64,000 nucleotides of DNA from Alicyclobacillus kakegawensis NBRC 103104 (GTDB lineage: Bacteria > Bacillota > Bacilli > Alicyclobacillales > Alicyclobacillaceae). Where the stretch lies: assembly GCF_001552655.1 (NCBI RefSeq), contig NZ_BCRP01000007.1:62001-126000 (forward strand). The letters are read 5' to 3'. The notes below the pieces were generated by a model. That model had not been told where the DNA came from. It did not search any database and worked only from the letters and a program-made list of their open reading frames with translations. This document shows, piece by piece, positions 1 to 64,000 of this stretch (positions are counted from its first letter, which is position 1; each line of letters starts with the position of its first letter). The translations under genes were made by a program, and so were the position numbers.

Positions 1-364
1 CAAAGCGCCCGGATTCGTCCGTGCTGAAATGCTTGGCCAACTCCACAGCTTCATCGACAATCGTCGCCGCATCGACATCCATCTCCTCCAGGAGTTCATA
101 CACGGCCAAGCGCAAGATGTTCAGGTCAACCCTCGCCATCCGGTCCAACCGCCAGTTCTGCACATGCGCGGCAAGTATGGCGTCGATGTCGGCCAAACGC
201 GCGCGCGTCCCGCTGACGAGACGCCGCAGGTACTGAATGTCCGTCTCCGACGCGTTCTCAACCTCCCCCAGGACGTGGGCAAGGGCGGACTCCACCTCGG
301 GTTCTCCCATATCCAGTTCAAACAACGCCTGCAGGGCCAGGCGGCGTAGTTCCCGTCGTCTCAC
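1..364 (-). CDS. nusB: Transcription antitermination factor NusB (3' end cut by window edge)
   Basis: Encodes the first 121 residues of NusB, which with NusE (S10) binds boxA RNA and supports antitermination on rRNA operons. The start is a GTG at 364, preceded by a GGGGGAG ribosome binding site 5 nt away. The reading begins VRRRELRRLALQALFELD, the usual N-terminal helix of the family, and continues through 'LNILRLAVYELL' and 'INEAVELAKHFS'-like sequence (here VDEAVELAKHFSTDESGRF) before the window ends. NusB is normally 130-145 residues, so only about the last 10-20 are missing. It is the last visible gene of the asp23-amaP-DUF2273 unit, 54 nt after the DUF2273 gene. The same succession is common in Bacillales. 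Confidence 0.93.
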   Translation of the reverse strand, partial: MRRRELRRLALQALFELDMGEPEVESALAHVLGEVENASETDIQYLRRLVSGTRARLADIDAILAAHVQNWRLDRMARVDLNILRLAVYELLEEMDVDAATIVDEAVELAKHFSTDESGRF

Positions 365-418
365 CGTCGCTCCCCCGTTCTCCGACTCGACGCGCGAACG
401 CGTCTTTGTGCACTTGCT

Positions 419-655
419 TCACTCTCCATAGCGCTCCGACAACAGCTTGTCCACAATCTCTTTCCAGGATTGGCGTTCCTCCATCACCCTGCCCGCCGCG
501 TAGCCAGCCGCAGCCAAGATGACCAAGCCAAGCACGGCCCAAAATCCGAACAGCATCCACAGGATCCACAAAAGACATCCTGCCATCAATCCGTGCCATC
601 GGCGCTTTCGGCTGATCAGCCAGACCAGGGCTCCCCGTATCCAGTCCATGGCCAT
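419..655 (-). CDS. DUF2273 small membrane protein of the Asp23/AmaP cluster
   Basis: A 78-residue protein with a short cytoplasmic N-terminus, a hydrophobic hairpin of two helices around residues 22-52 (WILWMLFGFWAVLGLVILAA) and a charged C-terminal tail. This is the layout of the DUF2273 family. Members are nearly always found between the AmaP membrane anchor and nusB, and probably belong to the Asp23 membrane-associated envelope-stress complex; no biochemical role is established. The ATG at 655 has an AGGTGGA site directly upstream and lies 5 nt after the amaP stop, so the two genes are translationally close-coupled. Confidence 0.85.
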   Translation of the reverse strand: MAMDWIRGALVWLISRKRRWHGLMAGCLLWILWMLFGFWAVLGLVILAAAGYAAGRVMEERQSWKEIVDKLLSERYGE

Positions 656-660
656 TCCAC

Positions 661-1200
661 CTACGCTCTCTGGACCTTCTGCGGACTTGACGCCAACTCC
701 ACAATATTGACCGTGATGCGTTCAACCAAAACCCCGGAATTGCGTTCCACATAATCCTTTACGGCCGTTTGAATGTCGCTGCCCATGGCCGACAGGTCCA
801 TGTCCGGCAAGGCTCGGACACGAACCGCCAGCAAAATCCCGTTTTGTCCATGCCGCACACGCGAATCAAACTCCTGCACGCCGCGAATCTCCCGCCCCGT
901 CCGATTGGCCAGCTGCCGAATCGTATCGAAGGAAATCCGGATTTGCCCGCTGGGGCCGGGAATGACCACATATTCGGGTTCATGCCTGGCAAGCCGGTAA
1001 AACAGGAAACGGATGGCGATGAGCGCGAATACGATGCTCAACACCACCGTGTAGATATTTCCTGGATACGTCGTCAGCGTCAGATACACCACATTTTGCC
1101 ATTCAGGGCTCACACCGACTCCGAAGGCAATCAATACGACGGCAGCGCACAACACCGCCAGAGAAAAGACGACCAGTAAAATTCTGTCCAGTACGCTCAC
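661..1200 (-). CDS. amaP: Alkaline shock response membrane anchor protein AmaP
   Basis: A 179-residue protein with two N-terminal transmembrane helices (about residues 6-28 and 50-70) and a cytoplasmic domain ending in an Asp23-like segment (AVRVRALPDMDL, then VERITVNIVEL). In Staphylococcus AmaP tethers Asp23 to the membrane; the same role is inferred here. The start is GTG at 1200, with GAGGAGG 6-8 nt upstream. It sits directly downstream of asp23 and upstream of DUF2273. The C-terminal part resembles Asp23 itself, which fits an anchor that recruits Asp23 by homotypic contact. Confidence 0.9.
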   Translation of the reverse strand: MSVLDRILLVVFSLAVLCAAVVLIAFGVGVSPEWQNVVYLTLTTYPGNIYTVVLSIVFALIAIRFLFYRLARHEPEYVVIPGPSGQIRISFDTIRQLANRTGREIRGVQEFDSRVRHGQNGILLAVRVRALPDMDLSAMGSDIQTAVKDYVERNSGVLVERITVNIVELASSPQKVQRA

Positions 1201-1251
1201 AAGGACCCTCCTCGGCAGGGGCCGCGCGGCGCAACGGCCGCCATGGCACGC

Positions 1252-1671
1252 CTATGCCCGGTTGCGTTTCTCCGGTTCCGGCAACTCGCGCACTCGTTCC
1301 TTTTCACCCGGCAGCACCACCGCCGCGACGTTCACATTGACCTCCGCGACGTCAAGGCCAGTCATGCCTTCCACCGTCTGTTTCACATGCTCTTGGATGG
1401 TTGCGCCGGTCTCAGGGATGTTGACGCCAAACTCCAAGACCACAGACAGGTCGATCGAGCAGCTGCGATCGTCGTCCGCGAAGTGAACGCGCACTCCTTT
1501 GGACAGATTCCTGCGACCGAGCAAAGACTCCGTGATGCCGCCGGCCAGGCTGCCGGTCATGTCGAGGACCCCTTCCACCTCTGTGGCCGCCAGACCGGCA
1601 ATCACCTGGATGACCTCATCGGCTATCTGGATCTTGCCGTACTCGGTGGATTGAAACTCCATGTCTTGCAT
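1252..1671 (-). CDS. Asp23/Gls24 family envelope stress response protein
   Basis: A 139-residue soluble protein of the Asp23/Gls24 family. Visible hallmarks are the N-terminal EYGKIQIADEVIQVIAGLAA, the GV.DM.GSLAGGITE stretch and the C-terminal GLDVAEVNVNVAAV. Asp23 coats the inner face of the membrane through AmaP and is linked to cell-envelope stress. The start at 1671 (MQDMEF) is chosen because GGGAGGG lies about 10 nt upstream; an in-frame ATG at 1695 would overlap the ribosome binding site. It is the first gene of the asp23-amaP-DUF2273-nusB unit, which has its own promoter. Confidence 0.9.
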   Translation of the reverse strand: MQDMEFQSTEYGKIQIADEVIQVIAGLAATEVEGVLDMTGSLAGGITESLLGRRNLSKGVRVHFADDDRSCSIDLSVVLEFGVNIPETGATIQEHVKQTVEGMTGLDVAEVNVNVAAVVLPGEKERVRELPEPEKRNRA

Positions 1672-1704
1672 GGCAAGACATCCCTCCCATCCCACTCTAG
1701 TGGC

Positions 1705-1733
1705 AGTATATCAGAGCCCGCGGGTGCGTCCAA
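1705..1733 (-). promoter_or_regulatory. SigA-type promoter for asp23 operon (extended -10)
   Basis: On the minus strand a TTGGAC -35 (1728-1733) is followed after 17 nt by TATACT (1705-1710). The -10 is preceded by TGA, making an extended -10 (TGnTATACT). It lies 34 nt upstream of the asp23 ATG and downstream of the accC stop side, so asp23-amaP-DUF2273-nusB can be transcribed apart from accBC. Confidence 0.7.
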
Positions 1734-1747
1734 CCGCGTCCCAACGT

Positions 1748-3091
1748 TCACAGCAGCGTGTTCTCTTCCAGGAACCTTGTGCTCACGTCCCCCCGACGAA
1801 ATTTTTCATTCGCCATCAAGCTCAGGTGAAAGGGGATGGTGGTTTTCACGCCCTCAATGCGATACTCTGTCAACGCCCGCACCATGCGGTCGATGGCCTG
1901 CGCGCGCGTCGGCGCCCAGACAATCAATTTTGCAATCATCGAGTCGTAATGCGGCGATACCGTGTACCCCGGATAGACGGCGCTGTCCACCCTCACCCCC
2001 ATGCCCCCCGGGGCCAGGTATTCTGTGATCCGCCCGGGCGAAGGCATGAACTGCCGGAGCGGGTCCTCCGCGTTGATGCGGCACTCGATGGCGTGCCCGT
2101 TCAGCCGCACCTGGTCCTGTCGAATCGACAGAGGCTCTCCCGCGGCCACCAGGATTTGTTCGCGCACCAAATCCACCCCGGTCACCCATTCCGTCACCGG
2201 GTGCTCCACCTGAATACGCGTATTCATCTCCATGAAATAAAACGTCCCGTCCGGCGCATAGATGAACTCGACCGTCCCGGCGCCGACGTAATCGACCGCG
2301 CGCGCCGCCGCCACGGCGGTGGCCCCCATTTTTTGGCGCGTTTCCTCGCTCAACACCGGGCACGGGGACTCTTCCACCAGTTTTTGCATCCGACGCTGCA
2401 CAGAACAATCGCGTTCGCCCAGGTGAATCACATTGCCATGACGATCCGCCAATATCTGAATTTCCACGTGGCGCATCCGCTCAATGTACTTTTCCAAGTA
2501 CACACCCGGATTGCCAAACGACGTCTGGGCCTCGCGCTGGGCCGTGACCACCGCCTGCGGCAGGTTCGCTGCGTCCCACACCACGCGGATGCCTTTGCCC
2601 CCGCCGCCAGCCGTGGCTTTGATGACGACCGGATAGCCGATTTCCGCGGCCGTCGCAAGGGCTTCCTCCACACTTCCAATCAATCCATCACTGCCAGGGA
2701 CGGTCGGCACGCCGGCTGCTTTCATGGTCGCGTTGGCAACCGCCTTATCTCCCATCGTTTCAATGGCGTGGCTGCTGGGACCGATGAAGGTAATCCCGCA
2801 GTCCTCGCAGGCCTGTGCAAAGTCGCTGTTCTCGGCCAAAAACCCATAACCGGGATGAATCGCGTCCACCCCGCGCAGGGTGGCCACCGACATGATGCTG
2901 GGAATATGTAAGTAACTCTGGGCACTGGCGGTGGGGCCGATGCAATACGCCTCGTCGGCTAACTGCACGTGCAGCGCGTCCGCGTCCGCCTCGGAGTACA
3001 CGGCGACCGTCTCGATACCCAACTCCCGACAAGCCCGGATTACACGAACAGCAATCTCGCCGCGATTGGCGATGAGCACCCGTTTAAACAT
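1748..3091 (-). CDS. accC: Acetyl-CoA carboxylase biotin carboxylase subunit AccC
   Basis: A 447-residue ATP-grasp enzyme that carboxylates the biotin carried by AccB, the first half-reaction of acetyl-CoA carboxylase in fatty-acid synthesis. The N-terminus [20 protein letters not shown] is the canonical start. The glycine-rich ATP loop [14 protein letters not shown] lies near residue 160, and the [14 protein letters not shown] catalytic segment is at about residues 288-301, followed by the R-containing MPSPGRI. The length is typical (445-455). The ATG at 3091 has AAGGAGAG upstream. It follows accB by 12 nt and forms accBC, placed as in Bacillus just after spoIIIAH. The carboxyltransferase genes accA/accD are not in the window. 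Confidence 0.97.
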
Positions 3092-3103
3092 CGTTGGCTC
3101 TCC

Positions 3104-3640
3104 TTACGACACTTTGATGCGAAACAAGGGCTGACCATATTCGACAAGTTGTCCGTTTTCTGCCAAGATGTCGATAACCTCGCCCTTGACCTCGGCTTCA
3201 ATCTCGTTCATCAACTTCATCGCCTCGACAATGCAGACTACAGTCTTTTCATCCACCTGAGACCCGCGCTCCACAAACGGTGCGGCGTCAGGCGACGGCG
3301 CGCGGTAGAAGGTCCCGACCATCGGCGAGACGACCGTGTGAATCCCCGCCTCCTCAGAGGCCGGGGCGTCAGCTGCGGCATCCGCCTGCGGGACGCCCGC
3401 ACCAGGGGGACTCGCTGTGGGCACGGCGGAACCCATGGCCAACGCTCCTGGATTGGCTGGGCTGACCGGCGCCACGGCAGCGGTGATGGCTGGGGCGATC
3501 CCCGTAGCCGGAGTGTTATGGACGATGGCGTCTGCTTTTTTCAGACGTATCCTGACATCCTCAACTTCCAGGTTCAATTCGACCACGCTGGTTTCGTCGA
3601 ACAAGCGGATCAGTTCCCGAATCTCTCCGAACTTCAACAA
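3104..3640 (-). CDS. accB: Acetyl-CoA carboxylase biotin carboxyl carrier protein AccB
   Basis: A 178-residue carrier protein. It has the N-terminal [16 protein letters not shown] helix, a long Ala/Pro-rich flexible linker (about residues 45-100) and the C-terminal biotinyl domain. The modified lysine lies in EAMKLM, followed by [11 protein letters not shown]. It shuttles carboxybiotin between AccC and the carboxyltransferase. An upstream GTG at 3673 is possible. I prefer the TTG at 3640 because AGGGAGTGAG sits 6 nt before it and the protein then starts like its relatives (MLKFGEI...). Co-directional with accC 12 nt downstream. Confidence 0.95.
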
Positions 3641-3685
3641 GCGATGCTCACTCCCTAAAGGACGTGTCCACAAATTACTCGCACT

Positions 3686-3691
3686 AGTATA
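3686..3691 (-). promoter_or_regulatory. Candidate extended -10 promoter for accBC
   Basis: TGATATACT on the minus strand gives an extended -10 (TGnTATACT, hexamer 3686-3691), 45 nt upstream of the accB TTG start. No good -35 is visible 16-18 nt upstream, so the call rests on the extended -10 and the position. Confidence 0.45.
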
Positions 3692-3747
3692 TCACACGGT
3701 TTCCGGCGGGCGCATGTGCCACCCGCGCTTGGAACGAACAGACGTCC

Positions 3748-3770
3748 GCCCCGCTCCTGACGAACGGGGC
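3748..3770 (-). terminator. Weak hairpin after spoIIIAH
   Basis: GCCCCG (3748-3753) and CGGGGC (3765-3770) form a 6-bp GC stem with an 11-nt loop just downstream of the spoIIIAH stop. There is no clear uridine run, so termination between spoIIIA and accBC is only likely. Confidence 0.35.
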
Positions 3771-3819
3771 AGGGAGAGGCTCGAATTGGACACGGTTTTC
3801 CACCCTTGCGGCTTGGGAA

Positions 3820-4422
3820 TCAGTTGGCTTTCGGCACCTGCACAGACACATCCATCAGGTCCAAGTTCAGCTGTTGATGGACGATGTTCATGACCTTGAC
3901 CGCCTCATCCGCAGACAGCTTATCCGCCTTTACGTAGACGTTGACTTTGGTCAGGTCGCCGTGCTTGTCAAAGACGGGATAGATGACACAATCTTTGAAT
4001 CCATCGTTGACAATCGCATCGTGGGCGTTCTCAATGCCTCCCCGTACATTCTCCAAGACCTGGATCGCCTCTTGCGCCTGGGCCACCTGCGAATCGGGAG
4101 ATTTCGCGTTGGTGATGATATTCTTGTAGGTGTCCTCCAGCTTCGCTAGGTTTTGCTGTACCTGTGTCTGCTGGCTGATAAACCAGTCTTCGCTGCCGGT
4201 TGCGGCCGTCTGGCTGCCATTGTTGTCGCTGGAGGTGTGGGTCGAATCGGAAGTCCCCGTGTCCTTGCCTGTATTTTTCTCATTGTCGCCCGCTGTGGTG
4301 GTGATGGTATCCTCCTGATTCGTGCCCGATTGATTCTGCGATCCGTTCATGGTGTAGTAGCCTATCAGCATCAGCGACAACACCATCATCGTTGAAAGCC
4401 AGACAGTCTGCCGTTTCACCAC
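3820..4422 (-). CDS. spoIIIAH: Stage III sporulation protein AH
   Basis: A 200-residue mother-cell protein with one N-terminal transmembrane helix (WLSTMMVLSLMLIGYYTMNG), a Ser/Thr/Asn-rich linker and a C-terminal YscJ/FliF-like ring-building domain (CVIYPVFDKHGDLTKVNVYVKADKLS is the recognisable stretch). In Bacillus, SpoIIIAH binds forespore SpoIIQ across the intermembrane space to form the channel needed for engulfment and SigG activity. The start is GTG at 4422, with GGGGAGG 8 nt upstream; the longer in-frame extension to 4536 has no signal and would precede the helix with unrelated sequence. It is the last gene of the spoIIIA operon. Confidence 0.92.
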   Translation of the reverse strand: MVKRQTVWLSTMMVLSLMLIGYYTMNGSQNQSGTNQEDTITTTAGDNEKNTGKDTGTSDSTHTSSDNNGSQTAATGSEDWFISQQTQVQQNLAKLEDTYKNIITNAKSPDSQVAQAQEAIQVLENVRGGIENAHDAIVNDGFKDCVIYPVFDKHGDLTKVNVYVKADKLSADEAVKVMNIVHQQLNLDLMDVSVQVPKAN

Positions 4423-4441
4423 TGTACATTCCTCCCCGATT

Positions 4442-5008
4442 CTATGAACTCGGCTTTTGCGGTTCCACGCTAATTTTATATGCGGGCACGTCCAACACAT
4501 TCGTGATTGCGTCAATAATTTCTGCCTTCGCGACATCGAAGTCGTCCGCGTTCACCGTGACCAGCACCCCGCGCACCACGGGCGACTGGCGACTGATGAC
4601 ATACGGCGACTCACTGCCGTCGCTATTGTGCTGAGAAAAGACCTCCGTATCCGTGGTGGTCGATTGCGAACCTTTGCTGCCGCCTTGGCTTGTCGTCGTA
4701 CGTCGAACATTGTTGGCCACTTCCACGCTCCCGTTGGACGCAAACGTGACCATCACTGAAACCCCATGAATGCCTTCAATTTTCTCGAGCATTTGGGCCA
4801 ATTGATGATCCAACCCCTGCACACTGTCCGATCCAGCGGACGCAGAGGCCTTGCTGTTGGAGGCTGTCGCATTTGCCGTTTGACTTTTGCCGATTGTGGC
4901 CACTGTGGCCACCGAAGCGGGCCACAAGGAGCCCAATAGCAGACAGACCGCGCCAACGATACCGAGGATCAGCAGCCACTTGTTTTCCAACAATCGCTTC
5001 CAGTCCAC
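4442..5008 (-). CDS. spoIIIAG: Stage III sporulation protein AG
   Basis: A 188-residue protein with an N-terminal transmembrane helix (LLILGIVGAVCLLLGSLWPA), a low-complexity Ala/Ser/Thr linker (about residues 40-62) and a ring-building domain (QLAQMLEKIEGIHGVSVMVTF; GVLVTVNADDF; VLDVPAYKISVEP). A Ser/Thr/Gly-rich insertion (TTTSQGGSKGSQSTTTD) sits inside the ring domain, as in other SpoIIIAG proteins. It oligomerises into the large mother-cell ring of the SpoIIIA-SpoIIQ complex. The GTG start at 5008 overlaps the spoIIIAF stop by one base. Confidence 0.93.
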   Translation of the reverse strand: MDWKRLLENKWLLILGIVGAVCLLLGSLWPASVATVATIGKSQTANATASNSKASASAGSDSVQGLDHQLAQMLEKIEGIHGVSVMVTFASNGSVEVANNVRRTTTSQGGSKGSQSTTTDTEVFSQHNSDGSESPYVISRQSPVVRGVLVTVNADDFDVAKAEIIDAITNVLDVPAYKISVEPQKPSS

Positions 5009-5538
5009 TACCGTTCCCTCCCGCCGGTCACAACCTCTACATCGGCCTCGGATACGCCCAGCATCCGCGCAACAAACTGACGGATTTCCGAAGCACGCTC
5101 AGCGTACTTGGAAGATACGGTCACAAACGCCCGCGGCCCATTGGCTGTGGACGTTCCTGATACCACCACCTTATCTGCCTGCACCCCCAAGTCATCGGCC
5201 AACCCTTGCTTCAGAACCCGGGCAAGGTTTTGCTTCGCCACTTGGTCCTGCTGCTCGGCCAGGGTCTGTTGCAGGCGGTTTGTATCCAGCCCATTCGCAG
5301 GCGAGACCGCTTCCGGGGATGCAGCGCTGACCTGCCGGAGGGCCCAATCGGCCAGATGAGCCGCCCAGTCTCGCCTGGCCATCGGCGTGAGCGGCCCCAG
5401 GATGACAGCGATAATGGCCAGGCCCATCACCATCCGCACATACTTTTGCATGGCCCGTGTCGGCAGCAGCATATCGGCCAGAACGGCCAACATCACCACG
5501 AGCACAATCTGCTTCAACCACGCGCCTAACGCGTTCAT
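5008..5538 (-). CDS. spoIIIAF: Stage III sporulation protein AF
   Basis: A 176-residue protein with two N-terminal membrane helices (WLKQIVLVVMLAVLADMLL; YVRMVMGLAIIAVILGPL) and a C-terminal soluble ring-building-like domain starting near residue 95 (LARVLKQGLADDLGVQADKVVV ... VEVVTGG). It belongs to the SpoIIIA mother-cell complex at the engulfment membrane. The ATG at 5538 overlaps the end of spoIIIAE by 4 nt. A longer in-frame ORF to 5661 lies inside spoIIIAE and is not used. Confidence 0.93.
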   Translation of the reverse strand: MNALGAWLKQIVLVVMLAVLADMLLPTRAMQKYVRMVMGLAIIAVILGPLTPMARRDWAAHLADWALRQVSAASPEAVSPANGLDTNRLQQTLAEQQDQVAKQNLARVLKQGLADDLGVQADKVVVSGTSTANGPRAFVTVSSKYAERASEIRQFVARMLGVSEADVEVVTGGRER

Positions 5539-6794
5539 GCCATCACCACCGCCACATTCGCGGCCGCCAAGAGGATGCAGATAAACATGAAAAACATCAG
5601 GGCCACCGCCGCCACGCTGGCAAACACGAGAATCAAACTCTTGGAAAGGGCGCCCAGGCACTGAATCATCGGATTGTCGCCCAGCGGCTGCATGAGGGCG
5701 GCGCTGCCGTTGTAAATGAAGGCCAAAGCCAGAATCTTCAAGGCGGGGAACACGGCGATACAGGCCACGATGACCAAACCGGCGATACCCACGGCGTTTT
5801 TCACCAGCAGCGAGGCACTGACCACCGTCTCCGCCGCATCGGACAGCGCCTTCCCGATGACCGGAACAAAGGTTCCGACCGCAAACTTGGCTGTGCGCAG
5901 AGCCACACCGTCGGCAATCCCCCGCCCTAATCCCTGGACACTGGCGATGCCGAGAAACACCGTCAACGACATCCCGAGCACCCCCACACCCACCGTGCGC
6001 AACAGTCCCGCCAGACGCGTCAATCGATAACGAGGCGACAAGGCGCTGGCGATGTCCAACACAGCCGCAAAGAAAATCAAGGGAAACACCAGCAGGAACA
6101 CCAAATTGCTAATCAAATGCACGGCAAACAAGAGCACGGGGTGAAAAAACGCCGCCGATGCCGGTGCCCCCGACGCCGCCAGGAGGGTCACCGCCAACGG
6201 AACCGTTGCCAGCATAAAATCCGTCATGGTATGAATCGCGTGCTGGGCGTAGCCCATCGCCTGCGTGAACGACCCGATGGCCAGGATCATAAGCACCAGG
6301 AAAATCATCGCGTACGCCACCTGGCTCACGACCTGGCGTTCAAAGGCAGTCTGCATGGATTCCAGCACCGCCGCCAACACCGCCAGGATGAGGATGGAGC
6401 CGAGAATGCGCAGGTTCCCCATTACCTCGTGGAAAAAGTAATGCAGCAAACCGGCGGTGAAGCCCCGAAAATTGACCCCGCCGTTGTCCAGGATGGACCG
6501 AATCAGCCCGGTGCCCGAAGCCTCCGGCAGGTACCCCCCGTATTCCTGTTCGAGCTGTGTCCAGAACTTCGTGATGGATTCCGTCGGCAGGTCGTCCAGC
6601 TGTTCCTGAGCGGCCCGTTGCAGCATCTGGCGCGCTGAAGAAGAGGGCTCGGATGCCCCTGCCTGCACCGGTGCGTTCCCCTCCGTCGCTGCGTCCGCGT
6701 GAACGACCACTGGCTTCACCGAGGTCGCGAGACCCAGTAACAGCACCATCGCGGCCAGTGCGAGCATCACCTGGGCGAAGCGGCGAGTCACCAC
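5535..6794 (-). CDS. spoIIIAE: Stage III sporulation protein AE
   Basis: A 419-residue polytopic membrane protein. A signal-like N-terminal helix (RFAQVMLALAAMVLLLGLAT) and a short extracytoplasmic region are followed by 7-8 hydrophobic helices from about residue 130 on. It is a core membrane component of the SpoIIIA channel complex. The TTG at 6800 is only one base from the AGGGGGA ribosome binding site, so the GTG at 6794 (spacing 6) is the better start. The length matches the family (about 390-420). It overlaps spoIIIAF by 4 nt. Confidence 0.94.
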   Translation of the reverse strand: MVTRRFAQVMLALAAMVLLLGLATSVKPVVVHADAATEGNAPVQAGASEPSSSARQMLQRAAQEQLDDLPTESITKFWTQLEQEYGGYLPEASGTGLIRSILDNGGVNFRGFTAGLLHYFFHEVMGNLRILGSILILAVLAAVLESMQTAFERQVVSQVAYAMIFLVLMILAIGSFTQAMGYAQHAIHTMTDFMLATVPLAVTLLAASGAPASAAFFHPVLLFAVHLISNLVFLLVFPLIFFAAVLDIASALSPRYRLTRLAGLLRTVGVGVLGMSLTVFLGIASVQGLGRGIADGVALRTAKFAVGTFVPVIGKALSDAAETVVSASLLVKNAVGIAGLVIVACIAVFPALKILALAFIYNGSAALMQPLGDNPMIQCLGALSKSLILVFASVAAVALMFFMFICILLAAANVAVVMA

Positions 6795-6815
6795 GTTCAA
6801 TCCCCCTTGTCCCGG

Positions 6816-7211
6816 CTACGGCAGCAGGTGCACCAGCGACTCCACAACATCGGTGACAATCGGGATCGCCAAGACCACAATTCCCACCTTGCCGGCCAAT
6901 TCAATCTTGTTGGCCAGCGCGCCTTCCTGCGCGTCGCGCGCAACTTGGGCCGCGAATTCAACAATGTAGGCGATGCCAATAATCTTGAGCACCGTCGCGA
7001 GCACGCCCTTGTCGACATTGGCCTCGCGCGCCAGGTCGGTCAACACCACCACGACCGCGTCCATGTTTCGCACGACAACCAGCAGCATCACGCTTCCGGC
7101 GAGGATGCCCATCAGCATGGCAAACTGCGGAACCTGCGGGCGCAGCACGCTCACCAATACGGTCGCCACCAGCCCTATCCCCACAAGCTGCAGAATGTGC
7201 AAGGTGGTCAC
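6816..7211 (-). CDS. spoIIIAD: Stage III sporulation protein AD
   Basis: A 131-residue membrane protein with four predicted helices. It contains the family-typical segments GIGLVATVLVSVLRPQ and LKIIGIAYIVEFAAQVARDA. SpoIIIAC and SpoIIIAD are related small membrane proteins of the SpoIIIA complex and resemble inner-membrane components of type III export systems. The GTG start at 7211 immediately follows the spoIIIAC stop, which implies translational coupling; no strong ribosome binding site of its own is seen. Confidence 0.93.
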   Translation of the reverse strand: MTTLHILQLVGIGLVATVLVSVLRPQVPQFAMLMGILAGSVMLLVVVRNMDAVVVVLTDLAREANVDKGVLATVLKIIGIAYIVEFAAQVARDAQEGALANKIELAGKVGIVVLAIPIVTDVVESLVHLLP

Positions 7212-7415
7212 CTACTGACTGAGAAACACGCGCTGGATTTCATCGTAGAGTCGATCCACATAGCCGATGACAATCACGAACACGGCGACAAACCCGAGCA
7301 AGGTCGTCCAGTGGGCAAACTCTTCCTTTCCGCTTTGTTTGAGGATTGTGTGCAGGATGGCCACCAGGAAACCGATTCCAAAAATTTGGAAAACCGCGCG
7401 AATTTCAGGGGTCAT
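7212..7415 (-). CDS. spoIIIAC: Stage III sporulation protein AC
   Basis: A 67-residue protein with two transmembrane helices (IFGIGFLVAILHTILKQSGK and LLGFVAVFVIVIGYVDRL). The length and the HTILKQSGKEE motif between the helices are typical of SpoIIIAC. The ATG at 7415 is preceded by GGGGAGGAG at a suitable distance, so the longer in-frame start at 7433 is rejected. It lies between spoIIIAB and spoIIIAD as in all known spoIIIA operons. Confidence 0.93.
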   Translation of the reverse strand: MTPEIRAVFQIFGIGFLVAILHTILKQSGKEEFAHWTTLLGFVAVFVIVIGYVDRLYDEIQRVFLSQ

Positions 7416-7445
7416 GAAGGCTCCTCCCCACAACAGACGTTTCCC

Positions 7446-7961
7446 TCAGTACAGCAGGATGACGATGAGCAGGCCGAAAAGCACCCCGAGATACTGCCAC
7501 AGCCTCTCGTTCCTCCGCTGACTGTCCCGCGCTTCCTGTTCCAGCCGGTTGAGATGCGCCAGCACCACGGCGAACTGTTGGCTCTGGTGCGCTCGGTCGG
7601 AGGTCCCCAGCGTGGCGCCGAATTCGCGCAGGACCGACCAATCCTGCTTCGTCAAGGCCATGCGGCTGCGGCAGGATTCAATCCCGTCGGCAAACGCGGC
7701 CTCCACGCTGACGTCTGCCTGCTGGAGAGCGGCGCATGTGCGCTCCAAAAGCGCGTCGGCCGGCGGCCCGGCGCGTTCAGCCACACGCGCGAGGGCCTGC
7801 GGAAGGGGCGTGACACTGTATTCAATTTCCGCCTGCAAGAGCAACATCGCGTGCGTCAGGGAGCGCAGGTGACGCGGACGGTCCCGGTAGTCCCGAGCAA
7901 TGCGAAAGCCCATTCCGGCACAGGCGACAAAGACCAAAGCCGCGCCGATCTCGCGGATCAT
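7446..7961 (-). CDS. spoIIIAB: Stage III sporulation protein AB
   Basis: A 171-residue bitopic protein. An N-terminal membrane helix (AALVFVACAGMGFRIARDY) and a C-terminal helix (YLGVLFGLLIVILLY) flank a helical domain resembling the GspF-like cytoplasmic fold (LRSLTHAMLLLQAEIEYSVTPL is the diagnostic start). It is thought to work with the SpoIIIAA ATPase as the motor-membrane interface of the mother-cell complex. The ATG overlaps the spoIIIAA stop by 4 nt (ATGA). Confidence 0.93.
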   Translation of the reverse strand: MIREIGAALVFVACAGMGFRIARDYRDRPRHLRSLTHAMLLLQAEIEYSVTPLPQALARVAERAGPPADALLERTCAALQQADVSVEAAFADGIESCRSRMALTKQDWSVLREFGATLGTSDRAHQSQQFAVVLAHLNRLEQEARDSQRRNERLWQYLGVLFGLLIVILLY

Positions 7962-8986
7962 CCACGCGGTCTCCGTCCCACCGAAGGTGTCACCGGAAGC
8001 TTTCGCCCATTCTCGTCAAGTATCGCCTCCACCGTCCCCGGGCCGCGCCGCCGGCTGAGCACCACAAACCTCTGAAACGCGCGCATGGCATACAGGTCCC
8101 GCATGTACGGGCGCTCGCACCACTCCTCTAGGCTGCGGGCGTGGGCGCTGGCCAGGACAGCCACCCCCGCATGGGTCGCCTCCAGGATGGCGTCCGTGTC
8201 CTGAGCCCGGCCAATCTCGTCGGTCACCACCAACTCCGGGGAGAGGCTGCGAATGGCCATCAGCATCCCTTCCGCCTTGGGGCAAGCGTCCAGGATATCC
8301 GTGCGCGGCCCCAGGGAGAATTGAGGCATGCCGTCCACACAGCCGGCGATTTCGGAACGCTCGTCGACCACGGTCACCTTGACGCCCGCCATCCAGCGCC
8401 CATCCCCTTCGCTGAAGCGCCGCGCCAAGTCGCGCAGCAGGGTCGTCTTGCCACACTGCGGAGGAGAGATGACCAGGGTGCTGTGCGGACGCCGCGTCTC
8501 GTTGTCCACTAAGGCGGACCAGACGCTGTCCGCGCAACCAATCCGCTCCTTGGCGATCCGAACGTTGACGGAATTGATGCTGCGAACGGATCGGACTGTA
8601 CCTGATTCATACAGGACCGTGCGGCCCGCCACGCCCACTCGGTGGCCTCCAGCCATGGTTACAAACCCCCGGCGAAGCTCATCCTCCACGGCGTATAACG
8701 ACGATTGAGTCACAACCTGCAGGACCCGAGCGAGGTGTTCGGACTCCACCCGCACACCCTCGCCAGGCAAATCGGTCAACTGCCCATCCGGGGCCAGGAA
8801 GGCGTTGAGGCCATCGCCACACACCTGCAACGGCTGACCCAAGCGGAAGCGGAGTTCTTCAACCCGATTGCGATCCGACTCGGCCAATTTTTCGAGGCAC
8901 GTCAAAATGTCCGGCGGACACACCCGGACCACCGCCTCCCAACTGCGGTGTCCAACGCTCGGTGCACGCTGCTCGTGCGCGTCCAC
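7958..8986 (-). CDS. spoIIIAA: Stage III sporulation protein AA (secretion-type ATPase)
   Basis: A 342-residue cytosolic ATPase related to type II/IV secretion ATPases. The Walker A motif is PPQCGKTTLLRDLA near residue 175. A Walker B-like ELVVTDEIGRAQD is near residue 250, with VVDERSEIAGC between them and an ASAHARSLEE sensor segment after it. It energises the SpoIIIA complex in the mother cell. The start is GTG at 8986, with GAGGAGGTGG 6 nt upstream. First gene of the spoIIIAA-AH operon, downstream of a SigE-like promoter. Confidence 0.95.
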   Translation of the reverse strand: MDAHEQRAPSVGHRSWEAVVRVCPPDILTCLEKLAESDRNRVEELRFRLGQPLQVCGDGLNAFLAPDGQLTDLPGEGVRVESEHLARVLQVVTQSSLYAVEDELRRGFVTMAGGHRVGVAGRTVLYESGTVRSVRSINSVNVRIAKERIGCADSVWSALVDNETRRPHSTLVISPPQCGKTTLLRDLARRFSEGDGRWMAGVKVTVVDERSEIAGCVDGMPQFSLGPRTDILDACPKAEGMLMAIRSLSPELVVTDEIGRAQDTDAILEATHAGVAVLASAHARSLEEWCERPYMRDLYAMRAFQRFVVLSRRRGPGTVEAILDENGRKLPVTPSVGRRPRG

Positions 8987-9012
8987 GGTCGTCCACCTCC
9001 TCGGTTAGTCCA

Positions 9013-9041
9013 TGTATATGGACGGGCGAACGCCCTTATGC
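9013..9041 (-). promoter_or_regulatory. Candidate SigE promoter of the spoIIIA operon
   Basis: On the minus strand GCATAAG (9035-9041) is followed after 14 nt by CATATACA (9013-9020). This matches the mother-cell SigE layout (ATA-type -35, CATA-type -10, 14-nt spacer). The -10 ends about 27 nt before the spoIIIAA GTG. The spoVID promoter in this window has the same architecture. Confidence 0.5.
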
Positions 9042-9158
9042 CAGCGAGGGCGCAGCACGGGGTACCGGGAGTCGTCACACTGTAACATGCTGGCGCATCT
9101 GATAAGGGGAGTGCCAAAGCGGAAAAGGGGAAACGAAGCAGAAGGGGGAATGCCGCGC

Positions 9159-9260
9159 ATGGATGTCTCTATCCTCATTCGCTGGATTGTTGTGTTCTTG
9201 GTCATATTCGTGCTGCTCATGTTCTTCGTGTTCAACCTGTTTCGCCAGCGAAGCGCCTGA
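9159..9260 (+). CDS. Tiny single-helix membrane protein (YjcZ-like)
   Basis: A 33-residue protein: a six-residue polar start (MDVSIL), one hydrophobic helix (RWIVVFLVIFVLLMFFVFN) and a basic tail (RQRSA). The start is supported by GGGGGA about 9 nt upstream. It resembles YjcZ-type small sporulation membrane proteins in size and in the FVL-rich helix. It also resembles two proteins at the other end of this window (63022-63126 and 63293-63433), which share the R-W-(A/I)-(I/V)-V-F-L-(I/V)-I-F-V-L core. It lies alone on the plus strand between spoIIIAA and yqhV. Function unknown; a spore-envelope role is only inferred. Confidence 0.6.
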   Translation: MDVSILIRWIVVFLVIFVLLMFFVFNLFRQRSA

Positions 9261-9279
9261 CGGCAGGGTGCCCGCGATG

Positions 9280-9300
9280 CGCACCGCCAAGGACGGTGCG
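9280..9300. terminator. Hairpin between convergent genes
   Basis: CGCACCG (9280-9286) and CGGTGCG (9294-9300) form a 7-bp stem with a 7-nt loop, between the plus-strand tiny gene (ends 9260) and yqhV (ends 9308 on the minus strand). There is no uridine run on either side, so efficiency is uncertain. Confidence 0.35.
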
Positions 9301-9307
9301 ACACGTG

Positions 9308-9589
9308 TCACCCCGAGCGGGCGCCATATAAAATACAGGCCACCCCGATGACAATCCAGAGCACGCGCCCCCATGCCAGGCGTTCCGCAAGCCCGGCCAC
9401 GCCTAAGGTGGTGACCGACACCAGAATGAACGGCCCCACCAAGGCCAACGCGCCGTTGATTTGTAGCGCCTTGGCCGCTGTGCCGGCGTAGAGCATCAGG
9501 ATGGCCGCAGTTAACTCAAGCAGGCCCGACATCACGCGTAGTCCGGCCATGGCATAGACAACTCGATCCACGACATGCCACATCCGCAC
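9308..9589 (-). CDS. yqhV: YqhV family membrane protein (DUF2619)
   Basis: A 93-residue protein with three hydrophobic helices and the YqhV signature: RVMSGLLELTAAILMLYAG, AKALQINGALALVGP and ILVSVTTLGVAGL. Its position between efp and spoIIIAA is exactly that of Bacillus yqhV. The molecular function is unknown. The ATG at 9589 has a run of seven G's about 5 nt upstream. A terminator hairpin separates it from efp, so it may have its own expression during sporulation. Confidence 0.85.
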   Translation of the reverse strand: MRMWHVVDRVVYAMAGLRVMSGLLELTAAILMLYAGTAAKALQINGALALVGPFILVSVTTLGVAGLAERLAWGRVLWIVIGVACILYGARSG

Positions 9590-9644
9590 CCCCCCCTACC
9601 TTTGGATATGCGGACAACCCAAGGAATAGTCCTCTGAACAGCAA

Positions 9645-9677
9645 GGGCCGCGCCCAGTTTCGCATCGGGCGTGGCCC
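9645..9677 (-). terminator. Terminator after efp
   Basis: GGGCC-x-CGCCC and GGGCG-x-GGCCC pair over 11 positions with one internal mismatch and an 11-nt loop, followed on the minus strand by TTGCTGTTC. It lies 30 nt past the efp stop and upstream of yqhV. Confidence 0.6.
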
Positions 9678-9709
9678 TGCACGATTCCGCTGGCAGGGGG
9701 ATAATGCCA

Positions 9710-10267
9710 CTACGCGCGGGACACGTACTCTCCGCTGCGGGTATCGACGATGATTCGGTCTCCCTCGTTGATGAATAACGGCACGCTCAGCGTATACCCC
9801 GTCTCCAAGGTCGCTGGCTTGCTGCCGCCCTGAGCTGTGTCCCCTTTGATGCCCGGTTCTGTGCGGGACACTTCCAACTCGACAGTGTTGGGCAAATCGA
9901 TACCGATGGTCTGGCCCTCGTGCAGGACCACGTAGCAGTTCATGTTCTCCTTCAGGAAGTTTAATTCATATTCCAACTGGGACTTTTGAATCTGAATCTG
10001 CTCATAGGTTTCGGTATCCATGAACGTGTACTGATCCCCGTCGTTATACAAATATTGCATCTCCCGGGTTTCGATGCGGGCCCGGGGCACCTTTTCCCCG
10101 GCGCGGAACGTCTGCTCCTTGACCGCCCCCGTCTTCACGTTTTTCAGTTTGGTGCGCACAAACGCCGCGCCCTTGCCAGGCTTGACGTGCATGAACTCAA
10201 TCACACGGTAGATGTTCCCGTCCACTTCAATCGTCGTTCCAGTCCGAAAGTCATTGCTTGAGATCAA
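9710..10267 (-). CDS. efp: Elongation factor P
   Basis: A 185-residue protein that binds between the P and E sites of the ribosome and relieves stalling at polyproline stretches. The N-terminal KOW-like domain carries [11 protein letters not shown] and the tip loop [11 protein letters not shown]. The modification-site lysine is the K of KPGKGAAF; a modification partner is not in view. It is followed by the OB domains ([30 protein letters not shown]). The start is TTG at 10267, with AGAGGAGG 8 nt upstream; the longer in-frame start at 10312 lacks a site and family similarity. It is linked to the upstream peptidase gene, as in Bacillus. Confidence 0.97.
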
Positions 10268-10315
10268 TCTCGCGGCCTCCTCTGTATCACTCGGTACCGA
10301 GCATATGGTCATGGT

Positions 10316-11398
10316 TTACTTGCCGACTGTCATCAGGTCCTTGTCAGCGTGCGTCAGCAGACGACAGCCATCATCTGTCAAGACGATGTCGTCCTCGATG
10401 CGCACACCACCCCATCCCGGCAAATAAACACCTGGTTCAATAGTGACAATCATCCCGCGGGCCAAACGATCATCGCTCTGCTTGGACAGGCGCGGTGACT
10501 CGTGAATCGCCAGCCCCACCCCATGGCCGAGACTGTGCCCAAACGCTTCCCCCAGCCCGTGCGAAGCCAGATAATCGCGCGCCACAGCGTCCAAATCGCG
10601 TCCCGTCAGACCCGGACGAGCCTTGGCCAGCGCCAATTCGTTGGCCTGTCGCACGTGTTCATAAACCTCTCGCTGCCGCTCGCTCGGTTCACCAACCACC
10701 ACCGTGCGGGTGATATCCGAACAATAGCCATCCACTACGGCGCCGAAGTCCAAGGTGACAAACTCGCCATTTTCAATGACCTTGTCACTGGCCACTCCGT
10801 GTGGAAGCGCGGACCGCCAACCGGAGGCCACAATCGTCTCAAACGAAGGCCCCGACGCCCCCTGCCGGCGCATGAACAGCTCCAGCTCTAGGGCCACTTC
10901 CTTTTCGCTCACGCCCGGCCGAATGACGCCCAGGATGTATTCAAAGGCCGCGTCGGCGACGGCGGCTGCTTGCTCAATCCGCTCGATCTCCTCCGCATCC
11001 TTCACCATCCTGAGCGATTCGACCAAATCGGAGACAGGAACCAGGGACAGGCCCGGAACGCGCTCTTCCAATTCCCGACAACGTTGCACCTCTCCATACG
11101 TTAGATAATCTTGTTCAAACGCCAGGGACTTTACGCCCGCTTTTCGCAACAGGTCGGCCAGCGCTGAGACCAAGGACGGGCCGTAATTGACCACATCAAA
11201 GTCCGGACATTGGGCCTTGGCCTGCTCCACGTAGCGAAAATCCGTCAAGAACCACTGCTCAGACAGTGCAGCCAAAACATAGCCAGAGGTTCCCGTGAAC
11301 CCGCTCAAGTAACGCCGATTGCTCGGTTCGGCAATAAACGCGGCATCCAGCCCCTGGATCCGAAGTTGTGCCCTCAGCGCCTCAAGACGGTGGTTCAT
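10316..11398 (-). CDS. Xaa-Pro peptidase family protein (M24B)
   Basis: A 360-residue metallopeptidase with an N-terminal creatinase-like domain (about 1-130) and a C-terminal pita-bread domain. Metal ligands are visible: D in DFGAVVDGYCSDITRT (two Asp), H in GHSLGHGVGLAIHE, E in TIEPGVYL and E in GGVRIEDD. It cleaves N-terminal residues before proline. It corresponds to Bacillus YqhT, which neighbours efp. The ATG at 11398 has GGAGGG 6 nt upstream; the TTG at 11404 is less likely. The pairing with EF-P, which handles proline-rich translation, is conserved, but a functional link is unproven. Confidence 0.93.
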   Translation of the reverse strand: MNHRLEALRAQLRIQGLDAAFIAEPSNRRYLSGFTGTSGYVLAALSEQWFLTDFRYVEQAKAQCPDFDVVNYGPSLVSALADLLRKAGVKSLAFEQDYLTYGEVQRCRELEERVPGLSLVPVSDLVESLRMVKDAEEIERIEQAAAVADAAFEYILGVIRPGVSEKEVALELELFMRRQGASGPSFETIVASGWRSALPHGVASDKVIENGEFVTLDFGAVVDGYCSDITRTVVVGEPSERQREVYEHVRQANELALAKARPGLTGRDLDAVARDYLASHGLGEAFGHSLGHGVGLAIHESPRLSKQSDDRLARGMIVTIEPGVYLPGWGGVRIEDDIVLTDDGCRLLTHADKDLMTVGK

Positions 11399-11422
11399 CG
11401 CCAACCCTCCATCCTTGGGAAC

Positions 11423-11875
11423 TTATTTTGACGAGGTTAACCGCAACAGATATGCGGCCGCGTACTCGTATCCAATCGTGCCCAGACCGACAATCTGACC
11501 GGCAGCCAGCGGTGCCAGCACCAGATGGTGGCGGAAGGATTCACGTCGATGAACATTGGAGATATGTATTTCAATAAACGGGCGGCCCACATCTTCCAGA
11601 CAATCCCGCAGCGCATACCCGTAGTGAGCCAGTGCGCCTGGGTTGATGATCATCCCCCTCGCTTGTGGTCCATGGGTTTGGAGAAAATCGATGATTGCCC
11701 CTTCATGATTGGATTGAAAATCCAGGACCTCGACCCCGTAGGGTTGGCACACCTTGCGGACGCGCTGGACCACGTCCGCCAGACTATCCTTTCCGTATAC
11801 CTCGGGTTGACGCTGGCCAAGACGGTTGAGGTTGGGGCCGTGCACAAGCAATATGGTGTCCGGCACTCTGACCAC
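11423..11875 (-). CDS. aroQ: Type II 3-dehydroquinate dehydratase
   Basis: A 150-residue enzyme that dehydrates 3-dehydroquinate to 3-dehydroshikimate in aromatic amino-acid synthesis. Family motifs seen are HGPNLNRLGQRQPEVYG (with the catalytic Tyr and the flexible-loop Arg), DFQSNHEGAIIDFL, IINPGALAHYGYALRD (catalytic Asn region) and EIHISNVHRRESFR (catalytic His). The start may be GTG at 11875 or a second in-frame GTG three codons later, which has AGGTGG 5 nt upstream. First gene of aroQ-pepQ-efp, as in Bacillus yqhS-yqhT-efp, and divergent from the phosphatase gene. Confidence 0.96.
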   Translation of the reverse strand: MVRVPDTILLVHGPNLNRLGQRQPEVYGKDSLADVVQRVRKVCQPYGVEVLDFQSNHEGAIIDFLQTHGPQARGMIINPGALAHYGYALRDCLEDVGRPFIEIHISNVHRRESFRHHLVLAPLAAGQIVGLGTIGYEYAAAYLLRLTSSK

Positions 11876-11938
11876 CTAGCCTTTCACGGCAAGCTGCTTT
11901 CCCGGGCGCCAGGGGCGCACAAGGCCAAAATCGGCTAC

Positions 11939-11944
11939 ATTGTA
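11939..11944 (-). promoter_or_regulatory. Promoter for aroQ-pepQ-efp (extended -10)
   Basis: On the minus strand TGGTACAAT gives an extended -10 with TACAAT at 11939-11944. A possible -35 TTCCAG lies 18 nt upstream. It overlaps the plus-strand promoter for the phosphatase gene, so the two cannot fire freely at once. Confidence 0.55.
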
Positions 11945-11955
11945 CCATAATAACT

Positions 11956-11964
11956 TGCTATACT
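11956..11964 (+). promoter_or_regulatory. Promoter for histidine phosphatase gene (extended -10)
   Basis: TGCTATACT (11956-11964) is an extended -10 on the plus strand, 27 nt before the TTG start at 11992. The -35 region is poor. It is arranged back to back with the aroQ promoter. Confidence 0.5.
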
Positions 11965-11991
11965 GGAACCACTGCAGGGGAGGGAACCGAG

Positions 11992-12585
11992 TTGCTGGAA
12001 GTTTGGCTGGTTCGTCACGGGGAAACGGATTGGAACCTGGAACAGCGTGTGCAAGGATGGTTGGACATCCCATTGAACGCCAACGGCCGGCGGCAGGCCG
12101 AGGCGTTATCCTATCAACTGCAAGGCATCCCGTTTCGAGCCCTGTACTCAAGCGACCTGACACGCGCCCTGACCACAGCCCGCATCCTCGCGAAGAACGT
12201 GCCGCTGCCCGTCCGCACCAGCCCGGAACTGCGCGAGCGGGGGCTCGGAGAAGCCGAAGGCTTGCTGCGTGTCGAGGCGGAAAGACGGTATCCCAACGGG
12301 GCCCCCTCCAGGGAGACGGAAGAACAGATGCAGCGACGCCTTATCTCCATGATGGACCGCATCGTCAGCGAAGTGAACCATGGCCGGGTTTTGTGCGTCA
12401 GCCACGGCGGGTTCATCCGCCTGTGGCTCGGTTACATTGGTCACCCCATCCCGGCTCTCGGCAACACCAGCGTCAGCCGGGTCGCCCACACGGAAGGACA
12501 ATGGCGCGTCATCTGTGCAGACTGCCAAGAGCACCTAATGCATCTAGGGAGCGGAAATGATACGCGTGCGGCATCACCACGCTGA
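11992..12585 (+). CDS. Histidine phosphatase family protein (phosphoglycerate mutase-like)
   Basis: A 197-residue member of the branch-1 histidine phosphatases. The phosphorylated His is in LVRHGETDWN at the N-terminus. Other catalytic pieces are SDLTRALTTA (Arg), ELRERGLGEAEG (Glu) and CVSHGGFIR (second His). The family covers cofactor-dependent phosphoglycerate mutases, broad phosphatases and CobC; which substrate applies here cannot be told from sequence. The start is TTG at 11992, with AGGGGAGGG 7 nt upstream. It stands alone, divergent from aroQ, followed by a 114-nt gap before the SNF2 gene. Confidence 0.9.
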   Translation: MLEVWLVRHGETDWNLEQRVQGWLDIPLNANGRRQAEALSYQLQGIPFRALYSSDLTRALTTARILAKNVPLPVRTSPELRERGLGEAEGLLRVEAERRYPNGAPSRETEEQMQRRLISMMDRIVSEVNHGRVLCVSHGGFIRLWLGYIGHPIPALGNTSVSRVAHTEGQWRVICADCQEHLMHLGSGNDTRAASPR

Positions 12586-12699
12586 GCGAGGCGCGCTCGG
12601 AGTCGGCGCGGGCCCAATGCAATCCTTTTTTCATCCTGGTTCATACTAGTCACCTGAAGCCATACGGCCGGCTGTCCAGTCGGCGATGGAGGTAGGGTT

Positions 12700-14430
12700 A
12701 TGGAATCAGGATGGAACGTCGCGGTGCGGACGCCTCCCATTCGAGACGACCGCGAACAAATGGAGCATAACTTAGCCGAGTTTTTGTCGCACCTGCACGA
12801 GACCGAACACCGAGCCTCCGAATGGATCTTGTTCCAGTTGCAAGCCGACGCCGTCAGAGCCCGTTTGGCCGAAGGTTTTGACCAACTTTTGGCATTGGAG
12901 CACGTGCAAGGGTTCACACCCCTGCCTCACCAGGTGGAAACCGCCCGCAGAGTGCTGCGCGACCTGCACGGCCGGGCCATTCTTGCCGACGAGGTGGGTC
13001 TTGGCAAAACGATTGAGGCTGGGCTAATCCTCAAAGAATACCTGCTGCGGGGACTCGTACAAAAGGCGCTCATCCTGGTGCCGGCCAGCTTGGTCTTGCA
13101 GTGGACGCGAGAATTGAATGAAAAGTTTCGAATCCCATGTTTCGCGCAGAGAAATGAATGGACCTGGTCGGAACACGATATCATCGTGGCATCGCTGGAC
13201 ACCGCCAAGCGTGAGCCCCATCGCACCGCAGTGCTCGGACAAGCGTGGGATTTGGTCATCGTCGACGAAGCCCACAAGCTGAAAAACCCGCGTACAAGGA
13301 ATTGGCAGACCGTCAATCAAATTCCGAACAAGTTTTTACTGCTGCTGACAGCCACCCCCATGCAAAACGACCTACATGAATTGCACACCCTGATCACGCT
13401 GTTGAAACCTGGTCACCTGGGCAACAGTCGGGAGTTTGCGCGCTCATTTGTCGAATCTCCGCGCACCGCCAAACAACCTGAGACACTGAGAGAGCAGGTC
13501 GCAAACGTGCTGATTCGCAACCGGCGCCGGGATGGATCAACCGCGCTGCCCCCTCGGCACGTGCGCTCGGTGCCACTTACACTCAGTCCGCCGGAGCGAG
13601 CCTTGTACGATGCGGTACAGACCTTCCTGCGCACCGAGTACCGGGCGCGCAGCCAGGGGCGTGCGTCGGTTCTTCCCTTGATCACGCTACAGCGAGAAAT
13701 CTGCAGTTCTCCCTACGCCGCCATGGTCACCATGGAACGAATGATGAAGCGCAGCAAAGACGATTCGTTGCGGCAAACCCTGCAACAGCTCACGCGTATG
13801 GCAGAGTCTATCCAGACCTATACAAAAGTAGAGACAGTCCTCCATATGCTGAAGGAAATTGACGACAAGTGTGTCGTCTTCACAGAGTACCGTGCAACCC
13901 AGGACTTTCTGTTGTATATGCTCAAGCGCCAGGGGATATCGGTGGTTCCCTTTCGCGGCGGCTTTGGGCGCGGCAAGAAGGACTGGATGAAAGACCTGTT
14001 TGCCCGGAAAGTGCAGGTTTTGGTGGCCACGGAGTCGGGCGGAGAAGGCATCAACCTGCAGTTTTGCCACCATATGATCAACTTTGATTTGCCCTGGAAC
14101 CCAATGCGCCTGGAACAACGAATCGGCCGCATCCATCGTTTGGGACAGACTGAAGAGGTATACATCCACAACCTGGCTACCGAGAATACGATTGAGGCGC
14201 ACATGGTTCAACTTCTGCAAGAAAAAATACGGTTGTTCGAGATGATTATTGGAGAATTGGACTACATCGTCGGAGATCATCGGCTGGGTGACGACTTCGA
14301 TCGTCAGGTGATGGACATTGCCATGACAAGCGATACTGACACACAACTCCAAGAACGCCTGAACGCGTTTGGCGATCGCGTCCTACGGGAGTGGAACAAG
14401 GAGGAGAACACGAACCTGTGGCACGCTTGA
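12700..14430 (+). CDS. yqhH: SNF2-family DEAD/DEAH helicase (YqhH type)
   Basis: A 576-residue superfamily 2 ATPase. Motifs in order: Q-like FTPLPHQVETARRVL, motif I ADEVGLGKTIEAGLIL near residue 95, motif II VDEAHKLKN near residue 190, motif III LLTATPMQN, motif V ESGGEGINLQ and motif VI RIGRIHRLGQ near residue 475. It matches the RapA/YqhH-like class with no extra N-terminal domains. It likely remodels protein-nucleic acid complexes, but its target is unknown. The ATG at 12700 has GGAGGTAGGG 2-8 nt upstream. Its stop overlaps the next gene (YqhG), reproducing the Bacillus yqhH-yqhG pair. Confidence 0.92.
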   Translation: MESGWNVAVRTPPIRDDREQMEHNLAEFLSHLHETEHRASEWILFQLQADAVRARLAEGFDQLLALEHVQGFTPLPHQVETARRVLRDLHGRAILADEVGLGKTIEAGLILKEYLLRGLVQKALILVPASLVLQWTRELNEKFRIPCFAQRNEWTWSEHDIIVASLDTAKREPHRTAVLGQAWDLVIVDEAHKLKNPRTRNWQTVNQIPNKFLLLLTATPMQNDLHELHTLITLLKPGHLGNSREFARSFVESPRTAKQPETLREQVANVLIRNRRRDGSTALPPRHVRSVPLTLSPPERALYDAVQTFLRTEYRARSQGRASVLPLITLQREICSSPYAAMVTMERMMKRSKDDSLRQTLQQLTRMAESIQTYTKVETVLHMLKEIDDKCVVFTEYRATQDFLLYMLKRQGISVVPFRGGFGRGKKDWMKDLFARKVQVLVATESGGEGINLQFCHHMINFDLPWNPMRLEQRIGRIHRLGQTEEVYIHNLATENTIEAHMVQLLQEKIRLFEMIIGELDYIVGDHRLGDDFDRQVMDIAMTSDTDTQLQERLNAFGDRVLREWNKEENTNLWHA

Positions 14431-15398
14431 AACCGAGTCTCAGACCGAGTCCACACGCGATTTCCAATCCCCCACTGCGAACTCCCGAAGAACGATTCCA
14501 GTTTTGCGACACGTATCTGCAAGCGGTCGGTGCACGAGAACTCCGTCGCAGTGACGCGTATTTGGAATACGAACTGCCGATGGACGTGGACAAAGAACTC
14601 ACGGACAGACCCTATTTTTGGCTGTGGGCAGAACAAACCGGTCATCCGGTCGAACCTACCGTCTTGCGACTGGCATTTTCCGAGCCAGCAGCGCGACGAG
14701 AAAATGAGCGCCTGCGCAAGGAAGCTTGGACGGCCGCCGAGGCACGCGGCATGTCGGACGTGGAGCGGATGTTCTTTCGCCCCCCTGTCTGCGAATTGAT
14801 TACCCTGGGGAGCTTTCGGCTCAATAAAATATTTGACTCACTGGCGAAACGAGGGCGCTTTGCCTGTGTCACGTACGATGCCTCCACACCGGGCGAGTGC
14901 ATGGTTCCATGGCTGATGGTCAATGCTATGGTTTCGTTCCAAGCTGCGCTCACGCAACAGGCCTACCGCTCCATGGCCATTCGTTTGGACCGTGGGGAGA
15001 TTGTGGACGAATTTTACGACTTCGTGCGCCGTCTCCCCATGCAACCAGCAAAGCCCGGACGGTTGCTGCAGCGCTCGCGCCTCTCTATCTCCGATGCACT
15101 AGGGCGACTGGACAACACCCTGCATCGCGAAATACTGCGCAGCGACCTTTCCTGGGCGGAAGAAGCTCGGCACAACCTGCAACAAGAACTGGAACAAATC
15201 GATTTGTACTACGAGAGTCTTCTCCCCGACCTGGACGTGGAGGAACGAACCTGGGTGGAAGCTGAACGGGACCGGAAACGAGAAGAACTGCGCCAACGCA
15301 GTGAGCCGCACATCGTCATCGCATACCAACAAGTCGCGCTGATTGGCCTGCCGGAACGGATGATTCATCCGCCTGACACGTCGTCCGACACACGGTAA
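14418..15398 (+). CDS. yqhG: YqhG family protein
   Basis: A 326-residue protein of unknown function. It has the family landmarks FCDTYLQAVGARELRRSDAY, then LPMDVDKELTDRPYFWLWAE, and a long C-terminal coiled-coil-rich region (about 230-310, rich in E, R, Q, with WAEEARHNLQQELEQID). It overlaps the helicase stop by 13 nt. The GTG at 14418 follows AAGGAGGAG at 11 nt; a GTG at 14391 is an alternative. Constant pairing with the SNF2 helicase suggests a shared function, but nothing in the sequence shows an enzymatic motif. It is convergent with the DnaI-like gene, with only 4 nt between them. Confidence 0.8.
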   Translation: MARLKPSLRPSPHAISNPPLRTPEERFQFCDTYLQAVGARELRRSDAYLEYELPMDVDKELTDRPYFWLWAEQTGHPVEPTVLRLAFSEPAARRENERLRKEAWTAAEARGMSDVERMFFRPPVCELITLGSFRLNKIFDSLAKRGRFACVTYDASTPGECMVPWLMVNAMVSFQAALTQQAYRSMAIRLDRGEIVDEFYDFVRRLPMQPAKPGRLLQRSRLSISDALGRLDNTLHREILRSDLSWAEEARHNLQQELEQIDLYYESLLPDLDVEERTWVEAERDRKREELRQRSEPHIVIAYQQVALIGLPERMIHPPDTSSDTR

Positions 15399-15402
15399 GG
15401 CT

Positions 15403-16323
15403 TCAGGTCAAAGATTGCAAATTTCGCTGGCGCGCATCCGGTCCATCCATTTTGGCCAACTTGGACATCTGCATGATGCGGCTGCGCAAGGGCCCCACAG
15501 AATCGAGCAAATCCTCCCCGTTGCGCCGATAGATGTCTGGAGGCGCGTAGTTGCTGGTAAACCACGTAGGAAGTTTGGCATGAAAACGATGGTTAACGAT
15601 ACGAAATAACTTTTCCAACGTGAACTCGTTGGCTCGCTCCTGGGCGAACTCATCAATTCCTAAAACCGGGGCTGTCGAGAGGGCGTGCAACAGAGATTCC
15701 AAATCCCCATTGTCGGCAATGATTTGGCGCATTCTATCGAAAATGGAATCCGAACGCACGAAAAGGCAGGGAATCCCTCTCTCCTGCAGCCGATTCAGCA
15801 CAGCCAACATGAGATGAGTCTTTCCCACCCCTGGAGGACCGAATATATAGACGCCGGGACTGGGCTTCCCCATCTCATAAGTCTCCGCGAACTGTTCTGC
15901 AAACCGTACCAGCCGCGGATACTTCTGCCTTTGCTCACGGGGAAAATTCTCAAACCGAAACGACGTATCCTGGGGCAATCCCCCCGCCTCGACCACGTAA
16001 CGCTGCAAGCGCAGGCGCAAGTGATACTCGCGAAAAGGTTGACACCGACGCACCCGTACGGTCAGTTGCCCGCCATACGGTTCCAGCACCTGAACAAATC
16101 CCTGCATGTCCCCTTCCTTCGGGCAGACCTCGAACCCCCGGCAACCTGCGCATACATCGCGCTGTCGGATGTATTCCAACAAGAGGTGGCGATGACGCCA
16201 TATGGCGTTGTCGTCTACCCGCCAGGTATTCAATTCCGGGATCTCCCGCCGAAAGTAAGTGACGTCCCAAGCTGAGGCGTCCGGCATGTGAGCGGATGGC
16301 AATACCGATTTGATATGCTGCAT
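15403..16323 (-). CDS. DnaI/DnaC-like primosomal ATPase
   Basis: A 306-residue AAA+ ATPase. The N-terminal half carries a DnaI-type cysteine cluster: CAGCRGFEVC near residue 58, then RRCQPFREYHLR, which is the helicase-binding zinc motif pattern of DnaI. The C-terminal half has Walker [17 protein letters not shown] near residue 170, Walker B APVLGIDEFAQE near 235 and a sensor segment LPTWFTSNY. DnaI loads the replicative helicase DnaC. Here the gene stands alone, without dnaB or dnaD nearby, so it may be the housekeeping loader moved from its usual place or a paralogue. It is transcribed from a good promoter 44 nt upstream. Confidence 0.8.
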   Translation of the reverse strand: MQHIKSVLPSAHMPDASAWDVTYFRREIPELNTWRVDDNAIWRHRHLLLEYIRQRDVCAGCRGFEVCPKEGDMQGFVQVLEPYGGQLTVRVRRCQPFREYHLRLRLQRYVVEAGGLPQDTSFRFENFPREQRQKYPRLVRFAEQFAETYEMGKPSPGVYIFGPPGVGKTHLMLAVLNRLQERGIPCLFVRSDSIFDRMRQIIADNGDLESLLHALSTAPVLGIDEFAQERANEFTLEKLFRIVNHRFHAKLPTWFTSNYAPPDIYRRNGEDLLDSVGPLRSRIMQMSKLAKMDGPDARQRNLQSLT

Positions 16324-16366
16324 GGTGACGTCCTTCCTCGTTCAATGCGTTACGCGTTCTAGCTTC

Positions 16367-16395
16367 AGTATAATCTCTTCCACCACGGCGGACAA
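16367..16395 (-). promoter_or_regulatory. SigA-type promoter for the DnaI-like gene
   Basis: TTGTCC (16390-16395) and TATACT (16367-16372) are separated by 17 nt on the minus strand, 44 nt upstream of the ATG at 16323. A GAGGAAGGA ribosome binding site follows. Confidence 0.65.
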
Positions 16396-16502
16396 AGACA
16401 ACCGATCTAGGGCCAGGCACCTTCCCCCTGCGGACCTTCTCGCCGTGGTTTTCCCATACTCGTTACAGCCGAGCCGTGTAATGGCACACGCCCTGGTCTT
16501 CG

Positions 16503-16967
16503 TCAATCCGACGGCGGGGGACTCTCATCCAGCCAATTGGTCAAACGACCATTCTGCGCATCGTACTCGGCGGCCACGACGTCCTGCGCCCCGTCTACAT
16601 GAGCGCTGACATACACCTGCCATGTGCTGTTATGCAACACCTGAATTTGAACTTGACCGCTGGGGACAGTCACCTGCTCATTCCACACGTGCGGACCCTC
16701 GTCGCGAAAGTCAGAGAGCACATATTGCATTGCACCCCTGGCCAACCAATACGCCTCCTGCAGATCCGCTTGTTGACGGTGAATCTGCAGCTCCACACCG
16801 GCCGCCATCATCAGCACGGTCACCCAACCGGTCGACAGCGCGGCGAACCCAACGGCCGCGAACAACACGTTGCCCGCATCGCTGTGCCCGCGCAAAGAAA
16901 ACGACCGGAGTCCCGTGCGCGCATCGGGCAGCACAACCCTGCGCTGGGATTGACCGACTCCGTTCAT
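16503..16967 (-). CDS. comGG: ComGG-like competence pseudopilin
   Basis: A 154-residue protein with one hydrophobic segment (NVLFAAVGFAALSTGWVTVLMM, about residues 33-54) and an extracytoplasmic domain with Trp-rich strands (TWQVYVSAHVDG). It lacks the canonical G-F-x-x-x-E cleavage site, as ComGG proteins often do. It is assigned from its place as the last gene of the comG operon and its size. The ATG at 16967 overlaps the end of comGF by 4 nt. It probably forms part of the tip complex of the DNA-uptake pilus. Confidence 0.65.
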   Translation of the reverse strand: MNGVGQSQRRVVLPDARTGLRSFSLRGHSDAGNVLFAAVGFAALSTGWVTVLMMAAGVELQIHRQQADLQEAYWLARGAMQYVLSDFRDEGPHVWNEQVTVPSGQVQIQVLHNSTWQVYVSAHVDGAQDVVAAEYDAQNGRLTNWLDESPPPSD

Positions 16968-17404
16968 GGCATGACACCCCCAATTGTGCATACGTGCAAC
17001 GTATGTTCGTGACCATCCAGCATCGTCACTTTGACAGAGAAGCCGTACCTCTCGGGAGCACAGTTAAGGGACGCAAAGCCATCCGCGAGAACACTGGTCC
17101 CTCCCCCCTCTTGCACACGAACCAACTGGCCCTCCGCATTGACCAGGTAGGTGTAAGAATCTCCATTTACCAAATCCAAGCTGAGCGTATTTGTGGTCGC
17201 ACGCACCCGAGAACTGGCGTGGCCGTCCTGACTCAGGACGCGCGCCGCATTGTCCCAGGCGGCTTCCGATGCCATTGCGTCCAATCCGGCCCTGCATTGT
17301 CGGCCCAGACTGAGCAACCAAAACAGCCCCACCGTCGTCAACACAGCCGACAGCCCGATGACCATGGTCACCTCCAGCAAGGAAAACCCATGTTCACGGC
17401 TCAC
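16964..17404 (-). CDS. comGF: ComGF-like competence pseudopilin
   Basis: A 146-residue class III pseudopilin. With the GTG at 17404 it starts MSREHG-FSLLEVTMVIGLSAV: a short basic leader, the prepilin peptidase site after G and the conserved E at mature +5. The rest is a globular domain with two spaced cysteines (NCAPERYGF, HVCTIGG). The start is chosen because it leaves a normal short leader; a TTG at about 17458 would give a 24-residue leader. It overlaps comGE by 11 nt and comGG by 4 nt. Confidence 0.7.
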   Translation of the reverse strand: MSREHGFSLLEVTMVIGLSAVLTTVGLFWLLSLGRQCRAGLDAMASEAAWDNAARVLSQDGHASSRVRATTNTLSLDLVNGDSYTYLVNAEGQLVRVQEGGGTSVLADGFASLNCAPERYGFSVKVTMLDGHEHTLHVCTIGGVMP

Positions 17405-17711
17405 CAGCCGTTCGACGCACCCAGATGCTCTGCACCGTCCCTTGACAACTCGCTTCAATACGGATCCAGGATGGATCTTCCACATCTTTCTGCACCTCTA
17501 GCTGGCATGTATAGCCATTCACTTGGAGTGAAGCGGGAACGCTTGGGTCACCGGCCGTGTACAATTCCGCAGCCTCATGGGCCGCCTCCACGGCAGCTTG
17601 GACCTGGTCTGACAACTGGATTTCGGAAAACGCTTGGCCCTCTGCGGCCGCCGCCGCTTCCGCCGCCCAGAGGAAGCACATGGCGGCCAGCAACACCTCG
17701 AGCAGAGTCAT
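17394..17711 (-). CDS. comGE: ComGE-like competence pseudopilin, no leader peptide visible
   Basis: A 105-residue protein that opens MTLLEVLLAAMCFLWAAEAA, i.e. directly with what should be the mature N-terminus of a pseudopilin (T-L-L-E-V with E at +5). No basic leader precedes it in frame: a TGA lies four codons upstream of the ATG. The ATG overlaps the comGD stop (ATGA), so the start is well supported. Either this pseudopilin is used without processing or the leader has been lost by a frameshift in this 20-nt region. Two cysteines (YTCQLEV, EASCQGT) may form a disulphide. Confidence 0.6.
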   Translation of the reverse strand: MTLLEVLLAAMCFLWAAEAAAAAEGQAFSEIQLSDQVQAAVEAAHEAAELYTAGDPSVPASLQVNGYTCQLEVQKDVEDPSWIRIEASCQGTVQSIWVRRTAGEP

Positions 17712-18223
17712 GACGACCCTTCACCTGCCGCGTTCGGGCCCATGCTGACCCACCCTGCCCCCGTATACAGGTGGACATCAGCTTCTGTCACACCGTCCGT
17801 CAGGCGCACTACACCCGCTACATGAGCATCCCCGGCCGAGTCGAATGCCACCCATCCTGTGCCCATTTGTAGATATCCATCCTTGTAATTCACTCCGTCC
17901 AGAAACGCCCTGTGCGAGAGGACCTGCGGTCCAACCCAGATGTCATATTGAGGTTGATACTTATGCAGGTCCAAGACGGCATAAGGACCGTCCACTTGGC
18001 TCAGTTCCTGTGTCTCACGAAAATCCCATACCAGTGACTGCGCGGTTTGCGTGACCTGTTGGGCCCCCAGCACGGGCGCCACACCCAACCACGAAACGGA
18101 AAGCGACAGGCCAACCAGCGCAACCGCCGCGCAGACCTCCAAGAGACTGAATCCTGCTTCGGGATTCCGCAGCCTCACCTTCCGCCCGGCAATCCGCAGC
18201 GACACCTCATTGCCCAGTACCAT
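17708..18223 (-). CDS. comGD: ComGD-like competence pseudopilin
   Basis: A 171-residue pseudopilin with a 24-residue basic leader ending NPEAG, cleavage before FSLLEVCAAVALVGLSLSV, and a soluble beta-rich domain (YLQMGTGWVAFDSAG, DVHLYTGAGW). The ATG at 18223 is preceded by GGGGAG at 8 nt. An upstream ATG at 18244 is possible but lacks a site. It overlaps comGC by 17 nt and comGE by 4 nt. Confidence 0.75.
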   Translation of the reverse strand: MVLGNEVSLRIAGRKVRLRNPEAGFSLLEVCAAVALVGLSLSVSWLGVAPVLGAQQVTQTAQSLVWDFRETQELSQVDGPYAVLDLHKYQPQYDIWVGPQVLSHRAFLDGVNYKDGYLQMGTGWVAFDSAGDAHVAGVVRLTDGVTEADVHLYTGAGWVSMGPNAAGEGSS

Positions 18224-18644
18224 TTGTTCCGCTCCCCGCGCCATCCTGGTATGTCACCTGTGCAGATCCGTCCGGCTGAATGGTAATCACGTAGTGCCCG
18301 CCTGCCGGGTCTTGCGGGATGGAATCCAGCAGTTGAGCGTCTTTGAGAGCTTGCAACTGCGCCTGGGAATCTCCGCTCGGATACTGGTGGTAGATCATGT
18401 AATATTCATTCAGCGCCGCCTCAATCGTCTTCTCGTTTTCGGAGCGCGCAACCGCCTGCACGTGCTGGCCGATACCGAACACGTGCGGGGCCACGATGGC
18501 CGTCATGACAGCTAGGATGGAGACGGCCACTACCATTTCCAGCAACGTGAACCCGCCTTCGCCGACAGCCCGCCGGGGATGCCCATCCTTGTAAGACCGA
18601 GGCGCTGACAGCCATTGCGCTACCGCCGCATTGAACCGCTTCAT
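18207..18644 (-). CDS. comGC: ComGC major competence pseudopilin
   Basis: A 145-residue major pseudopilin. Cleavage is predicted after GEGG, before FTLLEMVVAVSILAVMTAIVA, the classical N-terminal helix with E at +5. The C-terminal part (KTIEAALNEYYMIYHQYPSG) has the usual ComGC repeat-helix and ends in a Gly/Thr-rich tail. The leader from the ATG at 18644 is 31 residues, longer than the usual 5-15; no shorter in-frame start is visible. ComGC polymerises into the transformation pilus that binds DNA. Confidence 0.85.
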   Translation of the reverse strand: MKRFNAAVAQWLSAPRSYKDGHPRRAVGEGGFTLLEMVVAVSILAVMTAIVAPHVFGIGQHVQAVARSENEKTIEAALNEYYMIYHQYPSGDSQAQLQALKDAQLLDSIPQDPAGGHYVITIQPDGSAQVTYQDGAGSGTNGTGQ

Positions 18645-18677
18645 TCGTTCGCACACCACCCGTTTTTTGGAATGTGT

Positions 18678-19787
18678 TCAGGGTGCCAGCACGGGGCTGG
18701 ACATGGCCCCCATCAAGTCATACATCGGCAGCAACAGAGCCAACATCGTCACCGCCACGAGCCCGCCGCTCACACTTACCAGAACCGGCTCCAAGATACG
18801 CATGACCGCCTCCATTTGGCGTACCCAGCGCGCGCGGAGAAGAACGGCCGCCCGTTCGAGTCCAGACGAGAGGTTTCCGGTTGTCTCCGTCAGGGACATC
18901 AAGGACGAAAGAATCGGATCCCAGGCACCTGTCAAGGCCGAGGCCAGATTGTTGCCAGCCAAAAGCTCCACTCGCAAGGTCTTGCAGGCGACGGCCAACC
19001 AGCGGGGTTTCCCTTGTTGCTGCAAGACCGACAGGGCGTCCAATATCGGCACACCAGCGCTCACCAGCTGTGCCGTCATGGAGGCGAACGTCGCAGTCCG
19101 CTGCAGGCGGAACCACCTCCCCAGGGACGTGCGATGAATCCACCGCTGTAGCGGGTTGTGCGCCCGACGGTCCAGCCACCAAACGGCCCCCACGGCTGCC
19201 ACGAATCCGGCGAGGACAAACAGGAAGCACACGGGCATCAGGTGCAAGAATTGATTCGCCAGGCGGTAACTCTCCGGGGCTGAGGCCCCGGCCATTTGAT
19301 ACATGTTGGTCATCGACGGTAGGATCATGCGCAAAATGAACAGCTGCAGCACCAGCGTCATGACCATCAACAGCGCGGGGTACGCCGCAGACCGGACCAT
19401 CGCGGCCTGCCACTCCCGGCGTTTCCCTGTCTGCTCACTCCACAGCCGGAGACACTCGGCCAAACGGCCGGATTGCGCCCCCACTTCGAGCATCATGGTG
19501 AGATCTGTCGGCGCCCATGAACGCCACGCGTCACTCAGCAGTTCTCCCCGTTCCACCGCCTCACGAGCCACCTGTAACGCAAACACTCGTCCCCGCTGCC
19601 CACCTGGAGTTTGCAAGCACGCAATGGCCTCCCGCAACGGCAGCCCCGCTTCCAAGAGTTCCGCCAGGTCGCGGCAGAGGCTCACGGAATCGGCAGGACG
19701 CCAGCGTCGCCACCGCGCTCCCAACCGCCCTATACGCTCTGACTTCGACGGACCTGTAAGCGCCTGTGCGTGTTCACGTTCCGGCAT
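18678..19787 (-). CDS. comGB: ComGB type II secretion F-like membrane protein
   Basis: A 369-residue GspF-family platform protein. It has two cytoplasmic GspF helical domains (first DLAELLEAGLPLREAIACLQ; second FASMTAQLVSAGVPILDALS) and three membrane helices (about residues 150-175, 200-225, 340-365). It anchors the pilus motor to the membrane. The ATG at 19787 overlaps the comGA end by 14 nt; an ORF extension to 19868 lies wholly inside comGA. Confidence 0.9.
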   Translation of the reverse strand: MPEREHAQALTGPSKSERIGRLGARWRRWRPADSVSLCRDLAELLEAGLPLREAIACLQTPGGQRGRVFALQVAREAVERGELLSDAWRSWAPTDLTMMLEVGAQSGRLAECLRLWSEQTGKRREWQAAMVRSAAYPALLMVMTLVLQLFILRMILPSMTNMYQMAGASAPESYRLANQFLHLMPVCFLFVLAGFVAAVGAVWWLDRRAHNPLQRWIHRTSLGRWFRLQRTATFASMTAQLVSAGVPILDALSVLQQQGKPRWLAVACKTLRVELLAGNNLASALTGAWDPILSSLMSLTETTGNLSSGLERAAVLLRARWVRQMEAVMRILEPVLVSVSGGLVAVTMLALLLPMYDLMGAMSSPVLAP

Positions 19788-20799
19788 GTTCCAACGGTTC
19801 CTCCCGTATCCGCTGATCACGCGGGCTTGCATGCATGTCGTGCCAAGTCGATCCGGACGCAATCGCATGACGCAGCGCCTGTGTCATGCGATGTACCGTA
19901 AAGCGGGGCACGCGCCGAAGCACCCCGCTGCGACAGGCCTCGCATCCCCGACCCTGGCAGCGATAGCACACTTCGTCCAGCCAGGTCTGAACCACCGCCC
20001 CAATGAGCACATCGGCGATCAAGGATCGCGCCAGGCCAAACTCCGACAACCGCTCGGCCACTCCGATGAGGTCGGCCGCGTGCGCGGTCGCGAGCACCAG
20101 GTGTCCTGTGAGCGCCGCCCGCAACATCACCCGCGCCGTCTCCTCGTCTCTCACCTCGCCGATGGCAATCGCGTCCGGGTCCTGACGCAGGACCGCTTTG
20201 AGCGCGCTCGCGAAAGTGAAGCCGATCTTTTCCCGGATCTGGAACTGGTGGAGTTCTGGAATCGGCCTCTCCACGGGGTCTTCCAGACTGACTACGTGCC
20301 GGCCGCGTTCCGCCAGCCAGCGCATGATGGCATACAAGGTGGTGGTCTTGCCCGAGCCGGTTGGCCCCGCCACCACCATCAGGCCTCCAGCTCCGTTCAG
20401 CATGTGGGACAACTGTCGTACCTGAAGCTCATCCATGCCGAGCTGACGAAAATCGTATCTGTCCGTCCCCGCCAACAGGCGCAGGACCATACATTCACCA
20501 TGAATAAGCGGCAGCGTCGAGACGCGAACGTCGCAGGTCTCCTTTCCCTCCCAGTGAAAGGCGCCGTCCTGGGGCAAACGGCTCTCGGCGACATCCATGT
20601 TCGCCAAGGCTTTGATCCGCCGCACCAACGCGGGGCCGACCGGCGATTCGCTCGCCAAGTAGGGCACTAGAAGACCGTCCAATCGGAATTTCACCTCAAG
20701 CCGGCCGCCACTCACGCTGACATGCACATCCGTGCAACCTTGTTCCAAAGCCCCGTCCAATATCTGTTGGCACAGAAAGACGGCTGACGCTTCCTCCAT
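19774..20799 (-). CDS. comGA: ComGA competence traffic ATPase
   Basis: A 341-residue secretion/pilus assembly ATPase. Walker A is [15 protein letters not shown] near residue 150, the Asp box is SLEDPVERPIPELHQ, Walker B is LRQDPDAIAIGEVRDEE, and the His box is LVLATAHAADL. A cysteine cluster (CYRCQGRGCEACRSG, near residue 280) is the metal-binding CM motif typical of PilB/GspE-type ATPases. It powers extension of the ComG pilus. The ATG has GGAGGGA 6 nt upstream. First gene of comGA-GG. The 121 nt upstream are AT-rich, but I saw no ComK box (AAAA-N5-TTTT) there. Confidence 0.93.
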   Translation of the reverse strand: MEEASAVFLCQQILDGALEQGCTDVHVSVSGGRLEVKFRLDGLLVPYLASESPVGPALVRRIKALANMDVAESRLPQDGAFHWEGKETCDVRVSTLPLIHGECMVLRLLAGTDRYDFRQLGMDELQVRQLSHMLNGAGGLMVVAGPTGSGKTTTLYAIMRWLAERGRHVVSLEDPVERPIPELHQFQIREKIGFTFASALKAVLRQDPDAIAIGEVRDEETARVMLRAALTGHLVLATAHAADLIGVAERLSEFGLARSLIADVLIGAVVQTWLDEVCYRCQGRGCEACRSGVLRRVPRFTVHRMTQALRHAIASGSTWHDMHASPRDQRIREEPLEHAGT

Positions 20800-20920
20800 G
20801 CGAATCCCTCCATCTCCCGCCCAGACCGGGCGTCTTGCTAGAGAAATTCGCGAAGCCGCGGCAGCCGCCTGTTTGCAACACGAAACGGAATATATAAGAT
20901 TGTATGCATTTCACACGCTT

Positions 20921-21316
20921 TTACGTTTTTGTCGTACGGGCAAAGCGAAAGACCCATCCACCAGGCGAGGACACGCACAGCACATGCCAGGGGGCCCACA
21001 GAGCCAAACGATGATCGGCGCGAGAGAACGACTCCCCGCCCATCGGATGATTGTGAAACGACGCGAGCACAGACTCTCCTGCATCATGGAGATGATAAGC
21101 CCAGTCCACCAGGTCAGACGGCCGGATTGAAAAGTGATACGGAGTCGCCTCCACCCGGACGCCGCGAAAGACCACCCGTCCTTCTCGTGTCCGACAGAAC
21201 CACCCCAGGGCCTCATCCGGCCAGCAGGTGTCTGCCCACTGGGCCGCTTCGGCCGCGAACGGCGGCCCCCACCACTCGGGCGCGTCATTCGACAAAGTCA
21301 AATTCCATGTCGGCAA
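20921..21316 (-). CDS. JAMM/MPN (M67-like) metallopeptidase-like protein
   Basis: A 131-residue protein with a complete JAMM zinc signature: [14 protein letters not shown] fits H-x-H-P-x6-S-x2-D, and an upstream glutamate ([11 protein letters not shown]) is placed as in M67 enzymes. Such proteins remove ubiquitin-like or cysteine-carrier tails, or cleave isopeptide bonds; the substrate here is unknown, and no ThiS/MoaD-like or E1-like partner is nearby. The TTG at 21316 lies inside the obgE 3' end (32-nt overlap) and has no good ribosome binding site; later TTG codons (for example near 21295) are possible starts. It is expressed downstream of obgE. Confidence 0.72.
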
Positions 21317-22571
21317 TCCTTATCACATCGCCCTCTTTGGCCCCACGCTGGCGGAGCGCATCGTCGACACCGCGGCGCTTGAGAATGCGTTGGAACCTTT
21401 TCACCGCATCATACTGCTCAAAATTGGTCATTCGCACCAACTTCTCCAGCTCCTCGGATTCGACGACAAAGGCAGATCCCTCCCGGTAAATGCGGAACGG
21501 GTGCTTGGGCTCGTAGCGGTAGACCTTCTTCTCCGGATCCGTATCTTCCGCCTGAGGCAGAGCCGCGGCGTCGACTGCCTCCGCCTGCTCCAACGCGTCG
21601 GCCACAGCCGTCAACAGCTCGGCCAAGCCGGAACGAGTAGCCCCAGAAATTGGATACACCACCTGATCCGGGTATGCGTCGCGAAACGCCTGCAGGTGTT
21701 CTTCAGCCTCCGGCAGATCCATTTTGTTGGCGGCCACCAACTGCGGGCGTCTCGCCAACCGAGCGTCATGCTTGTAGAGCTGCTCATTGATGACCTGGTA
21801 GTCCTGGATAGGGTCCCGCCCATCCACAGCTGCCATGTCAATCACATGCACCAACACCCGCGTGCGCTCAATGTGGCGCAAAAAGTCATGTCCCAGCCCT
21901 TTGCCTTCGTGGGCCCCCTCAATCAACCCGGGCAAATCCGCCATCACGAAACTGCGCCCGTCCGGTGCCTCCACGACGCCCAATTCGGGTGAGAGGGTGG
22001 TGAAAGGATAGTCCCCGATCTTCGGGCGAGCTGCGGATACGGCCGACAGCAAGGTGGACTTGCCGACGCTCGGATAGCCAACCAATCCCACATCGGCCAG
22101 AACCTTCAGCTCCAACCGCAACCAACGTTCCTGCCCCGGCTCTCCCTTCTCCGCGATCTCAGGAGCCGAATTGCCGGCATGGGCAAAGCGCGTATTCCCC
22201 CTGCCTCCCCGCCCACCGCGGGCGACGCACAGGCGCTGGCCGTGGTGCACCAGGTCCCCGAGGAACTCCCCCGTGTCCCCGTCGTACACGACCGTCCCCG
22301 GCGGGACCTTCACAACCAGGTCCTCGGCGCTCTGTCCATGGCGGTTTTTGTTGCGCCCGTTCTCACCCCTGGCCGCCTTGAAATGTCGTTGATAGCGAAA
22401 GTCCATCAGGGTGCGCAGGCCTTCGTCCACCATCAACACGACATTGCCGCCGTTTCCACCGTCGCCGCCGGCCGGCCCCCCAAGCGGCACGTATTTTTCC
22501 CGGCGATATGCGACAATGCCATTGCCTCCGTCGCCCCCCTTGACATAAATGCGCGCCTCGTCGACAAACAT
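21285..22571 (-). CDS. obgE: GTPase Obg
   Basis: A 428-residue essential GTPase acting in late 50S assembly and, in Bacillus, in the sporulation and stress responses. Three domains are visible: the glycine-rich Obg fold ([35 protein letters not shown]), the G domain (G1 [16 protein letters not shown]3 [17 protein letters not shown]4 [10 protein letters not shown]) and the C-terminal OCT domain (about 350-428). The ATG at 22571 has GGAGGGAT upstream; the track to 22637 is not needed. Located between spo0B and the JAMM gene, as in the Bacillus spo0B-obg pair. Confidence 0.97.
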
Positions 22572-22621
22572 CGCGATCCCTCCATATCCAGTCTGCGCCC
22601 TATGTATGGAGAATCCTTGCC

Positions 22622-23125
22622 TTAGTATGGGTGACACCCGTCGCGACGGATTCTGATATTCACCCGGGTCAAACCTCTGCCCAGCTCATCCGCCACACCC
22701 AGCCACCACCTGTCGACGTCCGGATCGCCCATCAGCACCACATCTGCGGAGCGACTCGGGACGCCCGGCTCGGCCGTGCCGTAGACCTGTACGCGCAAAC
22801 GAGGCACAGACGAGGAGGCCAATGATTGCTGCAACGCCCGCCACAGGTGGGAGAGTTCGCGCAACAGCGGCTCATCCATCGGAAACAGCCGCTCACAGGC
22901 CGCCAGTTCCAAGGAAGCGCACGTGGCCACGGCGAACACAAACTCCCAGTCGCTGTCCGCAGCCACCGATTGGGCTCGCGAAACCCCCTGCAGCCACCCC
23001 GACAACTCGATCAAAGCGGCCAGCGCCCGATCCGGTTTTCCCAACTGCAGATACCCTTGCACCAGCTGCAATCCGTTCAAGACATCGTGTCGATGCTGCC
23101 GAAAGACATCCGGCCACCCATCCAC
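22622..23125 (-). CDS. spo0B: Spo0B-like sporulation phosphotransferase
   Basis: A 167-residue protein with the Spo0B four-helix phosphotransfer domain: [20 protein letters not shown] holds the presumed phosphorylated His (RHD) in the usual H-box, and the C-terminal region is a degenerate ATPase-like fold (NIRIRRDGC). Spo0B passes phosphate from Spo0F to Spo0A in the phosphorelay. The start is GTG at 23125 with AAGGG about 9 nt upstream. A strong terminator ends 21-29 nt upstream, leaving almost no room for a promoter: spo0B expression must rely on readthrough or on an unseen promoter. It lies upstream of obgE, as in Bacillus. Confidence 0.85.
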
Positions 23126-23145
23126 GGGCCAACACCCTTCCGCCT

Positions 23146-23175
23146 GAAAAATAGGCCTGGCGAAACCGCCAGGCC
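23146..23175 (-). terminator. Intrinsic terminator after rpmA
   Basis: GGCCTGGCG and CGCCAGGCC form a 9-bp perfect stem with a 4-nt loop (23154-23175) followed on the minus strand by TATTTTTC. It ends the rplU-prp-rpmA unit just before spo0B. Confidence 0.9.
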
Positions 23176-23220
23176 CTTTTCCCCACTGTATGTCATAAAT
23201 GCCAAGCCCGAGGATTCTCT

Positions 23221-23529
23221 TCAGGCCTCGCTGACCACGGGCTCCTCCACCGCGACCGGATACACGCTCACGCGCTTGCGATCACGGCCCCAACGCTCAA
23301 ACTTGACTCGACCCTCCACCTTCGCAAACAGCGTATCATCCTTGCCAATCCCTACGTTGACGCCCGGGTGGATCTTGGTTCCCCGCTGACGGACCAAGAT
23401 GCTGCCGGCCGTCACCAATTGACCGTCTCCGCGCTTGACGCCCAGCCGTTTCGAAATGCTGTCACGACCGTTGCGGGTGCTCGACACACCCTTCTTGTGT
23501 GCAAATCGCTGCAGGTTTAGTTGCAACAT
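23221..23529 (-). CDS. rpmA: Ribosomal protein bL27 (Prp-processed type)
   Basis: A 102-residue bL27. The N-terminus [20 protein letters not shown] carries the Firmicutes-specific extension that Prp removes; cleavage is expected after LNLQRF, exposing AHKKG, which reaches the peptidyl transferase centre. The usual motif is LNLQFF, so the F-to-R change at the penultimate position is unusual. The core [19 protein letters not shown] is standard. The ATG at 23529 is used, since ATG 23538 would lengthen the extension. Confidence 0.96.
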
Positions 23530-23540
23530 CGTCTTCACCC

Positions 23541-23861
23541 CTATTCGTGATGCATGCGCACTTGCACATGACGTGGATACTGCTCTGAAATCTGCTCAAG
23601 ACCGAGCACCATGCTGCGAAACAACAAGTCGGTCTCGGCGGAGATGCGATGGGACGGAAGCCGACAGAACAACTCATCCCCATCATCCGTACACTCCGGC
23701 ACCACACGCAACAGCGCCTCGCAGCTGTTGATGGCGTTTGTCACCAACGCCGAGACGGCCGCGCACACGATATCCGATCCCACATCCGCGTATCCGGCAT
23801 GCCCGCGCAACCGAAACTGGTGAATGCGCCCGTTCACCTCGGTCACATCGCAGACAATCAT
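23541..23861 (-). CDS. prp: Ribosomal-processing cysteine protease Prp
   Basis: A 106-residue protein of the Prp (YsxB) family, which removes the N-terminal extension of bL27. The catalytic His is in [12 protein letters not shown] and the catalytic Cys in [13 protein letters not shown]; both are present. The length is typical. The ATG at 23861 has AAGGGGA 4 nt upstream. It lies between rplU and rpmA in the conserved rplU-prp-rpmA order, and its substrate is the next gene. Confidence 0.95.
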
Positions 23862-23869
23862 GAATCCCC

Positions 23870-24181
23870 TTAGACCTCGATGGCCTCTATACGCAGGCGC
23901 GTGTACGGCTGACGATGGCCCTGTTTCTTATGATAGTTCTTTTTCGGCTTATATTTGAACACCACAATTTTCTCGCCGCGGCCATGCCCCTCCACCTTGG
24001 CAATTACACGCGCTCCCGGCACCACAGGAGAACCCACCCGGACGCCACCGTCACCGCTGACGAGGTAAACCTCGTCCAGGGTCACCGAGTCACCGACCTC
24101 GGCCGCCAGTTTTTCAACCGTTACGACGTCCCCCACGGAAACCTTATACTGCTTGCCTCCGGTAGCCACAATCGCGTACAT
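23870..24181 (-). CDS. rplU: Ribosomal protein bL21
   Basis: A 103-residue bL21 with the signature start [18 protein letters not shown] and the C-terminal [14 protein letters not shown]. It binds 23S rRNA near domain IV in the 50S subunit. The start is the ATG at 24181, since family members begin MYAI; the in-frame start two codons earlier is unlikely. First gene of the rplU-prp-rpmA operon, behind a leader RNA. Confidence 0.97.
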
Positions 24182-24267
24182 GACCAAACCGCTCCTTACT
24201 TAGACTCGCTGTCCAGGCACCCACAGGGGATTTCTCTGCCTGCAACATGCGGTTGAAGTAACAAATC
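24182..24267 (-). ncRNA. Candidate L21 leader RNA
   Basis: The 86-nt leader between the rplU promoter and the rplU start contains a hairpin (CAGGCA / TGCCTG, 24214-24242, with inner CCC/GGG pairs). The Firmicutes L21 leader is known as a ribosomal-protein regulated element in this position; I recognise the position and a stem-loop, not a full consensus match. Confidence 0.45.
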
Positions 24268-24273
24268 CATGTT

Positions 24274-24302
24274 AGCATATCATGCTTCCACGCAACTGGC
24301 AA
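24274..24302 (-). promoter_or_regulatory. SigA promoter of rplU-prp-rpmA
   Basis: TTGCCA (24297-24302) and TATGCT (24274-24279) are spaced by 17 nt on the minus strand. They lie between the spoIVFB stop (24347) and rplU. Confidence 0.65.
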
Positions 24303-24346
24303 GTTCACCTGTCGTCCGCGATCAAGGGACCCCGATTTCTCGGCAT

Positions 24347-25261
24347 TCACGGGACGCGCTGCATCCACGTTTCCAACGTGTCCAACCAGCGCCCGTCAAA
24401 CACGGCCGCAAGCAGCTCATCCTCCTCGAGGATAGTCGCCACCTGCCCACCGGCACCAAGGACGTACACCATGTGGTAATGATCCGGAGAGAATCGCCGC
24501 ACGACGTCCCGCACCGTGGCTTGTGCCGGCGCTGCAAAGGCGCGAATCTCCAGTGTCTGCCGCCGTTCACTGCGACGCTTGGCGTCCAAAAAGCGAATGG
24601 TCTCCACACGGATGTCTCTCATCCCGCTCCATGCCGTGATCAAGAGGAAAGCGGCCAAAATGACCATGCCCAGGTGCGGCATACCTGCCCACATGGACAA
24701 GCCGCCCAGAATCAGCAGCGCAATCGCGAGAACAAAGGCCACACCGTACACCTCCTGAGTCGCCTGCTCGAATCCAATTTCGCGGGCGCGGGCGGCGCGC
24801 AGGATGCGTCCCCCATCCAAAGGCAACCCAGGCAACAAGTTGAACACAACCAGCCACAGATTCAAGCGCACGACCTCAGACGTGAAGTCCTCCGACCAAA
24901 GACCGCCTGCGTACAGGCCACAGGAAACGCCGATCAGCAAGACATTGACCATAGGCCCGGCAATCGCGATCAAGGCCTCGTCTCTGGGAATAAATCCAAG
25001 CCGCCCGTAGGTCAGCCGCGCCACACCGCCAAAGGGGAGCAACGACACCTCTTCCACCTCGTACCCCAGGTGATTGGCCACCATGGCGTGTCCCAACTCG
25101 TGCAGCATCACGAGGATGAAAAGAACAACCATGTTCCTCCACAAACCGAGGAATACAGCCAACAGGAGCAGAGCCAAAAAGAGAGGATGCACTCGAATGC
25201 GCGCCAGGATCCCCCAGGTCGGTCCGCCGAGCCAGCGGGAAGCTAACAAGCTGCCCCTCAT
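24347..25261 (-). CDS. spoIVFB: SpoIVFB-like site-2 (M50) protease
   Basis: A 304-residue intramembrane metalloprotease. The first catalytic motif is VMLHELGHAMVA near residue 55 and the second NLLPGLPLDGGR near residue 145, giving the H-E-x-x-H and NxxP-xx-DG zinc pair. About six hydrophobic segments are visible, and the C-terminal 80 residues form a CBS-like domain (ATVRDVVRRFSPDHYHMVYV). In Bacillus, SpoIVFB cleaves pro-SigK in the mother cell and is held inactive by SpoIVFA. It overlaps spoIVFA by 4 nt. Pro-SigK and BofA are not in the window. Confidence 0.9.
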   Translation of the reverse strand: MRGSLLASRWLGGPTWGILARIRVHPLFLALLLLAVFLGLWRNMVVLFILVMLHELGHAMVANHLGYEVEEVSLLPFGGVARLTYGRLGFIPRDEALIAIAGPMVNVLLIGVSCGLYAGGLWSEDFTSEVVRLNLWLVVFNLLPGLPLDGGRILRAARAREIGFEQATQEVYGVAFVLAIALLILGGLSMWAGMPHLGMVILAAFLLITAWSGMRDIRVETIRFLDAKRRSERRQTLEIRAFAAPAQATVRDVVRRFSPDHYHMVYVLGAGGQVATILEEDELLAAVFDGRWLDTLETWMQRVP

Positions 25262-26211
25262 GCTTCCTCGTTCGACCAGACGATGTAGTCATGCGGATTC
25301 ACAAATTTCCCATCTTGTTGGAAGGCAAATTGGAGGGTGGGGTGGCCGTTGTTGCGCAAACGGCCAATCAGCTGTCCGGAGGCGACCGACTGCCCCTTGT
25401 GAACCGTCACGGTCGCCAAGCCGTCGTACAACGTGCTCCGACCGCCACCGTGGTCGATGACGACAAGGTACCCGCTGGAACCCTGATTCACCAATCGCGA
25501 TACGGTTCCCGAGCCAGCGGCCGATACCCCTTCATTGGCCTTGCCCGAGATGACCATCCGCGGGTGTTGGGCGGAAAAGTCGACCGTCACTCGCCCCTGC
25601 ATGGGCACGTGATAGTGCAGCGCCACAGTCCCGAAAACCGGCACGTCTAGATGGTATTTTTCAGCTACCCGGTCGAACGCCGCCGTGACCTGACCGCTGT
25701 AGTCATCGGCAAACGCCCGTTCAAAAGCCGCCTTCACCTGGTGGCCAAACGGAGACTTGGCATGAACGCCGTACCAGCCCAGGCCAATCATGACAACCGC
25801 CAAGAGTCCCTGCAACAGCCAGGTCGTTTCACTTTTCTGCCGGGTCAATCCGCTCGTCTTGCGCGGTTGAGTGGTTGATGCCACAAACCGTTTGTGAGTG
25901 CGCGGTGTGACGCGTTGCCACGTCCGGCTGTCCACCTGTTTGAGCGTTCCGTCCTGATCCGCAAACCCGTAGGGAGAACTCTCGTCGGACAGCCAGCGCA
26001 CATAGGCTGCCGCGTTGTCCTTGCTCGAACCCGCCGGGCCATCGGGGCCGCCATCCGCGAATGGATGGTCCCGAGGAGCGTGCAGCGACATCCACGGGTT
26101 ATCTTTCAAGGGAGGAAATTCAGAGCCAGAAACCGAGGATGGCCCCGTACCAGGGGAGGCTTCCGGCTTGGGATTCCACCATGACCGTAACGATTGGCGA
26201 CTGCGGAGCAT
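25258..26211 (-). CDS. spoIVFA: SpoIVFA-like M23 domain membrane protein
   Basis: A 317-residue bitopic protein: a long polar N-terminus (residues 1-130), one membrane helix (LLQGLLAVVMIGLGWYGVH) and a C-terminal LytM/M23-type domain (GYLVVIDHGGGRSTLYDGLA; FQQDGKFVNPHDYI). The zinc residues of active M23 peptidases are only partly present, so it probably works as a regulatory scaffold, as SpoIVFA does with SpoIVFB and SpoIIIAH. The start ATG at 26211 is chosen for GGAGAGGGG 9 nt upstream; the ATG at 26091 is an alternative. It is linked downstream to spoIVFB. Confidence 0.85.
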   Translation of the reverse strand: MLRSRQSLRSWWNPKPEASPGTGPSSVSGSEFPPLKDNPWMSLHAPRDHPFADGGPDGPAGSSKDNAAAYVRWLSDESSPYGFADQDGTLKQVDSRTWQRVTPRTHKRFVASTTQPRKTSGLTRQKSETTWLLQGLLAVVMIGLGWYGVHAKSPFGHQVKAAFERAFADDYSGQVTAAFDRVAEKYHLDVPVFGTVALHYHVPMQGRVTVDFSAQHPRMVISGKANEGVSAAGSGTVSRLVNQGSSGYLVVIDHGGGRSTLYDGLATVTVHKGQSVASGQLIGRLRNNGHPTLQFAFQQDGKFVNPHDYIVWSNEEA

Positions 26212-26318
26212 ACACCCCATCCCCTCTCCACATCGACTGCCGCACCACATGGTACCGCGGTGCCAGTACATTCGTATGACGGAGTGTGGACGAGTATGCT
26301 TGGGCAGTCGCCAGGTCC

Positions 26319-27116
26319 TTATGACCGGCCACCCATCAAGCGCCGGATCCGTCCCCAAAAACCGGGTGCGTCCTCAAGGGACATGAGTGGAACCGAGTCG
26401 CCAAGGATGCGGCGCGCGATATCCCGATAGGCGATGGACGCCTTTGTATCCGGCCGCACAACAGTCGGCTCTCCCTTATTGGCGTTCCGGATGATGGCCT
26501 CATCATCCGGCACAATCCCCAACAGGTCGATGGCCAATACCTGCACAATCTCGTCAATGTCCAGCATGTCCCCGGCCTTGACCATGTTCGGCCGGATGCG
26601 GTTAACCACCAGTTTCGGCTGACGCAGACCTGCCGCCTCAAGCAACCCGATGACCCGGTCGGCGTCGCGCACGGCCGCGTTCTCCGGGGTTGTCACGACA
26701 ATTGCCTCGTCCGCTCCCGCCACCGCGACCTTGAACCCGTGCTCAATGCCTGCGGGACAATCGATGATGACAAAATCATGTTGCTCTTTGAGTTGATTCA
26801 CAATCCGTTTGACTGCATCGGCAGAGAGCGCGGTTTTGTCCTTGGTCTGCGAGGCCGGAAGCAGGTACAGCCGTTCAAATCGCTTGTCTTTAATCAGCGC
26901 TTGCTCCAGTCGACATTCCCCGGACGCCACATCCACCAGGTCGTAGATAATGCGATTCTCCAATCCCATGACCACATCCAGGTTGCGCAGGCCAATGTCC
27001 GCGTCGACCAAACAGACACTGCGCCCCAGCAAAGCCAGCGCGGTGCCGATGTTTGCTGAAGACGTGGTCTTGCCCACGCCCCCTTTGCCCGACGTGATGA
27101 CAATTGCAGTGCCCAT
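26319..27116 (-). CDS. minD: Septum site-determining ATPase MinD
   Basis: A 265-residue ParA/MinD ATPase. The deviant Walker A is TSGKGGVGKTTSSANIG at the N-terminus. LVDADIGLRNLDVVMG follows, then DFVIIDCPAGIEHGF (Walker B). A C-terminal amphipathic tail (FWGRIRRLMGG) is the membrane-targeting sequence. MinD recruits MinC to the membrane to block division at the poles. The start is ATG at 27116. The gene is 106 nt downstream of minC and upstream of spoIVFA, tying polar division control to the sporulation genes. Confidence 0.96.
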   Translation of the reverse strand: MGTAIVITSGKGGVGKTTSSANIGTALALLGRSVCLVDADIGLRNLDVVMGLENRIIYDLVDVASGECRLEQALIKDKRFERLYLLPASQTKDKTALSADAVKRIVNQLKEQHDFVIIDCPAGIEHGFKVAVAGADEAIVVTTPENAAVRDADRVIGLLEAAGLRQPKLVVNRIRPNMVKAGDMLDIDEIVQVLAIDLLGIVPDDEAIIRNANKGEPTVVRPDTKASIAYRDIARRILGDSVPLMSLEDAPGFWGRIRRLMGGRS

Positions 27117-27222
27117 CCGCGTCCCCCCAAAAGTCTTCGCTCCACGTCCCCATCAGGCCTTGCAACGCCAGCTGGGTTCGGCGCAGCTTGAATCCCCTTC
27201 CCCATCGTCTTGCGCCAGCATG

Positions 27223-27906
27223 TCAGCGCCGCAAAGACGGAAGAAAGTGCATGCGCCCTACCGCCATCCCGTTCTCATGCACATAGGCCAGTTCCATGAA
27301 GGTCCGGAGGCGCTTCCCCTCAGCCCGGGGCGCGTGTCCTATGTAATCCGCTATCCGCACCTGCAAAGGGGCGAATTCCGCCGCCCCTACCACAGCCCGG
27401 GTGTCCCCCTCGACCCCGGCATGCGCAATGCCATGCAAGCGGCCGAACACAAAAATGTCCCCTGTGGCGGCGATTTCACCGCCGGGATGGACATCCCCCA
27501 CCACAACCACGTCACCATCGAACAACAAGCTTTGACCCGACCGCACCGTCCCTTTGTAGATGGACTGCTTGATGCCCCCAGTCGGGTTTCGAAACAGCAG
27601 CCGGCGCGCCACCGTATGCGCTCCAAATTCCCGCAGGATAAAGTTTTCCTTTTGCAAAAACTCCGTCAGCAGCGCCTGGCTCTCCGGGCGCGTCAACTCC
27701 CGTTCACCATAATCGACAAAGACAGAAACCTCAGGTCCATCAAACAGACTGGACCCCACCCCTGTGAGCAGATCGTGCAAGTGGTGCAGCAATTCGTCGA
27801 ATGGGCATCGGTCATTCAATAGGAACAAAAGTCCATCGCGCACGCCCTTGACGGCAACCGGCGGCTTGGGTCCCATCCTGGTCTGTTCCGTTATGTTTGT
27901 CGCCAT
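27223..27906 (-). CDS. minC: Septum site-determining protein MinC
   Basis: A 227-residue inhibitor of FtsZ polymerisation, activated by MinD. It has an N-terminal FtsZ-binding domain (FDELLHHLHDLLTG, FVDYGERELT) and a C-terminal beta-helical domain starting with VRSGQSLLFDGDVVVVGDVHPGGEIAATGDI. The length fits Firmicute MinC (220-230). The start is ATG at 27906. Part of mreBCD-minCD. Confidence 0.94.
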   Translation of the reverse strand: MATNITEQTRMGPKPPVAVKGVRDGLLFLLNDRCPFDELLHHLHDLLTGVGSSLFDGPEVSVFVDYGERELTRPESQALLTEFLQKENFILREFGAHTVARRLLFRNPTGGIKQSIYKGTVRSGQSLLFDGDVVVVGDVHPGGEIAATGDIFVFGRLHGIAHAGVEGDTRAVVGAAEFAPLQVRIADYIGHAPRAEGKRLRTFMELAYVHENGMAVGRMHFLPSLRR

Positions 27907-27980
27907 GAAACTCCCCCCTGCCCCTGCGCACCAACACGGCTTGTCAATTCGCGATTGTGTTCCAAAATCCTGCTCATGCC

Positions 27981-28502
27981 TTAGGACACTCCGTCTGCCT
28001 CAGGTTCTGGGTACCGTTTCCGTTTGCGAGGGACAAGCAAGCGGACCAAGAAGGGATAGAGGATGAGTAAGGTAATCCCGTCAATTATCATCTGCGCCAG
28101 GGAATGACGCAGCACAGCCTGGGCAGTGTACCCTGTCACATCAAACAGCCGTTCCATGCCGTACGTAATCCAAACATTGATAAACGCAAAGAAAATCGTC
28201 ACGAGAAACGTGATGGCCACGTTGCGGTGAAGAAACTGGGCAAACACCGTGCCAGCAAAGTATCCGATGACAGCATAGGTGAACGCGTTGAGACCGATGA
28301 ACGCCCCGTACACGACATCCTGGCACAGGCCAACCAAAATCCCTAAAATCAATGCAGCTTTGGGCCCTTGGGTGAGGGCGACAACCACCATGACCACAAT
28401 CACAAGGTCCGGTTGCACAACATCAATGGGCGGGATTTGAAACACCGTCGCTTGCAGGGTAAGGGCCGCCCACAGCAGGACAAAGGCGATCCCGTTTCTC
28501 AT
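27981..28502 (-). CDS. mreD: Rod shape-determining protein MreD
   Basis: A 173-residue protein with five hydrophobic helices and the MreD pattern (VVMVVVALTQGPKAALILGI; FIGLNAFTYAVIGYFAG). It is part of the elongasome that steers peptidoglycan synthesis along the lateral wall. The ATG overlaps the mreC stop by 4 nt. The charged C-terminus (VPRKRKRYPEPEADG) is cytoplasmic. Confidence 0.9.
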   Translation of the reverse strand: MRNGIAFVLLWAALTLQATVFQIPPIDVVQPDLVIVVMVVVALTQGPKAALILGILVGLCQDVVYGAFIGLNAFTYAVIGYFAGTVFAQFLHRNVAITFLVTIFFAFINVWITYGMERLFDVTGYTAQAVLRHSLAQMIIDGITLLILYPFLVRLLVPRKRKRYPEPEADGVS

Positions 28503-29359
28503 GCGTGGCCCCCCGATTCAACCACGAACACGTCGCGCAAGTACTGCAGGTCTGCGCTGGGCTTGACAGTAGCAGACTGGGTGAGCCCTTGCCCGCCACC
28601 GCTCACGGACTGCACCCGGCCGATCACGATATCCGGTGGATACATCGTGCTCAACCCGGAGGTTACCACGGTATCCCCCGGCTTCACATCGGCGAGTGGC
28701 GACAGAAAGTTGAGCTGCAGCGTGCCTGTCTTTCCCGTAGAACCTGTCACCACCCCAAAGGGAGGCTTCTTGGTGCCGTTTTGTACCTCGGCGGAGACAC
28801 CGCCCCCGACCTCCGCATCGGTAATCAAGATAACCTTGGAACTCGTGCGCGCGGTTGTGTCGACACGCCCAACCAAGCTCCCATCCGGTCCCACAACCGG
28901 CATGTTGTCCTTCACACCGTCCACGCTGCCCACGTTAATCGTGATAACCGCGTTCCATTGCGAAGGGTCGCGCCCGATTACGTAAGCCGGCAGCAGGTGA
29001 TACCGATTCGCAGGGGAACGCTTAAAACCCAACATCTCCCACAGACGCTCGTTCTCCGCCTCGGCATCGGCCAGTTTTGCCTTGAGTGCGTCGTAATCCT
29101 TGAGTTCATTCTGCAGCTGTGCGTTTTCTACATACATTTGGTGCAGTGCGTGGATACCAGACAGAAAAGCGGTAGCATTGCTCACCGGCCGATACACCCA
29201 CCCAGCCACCGTGTTCTGAACGTCCATCACGACGCGTTCAGGCCACGACGCCGCACGGTTACGCTCTCGCAACGTGAGGCCTGCAATGGCAATGACCAAG
29301 ATCAACCCCGCGAGCAGAATAAACAGCCTACGGTTAGTCAATAGACGGGACACCCGCAT
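28499..29359 (-). CDS. mreC: Rod shape-determining protein MreC
   Basis: A 286-residue bitopic protein with an N-terminal membrane helix (RRLFILLAGLILVIAIAGLTL), a coiled coil (about 70-110, LQNELKDYDALKAKLADAEAE) and the tandem beta-barrel domain (INVGSVDGVKDNMPVVGPDG; LSTMYPPDIVIGRVQSV). MreC organises penicillin-binding proteins in the elongation complex. The start is ATG at 29359. It lies 105 nt downstream of mreB. Confidence 0.94.
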   Translation of the reverse strand: MRVSRLLTNRRLFILLAGLILVIAIAGLTLRERNRAASWPERVVMDVQNTVAGWVYRPVSNATAFLSGIHALHQMYVENAQLQNELKDYDALKAKLADAEAENERLWEMLGFKRSPANRYHLLPAYVIGRDPSQWNAVITINVGSVDGVKDNMPVVGPDGSLVGRVDTTARTSSKVILITDAEVGGGVSAEVQNGTKKPPFGVVTGSTGKTGTLQLNFLSPLADVKPGDTVVTSGLSTMYPPDIVIGRVQSVSGGGQGLTQSATVKPSADLQYLRDVFVVESGGHA

Positions 29360-29464
29360 CCCACTTTCTGATCAGGGTATCGCCCGCTTGCGCGAATCCA
29401 CGAAGCGGGCGCTGGGACCTCTCCCCATTGTGCGTCTTATCTGGAAGCCGTCGCGTCGTCTTCC

Positions 29465-30499
29465 TCAAGCCCGGCTCGACACGCGCCGACCCGGGTGGTT
29501 GCGACGGCGATAGACATCGTAGTTGTCCAGGGCCTTCCCCGTGCCCACGGCCACACAGTCCAACGGATTTTCCGCCACGATCACGGGCATCCCCGTCTCA
29601 TCAGAGAGCAGCTTGTCGAGATTGCGCAGCAGCGCTCCACCGCCGGTCAGCACGATGCCGCGGTCCATGATGTCCGCAGCCAGCTCCGGCGGAGACTTTT
29701 CCAACGTCACCTTCACAGCGTCCACAATCGATCCGACCGTATCCGCCAGGGCCTGGCTGATCTCCGAAGAGGAGAGGGAAAACGTCTTTGGCAGCCCCGT
29801 CACCAAGTCCCGGCCGCGGATCTCCAGGGTCTCCTGTTCACCCATATCCAGCGCGGTTCCGATGGTCAATTTCAGTTCCTCGGCCGTGCGCTCCCCAATC
29901 ATCATGTTGTATTCTTTCTTGATGTATTGCATGATGGCTTCGTCCATCTCGTCGCCAGCAACGCGAATCGAACGGCTGGTGACGATGCCGCCCAACGAAA
30001 TAATGGCCACTTCGGTGGTGCCGCCGCCGATGTCCACTACCATACTCCCCGTCGGCTCTCCAACCGGGAGACCGGCGCCAATGGCTGCAGCCATGGGTTC
30101 TTCGATGGTCTGAGCGTCCTTCGCCCCCGCCTCCATGGCAGCCTCTTCCACAGCACGTTTTTCCACCGCCGTGATGCCAGAGGGCACGCTGATCATCACC
30201 CGCGGTTTGCCGGACCATGAGGACTTGTTCCGCATTGCCTGGCGAATGAAGTGCCTGAGCATCGTCGCTGTGGTTTGAAAGTCGGCGATGACCCCATCCT
30301 TCATTGGCCGCACGGCGATGATGTTGCCGGGCGTCCGACCAATCATCTGCTTGGCTTGCTCACCCACAGCCTCAATGGCCCCTGTATCCGTGCGGATGGC
30401 GACCACCGACGGCTCGCGTACGACGATGCCTTTCCCCTTCACATATACCAGTGTGTTCGCGGTGCCTAAATCAACGCCCATGTCCCGTCCAGCAAACAT
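29465..30499 (-). CDS. mreB: Rod shape-determining actin-like protein MreB
   Basis: A 344-residue actin fold protein. Landmarks are [17 protein letters not shown] (phosphate 1 loop), [15 protein letters not shown]-type loop (here [20 protein letters not shown]) and [18 protein letters not shown]. It forms membrane filaments that direct cell elongation. The ATG at 30499 gives [12 protein letters not shown], a normal start. First gene of mreBCD, 50 nt downstream of radC. Confidence 0.97.
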
Positions 30500-30549
30500 C
30501 TAGATTCCAAACTCCTCTCGCACAGGCTGTTATTCCCCTCATCCATCGT

Positions 30550-31236
30550 TCACCCGCAGTATCCTTGCGCGCGCAGACTGACAAACCGGCCATCTCCGAC
30601 GACAATGTGGTCCAGAACGTCGATGCCTAACAATCTGCCTGCCTCACACAGCCGCCTGGTGACCGCGATGTCTTCCGGACTGGGCTGCGGATCGCCGCTG
30701 GGATGGTTGTGGATACATAGAATCGCAGACGCACTACGCTTGACTGCAGATTTGAAGATTTCCCTGGGGTGAACAATAGAAGCATCCAGGCTCCCCATGG
30801 AGATCAATTCTTCTGCAATGACACAGTGTTTGGTATCCAAGTGCAAAGTGATGAAGTGTTCCTTTTTAAGGTACCTCATCCGGTCCATAACATACTCGGC
30901 CGCGTCCTCCGCACTGCGGATGCGCAACCGGTCCGCGCTGGGCCGGCGCACAATGCGACGCCCCATCTCGACCGCAGCTGCGATTTGCAGGGCCTTGGCC
31001 GTCCCTATACCCGGTACCGAGACAAGCTCCTGCACCTCACAATCCAGTAAACCGTACAAGCCCCCGACGGACTGAATGACGCGTCTCGCCAATTCCTGCA
31101 CCGGGACGGACCTGGATCCCGTTTGCAGAATGATAGCCAACAGTTCGTCGTTGCGCAGGGCCTGCGCGCCACAGCGAAGCAAACGCTCGCGCGGCGTATC
31201 TGTGTCCTCCAAGAGTGAATGCGCCTTTTTGGTCAT
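30550..31236 (-). CDS. radC: RadC family JAB-domain protein
   Basis: A 228-residue protein with an N-terminal helix-hairpin-helix region (LVSVPGIGTAKALQIAAAVE) and a C-terminal RadC JAB domain whose zinc motif HNHPSGDPQPSPED is intact. RadC proteins are often called DNA repair proteins, but a repair role is not supported by genetics, and the function remains unclear. The ATG at 31236 (MTKKAHSLL) has GGGGGAGGG upstream. Next to mreB, as in Bacillus. Confidence 0.93.
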   Translation of the reverse strand: MTKKAHSLLEDTDTPRERLLRCGAQALRNDELLAIILQTGSRSVPVQELARRVIQSVGGLYGLLDCEVQELVSVPGIGTAKALQIAAAVEMGRRIVRRPSADRLRIRSAEDAAEYVMDRMRYLKKEHFITLHLDTKHCVIAEELISMGSLDASIVHPREIFKSAVKRSASAILCIHNHPSGDPQPSPEDIAVTRRLCEAGRLLGIDVLDHIVVGDGRFVSLRAQGYCG

Positions 31237-31349
31237 GCGCCCTCCCCCTATCCTGCGTGCGTCCCCTGCGCCCATCCCAGGCCGCAGGCGGTCAAACGGT
31301 ACGCAGAAAATAAAATAGGGGAAACAGAGAGCGTAGCCAAACCGATTCC

Positions 31350-31355
31350 ATTATA
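31350..31355 (-). promoter_or_regulatory. Candidate -10 for the radC-mreBCD-minCD unit
   Basis: A perfect TATAAT lies at 31350-31355 on the minus strand, 114 nt before radC. The -35 region (17-18 nt upstream) is poor, so activity or regulation is uncertain. Confidence 0.4.
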
Positions 31356-31421
31356 AATCTATCCAACTGTCCGTAGATGTGGCGAGTGTTCAACAAATTG
31401 ACGTGAATCGGCCGGCGAATC

Positions 31422-31658
31422 CTACTTCCGCCGCCGTCCAAACATGAACGCAGCCACCACGCCAACCAAGGTAAGCCAGTTGACACGGAACGTCAGATCC
31501 AGCGAGAAGCTCAGAAACGACAAATTCCCGCTCGGATTCATCCGCACCACCGTCTGCCTTCCCAGCCAGGGCACCTGGTGCGCGAGCAGTTGCCCCGCCA
31601 CCGTACCAAGAATAGCCCCCAGCAGCACGTAGACGACGATGCCCAACGATCCGCGCAA
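31422..31658 (-). CDS. DUF4321 domain membrane protein
   Basis: A 78-residue protein with an N-terminal helix (GSLGIVVYVLLGAILGTVAG) and a C-terminal helix (VNWLTLVGVVAAFMFG). The family motif L-x-F-S-L-D-L-T-F-R-V-N is visible between them. DUF4321 proteins are conserved in Firmicutes next to radC or maf, with unknown function. The start is TTG at 31658, with GGAAGGAAGGG 5 nt upstream. A longer in-frame ATG start at 31760 would run almost to the stop of the SpoIIB-like gene and has no site. Confidence 0.75.
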   Translation of the reverse strand: MRGSLGIVVYVLLGAILGTVAGQLLAHQVPWLGRQTVVRMNPSGNLSFLSFSLDLTFRVNWLTLVGVVAAFMFGRRRK

Positions 31659-31775
31659 CGAAACCCTTCCTTCCTCGTGAAGTTCTGTCGGACAGCCGTC
31701 TACGTATTTCGACAGGAAGCAGCAAATCCCTTCCCAAAACAGATGGAAACACGTGAACAAACAAAGGACAAGGTT

Positions 31776-32873
31776 TCAATCCTTCACCTTGAACGCCGAC
31801 AACTGAATCACCCTGCTGTAAAAGTTGAGAAGGTCGCTCATCGCGGCCTGAACATTGCCTTGTTTCATGGCGTTGAATGCCTGGCGCAAGGCCTTCTCCG
31901 CCTCAGTCAGGATATCGGCATGCCCGCTCTCCGCCAACACGTCCGACTTGGGCAAGCAATCGACAGAGACACGATAGGCGGCCAACGCGTCCCGCTCCGG
32001 CGCGCCGTCGGACAGCACAGCGACCAACGCGTTGCCCGCGCTCACAGCGGCTCCCAGCCAAGTCGAAAGCGCGTGAACATCCGCCGTCGTCGCCGTACTC
32101 GCCGTTCGCACCAAACACGCTGGCACAATCAGAGTGTGCGCCGACGAGGGGATCCCTTGTTGCTGCAAACGCGCTTCACGAGCGCGCAGACTGCTGCTGC
32201 GAACCGCCGCGTCCACCACAAGACGATACGGGGAAGTCCCGATAACGGCGGCCCCATCCCCCCGCTTGCCATACTTGACCTTTGCTGCAGCGGCTGCGTC
32301 GTAGCTGCGGTATTCTCCGATCTCCAAGACGGACAGATGCACGGCCGGAACCTGCAAGGGGATCCCGGTCATTTTCACCGCCGTGGCGCGGATGGGCGCA
32401 GGCTGCACCGAGTCGTCCTGGGGCAGAGGCAGGTTGGGCCGCATTTGGTGGAAGAGAATCAAGCTCAGGCAGCCGAGAGCGAGACCAAACACCAGACCTC
32501 CTCGAAAACTATCAGCCATCCTGGCGCGGCGCCGGTTCCTCCTGGCCAGACCGGAACGCGCGGGATTCGCGAGTCCTGTGTCGGCCAACTGACCCAAAAA
32601 CGACTCCAACCATCTGAACCACGCCTGCCCTTTGCGCGGCTCTCCCTTGGCTGGAGGCGGAAGAGGGTTGTCCACCACCTGTGCGGATGACTGCCGCGCA
32701 GCCGCGTCCCAACCCGGCCCCTCACCTTTCTGCGGCGGACCATGGGGACCTTGCCTCGGCTGCACCTGGTCTCCTATCACCCACTGTTTGTCACCGACGC
32801 GAACCACGACCGGTTGAGAACGACCGTGATCACGCTGACCGTCTGCTGCGAAATAGGCGCGATGGATTGCCAT
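31776..32873 (-). CDS. SpoIIB-like SPOR-type membrane protein
   Basis: A 365-residue bitopic protein: a polar Pro/Gly-rich cytoplasmic region (1-120), one membrane helix (GGLVFGLALGCLSLILFHQM) and an extracytoplasmic region with a SPOR-like repeat (LSVLEIGEYRSYDAAAAAKV) and a helical C-terminus. Bacillus SpoIIB has the same layout and lies at the same place between radC/maf and comC. It localises to the engulfing septum and helps septal peptidoglycan thinning. Sequence similarity is weak, so position and architecture carry the call. The ATG has GAAGGGAG 8-10 nt upstream. Confidence 0.65.
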   Translation of the reverse strand: MAIHRAYFAADGQRDHGRSQPVVVRVGDKQWVIGDQVQPRQGPHGPPQKGEGPGWDAAARQSSAQVVDNPLPPPAKGEPRKGQAWFRWLESFLGQLADTGLANPARSGLARRNRRRARMADSFRGGLVFGLALGCLSLILFHQMRPNLPLPQDDSVQPAPIRATAVKMTGIPLQVPAVHLSVLEIGEYRSYDAAAAAKVKYGKRGDGAAVIGTSPYRLVVDAAVRSSSLRAREARLQQQGIPSSAHTLIVPACLVRTASTATTADVHALSTWLGAAVSAGNALVAVLSDGAPERDALAAYRVSVDCLPKSDVLAESGHADILTEAEKALRQAFNAMKQGNVQAAMSDLLNFYSRVIQLSAFKVKD

Positions 32874-32988
32874 GTCGCACGGTTCTCCCTTCGTGGCGAG
32901 CCGTCAGGGGGTCCTGTCCAAGCTCATTTGAGGACATCCTATGAGAACCATCGCCGCTGTATGACGCGAAGAGCCGCAGACAGAGAAA

Positions 32989-33021
32989 GGGAGCCAGCGG
33001 GTCGCCATCCCGCCGACTCCC
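32989..33021 (-). terminator. Terminator after the G5/3D protein gene
   Basis: GGGAG/CTCCC and GCGGG/CCCGC stems with a small internal loop are followed on the minus strand by TTTCTCTGTCTG. It lies 71 nt past the stop at 33092. Confidence 0.55.
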
Positions 33022-33091
33022 ATCTGCATGTGATGTCAAACGGCCGCCCTAAAGCTACCATGCCCGTCAACCGGCCGTGGGGAACCTTCCG

Positions 33092-34081
33092 CTAGTGCAG
33101 CACATACACCGTGACCGGTCGAACCCCGAAAGATAGAGCCTCGCTTTCGGTGGATACACAGATGTCAATCCGGTTCCCATGTATCGCTCCCCCCGTGTCG
33201 GCCGCCACCAGCTTGCCGACACCGGGCACATACAGACGACTTCCAAGTGGAATAACCGCCGGATCTACCGAAGCCACTCCGGGCTCTGCCAGAGAGCCGT
33301 CGGCGGTCCGGCCTCCACCCACATACGCGGTCGCGGTCATCACCAATTTTCGCGCAAACTGCAGCGTCCCTCCCCCTCCGCGAGACGCCAGGGAAGCGGA
33401 CCGGGATACCATTGGGCGCTCCCGGGTGCCGACCAGGACGATTTCATGAATTGGTCTGCGCAACACCTTCTTGGTGACTTTGGTGCTGACCTTACGCCCG
33501 TCGACAAACTTGTGGGTTGTCAAGACCTCCTGCAACCCTTTCACACCGTGCGTCAGCACTCGCTGCTGGCCCTCGTACAGTTGATCTGTCATCCGACGCT
33601 CGGTCTGAAACGGTATCGATGCTCGAGAGGTCGACGTACGAGTCTCGACGCGATAAATCCGCACCCATTCCCCTTCATTCAGAGGTTCATGCAACGGCTT
33701 GCTGACGATGTCTTGCTTGCCCATCTCAATGTCGCTCTGCCGCAGCAACTGACCTACGGTCAGCGCCGTGGTCTGCATGTCGCGGGGCACTCCACCGTCC
33801 ACAAGATGGACAAGCTTGGCCCGCCGCACCGTAACCTCCATGCCATCGGTCACCGGCCTATCCGGCTCTGGAACGACCTTGTCATCCGGGGTAAATGTAA
33901 CCCCTTGGCGCCTCAAAAACGACCTCACTGTGCCAAATCCAAATCCGTGTACCACCCTGCGTTCTCCGTTGTCCTGAACGGTTACCGTTTTGTAAGCCGC
34001 GTCGGCTGTCATGGCCGATCCGCCAAACAGGGCTAACACCGCGGCCGAAACGTACAGAACCTTTGACTTCGGGATACGCAC
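33092..34081 (-). CDS. Secreted G5/3D-domain cell-wall protein (YabE/Rpf-like)
   Basis: A 329-residue exported protein. A signal or anchor helix (VLYVSAAVLALFGGSAMTADA) is followed by two DUF348 ubiquitin-like repeats (VTVQDNGERRVVHGFGFGTV; DGGVPRDMQTTALTVGQLL), a G5 domain (about 170-240) and a C-terminal 3D domain. The three Asp of the 3D domain are present (VASVDP, ADTGGAIHG, RIDIC). Such proteins are peptidoglycan-degrading, resuscitation-promoting-factor-like enzymes. The start is GTG at 34081, with AGGAGAGG 7 nt upstream. Bacillus YabE lies elsewhere (near ksgA), so the position beside pilT and the SpoIIB-like gene is unusual. Confidence 0.88.
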   Translation of the reverse strand: MRIPKSKVLYVSAAVLALFGGSAMTADAAYKTVTVQDNGERRVVHGFGFGTVRSFLRRQGVTFTPDDKVVPEPDRPVTDGMEVTVRRAKLVHLVDGGVPRDMQTTALTVGQLLRQSDIEMGKQDIVSKPLHEPLNEGEWVRIYRVETRTSTSRASIPFQTERRMTDQLYEGQQRVLTHGVKGLQEVLTTHKFVDGRKVSTKVTKKVLRRPIHEIVLVGTRERPMVSRSASLASRGGGGTLQFARKLVMTATAYVGGGRTADGSLAEPGVASVDPAVIPLGSRLYVPGVGKLVAADTGGAIHGNRIDICVSTESEALSFGVRPVTVYVLH

Positions 34082-34144
34082 TCCATCACCTCTCCTCAAG
34101 CTTGCACAGGAAAGGTTGCCGGATTTAACGCCGAGACTGTGGCT

Positions 34145-34173
34145 AGTATAGCGGCTGTCCAGAATGAATGCAA
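34145..34173 (-). promoter_or_regulatory. SigA promoter of the G5/3D protein gene
   Basis: TTGCAT (34168-34173) and TATACT (34145-34150) are spaced by 17 nt on the minus strand, 64 nt upstream of the GTG start. Confidence 0.65.
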
Positions 34174-34292
34174 TCCAGCCCTTTCCGTTTCGAGCCGGTT
34201 CGACGAAACCCTTTCCCTGCCGCTGCATACGGCCGCTTTCCGACACGGCTCCAAGAACGGGCATCTTGCGGCTCTCTTTTGATCCTATGCAC

Positions 34293-35294
34293 TCACAAAC
34301 ACGGACTTGATTCAATCAGGCGCTTGTCCAACAGCTGCTGGACGTGTGCAGCGAACGTCTGCATGCCGTGCGCCCGGCCCGTCTGCATGACCGACCGCAG
34401 CTGATGGGTCTGTCCCGTCCGGATGAGATTGGTCACCGCCGGCGTGTTGACGAGCACCTCCAGGACAGGAATCAATCCACCCGCTCTCGCCGGCAACAGC
34501 CGCTGCGCGACAACCGCCCGCAGGACCGAAGCCAATTGCCAACGCACCACATCCCGTCCCTGGTCCAAACTGCCCAAAATGCGTTCAACCGTCTGGACCG
34601 CATCCCCGGTATGCATCGTCGTCAACACCAAGTGACCCGTTTCCGCGGCAGTCAACGCAATTTCCATGGTGGAGGCGTCGCGCAGTTCGCCAATCAATAT
34701 CACATCGGGGTCTTGCCGCAGAGCGGTCCGCAGTCCGGAGGCGAAATCACGCGTGTGCGTGCCCACCTCGCGTTGATCAATGCGTGCCCGCACGGGGTCA
34801 TGCACAAACTCAATCGGGTCCTCAATCGTTACAATGTGCCACGGGCACGCTTGGTTCACACAGTGGACCAAGGCCGCCAGTGTGCTGGACTTGCCGCTTC
34901 CCGTGGGCCCTGTCACCACCACCAGCCCCGGCTGGTTGGCCAGCACCTCGAACCAGGCCGGCAAATGCAGGTCGGCCAAACTGGGAACACGAGCCGGCAG
35001 CAGACGCAAAGCCAGACTCCAGCCTTGATAGGTGCGGTACAAGTGCCCGCGGATGCGCACGAGATCACCCAGACTAAAGGAAAAGTCCAGCTCGTCGCCC
35101 CTTGCCCACGCCCGTCTGTCCACGCTTGGCACAAGCTCCTCCACCATGTCGAGGGTGGCCTTTGCAGGCGCCAGCGTAGAGGGAATCAATTCGAGTCGCC
35201 CCGAGACGCGGAGAGCGGGAGGAACACCGGAACCCACGTGGAGGTCGGAGGCGCCCCGTGCCAGCGCGTATTCAATCCACGCCTTTAAGCCCAT
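34293..35294 (-). CDS. pilT: Type IV pilus twitching ATPase PilT
   Basis: A 333-residue PilT retraction ATPase. Walker A is GPTGSGKSSTLAALV near residue 125, the Asp box is TIEDPIEFVH, Walker B with the conserved arginine is ALRQDPDVILIGELRD, and the His box is LVLTTMHTGD. The N-terminal domain (ASDLHVGSGVPPALRVSGRL) and absence of a metal-binding cysteine cluster mark PilT rather than PilB/ComGA. The ATG at 35294 overlaps the prepilin peptidase gene by 10 nt. Together with the comG operon 14 kb away this suggests a retractable pilus, which Bacillus subtilis lacks as a dedicated ATPase. Confidence 0.93.
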   Translation of the reverse strand: MGLKAWIEYALARGASDLHVGSGVPPALRVSGRLELIPSTLAPAKATLDMVEELVPSVDRRAWARGDELDFSFSLGDLVRIRGHLYRTYQGWSLALRLLPARVPSLADLHLPAWFEVLANQPGLVVVTGPTGSGKSSTLAALVHCVNQACPWHIVTIEDPIEFVHDPVRARIDQREVGTHTRDFASGLRTALRQDPDVILIGELRDASTMEIALTAAETGHLVLTTMHTGDAVQTVERILGSLDQGRDVVRWQLASVLRAVVAQRLLPARAGGLIPVLEVLVNTPAVTNLIRTGQTHQLRSVMQTGRAHGMQTFAAHVQQLLDKRLIESSPCL

Positions 35295-35863
35295 GACGCC
35301 CCTCCCAGTCCCGCCAACGGAACATACGACGACACGAGGTGCGGCACCACCCCGAAGCACAACCCGCACCCAGCCAACAGAAAGGGGGCAAAAGGAAACG
35401 GTTGTCCAGCCCGCAGGCGCCCCAATCCCCATAACAGCCCCCCGCACAGTGCCGCAGTGGAAAACGCCAGCGTCAGCGCGATCATGCCCAACACGGGTCC
35501 GAACACAGCACCGATGGAAAGGGATAGCTTCACATCCCCCCACCCCACCCCTCCGGTCAGCCACGCCAGCACCGAGAGCCCTCCTGCACACACGGCCAGA
35601 CCCAGCAAAGGTCTAACCGGCCCCTGCCCGGCCAAGGCAAGACCCAGCACAACCAACACCAGCGCGCCAGGTAAGGTGAGCCAGTTCGGAATGCGCATGC
35701 AACACAGGTCCCAGACTGTGGCCATCCACAACACGACCCAGAAGGTGCACCAGACCAGCGATTGCGACCAGGCGTTGGTACAGAGGGTCCAATTCACCAG
35801 CCCAGCCGTCACCCCAGTTGCCCCGGCAATAGCCAGGTGTCGGCATCGAATCGCGTCGAGCAT
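35285..35863 (-). CDS. Prepilin peptidase (A24 family, short form)
   Basis: A 192-residue membrane protease with about six helices. The two catalytic aspartates are visible: TVWDLCCMRIPN near residue 52 and GVGWGDVKLSL near residue 105 (the G-x-G-D motif). The N-terminal N-methyltransferase domain and its cysteine cluster found in ComC/PilD are absent. It would cleave the leaders of ComGC, ComGD and ComGF, but may not methylate them. The start is ATG at 35863, with AGGAGGGG 4 nt upstream. It forms an operon with pilT and replaces comC at this locus. Confidence 0.85.
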   Translation of the reverse strand: MLDAIRCRHLAIAGATGVTAGLVNWTLCTNAWSQSLVWCTFWVVLWMATVWDLCCMRIPNWLTLPGALVLVVLGLALAGQGPVRPLLGLAVCAGGLSVLAWLTGGVGWGDVKLSLSIGAVFGPVLGMIALTLAFSTAALCGGLLWGLGRLRAGQPFPFAPFLLAGCGLCFGVVPHLVSSYVPLAGLGGASWA

Positions 35864-35929
35864 GTTGCCCCTCCTGCCAATCATGGTAACTACAGTTTCG
35901 CCGGCCGAAGCCGAATCGCCTGCTTTCAA

Positions 35930-35943
35930 TTGGAGGATTCCAA
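35930..35943. promoter_or_regulatory. Palindrome upstream of the prepilin peptidase gene
   Basis: TTGGAGGATTCCAA is an inverted repeat (5-bp arms, 4-nt centre) between the divergent prepilin peptidase and small membrane protein genes. It could be an operator; no regulator is known for it. Confidence 0.3.
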
Positions 35944-35980
35944 CTAATATTGGCAATTTGTCCTCTTGTTTTGATCGATG

Positions 35981-35989
35981 TGGTATACT
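35981..35989 (+). promoter_or_regulatory. Extended -10 promoter for small membrane protein gene
   Basis: TGGTATACT on the plus strand is an extended -10, 60 nt upstream of the TTG start at 36049. The -35 region is weak. Confidence 0.5.
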
Positions 35990-36048
35990 GGCGCTAAGGC
36001 TCCTGGAGACGAGCCGCGTCTGCGGCTTCACGATTGGGAGGGAGAACA

Positions 36049-36231
36049 TTGAATTTCCTGCGTGCTCTGGTATGGATGAGCATACTGATGATAGTTTTGT
36101 GCGTCGCGCTGGTGTTCGTAGGTCTGCTGTTGAAGGCTGCGCTTGTCTTGGCTCTCCTGGCGCTCGCCTATTATTGGTTTACCCGCGCGCGAGCCAAGCG
36201 GCGAAAGACGGAACCAAATTGGCGGCTGTAA
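36049..36231 (+). CDS. Small two-helix membrane protein, unknown function
   Basis: A 60-residue protein with two closely spaced hydrophobic segments (LRALVWMSILMIVLCVALVF; LLLKAALVLALLALAYYWF) and a basic tail (TRARAKRRKTEPNWRL). The start is TTG at 36049 with GGGAGGGAG 4 nt upstream and an extended -10 promoter before it; a strong terminator follows. This is a complete single-gene unit on the plus strand, so it is likely real. I recognise no family. The positive tail suggests the C-terminus is in the cytoplasm. Confidence 0.65.
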   Translation: MNFLRALVWMSILMIVLCVALVFVGLLLKAALVLALLALAYYWFTRARAKRRKTEPNWRL

Positions 36232-36265
36232 ACCAAATCGGGAACGAAGCTAAACGAAACACCAA

Positions 36266-36301
36266 GGGAGGTTCAGCGCCAGTGTGGGCGCAGAACCTCC
36301 C
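36266..36301. terminator. Bidirectional terminator between small gene and murC
   Basis: GGGAGGTTC/GAACCTCCC plus inner GCGCC/GGCGC form a long hairpin between the two convergent stops (36231 and 36345). On the minus strand it is followed by a T-rich stretch (TTGGTGTTTCGTTT). Confidence 0.8.
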
Positions 36302-36344
36302 TTACTGCAGGTGTGCCGCATCCGATGAATCCCATGCTTGCTGT

Positions 36345-37772
36345 TCACACAATCGCGTTAGCTTCGCGGTTGGTCAGCTCTTCGCCGAGCCGACAGGCTA
36401 CCTGCCAAATGTCGCCGGCTCCCATCGTCAACACCAGGTCCCCCGGGCGGACACTCTCCCTTAAATAGTCCAACACTTCGTCCTTGGTCTTGAGAAAGCG
36501 CACATGTGGATTGCTTTGGGCGCGTATCGCATCGGCCAACCGCTCGGCCGTGACACCTTCAATCTTCTGCTCCCCAGCCGGGGAATAGATTTCGCAAATC
36601 ACGACCTCATCCGCGCCGCGAAACGCCCGGGCAAAGGCATCGAACAGAAAATAAGTGCGTGTGTAACGCTGCGGTTGAAACACAGCGACAATCCGCCGGC
36701 CTGTTGATTGGGCAGCGGCGATGGTCGCCGCGATCTCGGTCGGGTGATGGGCATAATCGTCCACCACCAAGACGCCTCCGGCCTCCGCTATCACCTGAAA
36801 GCGCCGTTTCGCTCCGTCAAACTCCGCCAACGCGGCGGCCACGTCGGGAAACGACAAACCGGCCGCACGCGCGACGGCAATGGCGGCCAACGCATTCATG
36901 ACATTGTGCAAACCGGGCAGCGACAACTCCAAAGAGCCTAAGTGCTGCTGGCGGCAGTACACCTGGCAACGGCTGCCTCTATCCAACAGCTCGATGTCCC
37001 TCGCCACATAATCCGCCTCGGGCAGAGGCTCCCCCTGTTGTTCCACAGCAACCGACTCCACGCGGCAACGCGCCTTGCGGCGCAGACGGGCAAGGTGAAC
37101 GTCATGGGCGGAGATCACGCATAGGCCGTCCGGATCGACCTGGGTGATGAACTGCTGGTAAGCCCGCAGCAGATTGTCAAATTGGCCGTCGTAATGCTCC
37201 AAGTGGTCGGCCTCAATATTGGTAATGACGGCTATATGTGGACGGTAATGCAAAAAGGAGCCGTCACTTTCGTCTGCCTCTGCGACGACAAACCGGCCAT
37301 GGCCCGCTTTGGCGTTTCCCCCCATATTCCGCACGACCCCACCGATGACAAAGGTGGGATCCAGCCCGCACCTTTCCATCACGTACGCGATCATTGAGGA
37401 GGTCGTCGTTTTTCCGTGCGCGCCGGTTACGGCCACGCCAATGCGATCCTGCATCAAACGGGCCAACATTTGCGAACGATGAATGACGGGGATGTTGCGC
37501 TCTTGGGCGGCCTGAATCTCGACGTTATCCGCAGACAGCGCGGTGCTGTAGACGACAATGTCCGCACCCTCGACTTGGCTGGCACGATGACCGTGATACA
37601 CCGTGGCTCCTCGCTGCGCCAAGCGCTGTGTGAGTTCCTGGCTGGCCACATCGGACCCGGACACACGGTAGCCGAGGTCCAGCATCACGCCGGCGATCGC
37701 GCTCATGCCGTACCCGCCAATGCCGACAAAGTGTACATGCTCCCTTTCGTTCACAGGCCCCACCGTCCTCAT
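36345..37772 (-). CDS. murC: UDP-N-acetylmuramate-L-alanine ligase
   Basis: A 475-residue Mur ligase that adds L-Ala to UDP-MurNAc in peptidoglycan precursor synthesis. Seen are the N-terminal HFVGIGGYGMSAIAGVMLDL, the ATP loop GAHGKTTTSSMIAYV near residue 115, the metal site EADESDGSFL and C-terminal DDYAHHPTEIAATIAA. The start is uncertain: the ATG at 37772 follows folC by 10 nt with no strong site, and a GTG nine codons on is possible. Last gene of valS-folC-murC, ended by a bidirectional terminator. In Bacillus subtilis murC is elsewhere (near ytpR), so this linkage marks the group. Confidence 0.95.
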   Translation of the reverse strand: MRTVGPVNEREHVHFVGIGGYGMSAIAGVMLDLGYRVSGSDVASQELTQRLAQRGATVYHGHRASQVEGADIVVYSTALSADNVEIQAAQERNIPVIHRSQMLARLMQDRIGVAVTGAHGKTTTSSMIAYVMERCGLDPTFVIGGVVRNMGGNAKAGHGRFVVAEADESDGSFLHYRPHIAVITNIEADHLEHYDGQFDNLLRAYQQFITQVDPDGLCVISAHDVHLARLRRKARCRVESVAVEQQGEPLPEADYVARDIELLDRGSRCQVYCRQQHLGSLELSLPGLHNVMNALAAIAVARAAGLSFPDVAAALAEFDGAKRRFQVIAEAGGVLVVDDYAHHPTEIAATIAAAQSTGRRIVAVFQPQRYTRTYFLFDAFARAFRGADEVVICEIYSPAGEQKIEGVTAERLADAIRAQSNPHVRFLKTKDEVLDYLRESVRPGDLVLTMGAGDIWQVACRLGEELTNREANAIV

Positions 37773-37782
37773 ATCCAAAAAA

Positions 37783-39096
37783 TCAATCTAGCATCTGCTG
37801 GATAGCCTTCCTCGCCTCATCCACCGTATACAACGAGCCCCAGCAACAAATTGGACGCGCGCTCTTGCACGCAGTTACGATAGCTTGGGCAACCGACCTC
37901 TCCACCCACACGCGAATATCTGGCCGTATCGCCCGTACCCGCCGCTCCAATTCCTCGGCTTCCAGGGCGCGAGCGGTTTGCGGCTGGCAAACGATGACCT
38001 GCCCAGCGTGAGGGAGCATCGTCCCCATCATCATGGCCGCGTCTTTATCGCGCAACATCCCGATGACCATCAACCATTCCCGGGCCGGCACATCGATGGC
38101 CTTGGCAAACTCGGTCAGCGCCGCGGACAGCGAGGCCGCCGCCTCTGGGTTATGAGCCCCATCCAGCACAATGGGCACCCCACCATGCCAGTGTACCTCA
38201 AACCGTCCCGGCCAGGAAGTCTCCGCAAGGCCGCTTCGCCACTCTTCGTCGCTCAACCGCGGGCAAACTCGCTGCTGTTCACATACCTCCACAGTCGCCA
38301 AAGCGAGACTGGCGTTCGCCACCTGGTGCTTGCCAAACAGAGGAAGCTGCAGACCGTCGACATCCCGTGCCACTCCGCGGTAATGGATACGTTGTCCAGT
38401 CGAGCAAACCTTCTCTTGCACCGCCTGAAAGTGAATGCCAGAGCGCAAACAGGGGGCAGCCTCCCGGTGCGCCACGCGCGCCACCACAGGCCAGGCCTCA
38501 TCGCCGACACCGGTCAGCAACGGCACACCGGGCTTGATGATGCCCGCCTTCTCCGCCGCGATGGCCCCGAGGGTGGGGCCCAACACATCCTGGTGGTCGT
38601 GGCCCACGTTGGTGATGACGGTTACCTGCGGCTGCACCACGTTGGTCGAATCCAAGCGCCCGCCCAGGCCCGTTTCCCAGACCACGGCTTGCACCTGCTC
38701 CATTTGAAAATACAACAACGCCATCAGCGTCAGAACCTCAAACTCAGTCGGCGGGTCGTCGGACAGGTCCCGCTCGGCCACACGCCGCACTTGGGCCGCC
38801 AGGTCGGCAAAGACAGACAAATTGATGGGCCGCAGGTTGACCTGAAAGCGACCGCGAAACCCGTCGAAGGCCGGCGACGTGAACGTCCCGATTCGGATTC
38901 TCTGCGACAGAATCGACGAGACCATCGCACACACCGACCCTTTGCCGTTGGTCCCGGCGACGTGAATGAAGTTCAAGCCCTGTTCTGGATGGCCGAGGGC
39001 GGCCAGGGCCCGCCGCATCCGCTCGAGCCCCGGCCGCATGCCGAAGCGGGACAGTGTCCTCAGCCACGCCAGCGCATCTGTCATGGTCTCCGCCAT
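37783..39096 (-). CDS. folC: Folylpolyglutamate synthase / dihydrofolate synthase
   Basis: A 437-residue Mur-ligase-like enzyme that adds glutamate to folates. The ATP loop is HVAGTNGKGSVCAMVSSIL near residue 45. FTSPAFDGFRGRFQVN, WETGLGGRLDSTNVV and the C-terminal VLDGAHNPEAAASL are the family motifs. The start is the ATG at 39096, with GAGGCG about 10 nt upstream; the extension to 39126 is not needed. It follows valS by 36 nt, the order found in Bacillus. Confidence 0.95.
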   Translation of the reverse strand: MAETMTDALAWLRTLSRFGMRPGLERMRRALAALGHPEQGLNFIHVAGTNGKGSVCAMVSSILSQRIRIGTFTSPAFDGFRGRFQVNLRPINLSVFADLAAQVRRVAERDLSDDPPTEFEVLTLMALLYFQMEQVQAVVWETGLGGRLDSTNVVQPQVTVITNVGHDHQDVLGPTLGAIAAEKAGIIKPGVPLLTGVGDEAWPVVARVAHREAAPCLRSGIHFQAVQEKVCSTGQRIHYRGVARDVDGLQLPLFGKHQVANASLALATVEVCEQQRVCPRLSDEEWRSGLAETSWPGRFEVHWHGGVPIVLDGAHNPEAAASLSAALTEFAKAIDVPAREWLMVIGMLRDKDAAMMMGTMLPHAGQVIVCQPQTARALEAEELERRVRAIRPDIRVWVERSVAQAIVTACKSARPICCWGSLYTVDEARKAIQQMLD

Positions 39097-39132
39097 AATG
39101 TATTCGCCTCGCTGTCCGGGAGACACTTGCCA

Positions 39133-41793
39133 TCATGAACTGGCCAGGCGTCGGAGCCGCTCTTCCACTGCCGCCAACTTGGCTCGGTACTCCGCGCCCT
39201 TTTCACGCTCCGCCTCCACCACGTGGCGCGGAGCCTTGGCGACAAACTGCGCATTGGCCAGCTTCCGCTCAACCCTCTCCACCTCGGCCACCAGGCGCTC
39301 GCGCTCGCGCTGCATCCGCTCCCGTTCTACCGCCAAGTCCACCAAGTCGGCCAAGGGCAGGGCGATCTCTGCCCCGTTGACGACCGCTGTCATGGCCTGA
39401 CCGGGCAACTCGATGCCCACGCCAATCTCCACCCGATTCAGGTTGCCAAAACGAACAAGATACGGCTCCACGCTTTGGAACAAGGCTTCCGCCCCCGCAT
39501 CCTGGCAACGGATGGACATCGCCACCGATTTTCCGGGAGACACGTTCAAATCCGCCCGAATGTTGCGCACGGCCCGAATGGCTTCCATGACCACCCGAAT
39601 CTGACGCACCGCTTCCTCATCGCGGACATATGCCGTCGCCTCCGGCCACTGCGCGCGAATCAAGGCCTCCCCCTCCACCGGCAGGGTTTTCCAAATGCGC
39701 TCGGTCACGAAGGGGATAAACGGGTGCAGCAGCCTCAGCAGCGTGTCCAATACGGTCACCAACACCGCCCGCGTCTGCGCCTTGGCCGCTTCGTCCTGGC
39801 CGTACAGGGAGAGTTTCGTGAACTCGATGTACCAATCGCAAAACTCATCCCATGTGAAATCGTACAGAACGCGGCCCGCCTCACCTAAATCGTAGCGCTC
39901 CAGGTGGTCGGTCACTTCGCTCACCACTTCACCTAAGCGCGTCAAAATCCACCGATCCGCAATGGTCAGCGAGGCCGGATCCCACTCGGGCAGGCGCTCC
40001 GCCGGGGGCAGGTTCATGCAGACAAACCGGGCCGCGTTCCACACCTTATTGATGAAGTTGCGGCTGCCTTGAACCCGTTCGTCGTAGAATCTCTGATCAT
40101 TTCCAGGCGACGATCCGGTCGTCAATGTGAAGCGCAGCGCATCGGCCCCGTACTGATCAATGACCTCCAACGGGTCCACCCCATTGCCCAGGCTTTTCGA
40201 CATCTTACGGCCTTGCGAATCACGGATGAGCCCGTGCAAAACCACCTTGTGGAACGGAACTTCCCCGGTAAACTCAACACCCATGAAGGCCATGCGCGCC
40301 ACCCAGAAAAACAGGATGTCATAACCGGTCACAAGCACGCTGTTCGGATAATAGCGCCGCAGGTCGTCCGTATCGGCGGGCCAGCCCAGGGTCGCGAACG
40401 GCCATAGCGCCGAAGAAAACCACGTGTCGAGGACGTCCTCCTCCTGATGGACCTGCTGTGAACCGCAGTGTGGGCACGCCTGCACCGTTTCCCGGGCCAC
40501 GCTGAGCTGCCCGCAATTGTCGCAGTACCAAGCGGGGATGCGGTGCCCCCACCAGAGCTGCCGGGATATGCACCAGTCGCGCACGTTCTCCAACCAGTGC
40601 ACAAACACCTTCTCAAACCGCTCTGGGACAAACTGCAGGCGGCCGTCGGCCACTGCCTGCAGCACCGGGGCTGCGAGCGGCTGCATGCGGACAAACCATT
40701 GCATCGAGAGCAGAGGCTCAACGACCGTGTCACAGCGGCTGCAATGGCCGACAGCGTGCGTGATCTCTTCCACCCGCACCAGGTACCCCTGCTGCCGGAG
40801 GTCCTCCACCACCCGACGCCGCGCCTCATCCCTGTCCATTCCCTGATACGGGCCCGCAAGCTCGGTCAGGCGGCCGTCTGCGCCGATGCACTGCAGCACC
40901 TCCAAGCCGTGGCGCTGGCCGACTTCAAAGTCGTTCGGATCGTGCGCGGGCGTGATCTTCAGGCATCCAGTCCCGTACTCGGGGTCCACGTAGGCGTCGG
41001 CCAGCACCGGGATCTCGCGGCCCACCAACGGCAGCGTCAGCCGCTTGCCCACCATGGCCGCGTACCGATCATCGTCGGGATGCACGGCGACCGCCACATC
41101 GGCAAACATGGTCTCGGGTCGCGTGGTCGCGATGGTGATCCCGCCGTCCCCGTCGGCGAGCGGATAACGCACGTAATACAGGTGCCCCGGCACCTCGGTG
41201 TGCTCCACCTCGATGTCGGACAAGGCGGTGGCACAGCGCGGACACCAGTTGATGATGCGCTGCCCGCGATAGATCAGCCCCCGCTCATACAGCCGCACAA
41301 ACACCTCCCGCACAGCCGCCGACAGGCCCTCGTCCATGGTGAAGCGCTCGCGGGACCAGTCGCAGGAGGCGCCCAGCCGCCGCACCTGCTTGGTGATGCG
41401 GTTGCCGTACTGTTCCTTCCACGCCCACACGCGCTGGACAAATTCGCCTCTCCCCAAATCGTACCGGGAGACTCCCTCTTCCTCCTGCAGCGCCTTTTCC
41501 ACACGGGCCTGAGTCGCAATGCCGGCATGATCCGTACCCGGCACCCACACAGTGTCATGTCCCTGCATCCGCCGGAAGCGGATGATGACATCCTGCAGCG
41601 TGAGGTCCCAGGCATGCCCCAGGTGCAACTGCCCCGTCACATTGGGAGGCGGCATGACGATGGAGAAGGCACCGCGCGGGGTTCCGCCGGCAGGCTGAAA
41701 ATACCCGCGTTCCTCCCAAAACCGATACATGTCCAGCTCGACATCGGTCGGCTTGTACACCTTTGACAAAGGTTCACGTGTTGACTCTGCCAT
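39133..41793 (-). CDS. valS: Valine-tRNA ligase
   Basis: An 886-residue class Ia synthetase. Seen are the HIGH region PPPNVTGQLHLGHAWDLT near residue 55, an editing domain (about 190-360), the KMSKS loop GRKMSKSLGNGVDP, the anticodon-binding helical domain, and a C-terminal coiled coil (ERERMQRERERLVAEVERVE). Length and domain order are normal. The ATG at 41793 has AGGAGGAG upstream; the ORF extension to 41850 runs into the T-box terminator. It is controlled by the T-box leader upstream. Confidence 0.98.
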   Translation of the reverse strand: MAESTREPLSKVYKPTDVELDMYRFWEERGYFQPAGGTPRGAFSIVMPPPNVTGQLHLGHAWDLTLQDVIIRFRRMQGHDTVWVPGTDHAGIATQARVEKALQEEEGVSRYDLGRGEFVQRVWAWKEQYGNRITKQVRRLGASCDWSRERFTMDEGLSAAVREVFVRLYERGLIYRGQRIINWCPRCATALSDIEVEHTEVPGHLYYVRYPLADGDGGITIATTRPETMFADVAVAVHPDDDRYAAMVGKRLTLPLVGREIPVLADAYVDPEYGTGCLKITPAHDPNDFEVGQRHGLEVLQCIGADGRLTELAGPYQGMDRDEARRRVVEDLRQQGYLVRVEEITHAVGHCSRCDTVVEPLLSMQWFVRMQPLAAPVLQAVADGRLQFVPERFEKVFVHWLENVRDWCISRQLWWGHRIPAWYCDNCGQLSVARETVQACPHCGSQQVHQEEDVLDTWFSSALWPFATLGWPADTDDLRRYYPNSVLVTGYDILFFWVARMAFMGVEFTGEVPFHKVVLHGLIRDSQGRKMSKSLGNGVDPLEVIDQYGADALRFTLTTGSSPGNDQRFYDERVQGSRNFINKVWNAARFVCMNLPPAERLPEWDPASLTIADRWILTRLGEVVSEVTDHLERYDLGEAGRVLYDFTWDEFCDWYIEFTKLSLYGQDEAAKAQTRAVLVTVLDTLLRLLHPFIPFVTERIWKTLPVEGEALIRAQWPEATAYVRDEEAVRQIRVVMEAIRAVRNIRADLNVSPGKSVAMSIRCQDAGAEALFQSVEPYLVRFGNLNRVEIGVGIELPGQAMTAVVNGAEIALPLADLVDLAVERERMQRERERLVAEVERVERKLANAQFVAKAPRHVVEAEREKGAEYRAKLAAVEERLRRLASS

Positions 41794-41849
41794 GATTCTC
41801 CTCCTGACCGGGAACGGCTGCGTTGGCGCGCAACCCTCCCCTATCGACA

Positions 41850-42127
41850 ATACAATAGAAAAACCTTTCGCCCATCAGGACGAAAGGTTGCTTTCGCGGT
41901 ACCACCTGATTTCCCGCACCTCTCTCTACCCAGCCCAACTGCCATGGACAGAGAACAGAGAGGATACGAGCCCTCACACACCGATACCGGGGTGCAGCCG
42001 GTCTGAAGACAGCTCAGGGACGACATTCAGCATGCACTTCGAGACGGCTTCCAGCCTGCGGCCGTCCTCTCTGCACGAAGGAGGCACGCCTACTCCTTCC
42101 CGTCACAGCTCGACAAGGTCAGATTTG
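41850..42127 (-). promoter_or_regulatory. T-box leader of valS
   Basis: The transcript starting near 42127 carries the T-box sequence AGGTGGTACCGCG (41895-41907 on the minus strand). It is followed by a terminator hairpin AACCTTTCG/CGAAAGGTT (41862-41889) and a T run. Upstream, in stem I, a GTC triplet in CTGAATGTCGTCC near 42025 is a plausible valine specifier. Uncharged tRNA-Val would stabilise the antiterminator and turn on valS-folC-murC. Confidence 0.92.
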
Positions 42128-42133
42128 CCTTAT

Positions 42134-42162
42134 ATTGTATACCCCTTTATTCTCCGTGTCAA
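42134..42162 (-). promoter_or_regulatory. Consensus SigA promoter of valS
   Basis: TTGACA (42157-42162) and TACAAT (42134-42139) are spaced by 17 nt. The -35 abuts the stop codon of the upstream membrane protein gene (42165). Confidence 0.9.
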
Positions 42163-42164
42163 GG

Positions 42165-42683
42165 TTATTGACGGCGCTGTTTTCGCTTCCGCTTCTCCAT
42201 CTGGCGCCGCCGGGTGTAAGGCGAATGGCCGCGCTGCGGCGGTGCGGGCTCCTTCTCGGCCGGAGGCGCTTCACGCCGGCGCTGTTCCTCAGCCTCCGCC
42301 CGTTTTTTCTCCGACCAGGCGTTCAGCCGATAATAGAGAACGGACCAGACCAAGCCAATCAACAAGGCGAATCCGTCCTCCAGCGCGGTCGCGCGCCAAC
42401 CGACCTGAGCGAGGACAGACCATTCCAATTCGAACTGCAGCACCAGGTTGATGATGAATAGGGCGATGACGGCGGCAAGGGCATTGGCCACGGGACGGTT
42501 TTTGACTCGCGGGACGACGAAATAGCAAGCGATGATTTCGGCCAACGCTACGGTGTACAGCAATGGATAATGGACAGCGTATTTGGCAATCAGTTGCAGA
42601 ACCAGAAGACCCAGAACGGTGACGGCCAGCGTTTTCAGGTGCCAACCGCGCCATACACCATTGCCATTCCAAAACTGCGGCAA
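42165..42683 (-). CDS. Unknown polytopic membrane protein with basic tail
   Basis: A 172-residue protein. Four hydrophobic segments are visible (LKTLAVTVLGLLVLQLIAK; LLYTVALAEIIACYFVV; ALAAVIALFIINLVLQF; GFALLIGLVWSVLYY), followed by a 50-residue highly charged tail (EKKRAEAEEQRRREAPPAE; MEKRKRKQRRQ). I do not recognise the family. The start is TTG at 42683, with GGGGGAT about 8 nt upstream; no in-frame ATG gives a better start. It is upstream of the valS promoter and downstream of a palindrome. It could be transcribed alone. Confidence 0.7.
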   Translation of the reverse strand: MPQFWNGNGVWRGWHLKTLAVTVLGLLVLQLIAKYAVHYPLLYTVALAEIIACYFVVPRVKNRPVANALAAVIALFIINLVLQFELEWSVLAQVGWRATALEDGFALLIGLVWSVLYYRLNAWSEKKRAEAEEQRRREAPPAEKEPAPPQRGHSPYTRRRQMEKRKRKQRRQ

Positions 42684-42751
42684 GCGGACATCCCCCACTC
42701 CGTTGATGTGCGGCCGCGCTCCCTTAGGATATGGACAGACGGCCAAGTGTA

Positions 42752-42771
42752 CTTTGATTATCTTATCAAAG
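42752..42771. promoter_or_regulatory. Palindrome between divergent membrane protein genes
   Basis: CTTTGAT and ATCAAAG (7-bp arms, 6-nt AT-rich centre) lie between the minus-strand gene (start 42683) and the plus-strand gene (start 42880). It could be an operator for either gene. Confidence 0.35.
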
Positions 42772-42879
42772 CTGCGTTCGCCTGACCACCGCGCGGCTGG
42801 ACAGGTCCTTTTTACCCCCTCCCGGCATATACATAAAGACAGTCATGCGGCGGAAAGCCGCACCGGGAGGAGGCGCCGC

Positions 42880-43044
42880 ATGGGTTTCTTCTACGCCCTG
42901 GCTCGATTCGTCAAACTGCTTCTGGCCATCGCCATCTTTCTCTTGTTCCTGCGCGCCATTCTCTGGCCGAGTGCGTTGGACTTGTTTGTCCTCCTGTTGC
43001 TGTTCATCGTTTTCGCCGCCATGTTCATCAGCTCGCCGCCTTAA
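42880..43044 (+). CDS. Small two-helix membrane protein, unknown function
   Basis: A 54-residue protein with two hydrophobic segments (LLLAIAIFLLFLRAILWP; LDLFVLLLLFIVFAAMFIS) and few charged residues. The ATG has a strong GGGAGGAGG 6 nt upstream, which makes translation likely. It is divergent from the 42165-42683 membrane protein and convergent with the CotS-like gene. No family recognised; a role in the cell or spore membrane is only a guess. Confidence 0.65.
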   Translation: MGFFYALARFVKLLLAIAIFLLFLRAILWPSALDLFVLLLLFIVFAAMFISSPP

Positions 43045-43060
43045 CGCATCCACAATAAAC

Positions 43061-43080
43061 GCGCACCCGCGTAGGTGCGC
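43061..43080 (-). terminator. Terminator after the CotS-like gene
   Basis: GCGCACC/GGTGCGC (7 bp, 6-nt loop) lies between convergent genes. On the minus strand it is followed by GTTTATTGTGG, a short T-rich run. Confidence 0.5.
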
Positions 43081-43105
43081 GCATACTCGTCCCCCATCGC
43101 CCACA

Positions 43106-44500
43106 TCAGTTGGGCTTGGTCGACTCTTCCAGAGACCGCGCGTCCCCCCACAAGCGGATGCCCCGGTCCCGGTCGGGATGTTCACGCATCCGCCGACGCT
43201 CCTGCTGGATCTGTTGGAGCCGCTCACGCTGAGTCGGGCTGAGGCGAATCTGCAAGGTGGCTTCCGGCTCCGACTCCGCGGTGGAGACAAGGCCCGCGCC
43301 ACTTTCAGCCATCTCGGCAGGCGGCACCACCCCTTCATCCGTCGGGACGACAACCGACGCGACGGCGTGCACCGTCTCCCCCGGGTCCGGTGAGGGAGAC
43401 ATGGGCGCGGCGGCGGCCGTCGCGATTTCTTCCCGCTTTCCCCTGGAGGTCGAAGCCAGAGCATGCCGTCGAAGGAGTTCCCGGATGGCGCGGATGCGCC
43501 CCTCTTCCCGTTCCAGGCCGGCCTCCAGCGCGTCCACATAGTCGTCTTCGTCCCAATGCAGGGCCCCATGGACGTACCAGCGGACCAGCTGCAAGCTCGG
43601 CATGGGAATCGTGAGCAGCGCCGCCAGTACGCGCACAGCATCCGACCGCTCGCCATTTGCCACATTGCGCGCGTTCAGGTACTGGTCGACCAATTGGCAG
43701 GTCCATTCCACGTCCCAATCGTGCTGCGGCAGGTAGCGTTGCATCCAACTGGCAAGGTCGGTTTCCGGCAACCCCGGGTGCACCTGTTCGTAGTCAACAA
43801 CGGCCACTGTGCCGTCGTTCCACAACGCATCCCCGTGAAAACGCCCATGGCACACGTGACCGGCCGCTTTGGCAGTCTCCTCGAGACGACTAAACTCGAT
43901 CCGCTGCAACTGCGCGGCCGCCTCGTCCAACCGCCGCTTCAGTTGATCGGCCACACTGGCAACCAGACGCTGAAAAGGGGACACACCCGCTCCGTTTGCG
44001 GCCGCCTCCATTCGCCGCACCTCGTCCATCCCCTGCCGGAGGCAATCCGTCCACGCGCTCGGGGTGGAGCCTGGCGGCACATCCGCAACCGGCAGACTGC
44101 CCAGGGCCGCCCGTTGCCAAGCGGCCAGCGTTTCCACCGCCTGCTGCATCTGGCGCCGCTCCCGGAAGCGACAGACGCTTCCGGGAAACCAGGGTGTCAC
44201 ATAGTACAGTCCCGAAGCATCGACGACGTACGGATCGCCGTACAGCGTACGGACAAAGCGCGGAACGGGACGCCACCCATGGGCGTGCACGGCTTCCGCG
44301 CACAGATGGGCAGCCTGCAGCTGCTCGCGCCCGACGCGCGCCCGGCGCAGCCAAAAAGAGCCTGAATCTGTGCGAATTTTTACGCCCCCGCGGGCCGCTC
44401 GTAACCGCAGCGGCCCGCGCCAGGCGTACTCGGTCAACAGGTCCTCCGGCGCCCCAAAAGCCTTCAACACCAACGGCCCCTGATCCACCCAAGCAGGCAC
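43106..44500 (-). CDS. CotS/YsxE-like spore coat kinase-fold protein with C-terminal tail
   Basis: A 464-residue protein. The first 330 residues resemble CotS-family aminoglycoside-phosphotransferase-like kinases: ARGGVKIRTDSGSFWLRRAR (nucleotide-binding beta strands), VCHGRFHGDALWNDGTVAVVDYEQV (catalytic loop and metal Asp), and LPETDLASWM. The last 120 residues are a polar, Pro/Glu-rich tail with a coiled coil (RLSPTQRERLQQIQQERRRM), not usual for the family. Coat kinases of this type sit next to spoVID (ysxE in Bacillus). Whether it is an active kinase is unknown. Second gene after spoVID, 27 nt after its paralogue. Confidence 0.75.
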   Translation of the reverse strand: MPAWVDQGPLVLKAFGAPEDLLTEYAWRGPLRLRAARGGVKIRTDSGSFWLRRARVGREQLQAAHLCAEAVHAHGWRPVPRFVRTLYGDPYVVDASGLYYVTPWFPGSVCRFRERRQMQQAVETLAAWQRAALGSLPVADVPPGSTPSAWTDCLRQGMDEVRRMEAAANGAGVSPFQRLVASVADQLKRRLDEAAAQLQRIEFSRLEETAKAAGHVCHGRFHGDALWNDGTVAVVDYEQVHPGLPETDLASWMQRYLPQHDWDVEWTCQLVDQYLNARNVANGERSDAVRVLAALLTIPMPSLQLVRWYVHGALHWDEDDYVDALEAGLEREEGRIRAIRELLRRHALASTSRGKREEIATAAAAPMSPSPDPGETVHAVASVVVPTDEGVVPPAEMAESGAGLVSTAESEPEATLQIRLSPTQRERLQQIQQERRRMREHPDRDRGIRLWGDARSLEESTKPN

Positions 44501-44527
44501 TCAATTCACCTCCATCGCCATGAGCCA

Positions 44528-45535
44528 TCACCTGGTCTCCGCCAACAGGCGCACGGCGCAATTGTGGTGGGCCTCAGCCGTCCGCCGCCAGGAGAGAGCT
44601 TCATCGTCCGCGCGTCCCGGTTCGGCCAGCCACTCTAAAGCGGTCGCAACCCCCCGGTGCGGGTAGGCGGCAAACGCCCGTACCAGCCCCGCCTGTTCCG
44701 GGGACAGGGGGCGTATGGCATGGTAGCCAGCCAAGGCGTCTTCGACGCCATCGGCGTGTCCGGATTCGGCGATGTCCCGGCACAGACACGCCAGGTCGTA
44801 CAGCGCGTCGTCCGCAACCGGATTGGCCACGATGCGCGTGACGATCCGCCCGTCGGCAAGCCTCCCCAGGGTGGCCAAGCGATAGCCGTTCCAGGCCACG
44901 CTCCGCTCCCTCCTGGCCCGTTCGGCCACGTCGCCATACCCCATCCGCGGCAGCCGCTCGACGGCCCGTTCAGCCAGGTCCGTCCAGCGCGCCAGCCAAT
45001 CGGAGCGCAACCGCTTGTGGGTCACGGTGTCGCTGGCCAACAGCTGCACGCGGACACGCGCCAACGCGTCCACCCCGCGGCGGAACCGAGCCGCCCAGGT
45101 GCCGTAGCGCTGCTGCAGTACGGCGGGATGTCCCAGCGCCTCGCCCAGGCCGGACAGGGCCGCATGCAGGTGGGCCAGGTTTTGGGCGGCATCGCGAACA
45201 TCGCTGGGCGTGACTTCGAGAGTCGGAGCGTCCCAGTCCCGCGTGATATAGGCCACCGTCCGCTCGTCCACCGGGACGAGGCGTTCATCGTACAGGTTGC
45301 ACAAGGGGCGCGGGACGCCGCGGAACCCATGCCGGGCAGCGTAGTCGGCCACTGCCATGCGCAGTCCGGCCACCTCCTTGGCCGCCATCCACAACTGGTA
45401 TCGCCCATCGGCTGCAACCACCGGGCAAGGTCCGTTCGCTTCGACCGTATTCGCCGCCAGCCGCGCCTTGGGGAGGGCGAAACTGCGCAGACACCATGCC
45501 GCGGACTCTGGATCCAGTGTGCGTGTCATTGGCAT
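44528..45535 (-). CDS. CotS/YsxE-like protein, likely pseudokinase
   Basis: A 335-residue paralogue of the next gene. The N-terminal strands are similar in layout (VVAADGRYQLWMAAKE), but the catalytic loop that should read H-G-D-x-x-x-x-N is replaced by ERSVAWNGYRLATLG, and the metal-binding Asp is not obvious (VTRIVANPVADDALYDLA). It therefore probably lacks kinase activity and may be structural in the coat. It lies directly downstream of spoVID (18-nt gap). The start is ATG at 45535 or 45529. Confidence 0.7.
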   Translation of the reverse strand: MPMTRTLDPESAAWCLRSFALPKARLAANTVEANGPCPVVAADGRYQLWMAAKEVAGLRMAVADYAARHGFRGVPRPLCNLYDERLVPVDERTVAYITRDWDAPTLEVTPSDVRDAAQNLAHLHAALSGLGEALGHPAVLQQRYGTWAARFRRGVDALARVRVQLLASDTVTHKRLRSDWLARWTDLAERAVERLPRMGYGDVAERARRERSVAWNGYRLATLGRLADGRIVTRIVANPVADDALYDLACLCRDIAESGHADGVEDALAGYHAIRPLSPEQAGLVRAFAAYPHRGVATALEWLAEPGRADDEALSWRRTAEAHHNCAVRLLAETR

Positions 45536-45553
45536 CCCGTCTCTCGCCCACCC

Positions 45554-47014
45554 TCAACGGCTGGGAATGAGGAGTGTCTGGCCAGCGTACAGAGTGGTTC
45601 CGGACGACAGGCGATTGATTCGCAGCAACTCCTGCCTGCTGCAACCCAGCCGTTCAGCCAGGTCATCCACGGATTCTTCTTCAAGTACAATCGCAAATCG
45701 CATGGTGTACGTCCGCTCGGGTGCACTGAAGTCGACAAACGACCACATGTGGCTGACCCCGGATTTGTCTTGGGCCTCGTCCCAGGCGGCATCGCTCTCC
45801 GTGACCGCCCCGTCGCTTGGGACCGACTCTTTGGAAACCGAGTCCGCCGCAGCGGCTGCGCGGCCGTCCCCGGCGCCACGCGGGCTGTTGTCGTCCGGCC
45901 GGCTCCCGTATCGAATCTGCGGTCCCAAACCTATGGGTGCTGTCAAGCCTTCGTCTGTGAAATCCCGCACCGTGTCGAGCAATCCCGACTCTGCCACAGC
46001 GGCCGGGGGGCGCTTCATCTCATCAGCCGAAAGCTGGTGTTCAAACTCATACTCTGCAATCGCCGTGCCATCTTCCCTGGCTGATTCCCGCGCCGGCGGC
46101 GGCTCCAAGCCCGAAGCCGCATCCCCTTCCTCCTCCCGCTGTGTCCGTGCGTCCCAGGGCTCGGACGCCGCTTCGCGCACACCTTCCTGCCCGGGCTCCG
46201 CCTCGGCATGGACCTGTGGCTGTGACTCCCCGTCCTTGCCCGCAAGGGCTCGGTCATAGTGCTTCAACTCTCCGGAAAGGGATTTAGGCTCCCCTTGGCC
46301 CTCTGGCTGTGGCGCCTGTGCGTCCGCGCCGCCGCGGGCCCAGCTGATGGCATCCGCCGCGTCGTCAGATTGGCCTGGCCCGCGGACCAACTCAAATTCT
46401 TCCTCGGCCGACTGGTTCTGAGTCTCGTTCGCCGAAGCGCTGTCCGGGACCTCACTGGGCTCATTCGCCACACGAGTCTGAGGAGAATCCACCCAGTCCG
46501 CATCCGCCCCAGCATCCAAGTGTGGCGCCTGGCCGAACCACGCGTCTCCTTCTTCCTGTGCCCCGCACTGAAAGTGGTAGCCTTCCTCAGCGTTCAACCC
46601 GAAGATCGCCAAATCGGCCACCACACGTACCCAGCCGGTGCCCACGACCTCCAATTTCCATCTGGCAATGCGGCTGGTCACGTTCATCACGCTGCGCGGC
46701 TGCCCACTCACCGGCACCCGGAAAGTGAACGGCATCCGATGGTGCACGTGTTCCACGCTGCCGTCCGCAATCCCGAACCCGAGGATATCGTCCATCTCCT
46801 GTTCTGGTAGACCTTCGTCCGCCTCGCCGCGCTGAATGTAACCGGCGAACACAATGGCCCCTTCCAACACGTACGCGTCCCCGATGCGTTCAAACGACGT
46901 GACCTCAGTGGCGACGGTCGCATCCTCAATCACATCCCCGTCGCGGACCACGTCGAGAAACACCTCTTGCTGGATGTCAAGGTGAACCCCCGGAGTACGG
47001 TCCGATTCGTTCAC
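45554..47014 (-). CDS. spoVID: Stage VI sporulation protein D (SpoVID)
   Basis: A 486-residue spore-coat organiser. The N-terminal beta domain (about 1-150, VHLDIQQEVFLDVVRDGDV; IARWKLEVVGTGWVRV) is the SpoVID/SafA-binding fold. A very acidic low-complexity middle (about 170-420) follows, and the C-terminus is a LysM domain (AERLGCSRQELLRINRLSSG ... AGQTLLIPSR). SpoVID drives coat encasement with SafA and SpoIVA. The start is GTG at 47014, with AAGGAGGG 9 nt upstream. First gene of spoVID-CotS-like-CotS-like, under a SigE-like promoter. Confidence 0.88.
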   Translation of the reverse strand: MNESDRTPGVHLDIQQEVFLDVVRDGDVIEDATVATEVTSFERIGDAYVLEGAIVFAGYIQRGEADEGLPEQEMDDILGFGIADGSVEHVHHRMPFTFRVPVSGQPRSVMNVTSRIARWKLEVVGTGWVRVVADLAIFGLNAEEGYHFQCGAQEEGDAWFGQAPHLDAGADADWVDSPQTRVANEPSEVPDSASANETQNQSAEEEFELVRGPGQSDDAADAISWARGGADAQAPQPEGQGEPKSLSGELKHYDRALAGKDGESQPQVHAEAEPGQEGVREAASEPWDARTQREEEGDAASGLEPPPARESAREDGTAIAEYEFEHQLSADEMKRPPAAVAESGLLDTVRDFTDEGLTAPIGLGPQIRYGSRPDDNSPRGAGDGRAAAAADSVSKESVPSDGAVTESDAAWDEAQDKSGVSHMWSFVDFSAPERTYTMRFAIVLEEESVDDLAERLGCSRQELLRINRLSSGTTLYAGQTLLIPSR

Positions 47015-47054
47015 GGTCCGGTTCCCTCCTTGCGACTGGCATACGTTCTCTACC

Positions 47055-47083
47055 ACCGTATGCCCGGGCCCAGACCATTATGT
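47055..47083 (-). promoter_or_regulatory. Candidate SigE promoter of spoVID
   Basis: ACATAAT (47077-47083) and CATACGGT (47055-47062) are separated by 14 nt on the minus strand, the mother-cell SigE spacing and sequence type. It lies between the hemL terminator and the spoVID GTG and fits the mother-cell expression of spoVID. Confidence 0.65.
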
Positions 47084-47120
47084 GCAGCAGACAGGCTCGG
47101 CTTCGCCCCGCGCAGAGCGC

Positions 47121-47161
47121 AAAAAAGCCCACGGTCAAGGCGCTGGCCTTGAACCGCAGGC
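47121..47161 (-). terminator. Terminator of the hem operon
   Basis: A stem of about 15 bp with one bulge (GCCTGCGGTTCAAGG / CCTTGACCGTGGGC) is followed by TTTTTTG on the minus strand, 26 nt past the hemL stop. Confidence 0.9.
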
Positions 47162-47186
47162 AAGCCGACAACGCGACGGCGCCCGG

Positions 47187-48479
47187 TCAGAGAGCGCGCA
47201 TGGCCTGGTGGATGGCCTCTTGGGTGGCGGACAGCTCCGATTCCCCATGCACAGCCGACAAAAACCCCGATTCCAGTTGCGAGGGCGGCAGCAACACGCC
47301 CGCCCGCAACAGAGCGTGAAAGAAACGGGCGTATTGCCCATCGTCGGATGCTTTCGCAGATTGGAAATCGGTGACAGGGCCGGAGTGGAAGAACAGCCCG
47401 AACATCGCCCCGATAGCATTCCCCCACACCGGAATGCCGTGCTCCCGGCCCGCCGCGACGAACGAGTCGACCAGTTGCCGGCCGTAGTCCTCCAATCGTT
47501 GGTACAGTCCCTCGGCAGCCGCGCGCCGCAGCCAGCGCAAGGTGGTCAATCCAGCCGCCATCGCCAGTGGATTGCCGGACAGGGTCCCCGCTTGATACAC
47601 CGGACCGCTCGGAGCCACAAGCTCCATGATCTCCCGCTTGCCGCCGTAGGCGCCGACCGGCAGCCCCCCGCCTATCACCTTGCCCAGCGTGATGAGGTCA
47701 GGGTGCAGGTCAAAGCGGGCGGCGGCGCCGCCCAATGCCACCCGAAACCCGGTCATGACCTCATCCAGAATAAACAGACCGCCATACTCGTGCACCAGGT
47801 TCTGCAGCCCCTCCAGGTAGCCCGGCTTGGGCGGAACCCCGCCCATATTTCCGGCCACGCCCTCCACGATGACTGCCGCAATCCGCTCGCCCTCGCGGGC
47901 GAACAGATCCCGAGCCGCATCCAGGTCGTTGTACGGCAGGGTGAGTGTGGCCTCCGCGGTCGCCCTGGGGACACCAGGACTGTCCGGCAAGCCCAAGGTC
48001 GCCACGCCCGATCCGGCCTTGACAAGCAGGCTGTCGGCGTGCCCGTGATAGCACCCTTCAAACTTGACGATACAGGTGCGCCCTGTATAGGCGCGCGCCA
48101 AGCGCAAGGCGCTCATGGTGGCCTCCGTGCCGCTGTTGACCATGCGGACGACCTCAATGGCCGGCACCAATTCGTGGACGGTCCGGGCCATTTCCGTTTC
48201 CATCTCGGTGGGGATGCCAAAGCTGGTCCCCTTGGCCGCCGCATCCACCACCGCCTGTACCACCTCCGGGTGCGTGTGGCCAAGAATCAGCGGCCCCCAG
48301 GACAGAATGTAATCGATGTAGCGGTGTCCGTCGATGTCGTACAGATACGCGCCCTCGCCGCGCTCTGCGAAAAACGGCTCTCCGCCGACAGCAGCGAACG
48401 CACGCACGGGACTGTTGACTCCGCCAGGCATCCATCGCTTGGCCTCGGCAAAAGCGGCTTGCGATTTTACTCCTGCCAC
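47187..48479 (-). CDS. hemL: Glutamate-1-semialdehyde 2,1-aminomutase
   Basis: A 430-residue PLP enzyme that makes 5-aminolevulinate from glutamate-1-semialdehyde. The start ([16 protein letters not shown]) is standard. [19 protein letters not shown] is the phosphate region, [13 protein letters not shown] the cofactor Asp, and [17 protein letters not shown] holds the PLP lysine (K). The start is ATG at 48479. Last gene of hemAXCDBL. Confidence 0.97.
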
Positions 48480-48503
48480 GTTATTCTCCCCCTTCCCGAG
48501 CGC

Positions 48504-49484
48504 TCAGCCACGCTCCTCCCGCCACCAGCGGGCAGCATCCTTGGCATGGTAGGTCAAAACGAAATCGGCGCCCGCCCGCTTGAACGAGGTCAACATCTCG
48601 GACACCACAGCGCGCTCGTCAATCCAGCCGTTGTGCGCGGCAGCCTTGACCATGCTGTATTCGCCGCTGACGTTGTAGGTCGCGACCGGATGATCAAACC
48701 GCTGCCGCAGCCTGGTCACGACATCGAGATACGACAGCGCCGGCTTCACCATCAGCATGTCTGCCCCTTCGTCAATGTCCGCGGCTGCCTCGCGCAGCGC
48801 TTCCCGGGCATTGGCCGCGTCCATTTGGTAGGTGCGCCGGTCCCCAAAGGCTGGTGCCGAGTGGGCCGCCTCGCGAAAGGGGCCGTAGAAAGCGGAGGCA
48901 TACTTGACTGCGTAGGACAGGATGGCCACCTGGGTCAGCCCCGCGTCATCCAGCGCCCGCCGGATGGCCCCCACACGTCCGTCCATCATGTCGGACGGCG
49001 CGACCACATCCGCGCCCGCCTCGGCATGGGACACGGCCGTGCGAGCGATGTAGTGCAGGCTCTCGTCGTTGACAATCTCACCGTCCCGCACGATTCCGCA
49101 GTGCCCGGCTGGATTGTACTGGCAGAGGCAGACGTCCGTCATCACCAGCAGGTCCGGGTTCTCAGCTTTCACCGCCCGGACGGCTTCCTGGACAATCCCG
49201 CGCTCCGCGTAGGCACTTGAGCTTTGTTCATCCTTTTCGAGCGGGATGCCGAAGAGGATGAGGCCCGGGATGCCCAGTTCCGAGAGTTCCAGAGCCTCAC
49301 GGCGCAACTCTTCCAGGCCCAGGTGGTCCACACCGGGCATGGCCGGTATGGGATGACGGCCCGACAGCCCTTCCTGGACAAAGACAGGGTAGATGAAGTC
49401 CGCTGGCGACCATTCGTATTCCCGCACCAACCGGCGCATGGTCGCACTCGTCCGCAGGCGGCGGTGACGCCTAAATCTCTCCAT
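48504..49484 (-). CDS. hemB: Delta-aminolevulinic acid dehydratase (porphobilinogen synthase)
   Basis: A 326-residue zinc-type enzyme that joins two 5-aminolevulinate molecules into porphobilinogen. The zinc cysteines are in DVCLCQYNPAGHCG and the Schiff-base lysines in SYAVKYASAFYGPF and LMVKPALSYLD. The start is ATG at 49484 (MERFRRHRRL), with GAGGAGGGA about 8 nt upstream. Fifth gene of the hem operon. Confidence 0.96.
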   Translation of the reverse strand: MERFRRHRRLRTSATMRRLVREYEWSPADFIYPVFVQEGLSGRHPIPAMPGVDHLGLEELRREALELSELGIPGLILFGIPLEKDEQSSSAYAERGIVQEAVRAVKAENPDLLVMTDVCLCQYNPAGHCGIVRDGEIVNDESLHYIARTAVSHAEAGADVVAPSDMMDGRVGAIRRALDDAGLTQVAILSYAVKYASAFYGPFREAAHSAPAFGDRRTYQMDAANAREALREAAADIDEGADMLMVKPALSYLDVVTRLRQRFDHPVATYNVSGEYSMVKAAAHNGWIDERAVVSEMLTSFKRAGADFVLTYHAKDAARWWREERG

Positions 49485-49553
49485 TGTCGATTCCCTCCTC
49501 ACGAATTTCCGATGATACCCACAGCCGCGGCACTGGATTCGGATGCGGGCCTC

Positions 49554-50357
49554 CTACCCATTCCTTTTAGCTCGAAGCTGCACCAACGCTTCCACCATGC
49601 CCGCATCCGACGGGTGTGGTGCCACCGCATCGACCGGCCGACCCCACTCCGCGCACGCACGGGCTGTCGTCTCCCCCACGGCGACCAACTGCGGACATTG
49701 CCCCAGCAACCGGGGAGGAGCCTGCTCCAGAAAGGCGCGCGCCGCGGAGGGGCTGTATAAAAACACGGCAAGACAGGCGTGCCAATCCGTGAAAACGCGC
49801 CATGCATCCGGCGGCACTCGGATCGTCTTGGTCCGATAACACACCGTGTCCACCACCGTATGGCCCGCCCGCACCAGCGGATCGCACACGTCCGCGGGAG
49901 TGAGACTGCCGTGCGGAAACCATACTCGACTGCCGGGCGACAAGCGGCGGGCCAGTTGGGAAAACAGTTCACGGGCGCTTCGCACTCCACTTGGCACCTC
50001 CACGCGCGCCGCCAACTGGCCAGCCGCGCGCGCCGTCGCGCTCCCGACCGCGTAAACGGTGGGCCATCTTGCAGGCTCCACCCCGCCTGGTGCGATGGCC
50101 GCCTTGACGGCCGCGACAGCGTTCTGCGAGGTGAAGACCACCGCGTCAAACGTGTCCACAGCCGCCCCGATGGCCTGCACATCGGCGATAGCCGCCGGTT
50201 CGATGTCGAGGAGCGGCTGGGAGCAAGCGCGCGCACCCAGCCGCCGCAACATCTCCATGACGGGCTGGGATTGGTTCTGCGGGCGGGTAACCAGAACCAA
50301 GACGCCGGTGAGCGGCTGGGGATCTAGCGACGCGGGCGGGTGGAGGCGCTCAGCCAT
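49554..50357 (-). CDS. hemD: Uroporphyrinogen-III synthase
   Basis: A 267-residue enzyme that cyclises hydroxymethylbilane to uroporphyrinogen III. It is weakly conserved, but the pattern VLVLVTRPQNQSQPVMEML, AVVFTSQNAVAAV, YAVGSATARA and FLYSPSAARAFLEQ ... VAVGETTARA is characteristic. The ATG at 50357 overlaps the hemC stop by 8 nt. A long in-frame extension to 50849 lies within hemC in another frame and is rejected. Confidence 0.9.
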   Translation of the reverse strand: MAERLHPPASLDPQPLTGVLVLVTRPQNQSQPVMEMLRRLGARACSQPLLDIEPAAIADVQAIGAAVDTFDAVVFTSQNAVAAVKAAIAPGGVEPARWPTVYAVGSATARAAGQLAARVEVPSGVRSARELFSQLARRLSPGSRVWFPHGSLTPADVCDPLVRAGHTVVDTVCYRTKTIRVPPDAWRVFTDWHACLAVFLYSPSAARAFLEQAPPRLLGQCPQLVAVGETTARACAEWGRPVDAVAPHPSDAGMVEALVQLRAKRNG

Positions 50358-51276
50358 GCACGGCTGCCCCGCTTTCGAGCCAAGGGCCAGCACCGCGCGC
50401 CAGCAACTCCTCCGCCAACCGGATACCCAGATTGTGGGGATTGGCGTCCATGGCGGTCCCTCGCATAATGGGAGTGCCGCTGGCTCCGGCCACCATCGCC
50501 ACCATCCGCCACCGCCCGTCGCCGTTGGGACAGGCAAAGGCGCCGATGGGAACCTGGCAACTTCCGCCCAGTCGGGCCAAGAAAGCGCGCTCGGCGGTGG
50601 CGGCGGCTTCCGTCTGCGCATCCGCAATGGACCGCAGAAGTTCCAGGAGTCGGCTGTCATCTTCACGGCACTCCACAGCCAACACCCCTTGTCCCACTGC
50701 CGGGATAAAGGTGTCGGGCGGCAAGCGGAGCGTGATCTCCGCCTCCCACCCCATGCGCGCCAGCCCGGCCGCCGCCAGCACGATGGCGTCCACATCTCCG
50801 TCGCGCAACCGGCGCAGACGGGTATCGATATTGCCACGCAAGGGTTCAATCGACAAATCGGGCCGCAGTTCCTTCAGTTGCGCCGCACGCCGCAGGCTGG
50901 AGGTGCCGACGCGTGAGCCTGTGGGCAGCTCATGGAGGTCTACGCCCGTGCGCGATATCCAGGCATCGGACGGATCTTCGCGCCGAGGCATGGCCGCCAG
51001 TGTCAGACCGGAAGCCAATTCGGCCGGTACGTCCTTCAGGCTGTGCACCGCAAAATCCGCGCGCCCATCCAACAGGGTCTGCTCAATTTCGGACACAAAC
51101 AGGCCCTTGCCGCCGATTTGCGAAAGGCTGACTTCCTGCACCCGATCCCCCTTGGTGACCACGGGCACAATCTCAAAGTTGATGTCCGGGTGTGCTGCCC
51201 GCAGCTGTTCCATGACCCACCGGGTCTGGGTCATCGCGAGCTGGCTGCGCCGAGACGCAACACGAATGGTCGGCAT
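50350..51276 (-). CDS. hemC: Porphobilinogen deaminase (hydroxymethylbilane synthase)
   Basis: A 308-residue enzyme that polymerises four porphobilinogens. The start (TIRVASRRSQLAMTQTRWVM) is canonical; SLKDVPAELASGLTLAAMP and GTSSLRRAAQL hold catalytic Asp/Arg residues; LGGSCQVPIGAFA holds the Cys that carries the dipyrromethane cofactor. The ATG at 51276 has GGTGGGTGGG upstream. Third gene of the hem operon. Confidence 0.97.
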   Translation of the reverse strand: MPTIRVASRRSQLAMTQTRWVMEQLRAAHPDINFEIVPVVTKGDRVQEVSLSQIGGKGLFVSEIEQTLLDGRADFAVHSLKDVPAELASGLTLAAMPRREDPSDAWISRTGVDLHELPTGSRVGTSSLRRAAQLKELRPDLSIEPLRGNIDTRLRRLRDGDVDAIVLAAAGLARMGWEAEITLRLPPDTFIPAVGQGVLAVECREDDSRLLELLRSIADAQTEAAATAERAFLARLGGSCQVPIGAFACPNGDGRWRMVAMVAGASGTPIMRGTAMDANPHNLGIRLAEELLARGAGPWLESGAAVHG

Positions 51277-51340
51277 TTTCCCACCCACCTTCTCAGCAAT
51301 TGGCATGGGGTGCGCTGCGGTCCCACGTTCCAGGCGTCTG

Positions 51341-52156
51341 TCAGAGGGACCTGTGCCACCAGGAAAAACTGCCCACGATGACCAGATTGGCCAGCACACC
51401 CCAAAAACACACCACCGCATACCACGCGAGGCGACGGCCCCCCCAGCCGCGCCGTACACGCAGCAGGAGATAGACCCCGTACATGAACCAGAGCACAACG
51501 GTGGCGATAATTTTAGGGTCCTGCACGGGGACGCGGCCCAAGCGCAGTTCCCCCCACACGACACCTAGGACCATCGCCGACAGCAACAGCGGAAAACCCA
51601 CAAGAACGCCGACAAAGGTCAACTGGTCCAGGTGTTCCAGGGAACCCAGCCGGAAATACCAGCCATTCCACCTGCGCTGCCGCAAGCACCACTCCTGCAC
51701 AAGATACATGACGGCAAACACGAACGCAAAGGAGAAGGCGGCGTAGCTCGCCACCGCCAAAACGACGTGTAAGACCAACAAGTCTCCGCTACCCGTCGGG
51801 TATGGAAGCGGCCGCGGGTACACAAACAGGTCTACAACCACCAGCACGAAGCCGACCGCGTTGGCGAAGAACAGGATCAGGTCGAAACGAAAGACACTGT
51901 CGACCACCAAAGCCACCAACAGGATCAACCAGGACAGCAGGAGCAACGAATCAAAGGAACTGTACACAGGCACCCTTTTCAACGCAGACAGGCGCTGCCA
52001 GAGCAACGCCGTCTCAAGCACAAACACCCCAAACAACAAAACCAGCGCCGTTCGGTTGACGAGCCGGCGCGGCCGCATCGCGTCCACAAAGAAGAGCATG
52101 AGACTCAGGGCGTAGATTACCGTCAGGGCGTCAAACAGAAGCCGCAGGCTAGACAC
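51341..52156 (-). CDS. hemX: HemX / cytochrome c assembly family membrane protein
   Basis: A 271-residue protein with eight hydrophobic helices and the CcsA-type core (LHVVLAVASYAAFSFAFVFA; WGELRLGR; VVLWFMYGVYLLLRV). The conserved tryptophan-rich loop of true CcsA is only partly seen (VVWGELRL). Bacillus HemX lowers HemA levels post-transcriptionally; the same role is inferred from its place between hemA and hemC. The GTG at 52156 is used. Confidence 0.85.
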   Translation of the reverse strand: MSSLRLLFDALTVIYALSLMLFFVDAMRPRRLVNRTALVLLFGVFVLETALLWQRLSALKRVPVYSSFDSLLLLSWLILLVALVVDSVFRFDLILFFANAVGFVLVVVDLFVYPRPLPYPTGSGDLLVLHVVLAVASYAAFSFAFVFAVMYLVQEWCLRQRRWNGWYFRLGSLEHLDQLTFVGVLVGFPLLLSAMVLGVVWGELRLGRVPVQDPKIIATVVLWFMYGVYLLLRVRRGWGGRRLAWYAVVCFWGVLANLVIVGSFSWWHRSL

Positions 52157-52167
52157 GGCCGACCATC

Positions 52168-53586
52168 CTAACGGAGCACGGGGTGCAGTGAGGAATCGGT
52201 CGTGGCGCGGCTAGGCTTGGCCATCGCTTCGCTCCATCGCTGGACAAAATCAGCGAAGGTCAAGCGAGCGGACCCGTTCGCGTCACTCTCCAGCATGACC
52301 TGCCTCCCAAACTCCGCCAAGTCCTCGTCCGCAATCCCAAACAACCGGGCAAAGACCTCCATATGTCTCGTTCCCCCGGGATGTGCGGACAACTCCTTCA
52401 TGTTGCGAATCGGGTCGCGCAAGAGCTGGTTGACGATGCTCATCGTGTGCTTTTGAATCAGCTTCCACTCCCGTTCTTCCAACTCGGGAAGCTTGTTCCG
52501 CAGGCTCTCCATCACGCTCGCCTGAATGGACTCGCCCTTGGCTCGAATGGCCGCGATGACGGGCACCACCTCTTGCTCGGACAGCCAGCGCGAATACGCC
52601 TGCAGGCTTTCGGCAATCATTCCACGCACAATGTCGGCCTGACGTTCCCGTTCCCGCCGATTCGCCGTCACCACACCCTGCAGATCGTCGATGTCATAAA
52701 GGTACACATGATCCAGTCCGCGCACCCTCTCATCGATGTCGCGGGGCACCGCGATATCCAGCAGCAACAGTGGACGCGGTCGGTGTCCGGTCGCGCGCCG
52801 TACCATCTCCACCGATACCACCGGCTCCGATGCCCCCGTGGAGGAGATGACCACGTCAGCCCGGGCCAGTTCCCGCTCAAGTGCGCTCCACGGGGCCGCC
52901 ATCGCGCCGACACGTTCCGCGAGTTCCTGCGCTTTCTCCATCGTGCGATTGACCACAATCAGACGCTTCGCATCGTGGGCGGCCAGGTGCTGCAGCGTGA
53001 GTTCTCCCGTTTGCCCGGCCCCGATGACCAACACGCGTTTGTCATGCAGGGAACCAAACACCTTGCGGGCCAACTGCACCGCTGCATAGCTCACCGAGAC
53101 CGGCAGTTGCCCAACACGGGTCTCTGTCTGTGCCCGCTTGCCCAGCTGCAGAGCCATTTCAAACATGCGGTTGAGCATCATGCCCGTATTGCCAGCCTCT
53201 TTCGCTGCCAGAAAGGCCAACCGCACCTGCCCGAGAATCTGGGTTTCTCCCAGCACCATCGAGTCCAACCCAGCGGCCACCTCCATCAGGTGGGTGACCG
53301 CCTCGGCGCCATGGTGGACATAGACATGCTGCAACATGTCGGACTTATCCAGCCCGGCCCGCCGGGCCAACCAGGTTATCAAGAAATCCTCGCCCGCTTT
53401 GTACGAGCTGACCACCGCGTAAACCTCGGTGCGATTGCAAGTGGAGACAATGGCACTCTCCAGGAGAGTGCTTCGCTCCAACAGCTCGGCCAGCGCATCA
53501 GCCAACTCGGCGTCCCCGATGCTCACCCGTTCACGCAGCGCCACCGGGGCTGTGCGGTGATTCAAACCAAGGCCGAGGATGTGCAT
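52168..53586 (-). CDS. hemA: Glutamyl-tRNA reductase
   Basis: A 472-residue NADPH-dependent enzyme that reduces glutamyl-tRNA to glutamate-1-semialdehyde, the first step of C5 haem synthesis. GLNHRTAPVALRERVS starts the catalytic domain and the catalytic Cys lies in IVSTCNRTEVYAVV. LVIGAGQTGELTLQHLA is the NADPH-binding loop and SSTGASEPV follows. The C-terminal dimerisation domain is rich in charged helices. The ATG at 53586 has GGTG 7 nt upstream. First gene of the operon, with its own promoter. Confidence 0.97.
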   Translation of the reverse strand: MHILGLGLNHRTAPVALRERVSIGDAELADALAELLERSTLLESAIVSTCNRTEVYAVVSSYKAGEDFLITWLARRAGLDKSDMLQHVYVHHGAEAVTHLMEVAAGLDSMVLGETQILGQVRLAFLAAKEAGNTGMMLNRMFEMALQLGKRAQTETRVGQLPVSVSYAAVQLARKVFGSLHDKRVLVIGAGQTGELTLQHLAAHDAKRLIVVNRTMEKAQELAERVGAMAAPWSALERELARADVVISSTGASEPVVSVEMVRRATGHRPRPLLLLDIAVPRDIDERVRGLDHVYLYDIDDLQGVVTANRRERERQADIVRGMIAESLQAYSRWLSEQEVVPVIAAIRAKGESIQASVMESLRNKLPELEEREWKLIQKHTMSIVNQLLRDPIRNMKELSAHPGGTRHMEVFARLFGIADEDLAEFGRQVMLESDANGSARLTFADFVQRWSEAMAKPSRATTDSSLHPVLR

Positions 53587-53649
53587 TCCCAATCACCAGA
53601 TCTCTCTTGAATGTCGCGCAGACCGAACGGCCTGCCTTGGCTCGCCCTC

Positions 53650-53655
53650 ATTATA
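53650..53655 (-). promoter_or_regulatory. Promoter of the hem operon (extended -10)
   Basis: TGATATAAT on the minus strand is an extended -10 with a perfect TATAAT (53650-53655), overlapping the engB stop. It lies 64 nt before hemA. The -35 is poor. Confidence 0.6.
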
Positions 53656-54270
53656 TCACCCGTCCGCAGGATCCGTGGATGGACGATCCGTGACACCCAA
53701 GTCATCTTCCAGGACCGCCCAAAGGGCATCGATGCCCGTATTCTTCTCAGCGGAAACGGGCAACACGTCCCAGGGAGAATCCAGCTCGCGACGAATCCGC
53801 GCCGGGGCCTGCATCCATTCGGACCGCTTGACCTTGTCCGCCTTGGTGGCCACGATGAGCGTCGGCAGCCCAAGATCCAGCAACCAGCGATGCATCGCCC
53901 GGTCGTCGCGAGACGGGTTGTGGCGAATGTCCACCAGGTGCAGCACGCGGACAAGCGGATCGCGCCGCTCCAGATACGTGTGAATCATGCGCTGAAACGT
54001 GGCCCGCTCACTCTTGCCGACCGCCGCATAGCCGTACCCAGGCAAGTCGGCAAATCGAAATCTTTCATTGACGCGATAGAAATTGATCTGCTGGGTCTTC
54101 CCCGGCTTGCTGGAGACGCGCGCCAGATGGCGCCGGCCAAGCAGCCGATTGAGCAGGGAAGACTTCCCGACATTGCTGCGGCCGACAAACGCAAACTCGG
54201 GCAATCCGTCGGCCGGCCACTGCGCCGGCCGCACGGCACTCAATTCGAAAGCGAGCGAGCGGATCTTCAT
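53656..54270 (-). CDS. ysxC: Ribosome biogenesis GTPase YsxC (EngB)
   Basis: A 204-residue essential GTPase in late 50S assembly. G1 is [17 protein letters not shown]2 [13 protein letters not shown]3 [13 protein letters not shown]4 [10 protein letters not shown], all intact. The start is ATG at 54270, overlapping the lon stop (ATGA). The order lon-ysxC-hemA matches Bacillus. Confidence 0.96.
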
Positions 54271-56687
54271 TGATGCGTCTGCTCCCCTTCCGCCGATTCC
54301 TGGACCAAGGACGCGATGAACGCGTGCTCTGGGTCAAACGCAGCCTCGCCTCGCGAGAGGGGCGGAATGAGCGCAGCCTCCAGCACCTCGTCCATATGCC
54401 GAACCATGTGCAGCGTCAGGTCCTTGCGCACCGAATCCGGGATGTCGCGCAGGTCTCGCTCGTTCTCCTTGGGAAACAGAACGGTTTGAATGCCCGCCCG
54501 GTGGGCGGCCAGCACTTTCTCTTTCAGACCGCCAATCGGCAGCACGCGCCCCCGCAGGGTTACCTCGCCCGTCATGGCAACCAGCCTGGAGACGGGACGA
54601 TTGGTCAGTGCCGACGCGATAGCCGTGGCGATAGTGATGCCGGCAGAAGGTCCGTCCTTGGGGATGGCTCCCTCGGGGACGTGAATGTGAATGTCGACGC
54701 GCTCCAGGAAGTCGCTGGATATGTCCAGAACCCGGGCGCGCGAGCGGACATAGGTGAGCGCGGTTTGGGCACTCTCCTTCATCACGTCGCCCAAGTGCCC
54801 GGTCAAAACCAGCTGACCACGGCCCGGAACGACCGAGACCTCCACGGTCAAGGTATCGCCGCCTGCGGCCGTCCAGGCTAGACCGGTCACGACCCCGACT
54901 TCATCCCGCTCCTCAATGCGTCCAAACCGGTACGCGGGCGGCCCCAGATAGGCCTGCAGCAGGGACTCGCTCACCACCACCCGTTTTTTCCCGCCGCCGG
55001 CAATTTCCCGCGCGGCCTTGCGGCAAACAGCGGCGAGCAGCCGGTCCAATTGACGCACGCCGGCCTCCCGCGTGTATCCCCGAATCAGCGACTGGAGCAC
55101 CGCATCCCCTACCCGCAGCCGGTCCCCAGACAGGGCGTGATTTCGTTTCTGTTTCGGCAGCAGGTGATGCCTGGCAATTTTTAGTTTTTCCCATTCGGTG
55201 TAACCGGAGAGTTGAATGACCTCCATCCGATCCCGCAAGGGACCGGGAACCTGATAGATGTCGTTGGCGGTGGTGATGAACAGGACGTCCGACAGATCAA
55301 ACGGAATCTCTATGTAGTGGTCGGAAAACGAATGGTTTTGCTCGGGATCCAGCACCTCTAGCATGGCTGAAGCTGGATCACCGCGAAAATCGCTCGCCAT
55401 CTTGTCGATCTCGTCGAGCAAAAACACAGGGTTGCGTACGCCGGCCTGTTTCATGCCCTGGAGAATGCGCCCCGGCAGGGCTCCGATATACGTCCTGCGG
55501 TGTCCACGAATTTCCGCCTCGTCGCGCACTCCTCCCAGCGACACACGCACAAAGGGTCGCTTTAGCGATTCCGCAATGGACCGAGCAAGGGATGTCTTCC
55601 CCACTCCGGGCGGCCCATACAGGCAGATGATGGGACCCCGCTGTTGATCGGTCAGCTTCTGAACGGCCAGGAATTCCAGGATCCGCTCCTTCACCCTCTC
55701 CAATCCGTAGTGTTGTTCGTTCAGCACCCGTTCCGCCCGGCGCAAATCAACGACCGATTCGGCCGTGTCCAGCCACGGCAGCGCCAGCAGCCAATCGATG
55801 TACGTGCGCGCCACCGTGCCCTCGGCGGCGGCCGTAGGGATGCGCTCCAGCCTGTCGATCTCCTTTTCCACACGCTGCCGCACGCTTTCGGGCAGCGCCC
55901 GCTGCTCAAGCTTCTCGCGCAGTTCTTCAATCTCGGCTGTCCGTCCGTTCTGATCCCCCAGTTCCTTTTGAATCGCCTTCATCTGCTCGCGCAGGTAATA
56001 CTCCTTCTGCGTGCGCTCCATTTGCTTGCGCACGCGCTGGTGTATGGCGCGCTCCAGCTCGAGGACCTCGCGCTCGTCAGACAGGATGCCGAGCAGTTTC
56101 TCCAGGCGCAGTTTGACATCAATGGTCTCCAACAGCACCTGCTTGTCCCGGATCTTAAGCGGCAGATGAGAAGCCACCGTGTCGGCCAACCGACTGGGGT
56201 CCTCGATGTCGAGGACGGCGGAAAATGTATCCTCATCGATTTTTTTCGACAGCTTCACGTATTGTTCAAACTGCTGGGTCACCGACCGAATCAACGCCTG
56301 CATCTCCGATGTGGTCGCGTCCACCGGGGGCTCCGTCAACGCATCCACCCGCACCTCAAACCATGGGTCCTCGCGCGTAAACTGGACGATGCGTACCCGC
56401 TGCACCCCGACGACAAACGCCCGAATGGTTCCGTTGGGCAGCTTCATCAACTGCTTGATTTCTACCAGGGTACCCGTGCGGTACAGATCATCCGCGGTCG
56501 GATCGTCCATTTGACCATCCTTCTGAGAAGCCAACACCATCCGGTGGTCCGACGCGGCGGAACGCTCCAGCGCCTTTACGGATTTGTCCCTTCCGACATC
56601 GAAATGCAGCACCATTCCTGGATAGACCAGCAATCCCCGCAGGGGCAACAACGGAAGCAGCTCTTGTGCATCCCCGTATGCGCTCAA
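54267..56687 (-). CDS. lon: ATP-dependent protease LonA
   Basis: An 806-residue Lon protease. It has the N-terminal Lon domain ([17 protein letters not shown]), a coiled-coil hinge, an AAA module with Walker [19 protein letters not shown] near residue 355 and Walker [15 protein letters not shown], and the protease domain with catalytic Ser in [14 protein letters not shown] and Lys in [15 protein letters not shown]. It degrades misfolded and regulatory proteins. The start is TTG at 56687, with GGAGGTGG 4 nt upstream. The TAAAAT promoter lies in the gap before lonB. Confidence 0.97.
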
Positions 56688-56777
56688 CGTCCCACCTCCG
56701 CGATTGCACCGCCTTCTCTAGGGTGGGTGAGCCGCGCAACCGGCGCGCGGCCCATCCATGCCACTCGATAGGAATTT

Positions 56778-56807
56778 ATTTTACTGAATCCACAGGGAGA
56801 AGTCTAA
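56778..56807 (-). promoter_or_regulatory. SigA-type promoter of lon, with leader hairpin
   Basis: TTAGAC (56802-56807) and TAAAAT (56778-56783) are spaced by 18 nt. The leader holds a GCCGCGC/GCGCGGC hairpin at 56731-56751 whose role is unknown. No CtsR or CIRCE box is seen. Confidence 0.55.
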
Positions 56808-56817
56808 CCGCGTCCCC

Positions 56818-58506
56818 TCAGGGAGCAGTCTGGACGGACGGAACGGCGGGATTGACAGACAACGGAGCCGGTTTTGCCGACAGGCTCAGGTCGACTCCAC
56901 CAACGAGCGCCAGCCGCAACACGTCTTCAAATCGCTCCACCGGAATCACCTTCAGGCCGTCCAGACGTTGAAACGATTCTTGCCAGTTGTCCTTGGGTAT
57001 CAGCACAATCTCGGCGCCGGCGTCCCTCGCTGCTTCAATCTTCACCGGGACGCCGCCCACGGGCCGAACCAGGCCGCGGATGGAGATCTCCCCCGTCATC
57101 GCCAGCTTGCTTAATACTGGGATCCCGCGCACCGCCGAATAAATGGCCGTCGCCATGGCAACCCCCGCACTCGGCCCATCCACCGGCACGCCGCCGGGGA
57201 AGTTGAGGTGAATGTGGTAGTTGGCCGCATCCAAGCCCGTCAGGCGCCGCAGCGCCGTCAGCACGTTGTCTACCGAAGCCCGAGCCATGGAGCGCCGCCT
57301 GACGGTCCGATCCCGGCCGCCCAACGTTTCCTCCTCCACCAATCCGGTTATCGTCAGCCGTCCCTCACCGGGCGCCGCTGGCACCGCCGTAGCCTCCAGT
57401 TCGAGCAGCGTCCCCGCGCCGGGGCCACAGACCGCCAGTCCGTTGACCACGCCAATCTGAGGCTGGTGCGCGACCTGGGTGTCTGGACGCGGGTTTAACT
57501 GGCTGAACTGCACCACCCACTGCACATCGCCCAAAGCGATGGATTGGCGGCCCTCGGTCAGCGCAATACCGCCGGCTGTCTGGACGATGTTCACTGCGTC
57601 GCGGCCGTTGGTCGCATATTTCGCTACCTCCTCCACCGCCTCATCCGGCATCGGTAAACCAATCTTGTCGCAAGCCTTGCGCACGATGCGGCGGATTTCG
57701 GGACGGGACAGCGGCCGAAAGAAAATCTCAAGGCAACGGGAGCGAATCGCGGGCGGGATGTCTTCCGGCAGCCGGGTGGTCGCCCCCACCAAGCGAAAAT
57801 CCGCCGGCAGACCATTTTGGAAGATGTCGTGCACGTGCGGCGGAATGTTGGTATCCTGGGAACTGTAATAGGCGCTTTCCAGAAACACCTTACGGTCTTC
57901 CAGCACCTTGAGCAGTTTGTTCATTTGAATCGGGTGCAGTTCCCCAATCTCGTCGATGAACAGCAACCCGCCATGCGCCTTGGTGACAGCACCCGGTTTG
58001 GGCTGGGGAATGCCGGCCATCCCCATGGCACCCGCTCCCTGATAAATGGGATCATGGACGGAGCCGATGAGCGGATCTGCAATCCCCCGTTCGTCAAAAC
58101 GGGCCGTGGTGGCATCCAGCTCAATGAATTTCGCGTCACCTTGAAACGGCGACGCAGGGTTCTTCTTCGCCTCCTCCAGGATGACCCGGGCGGCGGCTGT
58201 CTTGCCCACCCCAGGCGGGCCGTAAATCAAGACATGTTGAGGATTCGGACCGCACAGGGCTGCCCGCAAAGCCCGCAATCCGTCTTCCTGGCCCACGATG
58301 TCGTCCAGTGAACTGGGACGCGTTTTTTCTGCCAGCGGTTCCGTCAACGAGATGGCCCGCAGTTTCTTGAGCTTGTCAAGCTCCTTGCGGGACTCCCGCT
58401 CGATCGCGTGCCGGCTGTGGTTTTGGGTCTTCAACAGGTTCCAAAAATACAACCCGATAACCACAGCAAAGAAGAGTTGGATTACGGCCAGGATGGTGGC
58501 GCTCAT
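56818..58506 (-). CDS. lonB: Membrane-anchored ATP-dependent protease LonB
   Basis: A 562-residue Lon homologue. It has an N-terminal membrane helix (ILAVIQLFFAVVIGLYFWNL), an AAA module with Walker [19 protein letters not shown] near residue 90 and Walker B GLLFIDEIGELHPIQ, then the protease domain with Ser in DGPSAGVAMATAIYSA and Lys in VGGVPVKIEAARDAG. In Bacillus LonB is a forespore (SigF) protease. It lies between clpX and lon. The ATG at 58506 has GGGAGGGG 6-8 nt upstream. Confidence 0.95.
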   Translation of the reverse strand: MSATILAVIQLFFAVVIGLYFWNLLKTQNHSRHAIERESRKELDKLKKLRAISLTEPLAEKTRPSSLDDIVGQEDGLRALRAALCGPNPQHVLIYGPPGVGKTAAARVILEEAKKNPASPFQGDAKFIELDATTARFDERGIADPLIGSVHDPIYQGAGAMGMAGIPQPKPGAVTKAHGGLLFIDEIGELHPIQMNKLLKVLEDRKVFLESAYYSSQDTNIPPHVHDIFQNGLPADFRLVGATTRLPEDIPPAIRSRCLEIFFRPLSRPEIRRIVRKACDKIGLPMPDEAVEEVAKYATNGRDAVNIVQTAGGIALTEGRQSIALGDVQWVVQFSQLNPRPDTQVAHQPQIGVVNGLAVCGPGAGTLLELEATAVPAAPGEGRLTITGLVEEETLGGRDRTVRRRSMARASVDNVLTALRRLTGLDAANYHIHLNFPGGVPVDGPSAGVAMATAIYSAVRGIPVLSKLAMTGEISIRGLVRPVGGVPVKIEAARDAGAEIVLIPKDNWQESFQRLDGLKVIPVERFEDVLRLALVGGVDLSLSAKPAPLSVNPAVPSVQTAP

Positions 58507-58569
58507 CGATGACCCCTCCCTTGTAAAAAACACCGATGCAACCAGTATTCCCGGCCCTATCCGGACGTA

Positions 58570-58609
58570 AACAAAACGATGGCGCCCGACTCATCGTCAG
58601 GCGCCATCG
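58570..58609 (-). terminator. Terminator after clpX
   Basis: GATGGCGCC/GGCGCCATC with a 13-nt loop is followed by GTTTTGTTTAC on the minus strand. It separates clpX from lonB, which must then have its own promoter. Confidence 0.85.
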
Positions 58610-58697
58610 CACCGCTCCTCTATATTTCTACATTTCACCATTTTCACCGCCGCGGTTTCGCAAAGAGCTCCTACCGGACCAAAAGGCGTTCATGACG

Positions 58698-59975
58698 TCA
58701 CGCGGTTTCCTCGGACGTGCGCACAATCTGGGAGAGTTTCCCATCCTTCCCGATAAGCACGGGACCTTGCTCACGAGTGACCGCCTCTTTGGTGATAAGG
58801 CACCTCTGCACATCGTCCCGCGCCGGCAACTCGTACATCACGTCCAGCATAATCCCTTCAATGATGGATCGGAGACCGCGCGCCCCGGTTCCCCGCTTGA
58901 TGGCTTCCCTGGCAATGCTCGACAAAGCCTCGTCTTCGAACTCGAGCTTCACGCCGTCCATTTCCAACAGCTTCTGGTATTGCTTCACCAAGGCGTTCTT
59001 CGGTTCCACCAGGATCTGTTTCAACGCTTGTTCGTCCAATGCGGTCAAAGTGGTGACCACCGGCAAACGCCCTGTGAATTCGGGAATGAGCCCGAACTTC
59101 ATCAAATCCTCTGGCAGGACCTTGGACAGTATGTCCTCATCGGATCGCAGATCGACCGATTCTGTACGGTTCCCGAAGCCAATCACCTTGCGTCCCAAGC
59201 GACGCTTGATAATCGGCTCGATGCCGTCAAACGCGCCGCCGCAGACGAACAAGATGTTGGTCGTGTCGATTTGAATGAACTCCTGATGTGGATGCTTGCG
59301 GCCTCCCTGAGGAGGAACGCTCGCCACAGTGCCCTCCAGGATTTTCAACAAGGCCTGCTGGACGCCTTCGCCCGACACATCGCGGGTGATGGACGGATTT
59401 TCCGATTTGCGGGCAATCTTATCGATTTCATCGATGTAGATGATCCCGCGCTCCGCCTTCTCGACATCGTAATCGGCTGCCTGGATAAGCTTGAGCAGAA
59501 TGTTCTCGACGTCTTCGCCCACATACCCCGCTTCGGTCAACGTGGTTGCGTCCGCAATCGCAAACGGCACGTTCAAGATGCGGGCCAGCGTCTGCGCGAG
59601 CAGCGTCTTCCCGCTGCCAGTGGGCCCAATGAGCAAAATGTTGCTCTTGGCTAATTCCACATCATCGTTCTTCGCGGCCCCCGAGTTGATCCGTTTGTAG
59701 TGATTGTAAACCGCCACCGACAGCGATTTTTTGGCATTCTCCTGGCCAATCACGTACTGATCCAGGATTTCCTTGATCTCCGTCGGCTTCGGGATGTCCT
59801 TGAGCTCGAACTCCTCGTCCTCACCCAACTGCTCCTCGACAATTTCATTGCACAGCTCAATGCATTCGTCACAGATATACACACCAGGACCGGCCACCAG
59901 TTTGCGCACTTGCTCCTGGGTCTTCCCGCAGAAAGAGCACTTCAGTTGGCCCTTTTCCTCGTTGAACTTGAACAT
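58698..59975 (-). CDS. clpX: ATP-dependent Clp protease ATP-binding subunit ClpX
   Basis: A 425-residue AAA+ unfoldase. The N-terminal zinc finger is [19 protein letters not shown] ... CDECIELC. Walker A is [18 protein letters not shown] near residue 120, Walker [15 protein letters not shown], and the ClpP-binding IGF loop is VIGFGN. It feeds substrates to ClpP, encoded upstream. The start is ATG at 59975, with GAGGGAGGGA upstream. Confidence 0.98.
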
Positions 59976-60070
59976 CGCAATCCCTCCCTCTGGCTAAGTG
60001 TTCGACAACGGAGGGTCAAGTCACGCGATCGACCGCTTCCGAATGCAAGAACGGCAACTTCCCGGCCTCC

Positions 60071-60664
60071 TCATACCTGCAGGCCCGCGCCTGGAAGCAC
60101 CTCGTCGATAATGCCGTAGGCCTTGGCTTCAGCTGCGGACAGGAAGTTGTCACGGTCGGTATCCTGCTCCACCTGTTCAAAAGGTTTCCCCGTGTGATGC
60201 GCCAAAATCCGGTTGAGCTTTTCCTTGGTCTTCAAAATCCAATCGGCATGAATCTTGATATCTGACGCCTGTCCTTGAACGCCGCCCAAGGGCTGGTGAA
60301 TCATGACCTCGCTGTTTGGCAGCGCGTAGCGCTTGCCTTTGGCGCCAGCCGCCAGCAGGAATGCCCCCATGCTGGCCGCCAGGCCAACGCACATGGTGGA
60401 AACATCCGGTTTGATGTGCTGCATTGTATCGTAAATCGCCAATCCGGCTGTCACAGAACCACCCGGGCTGTTGATGTACAGTTGGATGTCTCGGTCCGGA
60501 TCGTCCGCTGCCAAAAACAAAAGCTGCGCGACAATCGAATTGGCCACGTAGTCGTCAATTGGGGTCCCAAGGATGATAATCCGATCTCGAAGCAGCCTTG
60601 AGTAAATGTCATAGGACCGCTCGCCGCGGCTCGTCTGCTCGATGACAATGGGCGTCAAGCTCAT
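60071..60664 (-). CDS. clpP: ATP-dependent Clp protease proteolytic subunit ClpP
   Basis: A 197-residue serine protease. The catalytic triad is visible: Ser in [14 protein letters not shown], His in VMIHQPLGG, and Asp in [11 protein letters not shown]. The start is the ATG at 60664 (MSLTPIV), with GAAGGAGGG 7 nt upstream; the TTG at 60670 is less likely. It forms the degradative core for ClpX and other Clp ATPases. The 55 nt between the tig terminator and the start must hold its promoter, which I could not identify. Confidence 0.97.
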
Positions 60665-60719
60665 CGCCAAGCCCTCCTTCGCCGTTCCCTGCCCATGTAA
60701 CCGGGCCTGCGACTTTGAG

Positions 60720-60748
60720 AAAACAAGGCACGAATACGTGCCTTGTTT
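60720..60748 (-). terminator. Terminator after tig
   Basis: AAACAAGGCACG/CGTGCCTTGTTT, a perfect 12-bp stem with 4-nt loop, ends in TTT and TCTC on the minus strand. It lies between tig and clpP. Confidence 0.75.
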
Positions 60749-60778
60749 CCCCTGCTGTCATCGACATTGTACATCAAT

Positions 60779-62071
60779 TCACTTGCGAACGCTATTCTCA
60801 ACCAGGAAGGAAACCGTCTTGCGGGTCGTGAGGTCGTTGCGCAGCCCTGACAACCCCGGATCGCGCAGGGACAAAATCTGCTCCACGCGCTCCTGCTCGA
60901 CGCCGGCTGACTCCGCCATCTTCGCGACCTCCGCCTTCACTTCTTCATCCGTGGCGGTGAGACCTTCCTGCTCCGCAATCGCCTCCAGGACAAGGCTGGT
61001 GCGCACCCGCCGCTCCGCCGCCTCCCGGAACTGCTCACGCAGTTCATCCCGGGTCTGTCCTGTGAATTCCAGGTAGCCGTCCAACGGGATTTGCTGCATG
61101 GACAACTGCTCGGCAAAGTGCCCCAATTGATGGTCAATCTCGTGGTCAATCATCACGCTCGGAATATCAATCGTCGCATTGGCGGCTACCTTCTCGACCA
61201 CTTGATCTTCCAAATACCGCTGGTGATCTTGTTGCATCCTCTCCTCAAGGCGCTTGCGAACATCGGCGACGAATTCGTCCACCGTCTGAAAATCGCTGAT
61301 TTCTTGGACGAATTCGTCGTCCAAGTCCCGCAGGACCTTCCGCTTCATGTCATGGAGCACGACGTGGAACACAGCCTCCTTGCCAGCCAGCGCCTTGACA
61401 TGATAGTCCCCCGGAAAAGTAACGGTAATGTCCCGCTCCTCCGCCGGCTTCATACCAATTAACTGTTCCTCAAAGCCTTTGATGAACACACCAGAACCAA
61501 TTTCAAGCTGATAGTTTTCCGCTTCCCCGCCCTCAAACGGTTCCCCATCGACGGTGCCGCGGAAGTCGATGTTGACCAGGTCCCCCTGCTCGACCTCCCC
61601 GTCCTCCAGAACCTGAAGTTCGGCATGAGCCTTGCGGATGTTGGTCAATTCCTCTTCCAGCAATTCATCCGTCACTTCAAACGCCTTATCCTCCACCTCG
61701 ACGCCCTTATAGGGACCGAGGACCACCTCAGGTTTCACAGTGACCGTCGCCTTGAAAATGAACGGCTTCCCGGACTCCACCTGTACCACATCGACATCAG
61801 GCTGCGCCACCGGCTCAATCCCCGTCTCCTGCACCGCTTCATCGTAGGCGCGCGGTAAAAGGTACTCCACTGCGTCCTGGTACAGGGCCTCGACGCCGAA
61901 GCGCATCTCAAACACCTTGCGTGGAACCCTGCCCTTGCGAAAACCTGGAACGTTAACGCGTTTGACGACGCGTTTGAATGCATAGTCCAATGCTTCTGCA
62001 AATCGGTCGCTGGGAACTTCGACCTCCAGCACACCGACATTGGCTTCAGTTTTTTCCCATTTCGCTGTCAT
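60779..62071 (-). CDS. tig: Trigger factor
   Basis: A 430-residue ribosome-associated chaperone and prolyl isomerase. Seen are the ribosome-binding loop VPGFRKGRVPRKVFE near residue 45, the FKBP-type domain (EQGDLVNIDFRGTVDGEPF; SGVFIKGFEEQLIGM) and a long helical C-terminus. The ATG at 62071 has GGGGAGGA 7 nt upstream. The tig-clpP-clpX succession is widespread in bacteria. Its own promoter is 100 nt upstream. Confidence 0.97.
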   Translation of the reverse strand: MTAKWEKTEANVGVLEVEVPSDRFAEALDYAFKRVVKRVNVPGFRKGRVPRKVFEMRFGVEALYQDAVEYLLPRAYDEAVQETGIEPVAQPDVDVVQVESGKPFIFKATVTVKPEVVLGPYKGVEVEDKAFEVTDELLEEELTNIRKAHAELQVLEDGEVEQGDLVNIDFRGTVDGEPFEGGEAENYQLEIGSGVFIKGFEEQLIGMKPAEERDITVTFPGDYHVKALAGKEAVFHVVLHDMKRKVLRDLDDEFVQEISDFQTVDEFVADVRKRLEERMQQDHQRYLEDQVVEKVAANATIDIPSVMIDHEIDHQLGHFAEQLSMQQIPLDGYLEFTGQTRDELREQFREAAERRVRTSLVLEAIAEQEGLTATDEEVKAEVAKMAESAGVEQERVEQILSLRDPGLSGLRNDLTTRKTVSFLVENSVRK

Positions 62072-62177
62072 GCACGGTTCCTCCCCAAATCCTTCGGCCA
62101 ACAGCAGCCGCGGTCATTCTGCCAACCCTGCCTCCCACAAGCTGCACGCACGCCTGCAGGCAATCATAAGCCGTTTC

Positions 62178-62205
62178 ATTATACCATGTTCTACACGAGC
62201 GACAA
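62178..62205 (-). promoter_or_regulatory. SigA promoter of tig (perfect extended -10)
   Basis: TTGTCG (62200-62205) and TATAAT (62178-62183) are spaced by 16 nt, with TGG before the -10 (TGnTATAAT). Confidence 0.8.
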
Positions 62206-62449
62206 CCGATAAAAGACATCCATTATCCCGAACGGCTCGTTCCGCGCGCAAGCCGCGCACATCGTCGTGCCTTATCGTACCACTTGTGGTCGTGCCCGCT
62301 CAACTCACGCAGGCCACGGTTGCCGCATACTCTCTAGCGTGCCGGTGCAGCAGCTGACTCCCAAGGCGGCGCTCTGAGCCCTGCTGCCACAGCCGCAGGA
62401 CTCGCAATCAACTGGAGGGGTATCCACAATCCAATGACAATCCAAATTC
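62206..62449. other. Non-coding stretch, no gene seen
   Basis: These 244 bases between the tig promoter and the acetyltransferase remnant hold no convincing ORF, RNA gene or repeat on either strand. They may be decayed sequence linked to the remnant. Confidence 0.4.
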
Positions 62450-62761
62450 ATGAATCTATTACCTCGGTACCGCGAGTTTGACATCGGCGCCGGGACTTAT
62501 GGCGATCCGCAGATTTTTATGGAAAGAACAAGCCAATCGATTGCGAGACATTTCCGAGGATACCCACAGTCGAAAGGAGATGTCGTGATTGGAAACGGCG
62601 TGTGGATAGGTCTGCCAGTGGGCTTGGCCGTTGGAGAAGAGCTTGCGGGACGTGCACGCCACAAAACCGGTTGGTGTCCGCTCAGTCACGCGCGCAACCC
62701 AACAACAGGCCCCACCTTAGCGGCAGAGCCTGCGTTTGCGTTTGCGACTCCTTATCCGTAA
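62450..62761 (+). pseudogene. Remnant of a CatB/Vat-like hexapeptide acetyltransferase
   Basis: A 103-codon ORF whose first 54 codons keep two landmark pieces of xenobiotic acetyltransferases (left-handed beta-helix): FDIGAGTYGDPQI at the start and SKGDVVIGNGVWIG at codons 42-54. The normal 60-80 residues between them, including the IGxFCSIA and LGGxH catalytic segments, are gone. After GVWIG the sequence no longer fits the family. The ORF has no ribosome binding site. It is read as an internally deleted, C-terminally broken gene. The one base change D-to-G in 'GNDVWIG' also fits decay. Confidence 0.6.
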
Positions 62762-62982
62762 TACCCAGGATATCCGGAATAGCCAGGTCGGCTGCAACGT
62801 GATCCCGGGCACCCTGGATCGACGACCACATTCCTCGTGACAGGTTGATAAAAGTGTTGCGGCACGTTCACAATTACATGCCTATTGATGTTTACAATTG
62901 GATGGACATAAGGGACCATCCGAGGGATGTAGTGGTCGCGGACACAGTAACGAGGAGGGCATACGATTGGCGGGCAATTCAT
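62752..62982 (-). CDS. CotD-like spore coat protein
   Basis: A 76-residue Pro/His/Tyr/Cys-rich protein. The N-terminal CPPIVCPPRYCVRDHYIP, then VPYVHPIVNINRHVIVNVPQ with the repeated P-x-x-H-P and N-x-H pattern, follow the CotD inner-coat protein layout (P-I-V-H-P, P-H-I-H-P). The tail is Gly/Tyr/Pro-rich (GYSGYPGYYG). The start is ATG at 62982, with GGGGGTG 8 nt upstream. It lies 39 nt downstream of a tiny membrane protein gene on the same strand and may be cotranscribed with it. Its 3' end overlaps the end of the acetyltransferase-remnant ORF, on the opposite strand. Confidence 0.72.
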   Translation of the reverse strand: MNCPPIVCPPRYCVRDHYIPRMVPYVHPIVNINRHVIVNVPQHFYQPVTRNVVVDPGCPGSRCSRPGYSGYPGYYG

Positions 62983-63021
62983 TTCACAGTCACCCCCAGG
63001 AGAGAAATGAAGACTGTCGGA

Positions 63022-63126
63022 TCAACATGCTGCTCCGTCGGTTCCCGGAATGAGCAAGATGAACAGCACGAAGATGATAAGAAACACGACCGCCCAACGC
63101 GTGAATACGCCAAAACACCCGTCCAT
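63022..63126 (-). CDS. Tiny single-helix membrane protein (YjcZ-like)
   Basis: A 34-residue protein: MDGCFGVFTRW, then the helix AVVFLIIFVLFILLIP, then GTDGAAC. GGGGGAT lies 6-8 nt before the ATG at 63126. It is very similar to the next gene (63293-63433) and related to the gene at 9159-9260. The F-V-L-F-I-L-L core recalls YjcZ-type sporulation proteins. It is too short for normal gene finders. Probably located in a membrane; function unknown. Confidence 0.65.
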   Translation of the reverse strand: MDGCFGVFTRWAVVFLIIFVLFILLIPGTDGAAC

Positions 63127-63292
63127 GTATCATCCCCCTTTCAGACTGACGTGCGATTTACCATACGAAATCGGACCTCCATTCGCAGCGACGCTTGCCT
63201 ATACTTGTCTGCGTATTCCTTCGCCTTCCTGTGCGGCGCCACAGATGCAAACCCCCGCCGCAGCAAGCAGGTATGAGGCCCATCCGCACGGC

Positions 63293-63433
63293 TCAGGAGA
63301 CAGCGACTCCACCACCCGGACCGCAGGCATCGGTCCCCACGTAGCCTCCGTATTCCGGAATCAAAAGGATGAACAACACGAAGATAATCAGAAATACAAT
63401 CGCCCAACGTGTAAACAATCCGCCGTCCACCAT
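63293..63433 (-). CDS. Tiny single-helix membrane protein with Gly-rich tail (YjcZ-like)
   Basis: A 46-residue protein: MVDGGLFTRW, the helix AIVFLIIFVLFILLIP, then a Gly-rich tail EYGGYVGTDACGPGGGVAVS. The first 26 residues match the 63022-63126 protein at nearly every position, so the two are tandem paralogues. The ATG at 63433 has GAGGGGGTG about 7 nt upstream. The tail recalls the Gly/Tyr-rich ends of spore coat proteins. Function unknown; a spore-envelope role is inferred from the CotD-like neighbour. Confidence 0.68.
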   Translation of the reverse strand: MVDGGLFTRWAIVFLIIFVLFILLIPEYGGYVGTDACGPGGGVAVS

Positions 63434-63645
63434 TTCACACCCCCTCGGACAGACATACCCCACTGTACGCAATCGGCCCTGTGAGGGAAGCGGCATTTTC
63501 CCGTCCCGGGCGGTTCGCCTCGCGCGAAGCACGGGAGCAACAGGGTGCGACGGATAACCGCAGAACGATTCGTTCAGCAGCGCCGACATAAATGGACGGC
63601 AGAGCCCTTCCTGTACGGCGCACACCATACACACACAAGCGCATG

Positions 63646-63671
63646 AAAAACGCCACCCAACGATGGGTGGC
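63646..63671 (-). terminator. Terminator after tRNA-Arg
   Basis: GCCACCCA/TGGGTGGC with a 4-nt loop (63652-63671) is followed by GTTTTTC on the minus strand, 40 nt past the tRNA 3' end. Confidence 0.88.
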
Positions 63672-63710
63672 AAAATCTCAAAAAAACCGCGTCACATCAA
63701 TGATTCTCTC

Positions 63711-63787
63711 TGGCGTCTCAGGAGGGATTCGAACCCCCGACCCACAGCTTAGAAGGCTGTTGCTCTATCCAGCTGAGCTACTGAGAC
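63711..63787 (-). tRNA. tRNA-Arg (anticodon TCT)
   Basis: A complete 77-nt cloverleaf with encoded CCA. Acceptor stem GTCTCAG/CTGAGAC, D-arm AGCTCAGCTGGATAGAGC, anticodon stem ACAGC/GCTGT around the loop CTTCTAA (anticodon TCT, reading AGA/AGG), and T-loop GGTTCGAATCC. It is followed by a terminator. Confidence 0.96.
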
Positions 63788-63793
63788 ACGTTG

Positions 63794-63863
63794 AGCGGGC
63801 AAGAGGAATTGAGCCCACGCTACCCGCTTGAAGGCTGGAGTTCTGCCATTGAATTACACCCGC
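63794..63863 (-). pseudogene. Decayed tRNA-Gly (TCC type)
   Basis: On the minus strand the sequence keeps a tRNA-Gly body (GCGGGTGTAATTCAATGGCA, AGAACTCCAGCC) but is damaged. The anticodon loop is CTTCAA, one base short of CTTCCAA. The anticodon stem has a mismatch (CCAGC/GCGGG), the T-loop reads GCTCAAT instead of GTTCGAT, the acceptor 3' strand no longer pairs well, and no CCA is encoded. It lies 7 nt upstream of the intact tRNA-Arg. Confidence 0.8.
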
Positions 63864-63919
63864 AGCTGCAGGCTAACCTCAAGGATTCGCCACAAGTGTA
63901 CTGCAAGCGGAGGGATAGA

Positions 63920-64000
63920 TCAAGAAACCAACGGGATGTGTGCAGCCAGCTCCAGCAACCTGTCGACTGCCCGCCTGCGATGCGAATACTGATTCTTTTC
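63920..64000 (-). CDS. rdgB: C-terminus of XTP/dITP diphosphatase (RdgB), cut by window edge
   Basis: The last 26 codons of a minus-strand gene: EKNQYSHRRRAVDRLLEL and a short tail ending in TGA at 63920. E-K-N-x-x-S-H-R-x-x-A is the conserved C-terminal motif of the RdgB/HAM1 family, which hydrolyses non-canonical purine triphosphates (ITP, XTP, dITP). The rest lies outside the window, so the call rests on this motif alone. Confidence 0.7.
   Translation of the reverse strand, partial: EKNQYSHRRRAVDRLLELAAHIPLVS

Follow-up and report, generated by a model that had tools for sequence, protein, structure and literature searches.

The window analysed here, a stretch of 64,000 nucleotides from Alicyclobacillus kakegawensis NBRC 103104, raises the question of which filament is served by a PilT-type ATPase whose gene lies beside that of a prepilin peptidase, in a genome where comG appears to encode the main remaining type IV filament. 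The relevant passages of PMC10790768, PMC7212644 and PMC8262900 describe the Com pilus as an assembly of eight proteins with PilT not among them, whereas in the window pilT adjoins comC. As far as the pertinent sections of five papers go (PMC7212644, PMC8262900, PMC10564135, PMC6668835, PMC10191384), the monoderm Com pilus either works without PilT or has a retraction factor described as unknown, and the passage on pneumococcal pilus retraction in PMC12040237 calls its mechanism unclear. The part of PMC3244431 that deals with Gram-positive operons places pilT in pil operons and lists none for com. We found no report of PilT with Com pili in the Alicyclobacillus group in the open-licence PMC literature. 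A monoderm group that has PilT beside comC, and comG as its main remaining type IV filament, offers a direct test case for Com-pilus retraction.

The pilT gene and a short prepilin peptidase gene in the comC position

The pilT gene (34293..35294, minus strand) starts with an ATG at 35294 and encodes a 333-aa PilT/PilU-family ATPase that scored 372 bits in a profile search with the PilT/PilU model TIGR01420 (curated cut-off 319), and its closest PDB matches were PilTs (5zfq, E 4e-73; 2gsz; 6ojx). We found in its sequence all of the motifs that we take to be the Walker A, acidic, His box and NLIR motifs of PilT, and the core residues of these motor motifs were invariant in 35/35 aligned PilTs, 31 of which came from PilB-less genomes. 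On sequence comparison PilT has none of the cysteine cluster of ComGA-type ATPases, which is present in the ComGA of the window. The original prediction of a true PilT with ATPase motifs and no such cluster was therefore upheld, and its placement of pilT and peptidase at 34293-35863 was exact. Such a protein may power pilus retraction. A search for related loci returned three, of which only L053, from A. shizuokensis (assigned by the current NCBI taxonomy to Paenalicyclobacillus, class Bacilli), was close; PilT of A. shizuokensis NBRC 103103 is 90% identical to that of the window.

Immediately before pilT on the same strand lies a gene for an A24 prepilin peptidase of 192 aa (35285..35863, minus strand), whose start at 35863 was chosen from the AGGAGG-like site that precedes it. 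The protein matched PF01478 (about 1e-11, 45.7 bits against a cut-off of 26.5), and its catalytic Asp52 and GxGD Asp110 were invariant in an alignment with 35 relatives. Profile searches for the A24_N methyltransferase domain (PF06750) gave no match in this protein and, at a threshold of 0.001, none anywhere in the whole genomes of this strain (G000) and its congeners G021 and G022, so that the peptidase with both catalytic aspartates and no methyltransferase domain that had been predicted holds at the level of the genome. The A24 and pilT frames overlap by 10 nt, which makes a common transcript likely and agrees with the operon that had been proposed.

The genes around the pair run in the order valS, folC, murC, A24, pilT, a gene for a G5/3D-domain protein, a gene for a SPOR protein, radC, mreBCD and minCD, followed by spoIVFAB, rplU, rpmA, spo0B, obg and comG, with names taken from Pfam matches where these were run and otherwise from a reading of the translations. 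We take the valS-folC to radC-mreB arrangement to be the gene order around comC in B. subtilis; the A24 peptidase gene is therefore comC by position, a point that the original prediction missed. ComC is given a methyltransferase domain in the section of PMC10790768 that describes it, and the enzyme of the window lacks one. In consisting of the peptidase domain only it resembles the short A24 peptidases of the TadV/CpaA type; it differs from them in its location, which is the comC slot, adjacent to pilT. A Tad-like locus elsewhere in the genome contains a short A24 gene of its own.

A comG cluster had been noted 14 kb away, and we confirmed comGA-comGB-comGC-comGD at 17708-20799 on the minus strand, at about that distance from the A24 and pilT genes. 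The comGA gene (19774..20799, minus strand) encodes an extension ATPase with the Cys cluster that matched PF00437 at 298 bits; its score against NF041000, 241 bits, was below the cut-off of 300, as were the ComGA scores throughout the 59 genomes surveyed in the order. The platform gene comGB (18678..19868, minus strand; two stretches of PF00482, with matches to ComGB and GspF models) probably starts further in than the listed reading frame. The major pilin gene comGC (18207..18659, minus strand) has the N_methyl motif and matched the GspG and ComGC models. The comGD-like minor prepilin gene (17708..18244, minus strand) has a prepilin signal at C7:80095-80166 with a sub-cut-off score of 16.7 bits and matched GspH weakly. 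A third prepilin gene of the cluster (16964..17485, minus strand), the frame of which was taken from the list of open reading frames alone, matched N_methyl at C7:79330-79401 (17330-17401 of the window) with 21.1 bits. ComGA, ComGB, ComGC and minor prepilins are encoded in one operon, as in a Com pilus, and a search of the whole assembly also found ComEC. With respect to comGA-comGB-comGC-comGD, the comC slot and ComEC, this system is like the Com (type IVd) pilus of B. subtilis and Streptococcus. The locus is ordinary in its parts and new in their combination.

Other type IV filaments in the genome

We searched the whole assembly (3.42 Mb in 71 contigs, 99.75% complete) for another complete type IV pilus operon to which PilT could be assigned, and found none. 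It encodes only three T2SSE ATPases, namely ComGA, PilT and a Tad-type ATPase on contig C24. Across the whole assembly, the PilB model matched nothing at E<=1e-95 and the PilM profile nothing at E<=1e-8, a profile that recovered PilM from just 19 of the 59 genomes and overlooks divergent forms such as that of G030; the check for other pilB and pilM genes that had been suggested thus came back empty. PilB and PilM are likewise absent from the two congeners. No prepilin scored above the cut-off outside comG anywhere in the assembly. Weak sub-cut-off N_methyl matches on contigs C36 and C5 were set aside, as one resembles a membrane peptide of 63 aa and the other a membrane protein similar to cytochrome b. 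A type IVa pilus with a divergent PilB or pilins that were overlooked, or that fall in an assembly gap, could draw on the 71 contigs and on those weak matches; against the appearance of the two matched proteins, the completeness of the assembly and the same lack of PilB and PilM in both congeners, we regard such a hidden pilus as extremely unlikely.

The only type IV filament of the genome besides Com is encoded by a Tad-like locus on C24 that comprises a TadA-type ATPase, T2SSF, SAF/CpaB and ParA-like genes and its own short A24 gene, so that TadA, platform and peptidase stand together in one locus, as in a Tad pilus, separate from comC and comG. The A24 gene of this locus and the one adjoining pilT are the only two in the assembly. 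That PilT serves the Tad-like filament is conceivable, given the presence of this gene set in the same genome, and we consider it very unlikely: the locus has an A24 gene of its own, PilT adjoins comC rather than Tad, and the Tad ATPases of Caulobacter are cited in the relevant passage of PMC6668835 as doing both jobs. Moreover, the congener G021 and the PilB-less genomes G006, G008, G017 and G036 keep PilT with a single A24 gene, which leaves no peptidase for a Tad locus there and thus argues against Tad service; the TadA search itself covered G000 alone. The Tad-like locus (L052, C24:5001-25000) adjoins a gene for an actin-like ALP protein, a neighbour suggestive of a location on a mobile element or plasmid.

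PilT without PilB and the type IVa operon of relatives

The occurrence of PilT without PilB was surveyed in 59 genomes of the order, in which the state of PilB was scored from match scores and frame lengths. PilT exceeded the cut-off in 55/59, ComGA-like ATPases were present in 59/59 and ComEC in 57/59, and PilB was found in 37 genomes and absent from 22. Twenty of the 22 PilB-less genomes have PilT, the two without it being 83% and 73% complete, and PilT was retained in all 16 PilB-less genomes of at least 90% completeness. Both states of PilB occur within three genera (g2, g3 and g9).

A sample of 398 genomes of the class extended this picture. A second ATPase match in families f18 and f32 had been taken as PilB and on closer look was ComGA, so PilB was searched directly and defined by E<=1e-140. 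PilT was present in 224 genomes (223 over the cut-off and G074 at 316 bits) and PilB in 197; two genomes have PilB without PilT, and 29 have PilT without PilB, distributed over f1 (10), f2 (1), f18 (11), f32 (2), f37 (3), f16 (1) and f44 (1). The PilT/A24 pair without PilB is not peculiar to this strain. PilT is also missing from 172 of the 201 PilB-less genomes, and therefore a Com pilus needs no PilT in general; within f18 it is absent from 8 of the 19 genomes sampled.

We compared the surroundings of PilT, using stop-to-stop frames, in 31 PilB-less genomes (17 of the order and 14 from outside it; G031, G333, G197, G207 and G226 were left out). In 27 of the 31 loci the frames of pilT and A24 either overlap or are separated by no more than 100 nt, in the order A24-pilT in 10 and pilT-A24 in 17. 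Of the four exceptions, G006 and G008 have the same slot with a G5/3D gene between pilT and A24, and G018 (L073) and G036 (L071) have a lone pilT away from comC with no pil gene within 7 kb. By coordinates, pilT is apart from A24 in G019 and G020. The f18 and f32 loci likewise occupy the murC-radC-mreB (comC) slot where contig and stretch show it.

Exactly this slot holds an operon of the type pilB-pilT-pilC-pilin-pilD (type IVa) in G030, G023 and G041. The genus g9 contains both states: G030 has pilB, pilT, pilC, pilin, pilD, minor pilins and PilM/N/O-like genes (the last assigned by reading, with no model match), and G032 has only pilT and the peptidase gene (pilD) in the slot. These two genomes give a direct picture of operon collapse, and the A24-pilT pair is a remnant of the type IVa pilus operon that is still present in the slot of relatives. 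The peptidase gene occupies either of two positions in intact operons, and the two gene orders of the remnants correspond to these, an agreement that favours more than one collapse. In an unrooted tree of PilT (70 rows), the state of PilB changes at least six times as drawn, and the well-supported branches force two of these changes. The four rows intended as a PilB outgroup for this tree were themselves PilT sequences of the same loci, and ComGA as sole outgroup formed a saturated branch, so the tree was left unrooted. The bona fide PilT of this genome is a feature shared with the monoderm type IVa pili of S. sanguinis and Clostridium, from which the genome differs in having no PilB, PilM, A24_N domain or non-comG pilins.

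The methyltransferase domain follows a related pattern. PF06750 is missing from the whole genomes of g1 (3/3), g6 (2/2) and g13 (1/1), and, among genomes at least 90% complete, from 6 of 16 without PilB versus 1 of 33 with PilB, counts from related genomes that are not independent and are uncorrected for kinship. Among 35 aligned A24 proteins, 17 matched PF06750; the 18 others comprise the six of g1, g6 and g13 together with the full set of 12 from f18 and f32. A peptidase-only ComC thus accompanies the loss of PilB in several lineages. None of the 12 ComC-slot peptidases of f18 and f32 (L115-L126) matched the methyltransferase-domain model, apparently through a loss separate from that in the genus of the window.

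The original prediction had assigned PilT to the ComG pilus. That pairing is supported by the lack of a rival pilus operon and by the recurrence of the pair without PilB in several families, and it stands as an interpretation; the type IVa remnant and the Tad-like locus had been overlooked. In G004, G014 and G007, PilB and PilM are encoded far from pilT, which stays about 13 kb from comGA, and in these genomes a single PilT may serve both filament systems.

Possible roles of the retained PilT

We consider it reasonably probable that the window contains the comC locus of a monoderm Com pilus with a dedicated PilT, kept as the retraction motor of that pilus after a type IVa system collapsed. The observed basis of this explanation is gene content, synteny, motif integrity, purifying selection and recurrence. 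In ancestors the comC slot would have held a type IVa pilus operon, from which PilB, PilC, the pilins and PilMNO would have been lost; we propose that the peptidase was retained because the ComG pilins need a prepilin peptidase, and PilT because it acts on the Com pilus. ComGA and the platform protein ComGB would extend a filament of ComGC, the subunits of which would be cut by the short A24 peptidase without N-methylation; judging from gene content, the Com pilins may be unmethylated. PilT hexamers, which may dock on ComGB, would replace ComGA there and drive depolymerisation, and the resulting retraction would draw the attached DNA across the wall to ComEA/ComEC. A filament that takes up DNA by means of a PilT motor would resemble in its action the competence type IVa pilus of V. 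cholerae, a diderm system with a secretin and PilMNOP; the present system differs from it in that the filament genes are comG.

Codon substitution rates against G022 were in keeping with a functional gene. The dN/dS of pilT was 0.17, compared with 0.12 for comGA, 0.18 for comGB and 0.29 for A24, and that of murC, radC, mreB, mreC, minD, spoIVFB and obg was 0.03-0.11; several dS values against L061 were saturated, and a value for the G5/3D gene against L062 was dropped because its pN of 0.74 reflects a frame artefact. PilT evolves under purifying selection, with a constraint like that on the com genes. This bears on the reading of PilT as a relic on its way out, carried along by translational coupling with comC. 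The PilTs of G000, G021 and G022 do score lower (372-376 bits) than any other complete PilT of the order and lie on a long branch in the PilT tree; set against the rate of pilT, its fully conserved motifs and its retention in all 16 of the order's complete PilB-less genomes, across two gene orders and several families, this makes a relic very unlikely.

The main rival holds that the Com pilus keeps PilT for a role other than retraction, in which it would modulate extension, take apart stalled filaments or return pilins for reuse, with retraction left to ComGA or to spontaneous collapse. PilT-independent retraction of Com pili is reported or proposed in the relevant passages of PMC8262900 and PMC6668835, PilT of the V. 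cholerae MSHA pilus promotes extension too according to the part of PMC9815625 that deals with it, and most ComG-bearing Bacilli have no PilT. The motor motifs of the window's PilT are nevertheless intact and canonical, with no hint in the sequence of an altered activity, and we think a non-retraction role possible, though on balance unlikely. Retraction of the Com pilus by PilT acting through ComGB would be the simplest account.

Across 11 PilB-less members of the order, we compared the rate of PilT with those of com and control genes and found no covariation specific to com: r was 0.27 for comGA (56 of 1000 permutations as high), -0.32 for comGB and 0.37 for the control mreC. ComK-like boxes were not enriched near the A24-pilT or comG operons (3 in the window versus 10.3 expected), and thus gave no sign of shared control.

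PilT may supply the otherwise missing motor for drawing DNA inwards, and is a good lead on the open question of Com-pilus retraction. In evolutionary terms, PilT and the Com genes stayed together, or rejoined, after PilB was lost. We regard as evenly balanced the wider proposition that a whole branch of the Bacilli operates the Com pilus with two motors, ComGA for extension and a salvaged type IVa PilT for retraction, so that the account without a retraction ATPase would be a peculiarity of Bacillus and Streptococcus, and that this salvage took place more than once, often with pilin methylation lost.

Two further genes adjoin the pair. Directly downstream of pilT, and probably co-transcribed with it, is a gene for a G5/3D-domain wall protein (33092..34315, minus strand; PF07501, PF06725 and DUF348; true start uncertain), which is kept in the slot in most relatives. 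This DUF348/G5/3D protein could loosen the wall for a pilus, or be unrelated to it. Between murC and A24, on the opposite strand, a 51-aa frame at 36076-36228 (plus strand) would encode a one-helix membrane protein; the frame recurs at the same place in A. shizuokensis (92% identity) and G021 (52%).

Follow-up and report, generated by a model that had tools for sequence, protein, structure and literature searches.

A multicopy family of one-helix microproteins in Alicyclobacillus kakegawensis, with a shared promoter and a probable place in the spore envelope

Three small genes and their surroundings

The 64,000-nucleotide stretch of A. kakegawensis DNA analysed here (the window) contains three very small open reading frames, all found at the positions claimed in an earlier note (Table 1). 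Two of them, at the right end, encode protein B, MDGCFGVFTRWAVVFLIIFVLFILLIPGTDGAAC, and protein C, MVDGGLFTRWAIVFLIIFVLFILLIPEYGGYVGTDACGPGGGVAVS; the third encodes MDVSILIRWIVVFLVIFVLLMFFVFNLFRQRSA. The start of C is either ATG 63433 or the next codon, GTG 63430, and its homologues start at the GTG position. B and C are near-identical from about residue 7 to residue 26; their N-termini differ slightly. The gene beyond B was earlier described as CotD-like. Its product is indeed Cys/Pro-rich, as in the inner spore coat protein CotD, but its match to the CotD model (PF11122) is weak (E 0.38, cut-off 22 bits), and the likeness concerns this neighbour and not the tiny proteins. This gene has no promoter motif of its own and is probably co-transcribed with B. 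The B ortholog in the sister species adjoins the same CotD-like gene, which also recurs at the family copy on contig C43.

Table 1. Coordinates of the genes and promoter elements (window positions unless a locus is named)
Feature	Position	Strand	Basis
spoIIIAA (context)	7958..8986	-	PF19568, 307 bits
One-helix 33-aa protein, single-copy, distant relative of the family; divergent from spoIIIAA	9159..9260	+	
YqhV-like DUF2619 protein (context)	9308..9589	-	PF10942, 106 bits
efp, elongation factor P (context)	9710..10312	-	PF08207, PF01132, PF09285
CotD-like Cys/Pro-rich protein, 76 aa, directly 3' of B	62752..62982	-	PF11122, 11.7 bits
Protein B, one-helix, 34 aa, family member; short Cys-ended tail	63022..63126	-	sequence and family search
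Sigma-K-type -10 of B, CGTATGGTA; C at -18	63159..63167	-	motif model, 17.6 bits
Upstream box of B, GGCAAGCGTCG, GG-N7-CC variant; putative activator site	63189..63199	-	family-motif alignment
Protein C, one-helix, 46 aa, family member; Gly-rich tail	63293..63433	-	sequence and family search
Sigma-K-type -10 of C, CGTACAGTG; C at -18	63461..63469	-	motif model, 22.8 bits
Upstream box of C, GGGAAAATGCCG; putative activator site	63491..63502	-	family-motif alignment
Barrel-like proteins with Trp-rich or RWAV-type C-terminal helix	L013:3442-3768, L015:2592-2888, L016:3143-3445, L201:563-883		

The 33-residue protein had been taken for a dispersed third copy of the B/C pair. Our analysis shows instead that it forms an ortholog group of its own, with a single copy in a fixed place between efp/yqhV and spoIIIAA; its relation to B and C is distant and visible only at the profile level (score 40.8, against a permutation maximum of 27.2). 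Of 52 order genomes searched, 51 have a counterpart, and the one that lacks it is 62% complete. The ortholog loci have efp on one side in 30 of 30 cases, with spoIIIAA, where the locus extends far enough, seen in 27, and the proteins are characterized by an M(D/E) start, an RWIVVFL segment and a basic end.

Copy number, constraint and distribution of the family

A search of the whole source genome with the longer right-end protein (C) matched 19 places, 17 of which are full copies scoring 58-68 bits; the other two, at 3.9 and 6.9 kb of contig C7, have a shorter, divergent sequence. B and C are thus genuine members of a family, as proposed, but one of about 17 copies in this genome rather than three, with the 33-residue protein outside it. 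The 17 copies, among which are five tandem pairs, share the core TRWA(V/I)VFLIIFVLF(F/I)LL(V/I)P, in which T, W, A, V, F, L, I, I, F, V, L, F, L and P are invariant. Each member consists of a short N-terminus, a near-invariant TRWAVVFLIIFVLF-LL-P helix and a variable Gly/Ala/Tyr/Thr/Cys tail, and is preceded by a ribosome binding site. The tails may be Gly/Ala/Tyr-rich, of the type TTTCTTTPV(Y/C), or of a longer form with an ESSS end; many of them terminate in Cys or Tyr. Comparison of the core with the sister species gives pS 0.193 and pN 0.004 (pN/pS 0.02, 12 reciprocal-best pairs). B and C are not chance open reading frames, because the genome holds 17 full copies at such scores and pN in the core lies so far below pS. 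The start codon, ribosome binding site and helix, whose lack of conservation the earlier note had named as speaking against its proposal, are all conserved in related genomes. In the retrieved loci, 133 distinct members were recorded with a Shine-Dalgarno sequence 5-8 bases long, in most cases at 5-9 nt from the start codon, figures that are descriptive since the starts were picked partly by this signal.

The search of relatives with the core that had been suggested (profile A2) gave matches in 55 of 55 genomes of the order, our own included, with 2 to 28 copies each. The profile finds nothing in six further genomes of the class, and in a phylum-wide sample of 299 the source genome alone matches, the other 298 being without the family. 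In a class sample of 349, matches were found in 54 genomes; 33 of these belong to the host order and 21 to other families, and among the 21 there are 18 strong matches (six families). Families f131 and f141 each gave a weak, single match. Strict specificity to the order was dropped after this class sample, and the family is absent from most other Bacilli. The named records with the family in a scan of GTDB representatives are Alicyclobacillus, Tumebacillus, Kyrpidia and Sulfoacidibacillus, all placed in Alicyclobacillaceae by NCBI, together with metagenome-assembled genomes (MAGs). One member occurs in an Anaerolineae MAG (L225, JAIMBM010000029.1); the same sample series yielded Alicyclobacillus MAGs, and the match is probably a binning error. 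No model in Pfam, NCBIfam or PHROGs reaches its cut-off (for PHROGs, a significant E-value) on the family, and no annotated copy was found among plasmids. B and C are members of a family that is new to description and missing from protein-family libraries. The spread of the family, its sporulation-type promoters and the lack of library models bear out the earlier suggestion of lineage-specific, probable spore-envelope microproteins.

A shared promoter and a shared helix

The tiny genes also have a promoter in common. CATANNNT occurs 27-50 nt upstream of the start in 40 of 119 non-redundant family upstream regions, compared with 13 of 224 other genes from the same loci (p = 4e-11). The full motif spans 48 positions: a palindrome-like GG-N7-CC box at about -33 to -23 from the -10 element; a C at -18; and then C(A/G)TANNNT(G/A)-A, which includes the -10 itself, CRTANNNT. 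In ten-fold cross-validation 79 of the 119 held-out regions, about two thirds of the non-redundant copies, score above 8 bits, as do 15 of 595 shuffled regions, 4 of 119 reverse-complemented regions and 11 of 222 other genes (5%); only the held-out figures count, because training on shuffled sequence also gives matches (31 above 8 bits). About one third of the upstream regions are without the motif, and part of these belong to second genes of pairs, which often lack it, as expected of one shared transcript.

Position -18 corresponds to the fourth base of a sigma-K-like -35 and is C in 63% of the regions and T in 7%. Sigma-E and sigma-K promoters have a common -10 and differ at this base, which is T for sigma-E and C for sigma-K and is recognised by a Gln or Arg of the sigma factor (Eichenberger et al., PMC517825). 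The likeness of the family promoter to the sigma-K type suggests that expression occurs late, in the mother cell. The form of the GG-N7-CC box would be compatible with a dimeric activator at about -41. GerE and SpoIIID sites were considered for the upstream element and rejected, as neither consensus is enriched upstream (p 0.16 and 0.53, respectively); GGACAA alone shows weak enrichment. The source genome encodes one sigma-E-type factor with ISQSY and two sigma-K-type factors with ISRSY. Both of the latter (G000:C2:179535-180206 and C4:117242-117883; L297, L298) exceed the cut-off of the sigma-K model and have the Arg typical of sigma-K; two sigma-K factors in one genome would be out of the ordinary. 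Other tiny genes were also seen behind this motif: several open reading frames (MDGGFPVRRAEIAFLVIFVLFFILTPFF and others) at about 3.3-7 kb of locus L020 (G000:C7:1-9900), each following a near-identical family promoter (12.7-18 bits); and very small Arg/His-rich proteins (MHRHSHRHRRRIVIHLDPGQRALIIARRRR...) at about 1148 (+) of L164 and 4633 (+) of L136.

A protein of about 100-120 residues recurs next to the family. It opens with a barrel-like part (G-WV-FRTPYG-H-GI-E-VT), continues in a Gly/Tyr/Pro linker and closes with a hydrophobic end, which in one branch reads GRWAVSFLIIYALFGL. The end helix of these proteins aligns with the tiny core at an hhalign score of 34.6 (permutation maximum 17.4), and the tiny profile alone finds barrel-protein ends in six genomes at 21-23 bits. 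The barrel-like proteins listed in Table 1 adjoin tiny genes or are co-regulated with them. Eight of nine stand-alone barrel genes, some of them mutually close relatives and none used in training the model, carry the family promoter (11-23 bits), and those 3' of tiny genes, probably co-transcribed with them, are without a motif of their own. The barrel profile matches 56 of 59 order genomes; no curated model scores above its cut-off on these proteins. In the AlphaFold model, which is of low confidence (pLDDT 57), a short part resembling a barrel is followed by a disordered linker and by a helix spanning residues 83-104. Foldseek with this model gave no match at E <= 0.001, and a PDB sequence search with the barrel profile found nothing. 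The barrel-like N-terminus recalls Sm/SH3-like barrels, a weak lead, as PF14438 (SM-ATX) reaches 21.4 bits (cut-off 29.8) in a sub-family of partners lacking the shared helix, with no significant structural match. A protein with a barrel, a Gly/Tyr linker and a hydrophobic end, encoded in a Bacilli genome outside the order (L216:553-804, +), may be the Bacillus equivalent of the partner family.

Comparison with known proteins and proposed role

The earlier note had compared the tiny proteins with YjcZ, and the resemblance is visible in the helix. The YjcZ_2 proteins of Bacillus (PF09680) are likewise of about 25-45 residues, with one hydrophobic helix, a VLFILLI core, a Gly-rich part and several copies per genome, and B. 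subtilis yjcZ belongs to the sigma-K regulon (PMC517825), the type suggested by the promoter signature of the tiny family. The helix cores can be aligned (FLIIFVLFILLIPG in the tiny family, FALIVVLFILLIIVG in YjcZ), and hhalign gives a probability of 81% with a score of 24.8, above all 300 column permutations by a thin margin (maximum 23.6). That the tiny proteins are true members of PF09680 which have drifted is nevertheless unlikely. The model exceeds its cut-off (21 bits) in none of 59 order genomes and on none of the 17 copies, although the B. subtilis control was positive. It is present in three other genomes of the class, from which the tiny family is absent, and the two were never together in any genome checked for both. 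In addition, the invariant TRW before the helix is absent from YjcZ; the Gly-rich part precedes the C-terminal helix in YjcZ, whereas the tail follows it in 17 of 17 tiny copies; and the tiny family, unlike YjcZ, has up to 28 copies per genome. The helix of the 33-residue ortholog family does not stand above background against YjcZ, as 77 of 300 permutations reach its score. The best reading of these sequences is that the tiny family may work like YjcZ in outline, but it is not filed as YjcZ because PF09680 is found in 0 of 59 order genomes and the profile comparison is suggestive only.

Two other explanations were weighed. The size of the tiny proteins, their single hydrophobic helix and occurrence as tandem and dispersed copies recall the membrane toxins of type I toxin-antitoxin pairs, in which a basic C-terminus, like that of the 33-residue protein, is common. 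This origin is very improbable, given that no order genome searched lacks the family, that its core is frozen and its promoters are of the sporulation type, that coat-like and barrel genes adjoin it, and that the only Rfam RNA near the loci is a tRNA, with no match to an Rfam antitoxin. It is also improbable, to a lesser degree, that these are envelope microproteins of sigma-E-controlled or vegetative expression. The -10 element common to sigma-E and sigma-K (PMC517825) and the position of the 33-residue gene next to spoIIIAA would suit such proteins; against them, the discriminating -35 position favours C over T by 63% to 7%, and TATAAT is found at promoter distance in 0 of 119 upstream regions.

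Our preferred reading, to which we give a probability of roughly 0.6, is that B and C belong to a paralogous family of late-sporulation, single-pass microproteins of the spore envelope, switched on by sigma-K and an activator. According to this proposal, sigma-K with the activator would turn on the family genes in the mother cell late in sporulation, and the helix would insert in the outer forespore membrane with the lone Arg at its N-terminal end facing the mother-cell side. The frozen helices may pack, perhaps as oligomers, with one another and with the shared helix that closes the co-regulated barrel-like protein. The tails, many of them Cys- or Tyr-ended, could then tie or cross-link the membrane layer to the coat or cortex, and the family would be the Alicyclobacillaceae counterpart of the YjcZ-type proteins of Bacillus. 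Alicyclobacillus lacks at least some of the classic sporulation genes of Bacillus, and SpoVID is reported missing from the two Alicyclobacillaceae examined (PMC3533761). A more speculative possibility, which we hold only tentatively, is a modular spore-envelope system built on a single frozen transmembrane helix. This would act as a common plug that brings many different tails and the barrel protein together in the same membrane layer, controlled by sigma-K and a dedicated activator, and the system would replace YjcZ and coat tethers such as SpoVID.

Spores of Alicyclobacillus withstand hot acid and cause spoilage of juice, and to our knowledge their coat has been little described. With a near-invariant helix and as many as 28 copies, and found in all order genomes searched, the family is a strong candidate for a main component of this envelope. 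The helix common to the tiny and barrel proteins opens a direct test of partner binding, and the family promoter defines a regulon in which other unknown spore genes, including that of the proposed activator, may be found. By description, and as a lead, the family can also be set beside SscA of B. subtilis, a tiny late-sporulation protein that affects the assembly of the spore coat. Elsewhere in the window, a ribosomal protein L21 leader (Rfam RF00559) lies at 24192-24264 (-), with a score just over the cut-off.
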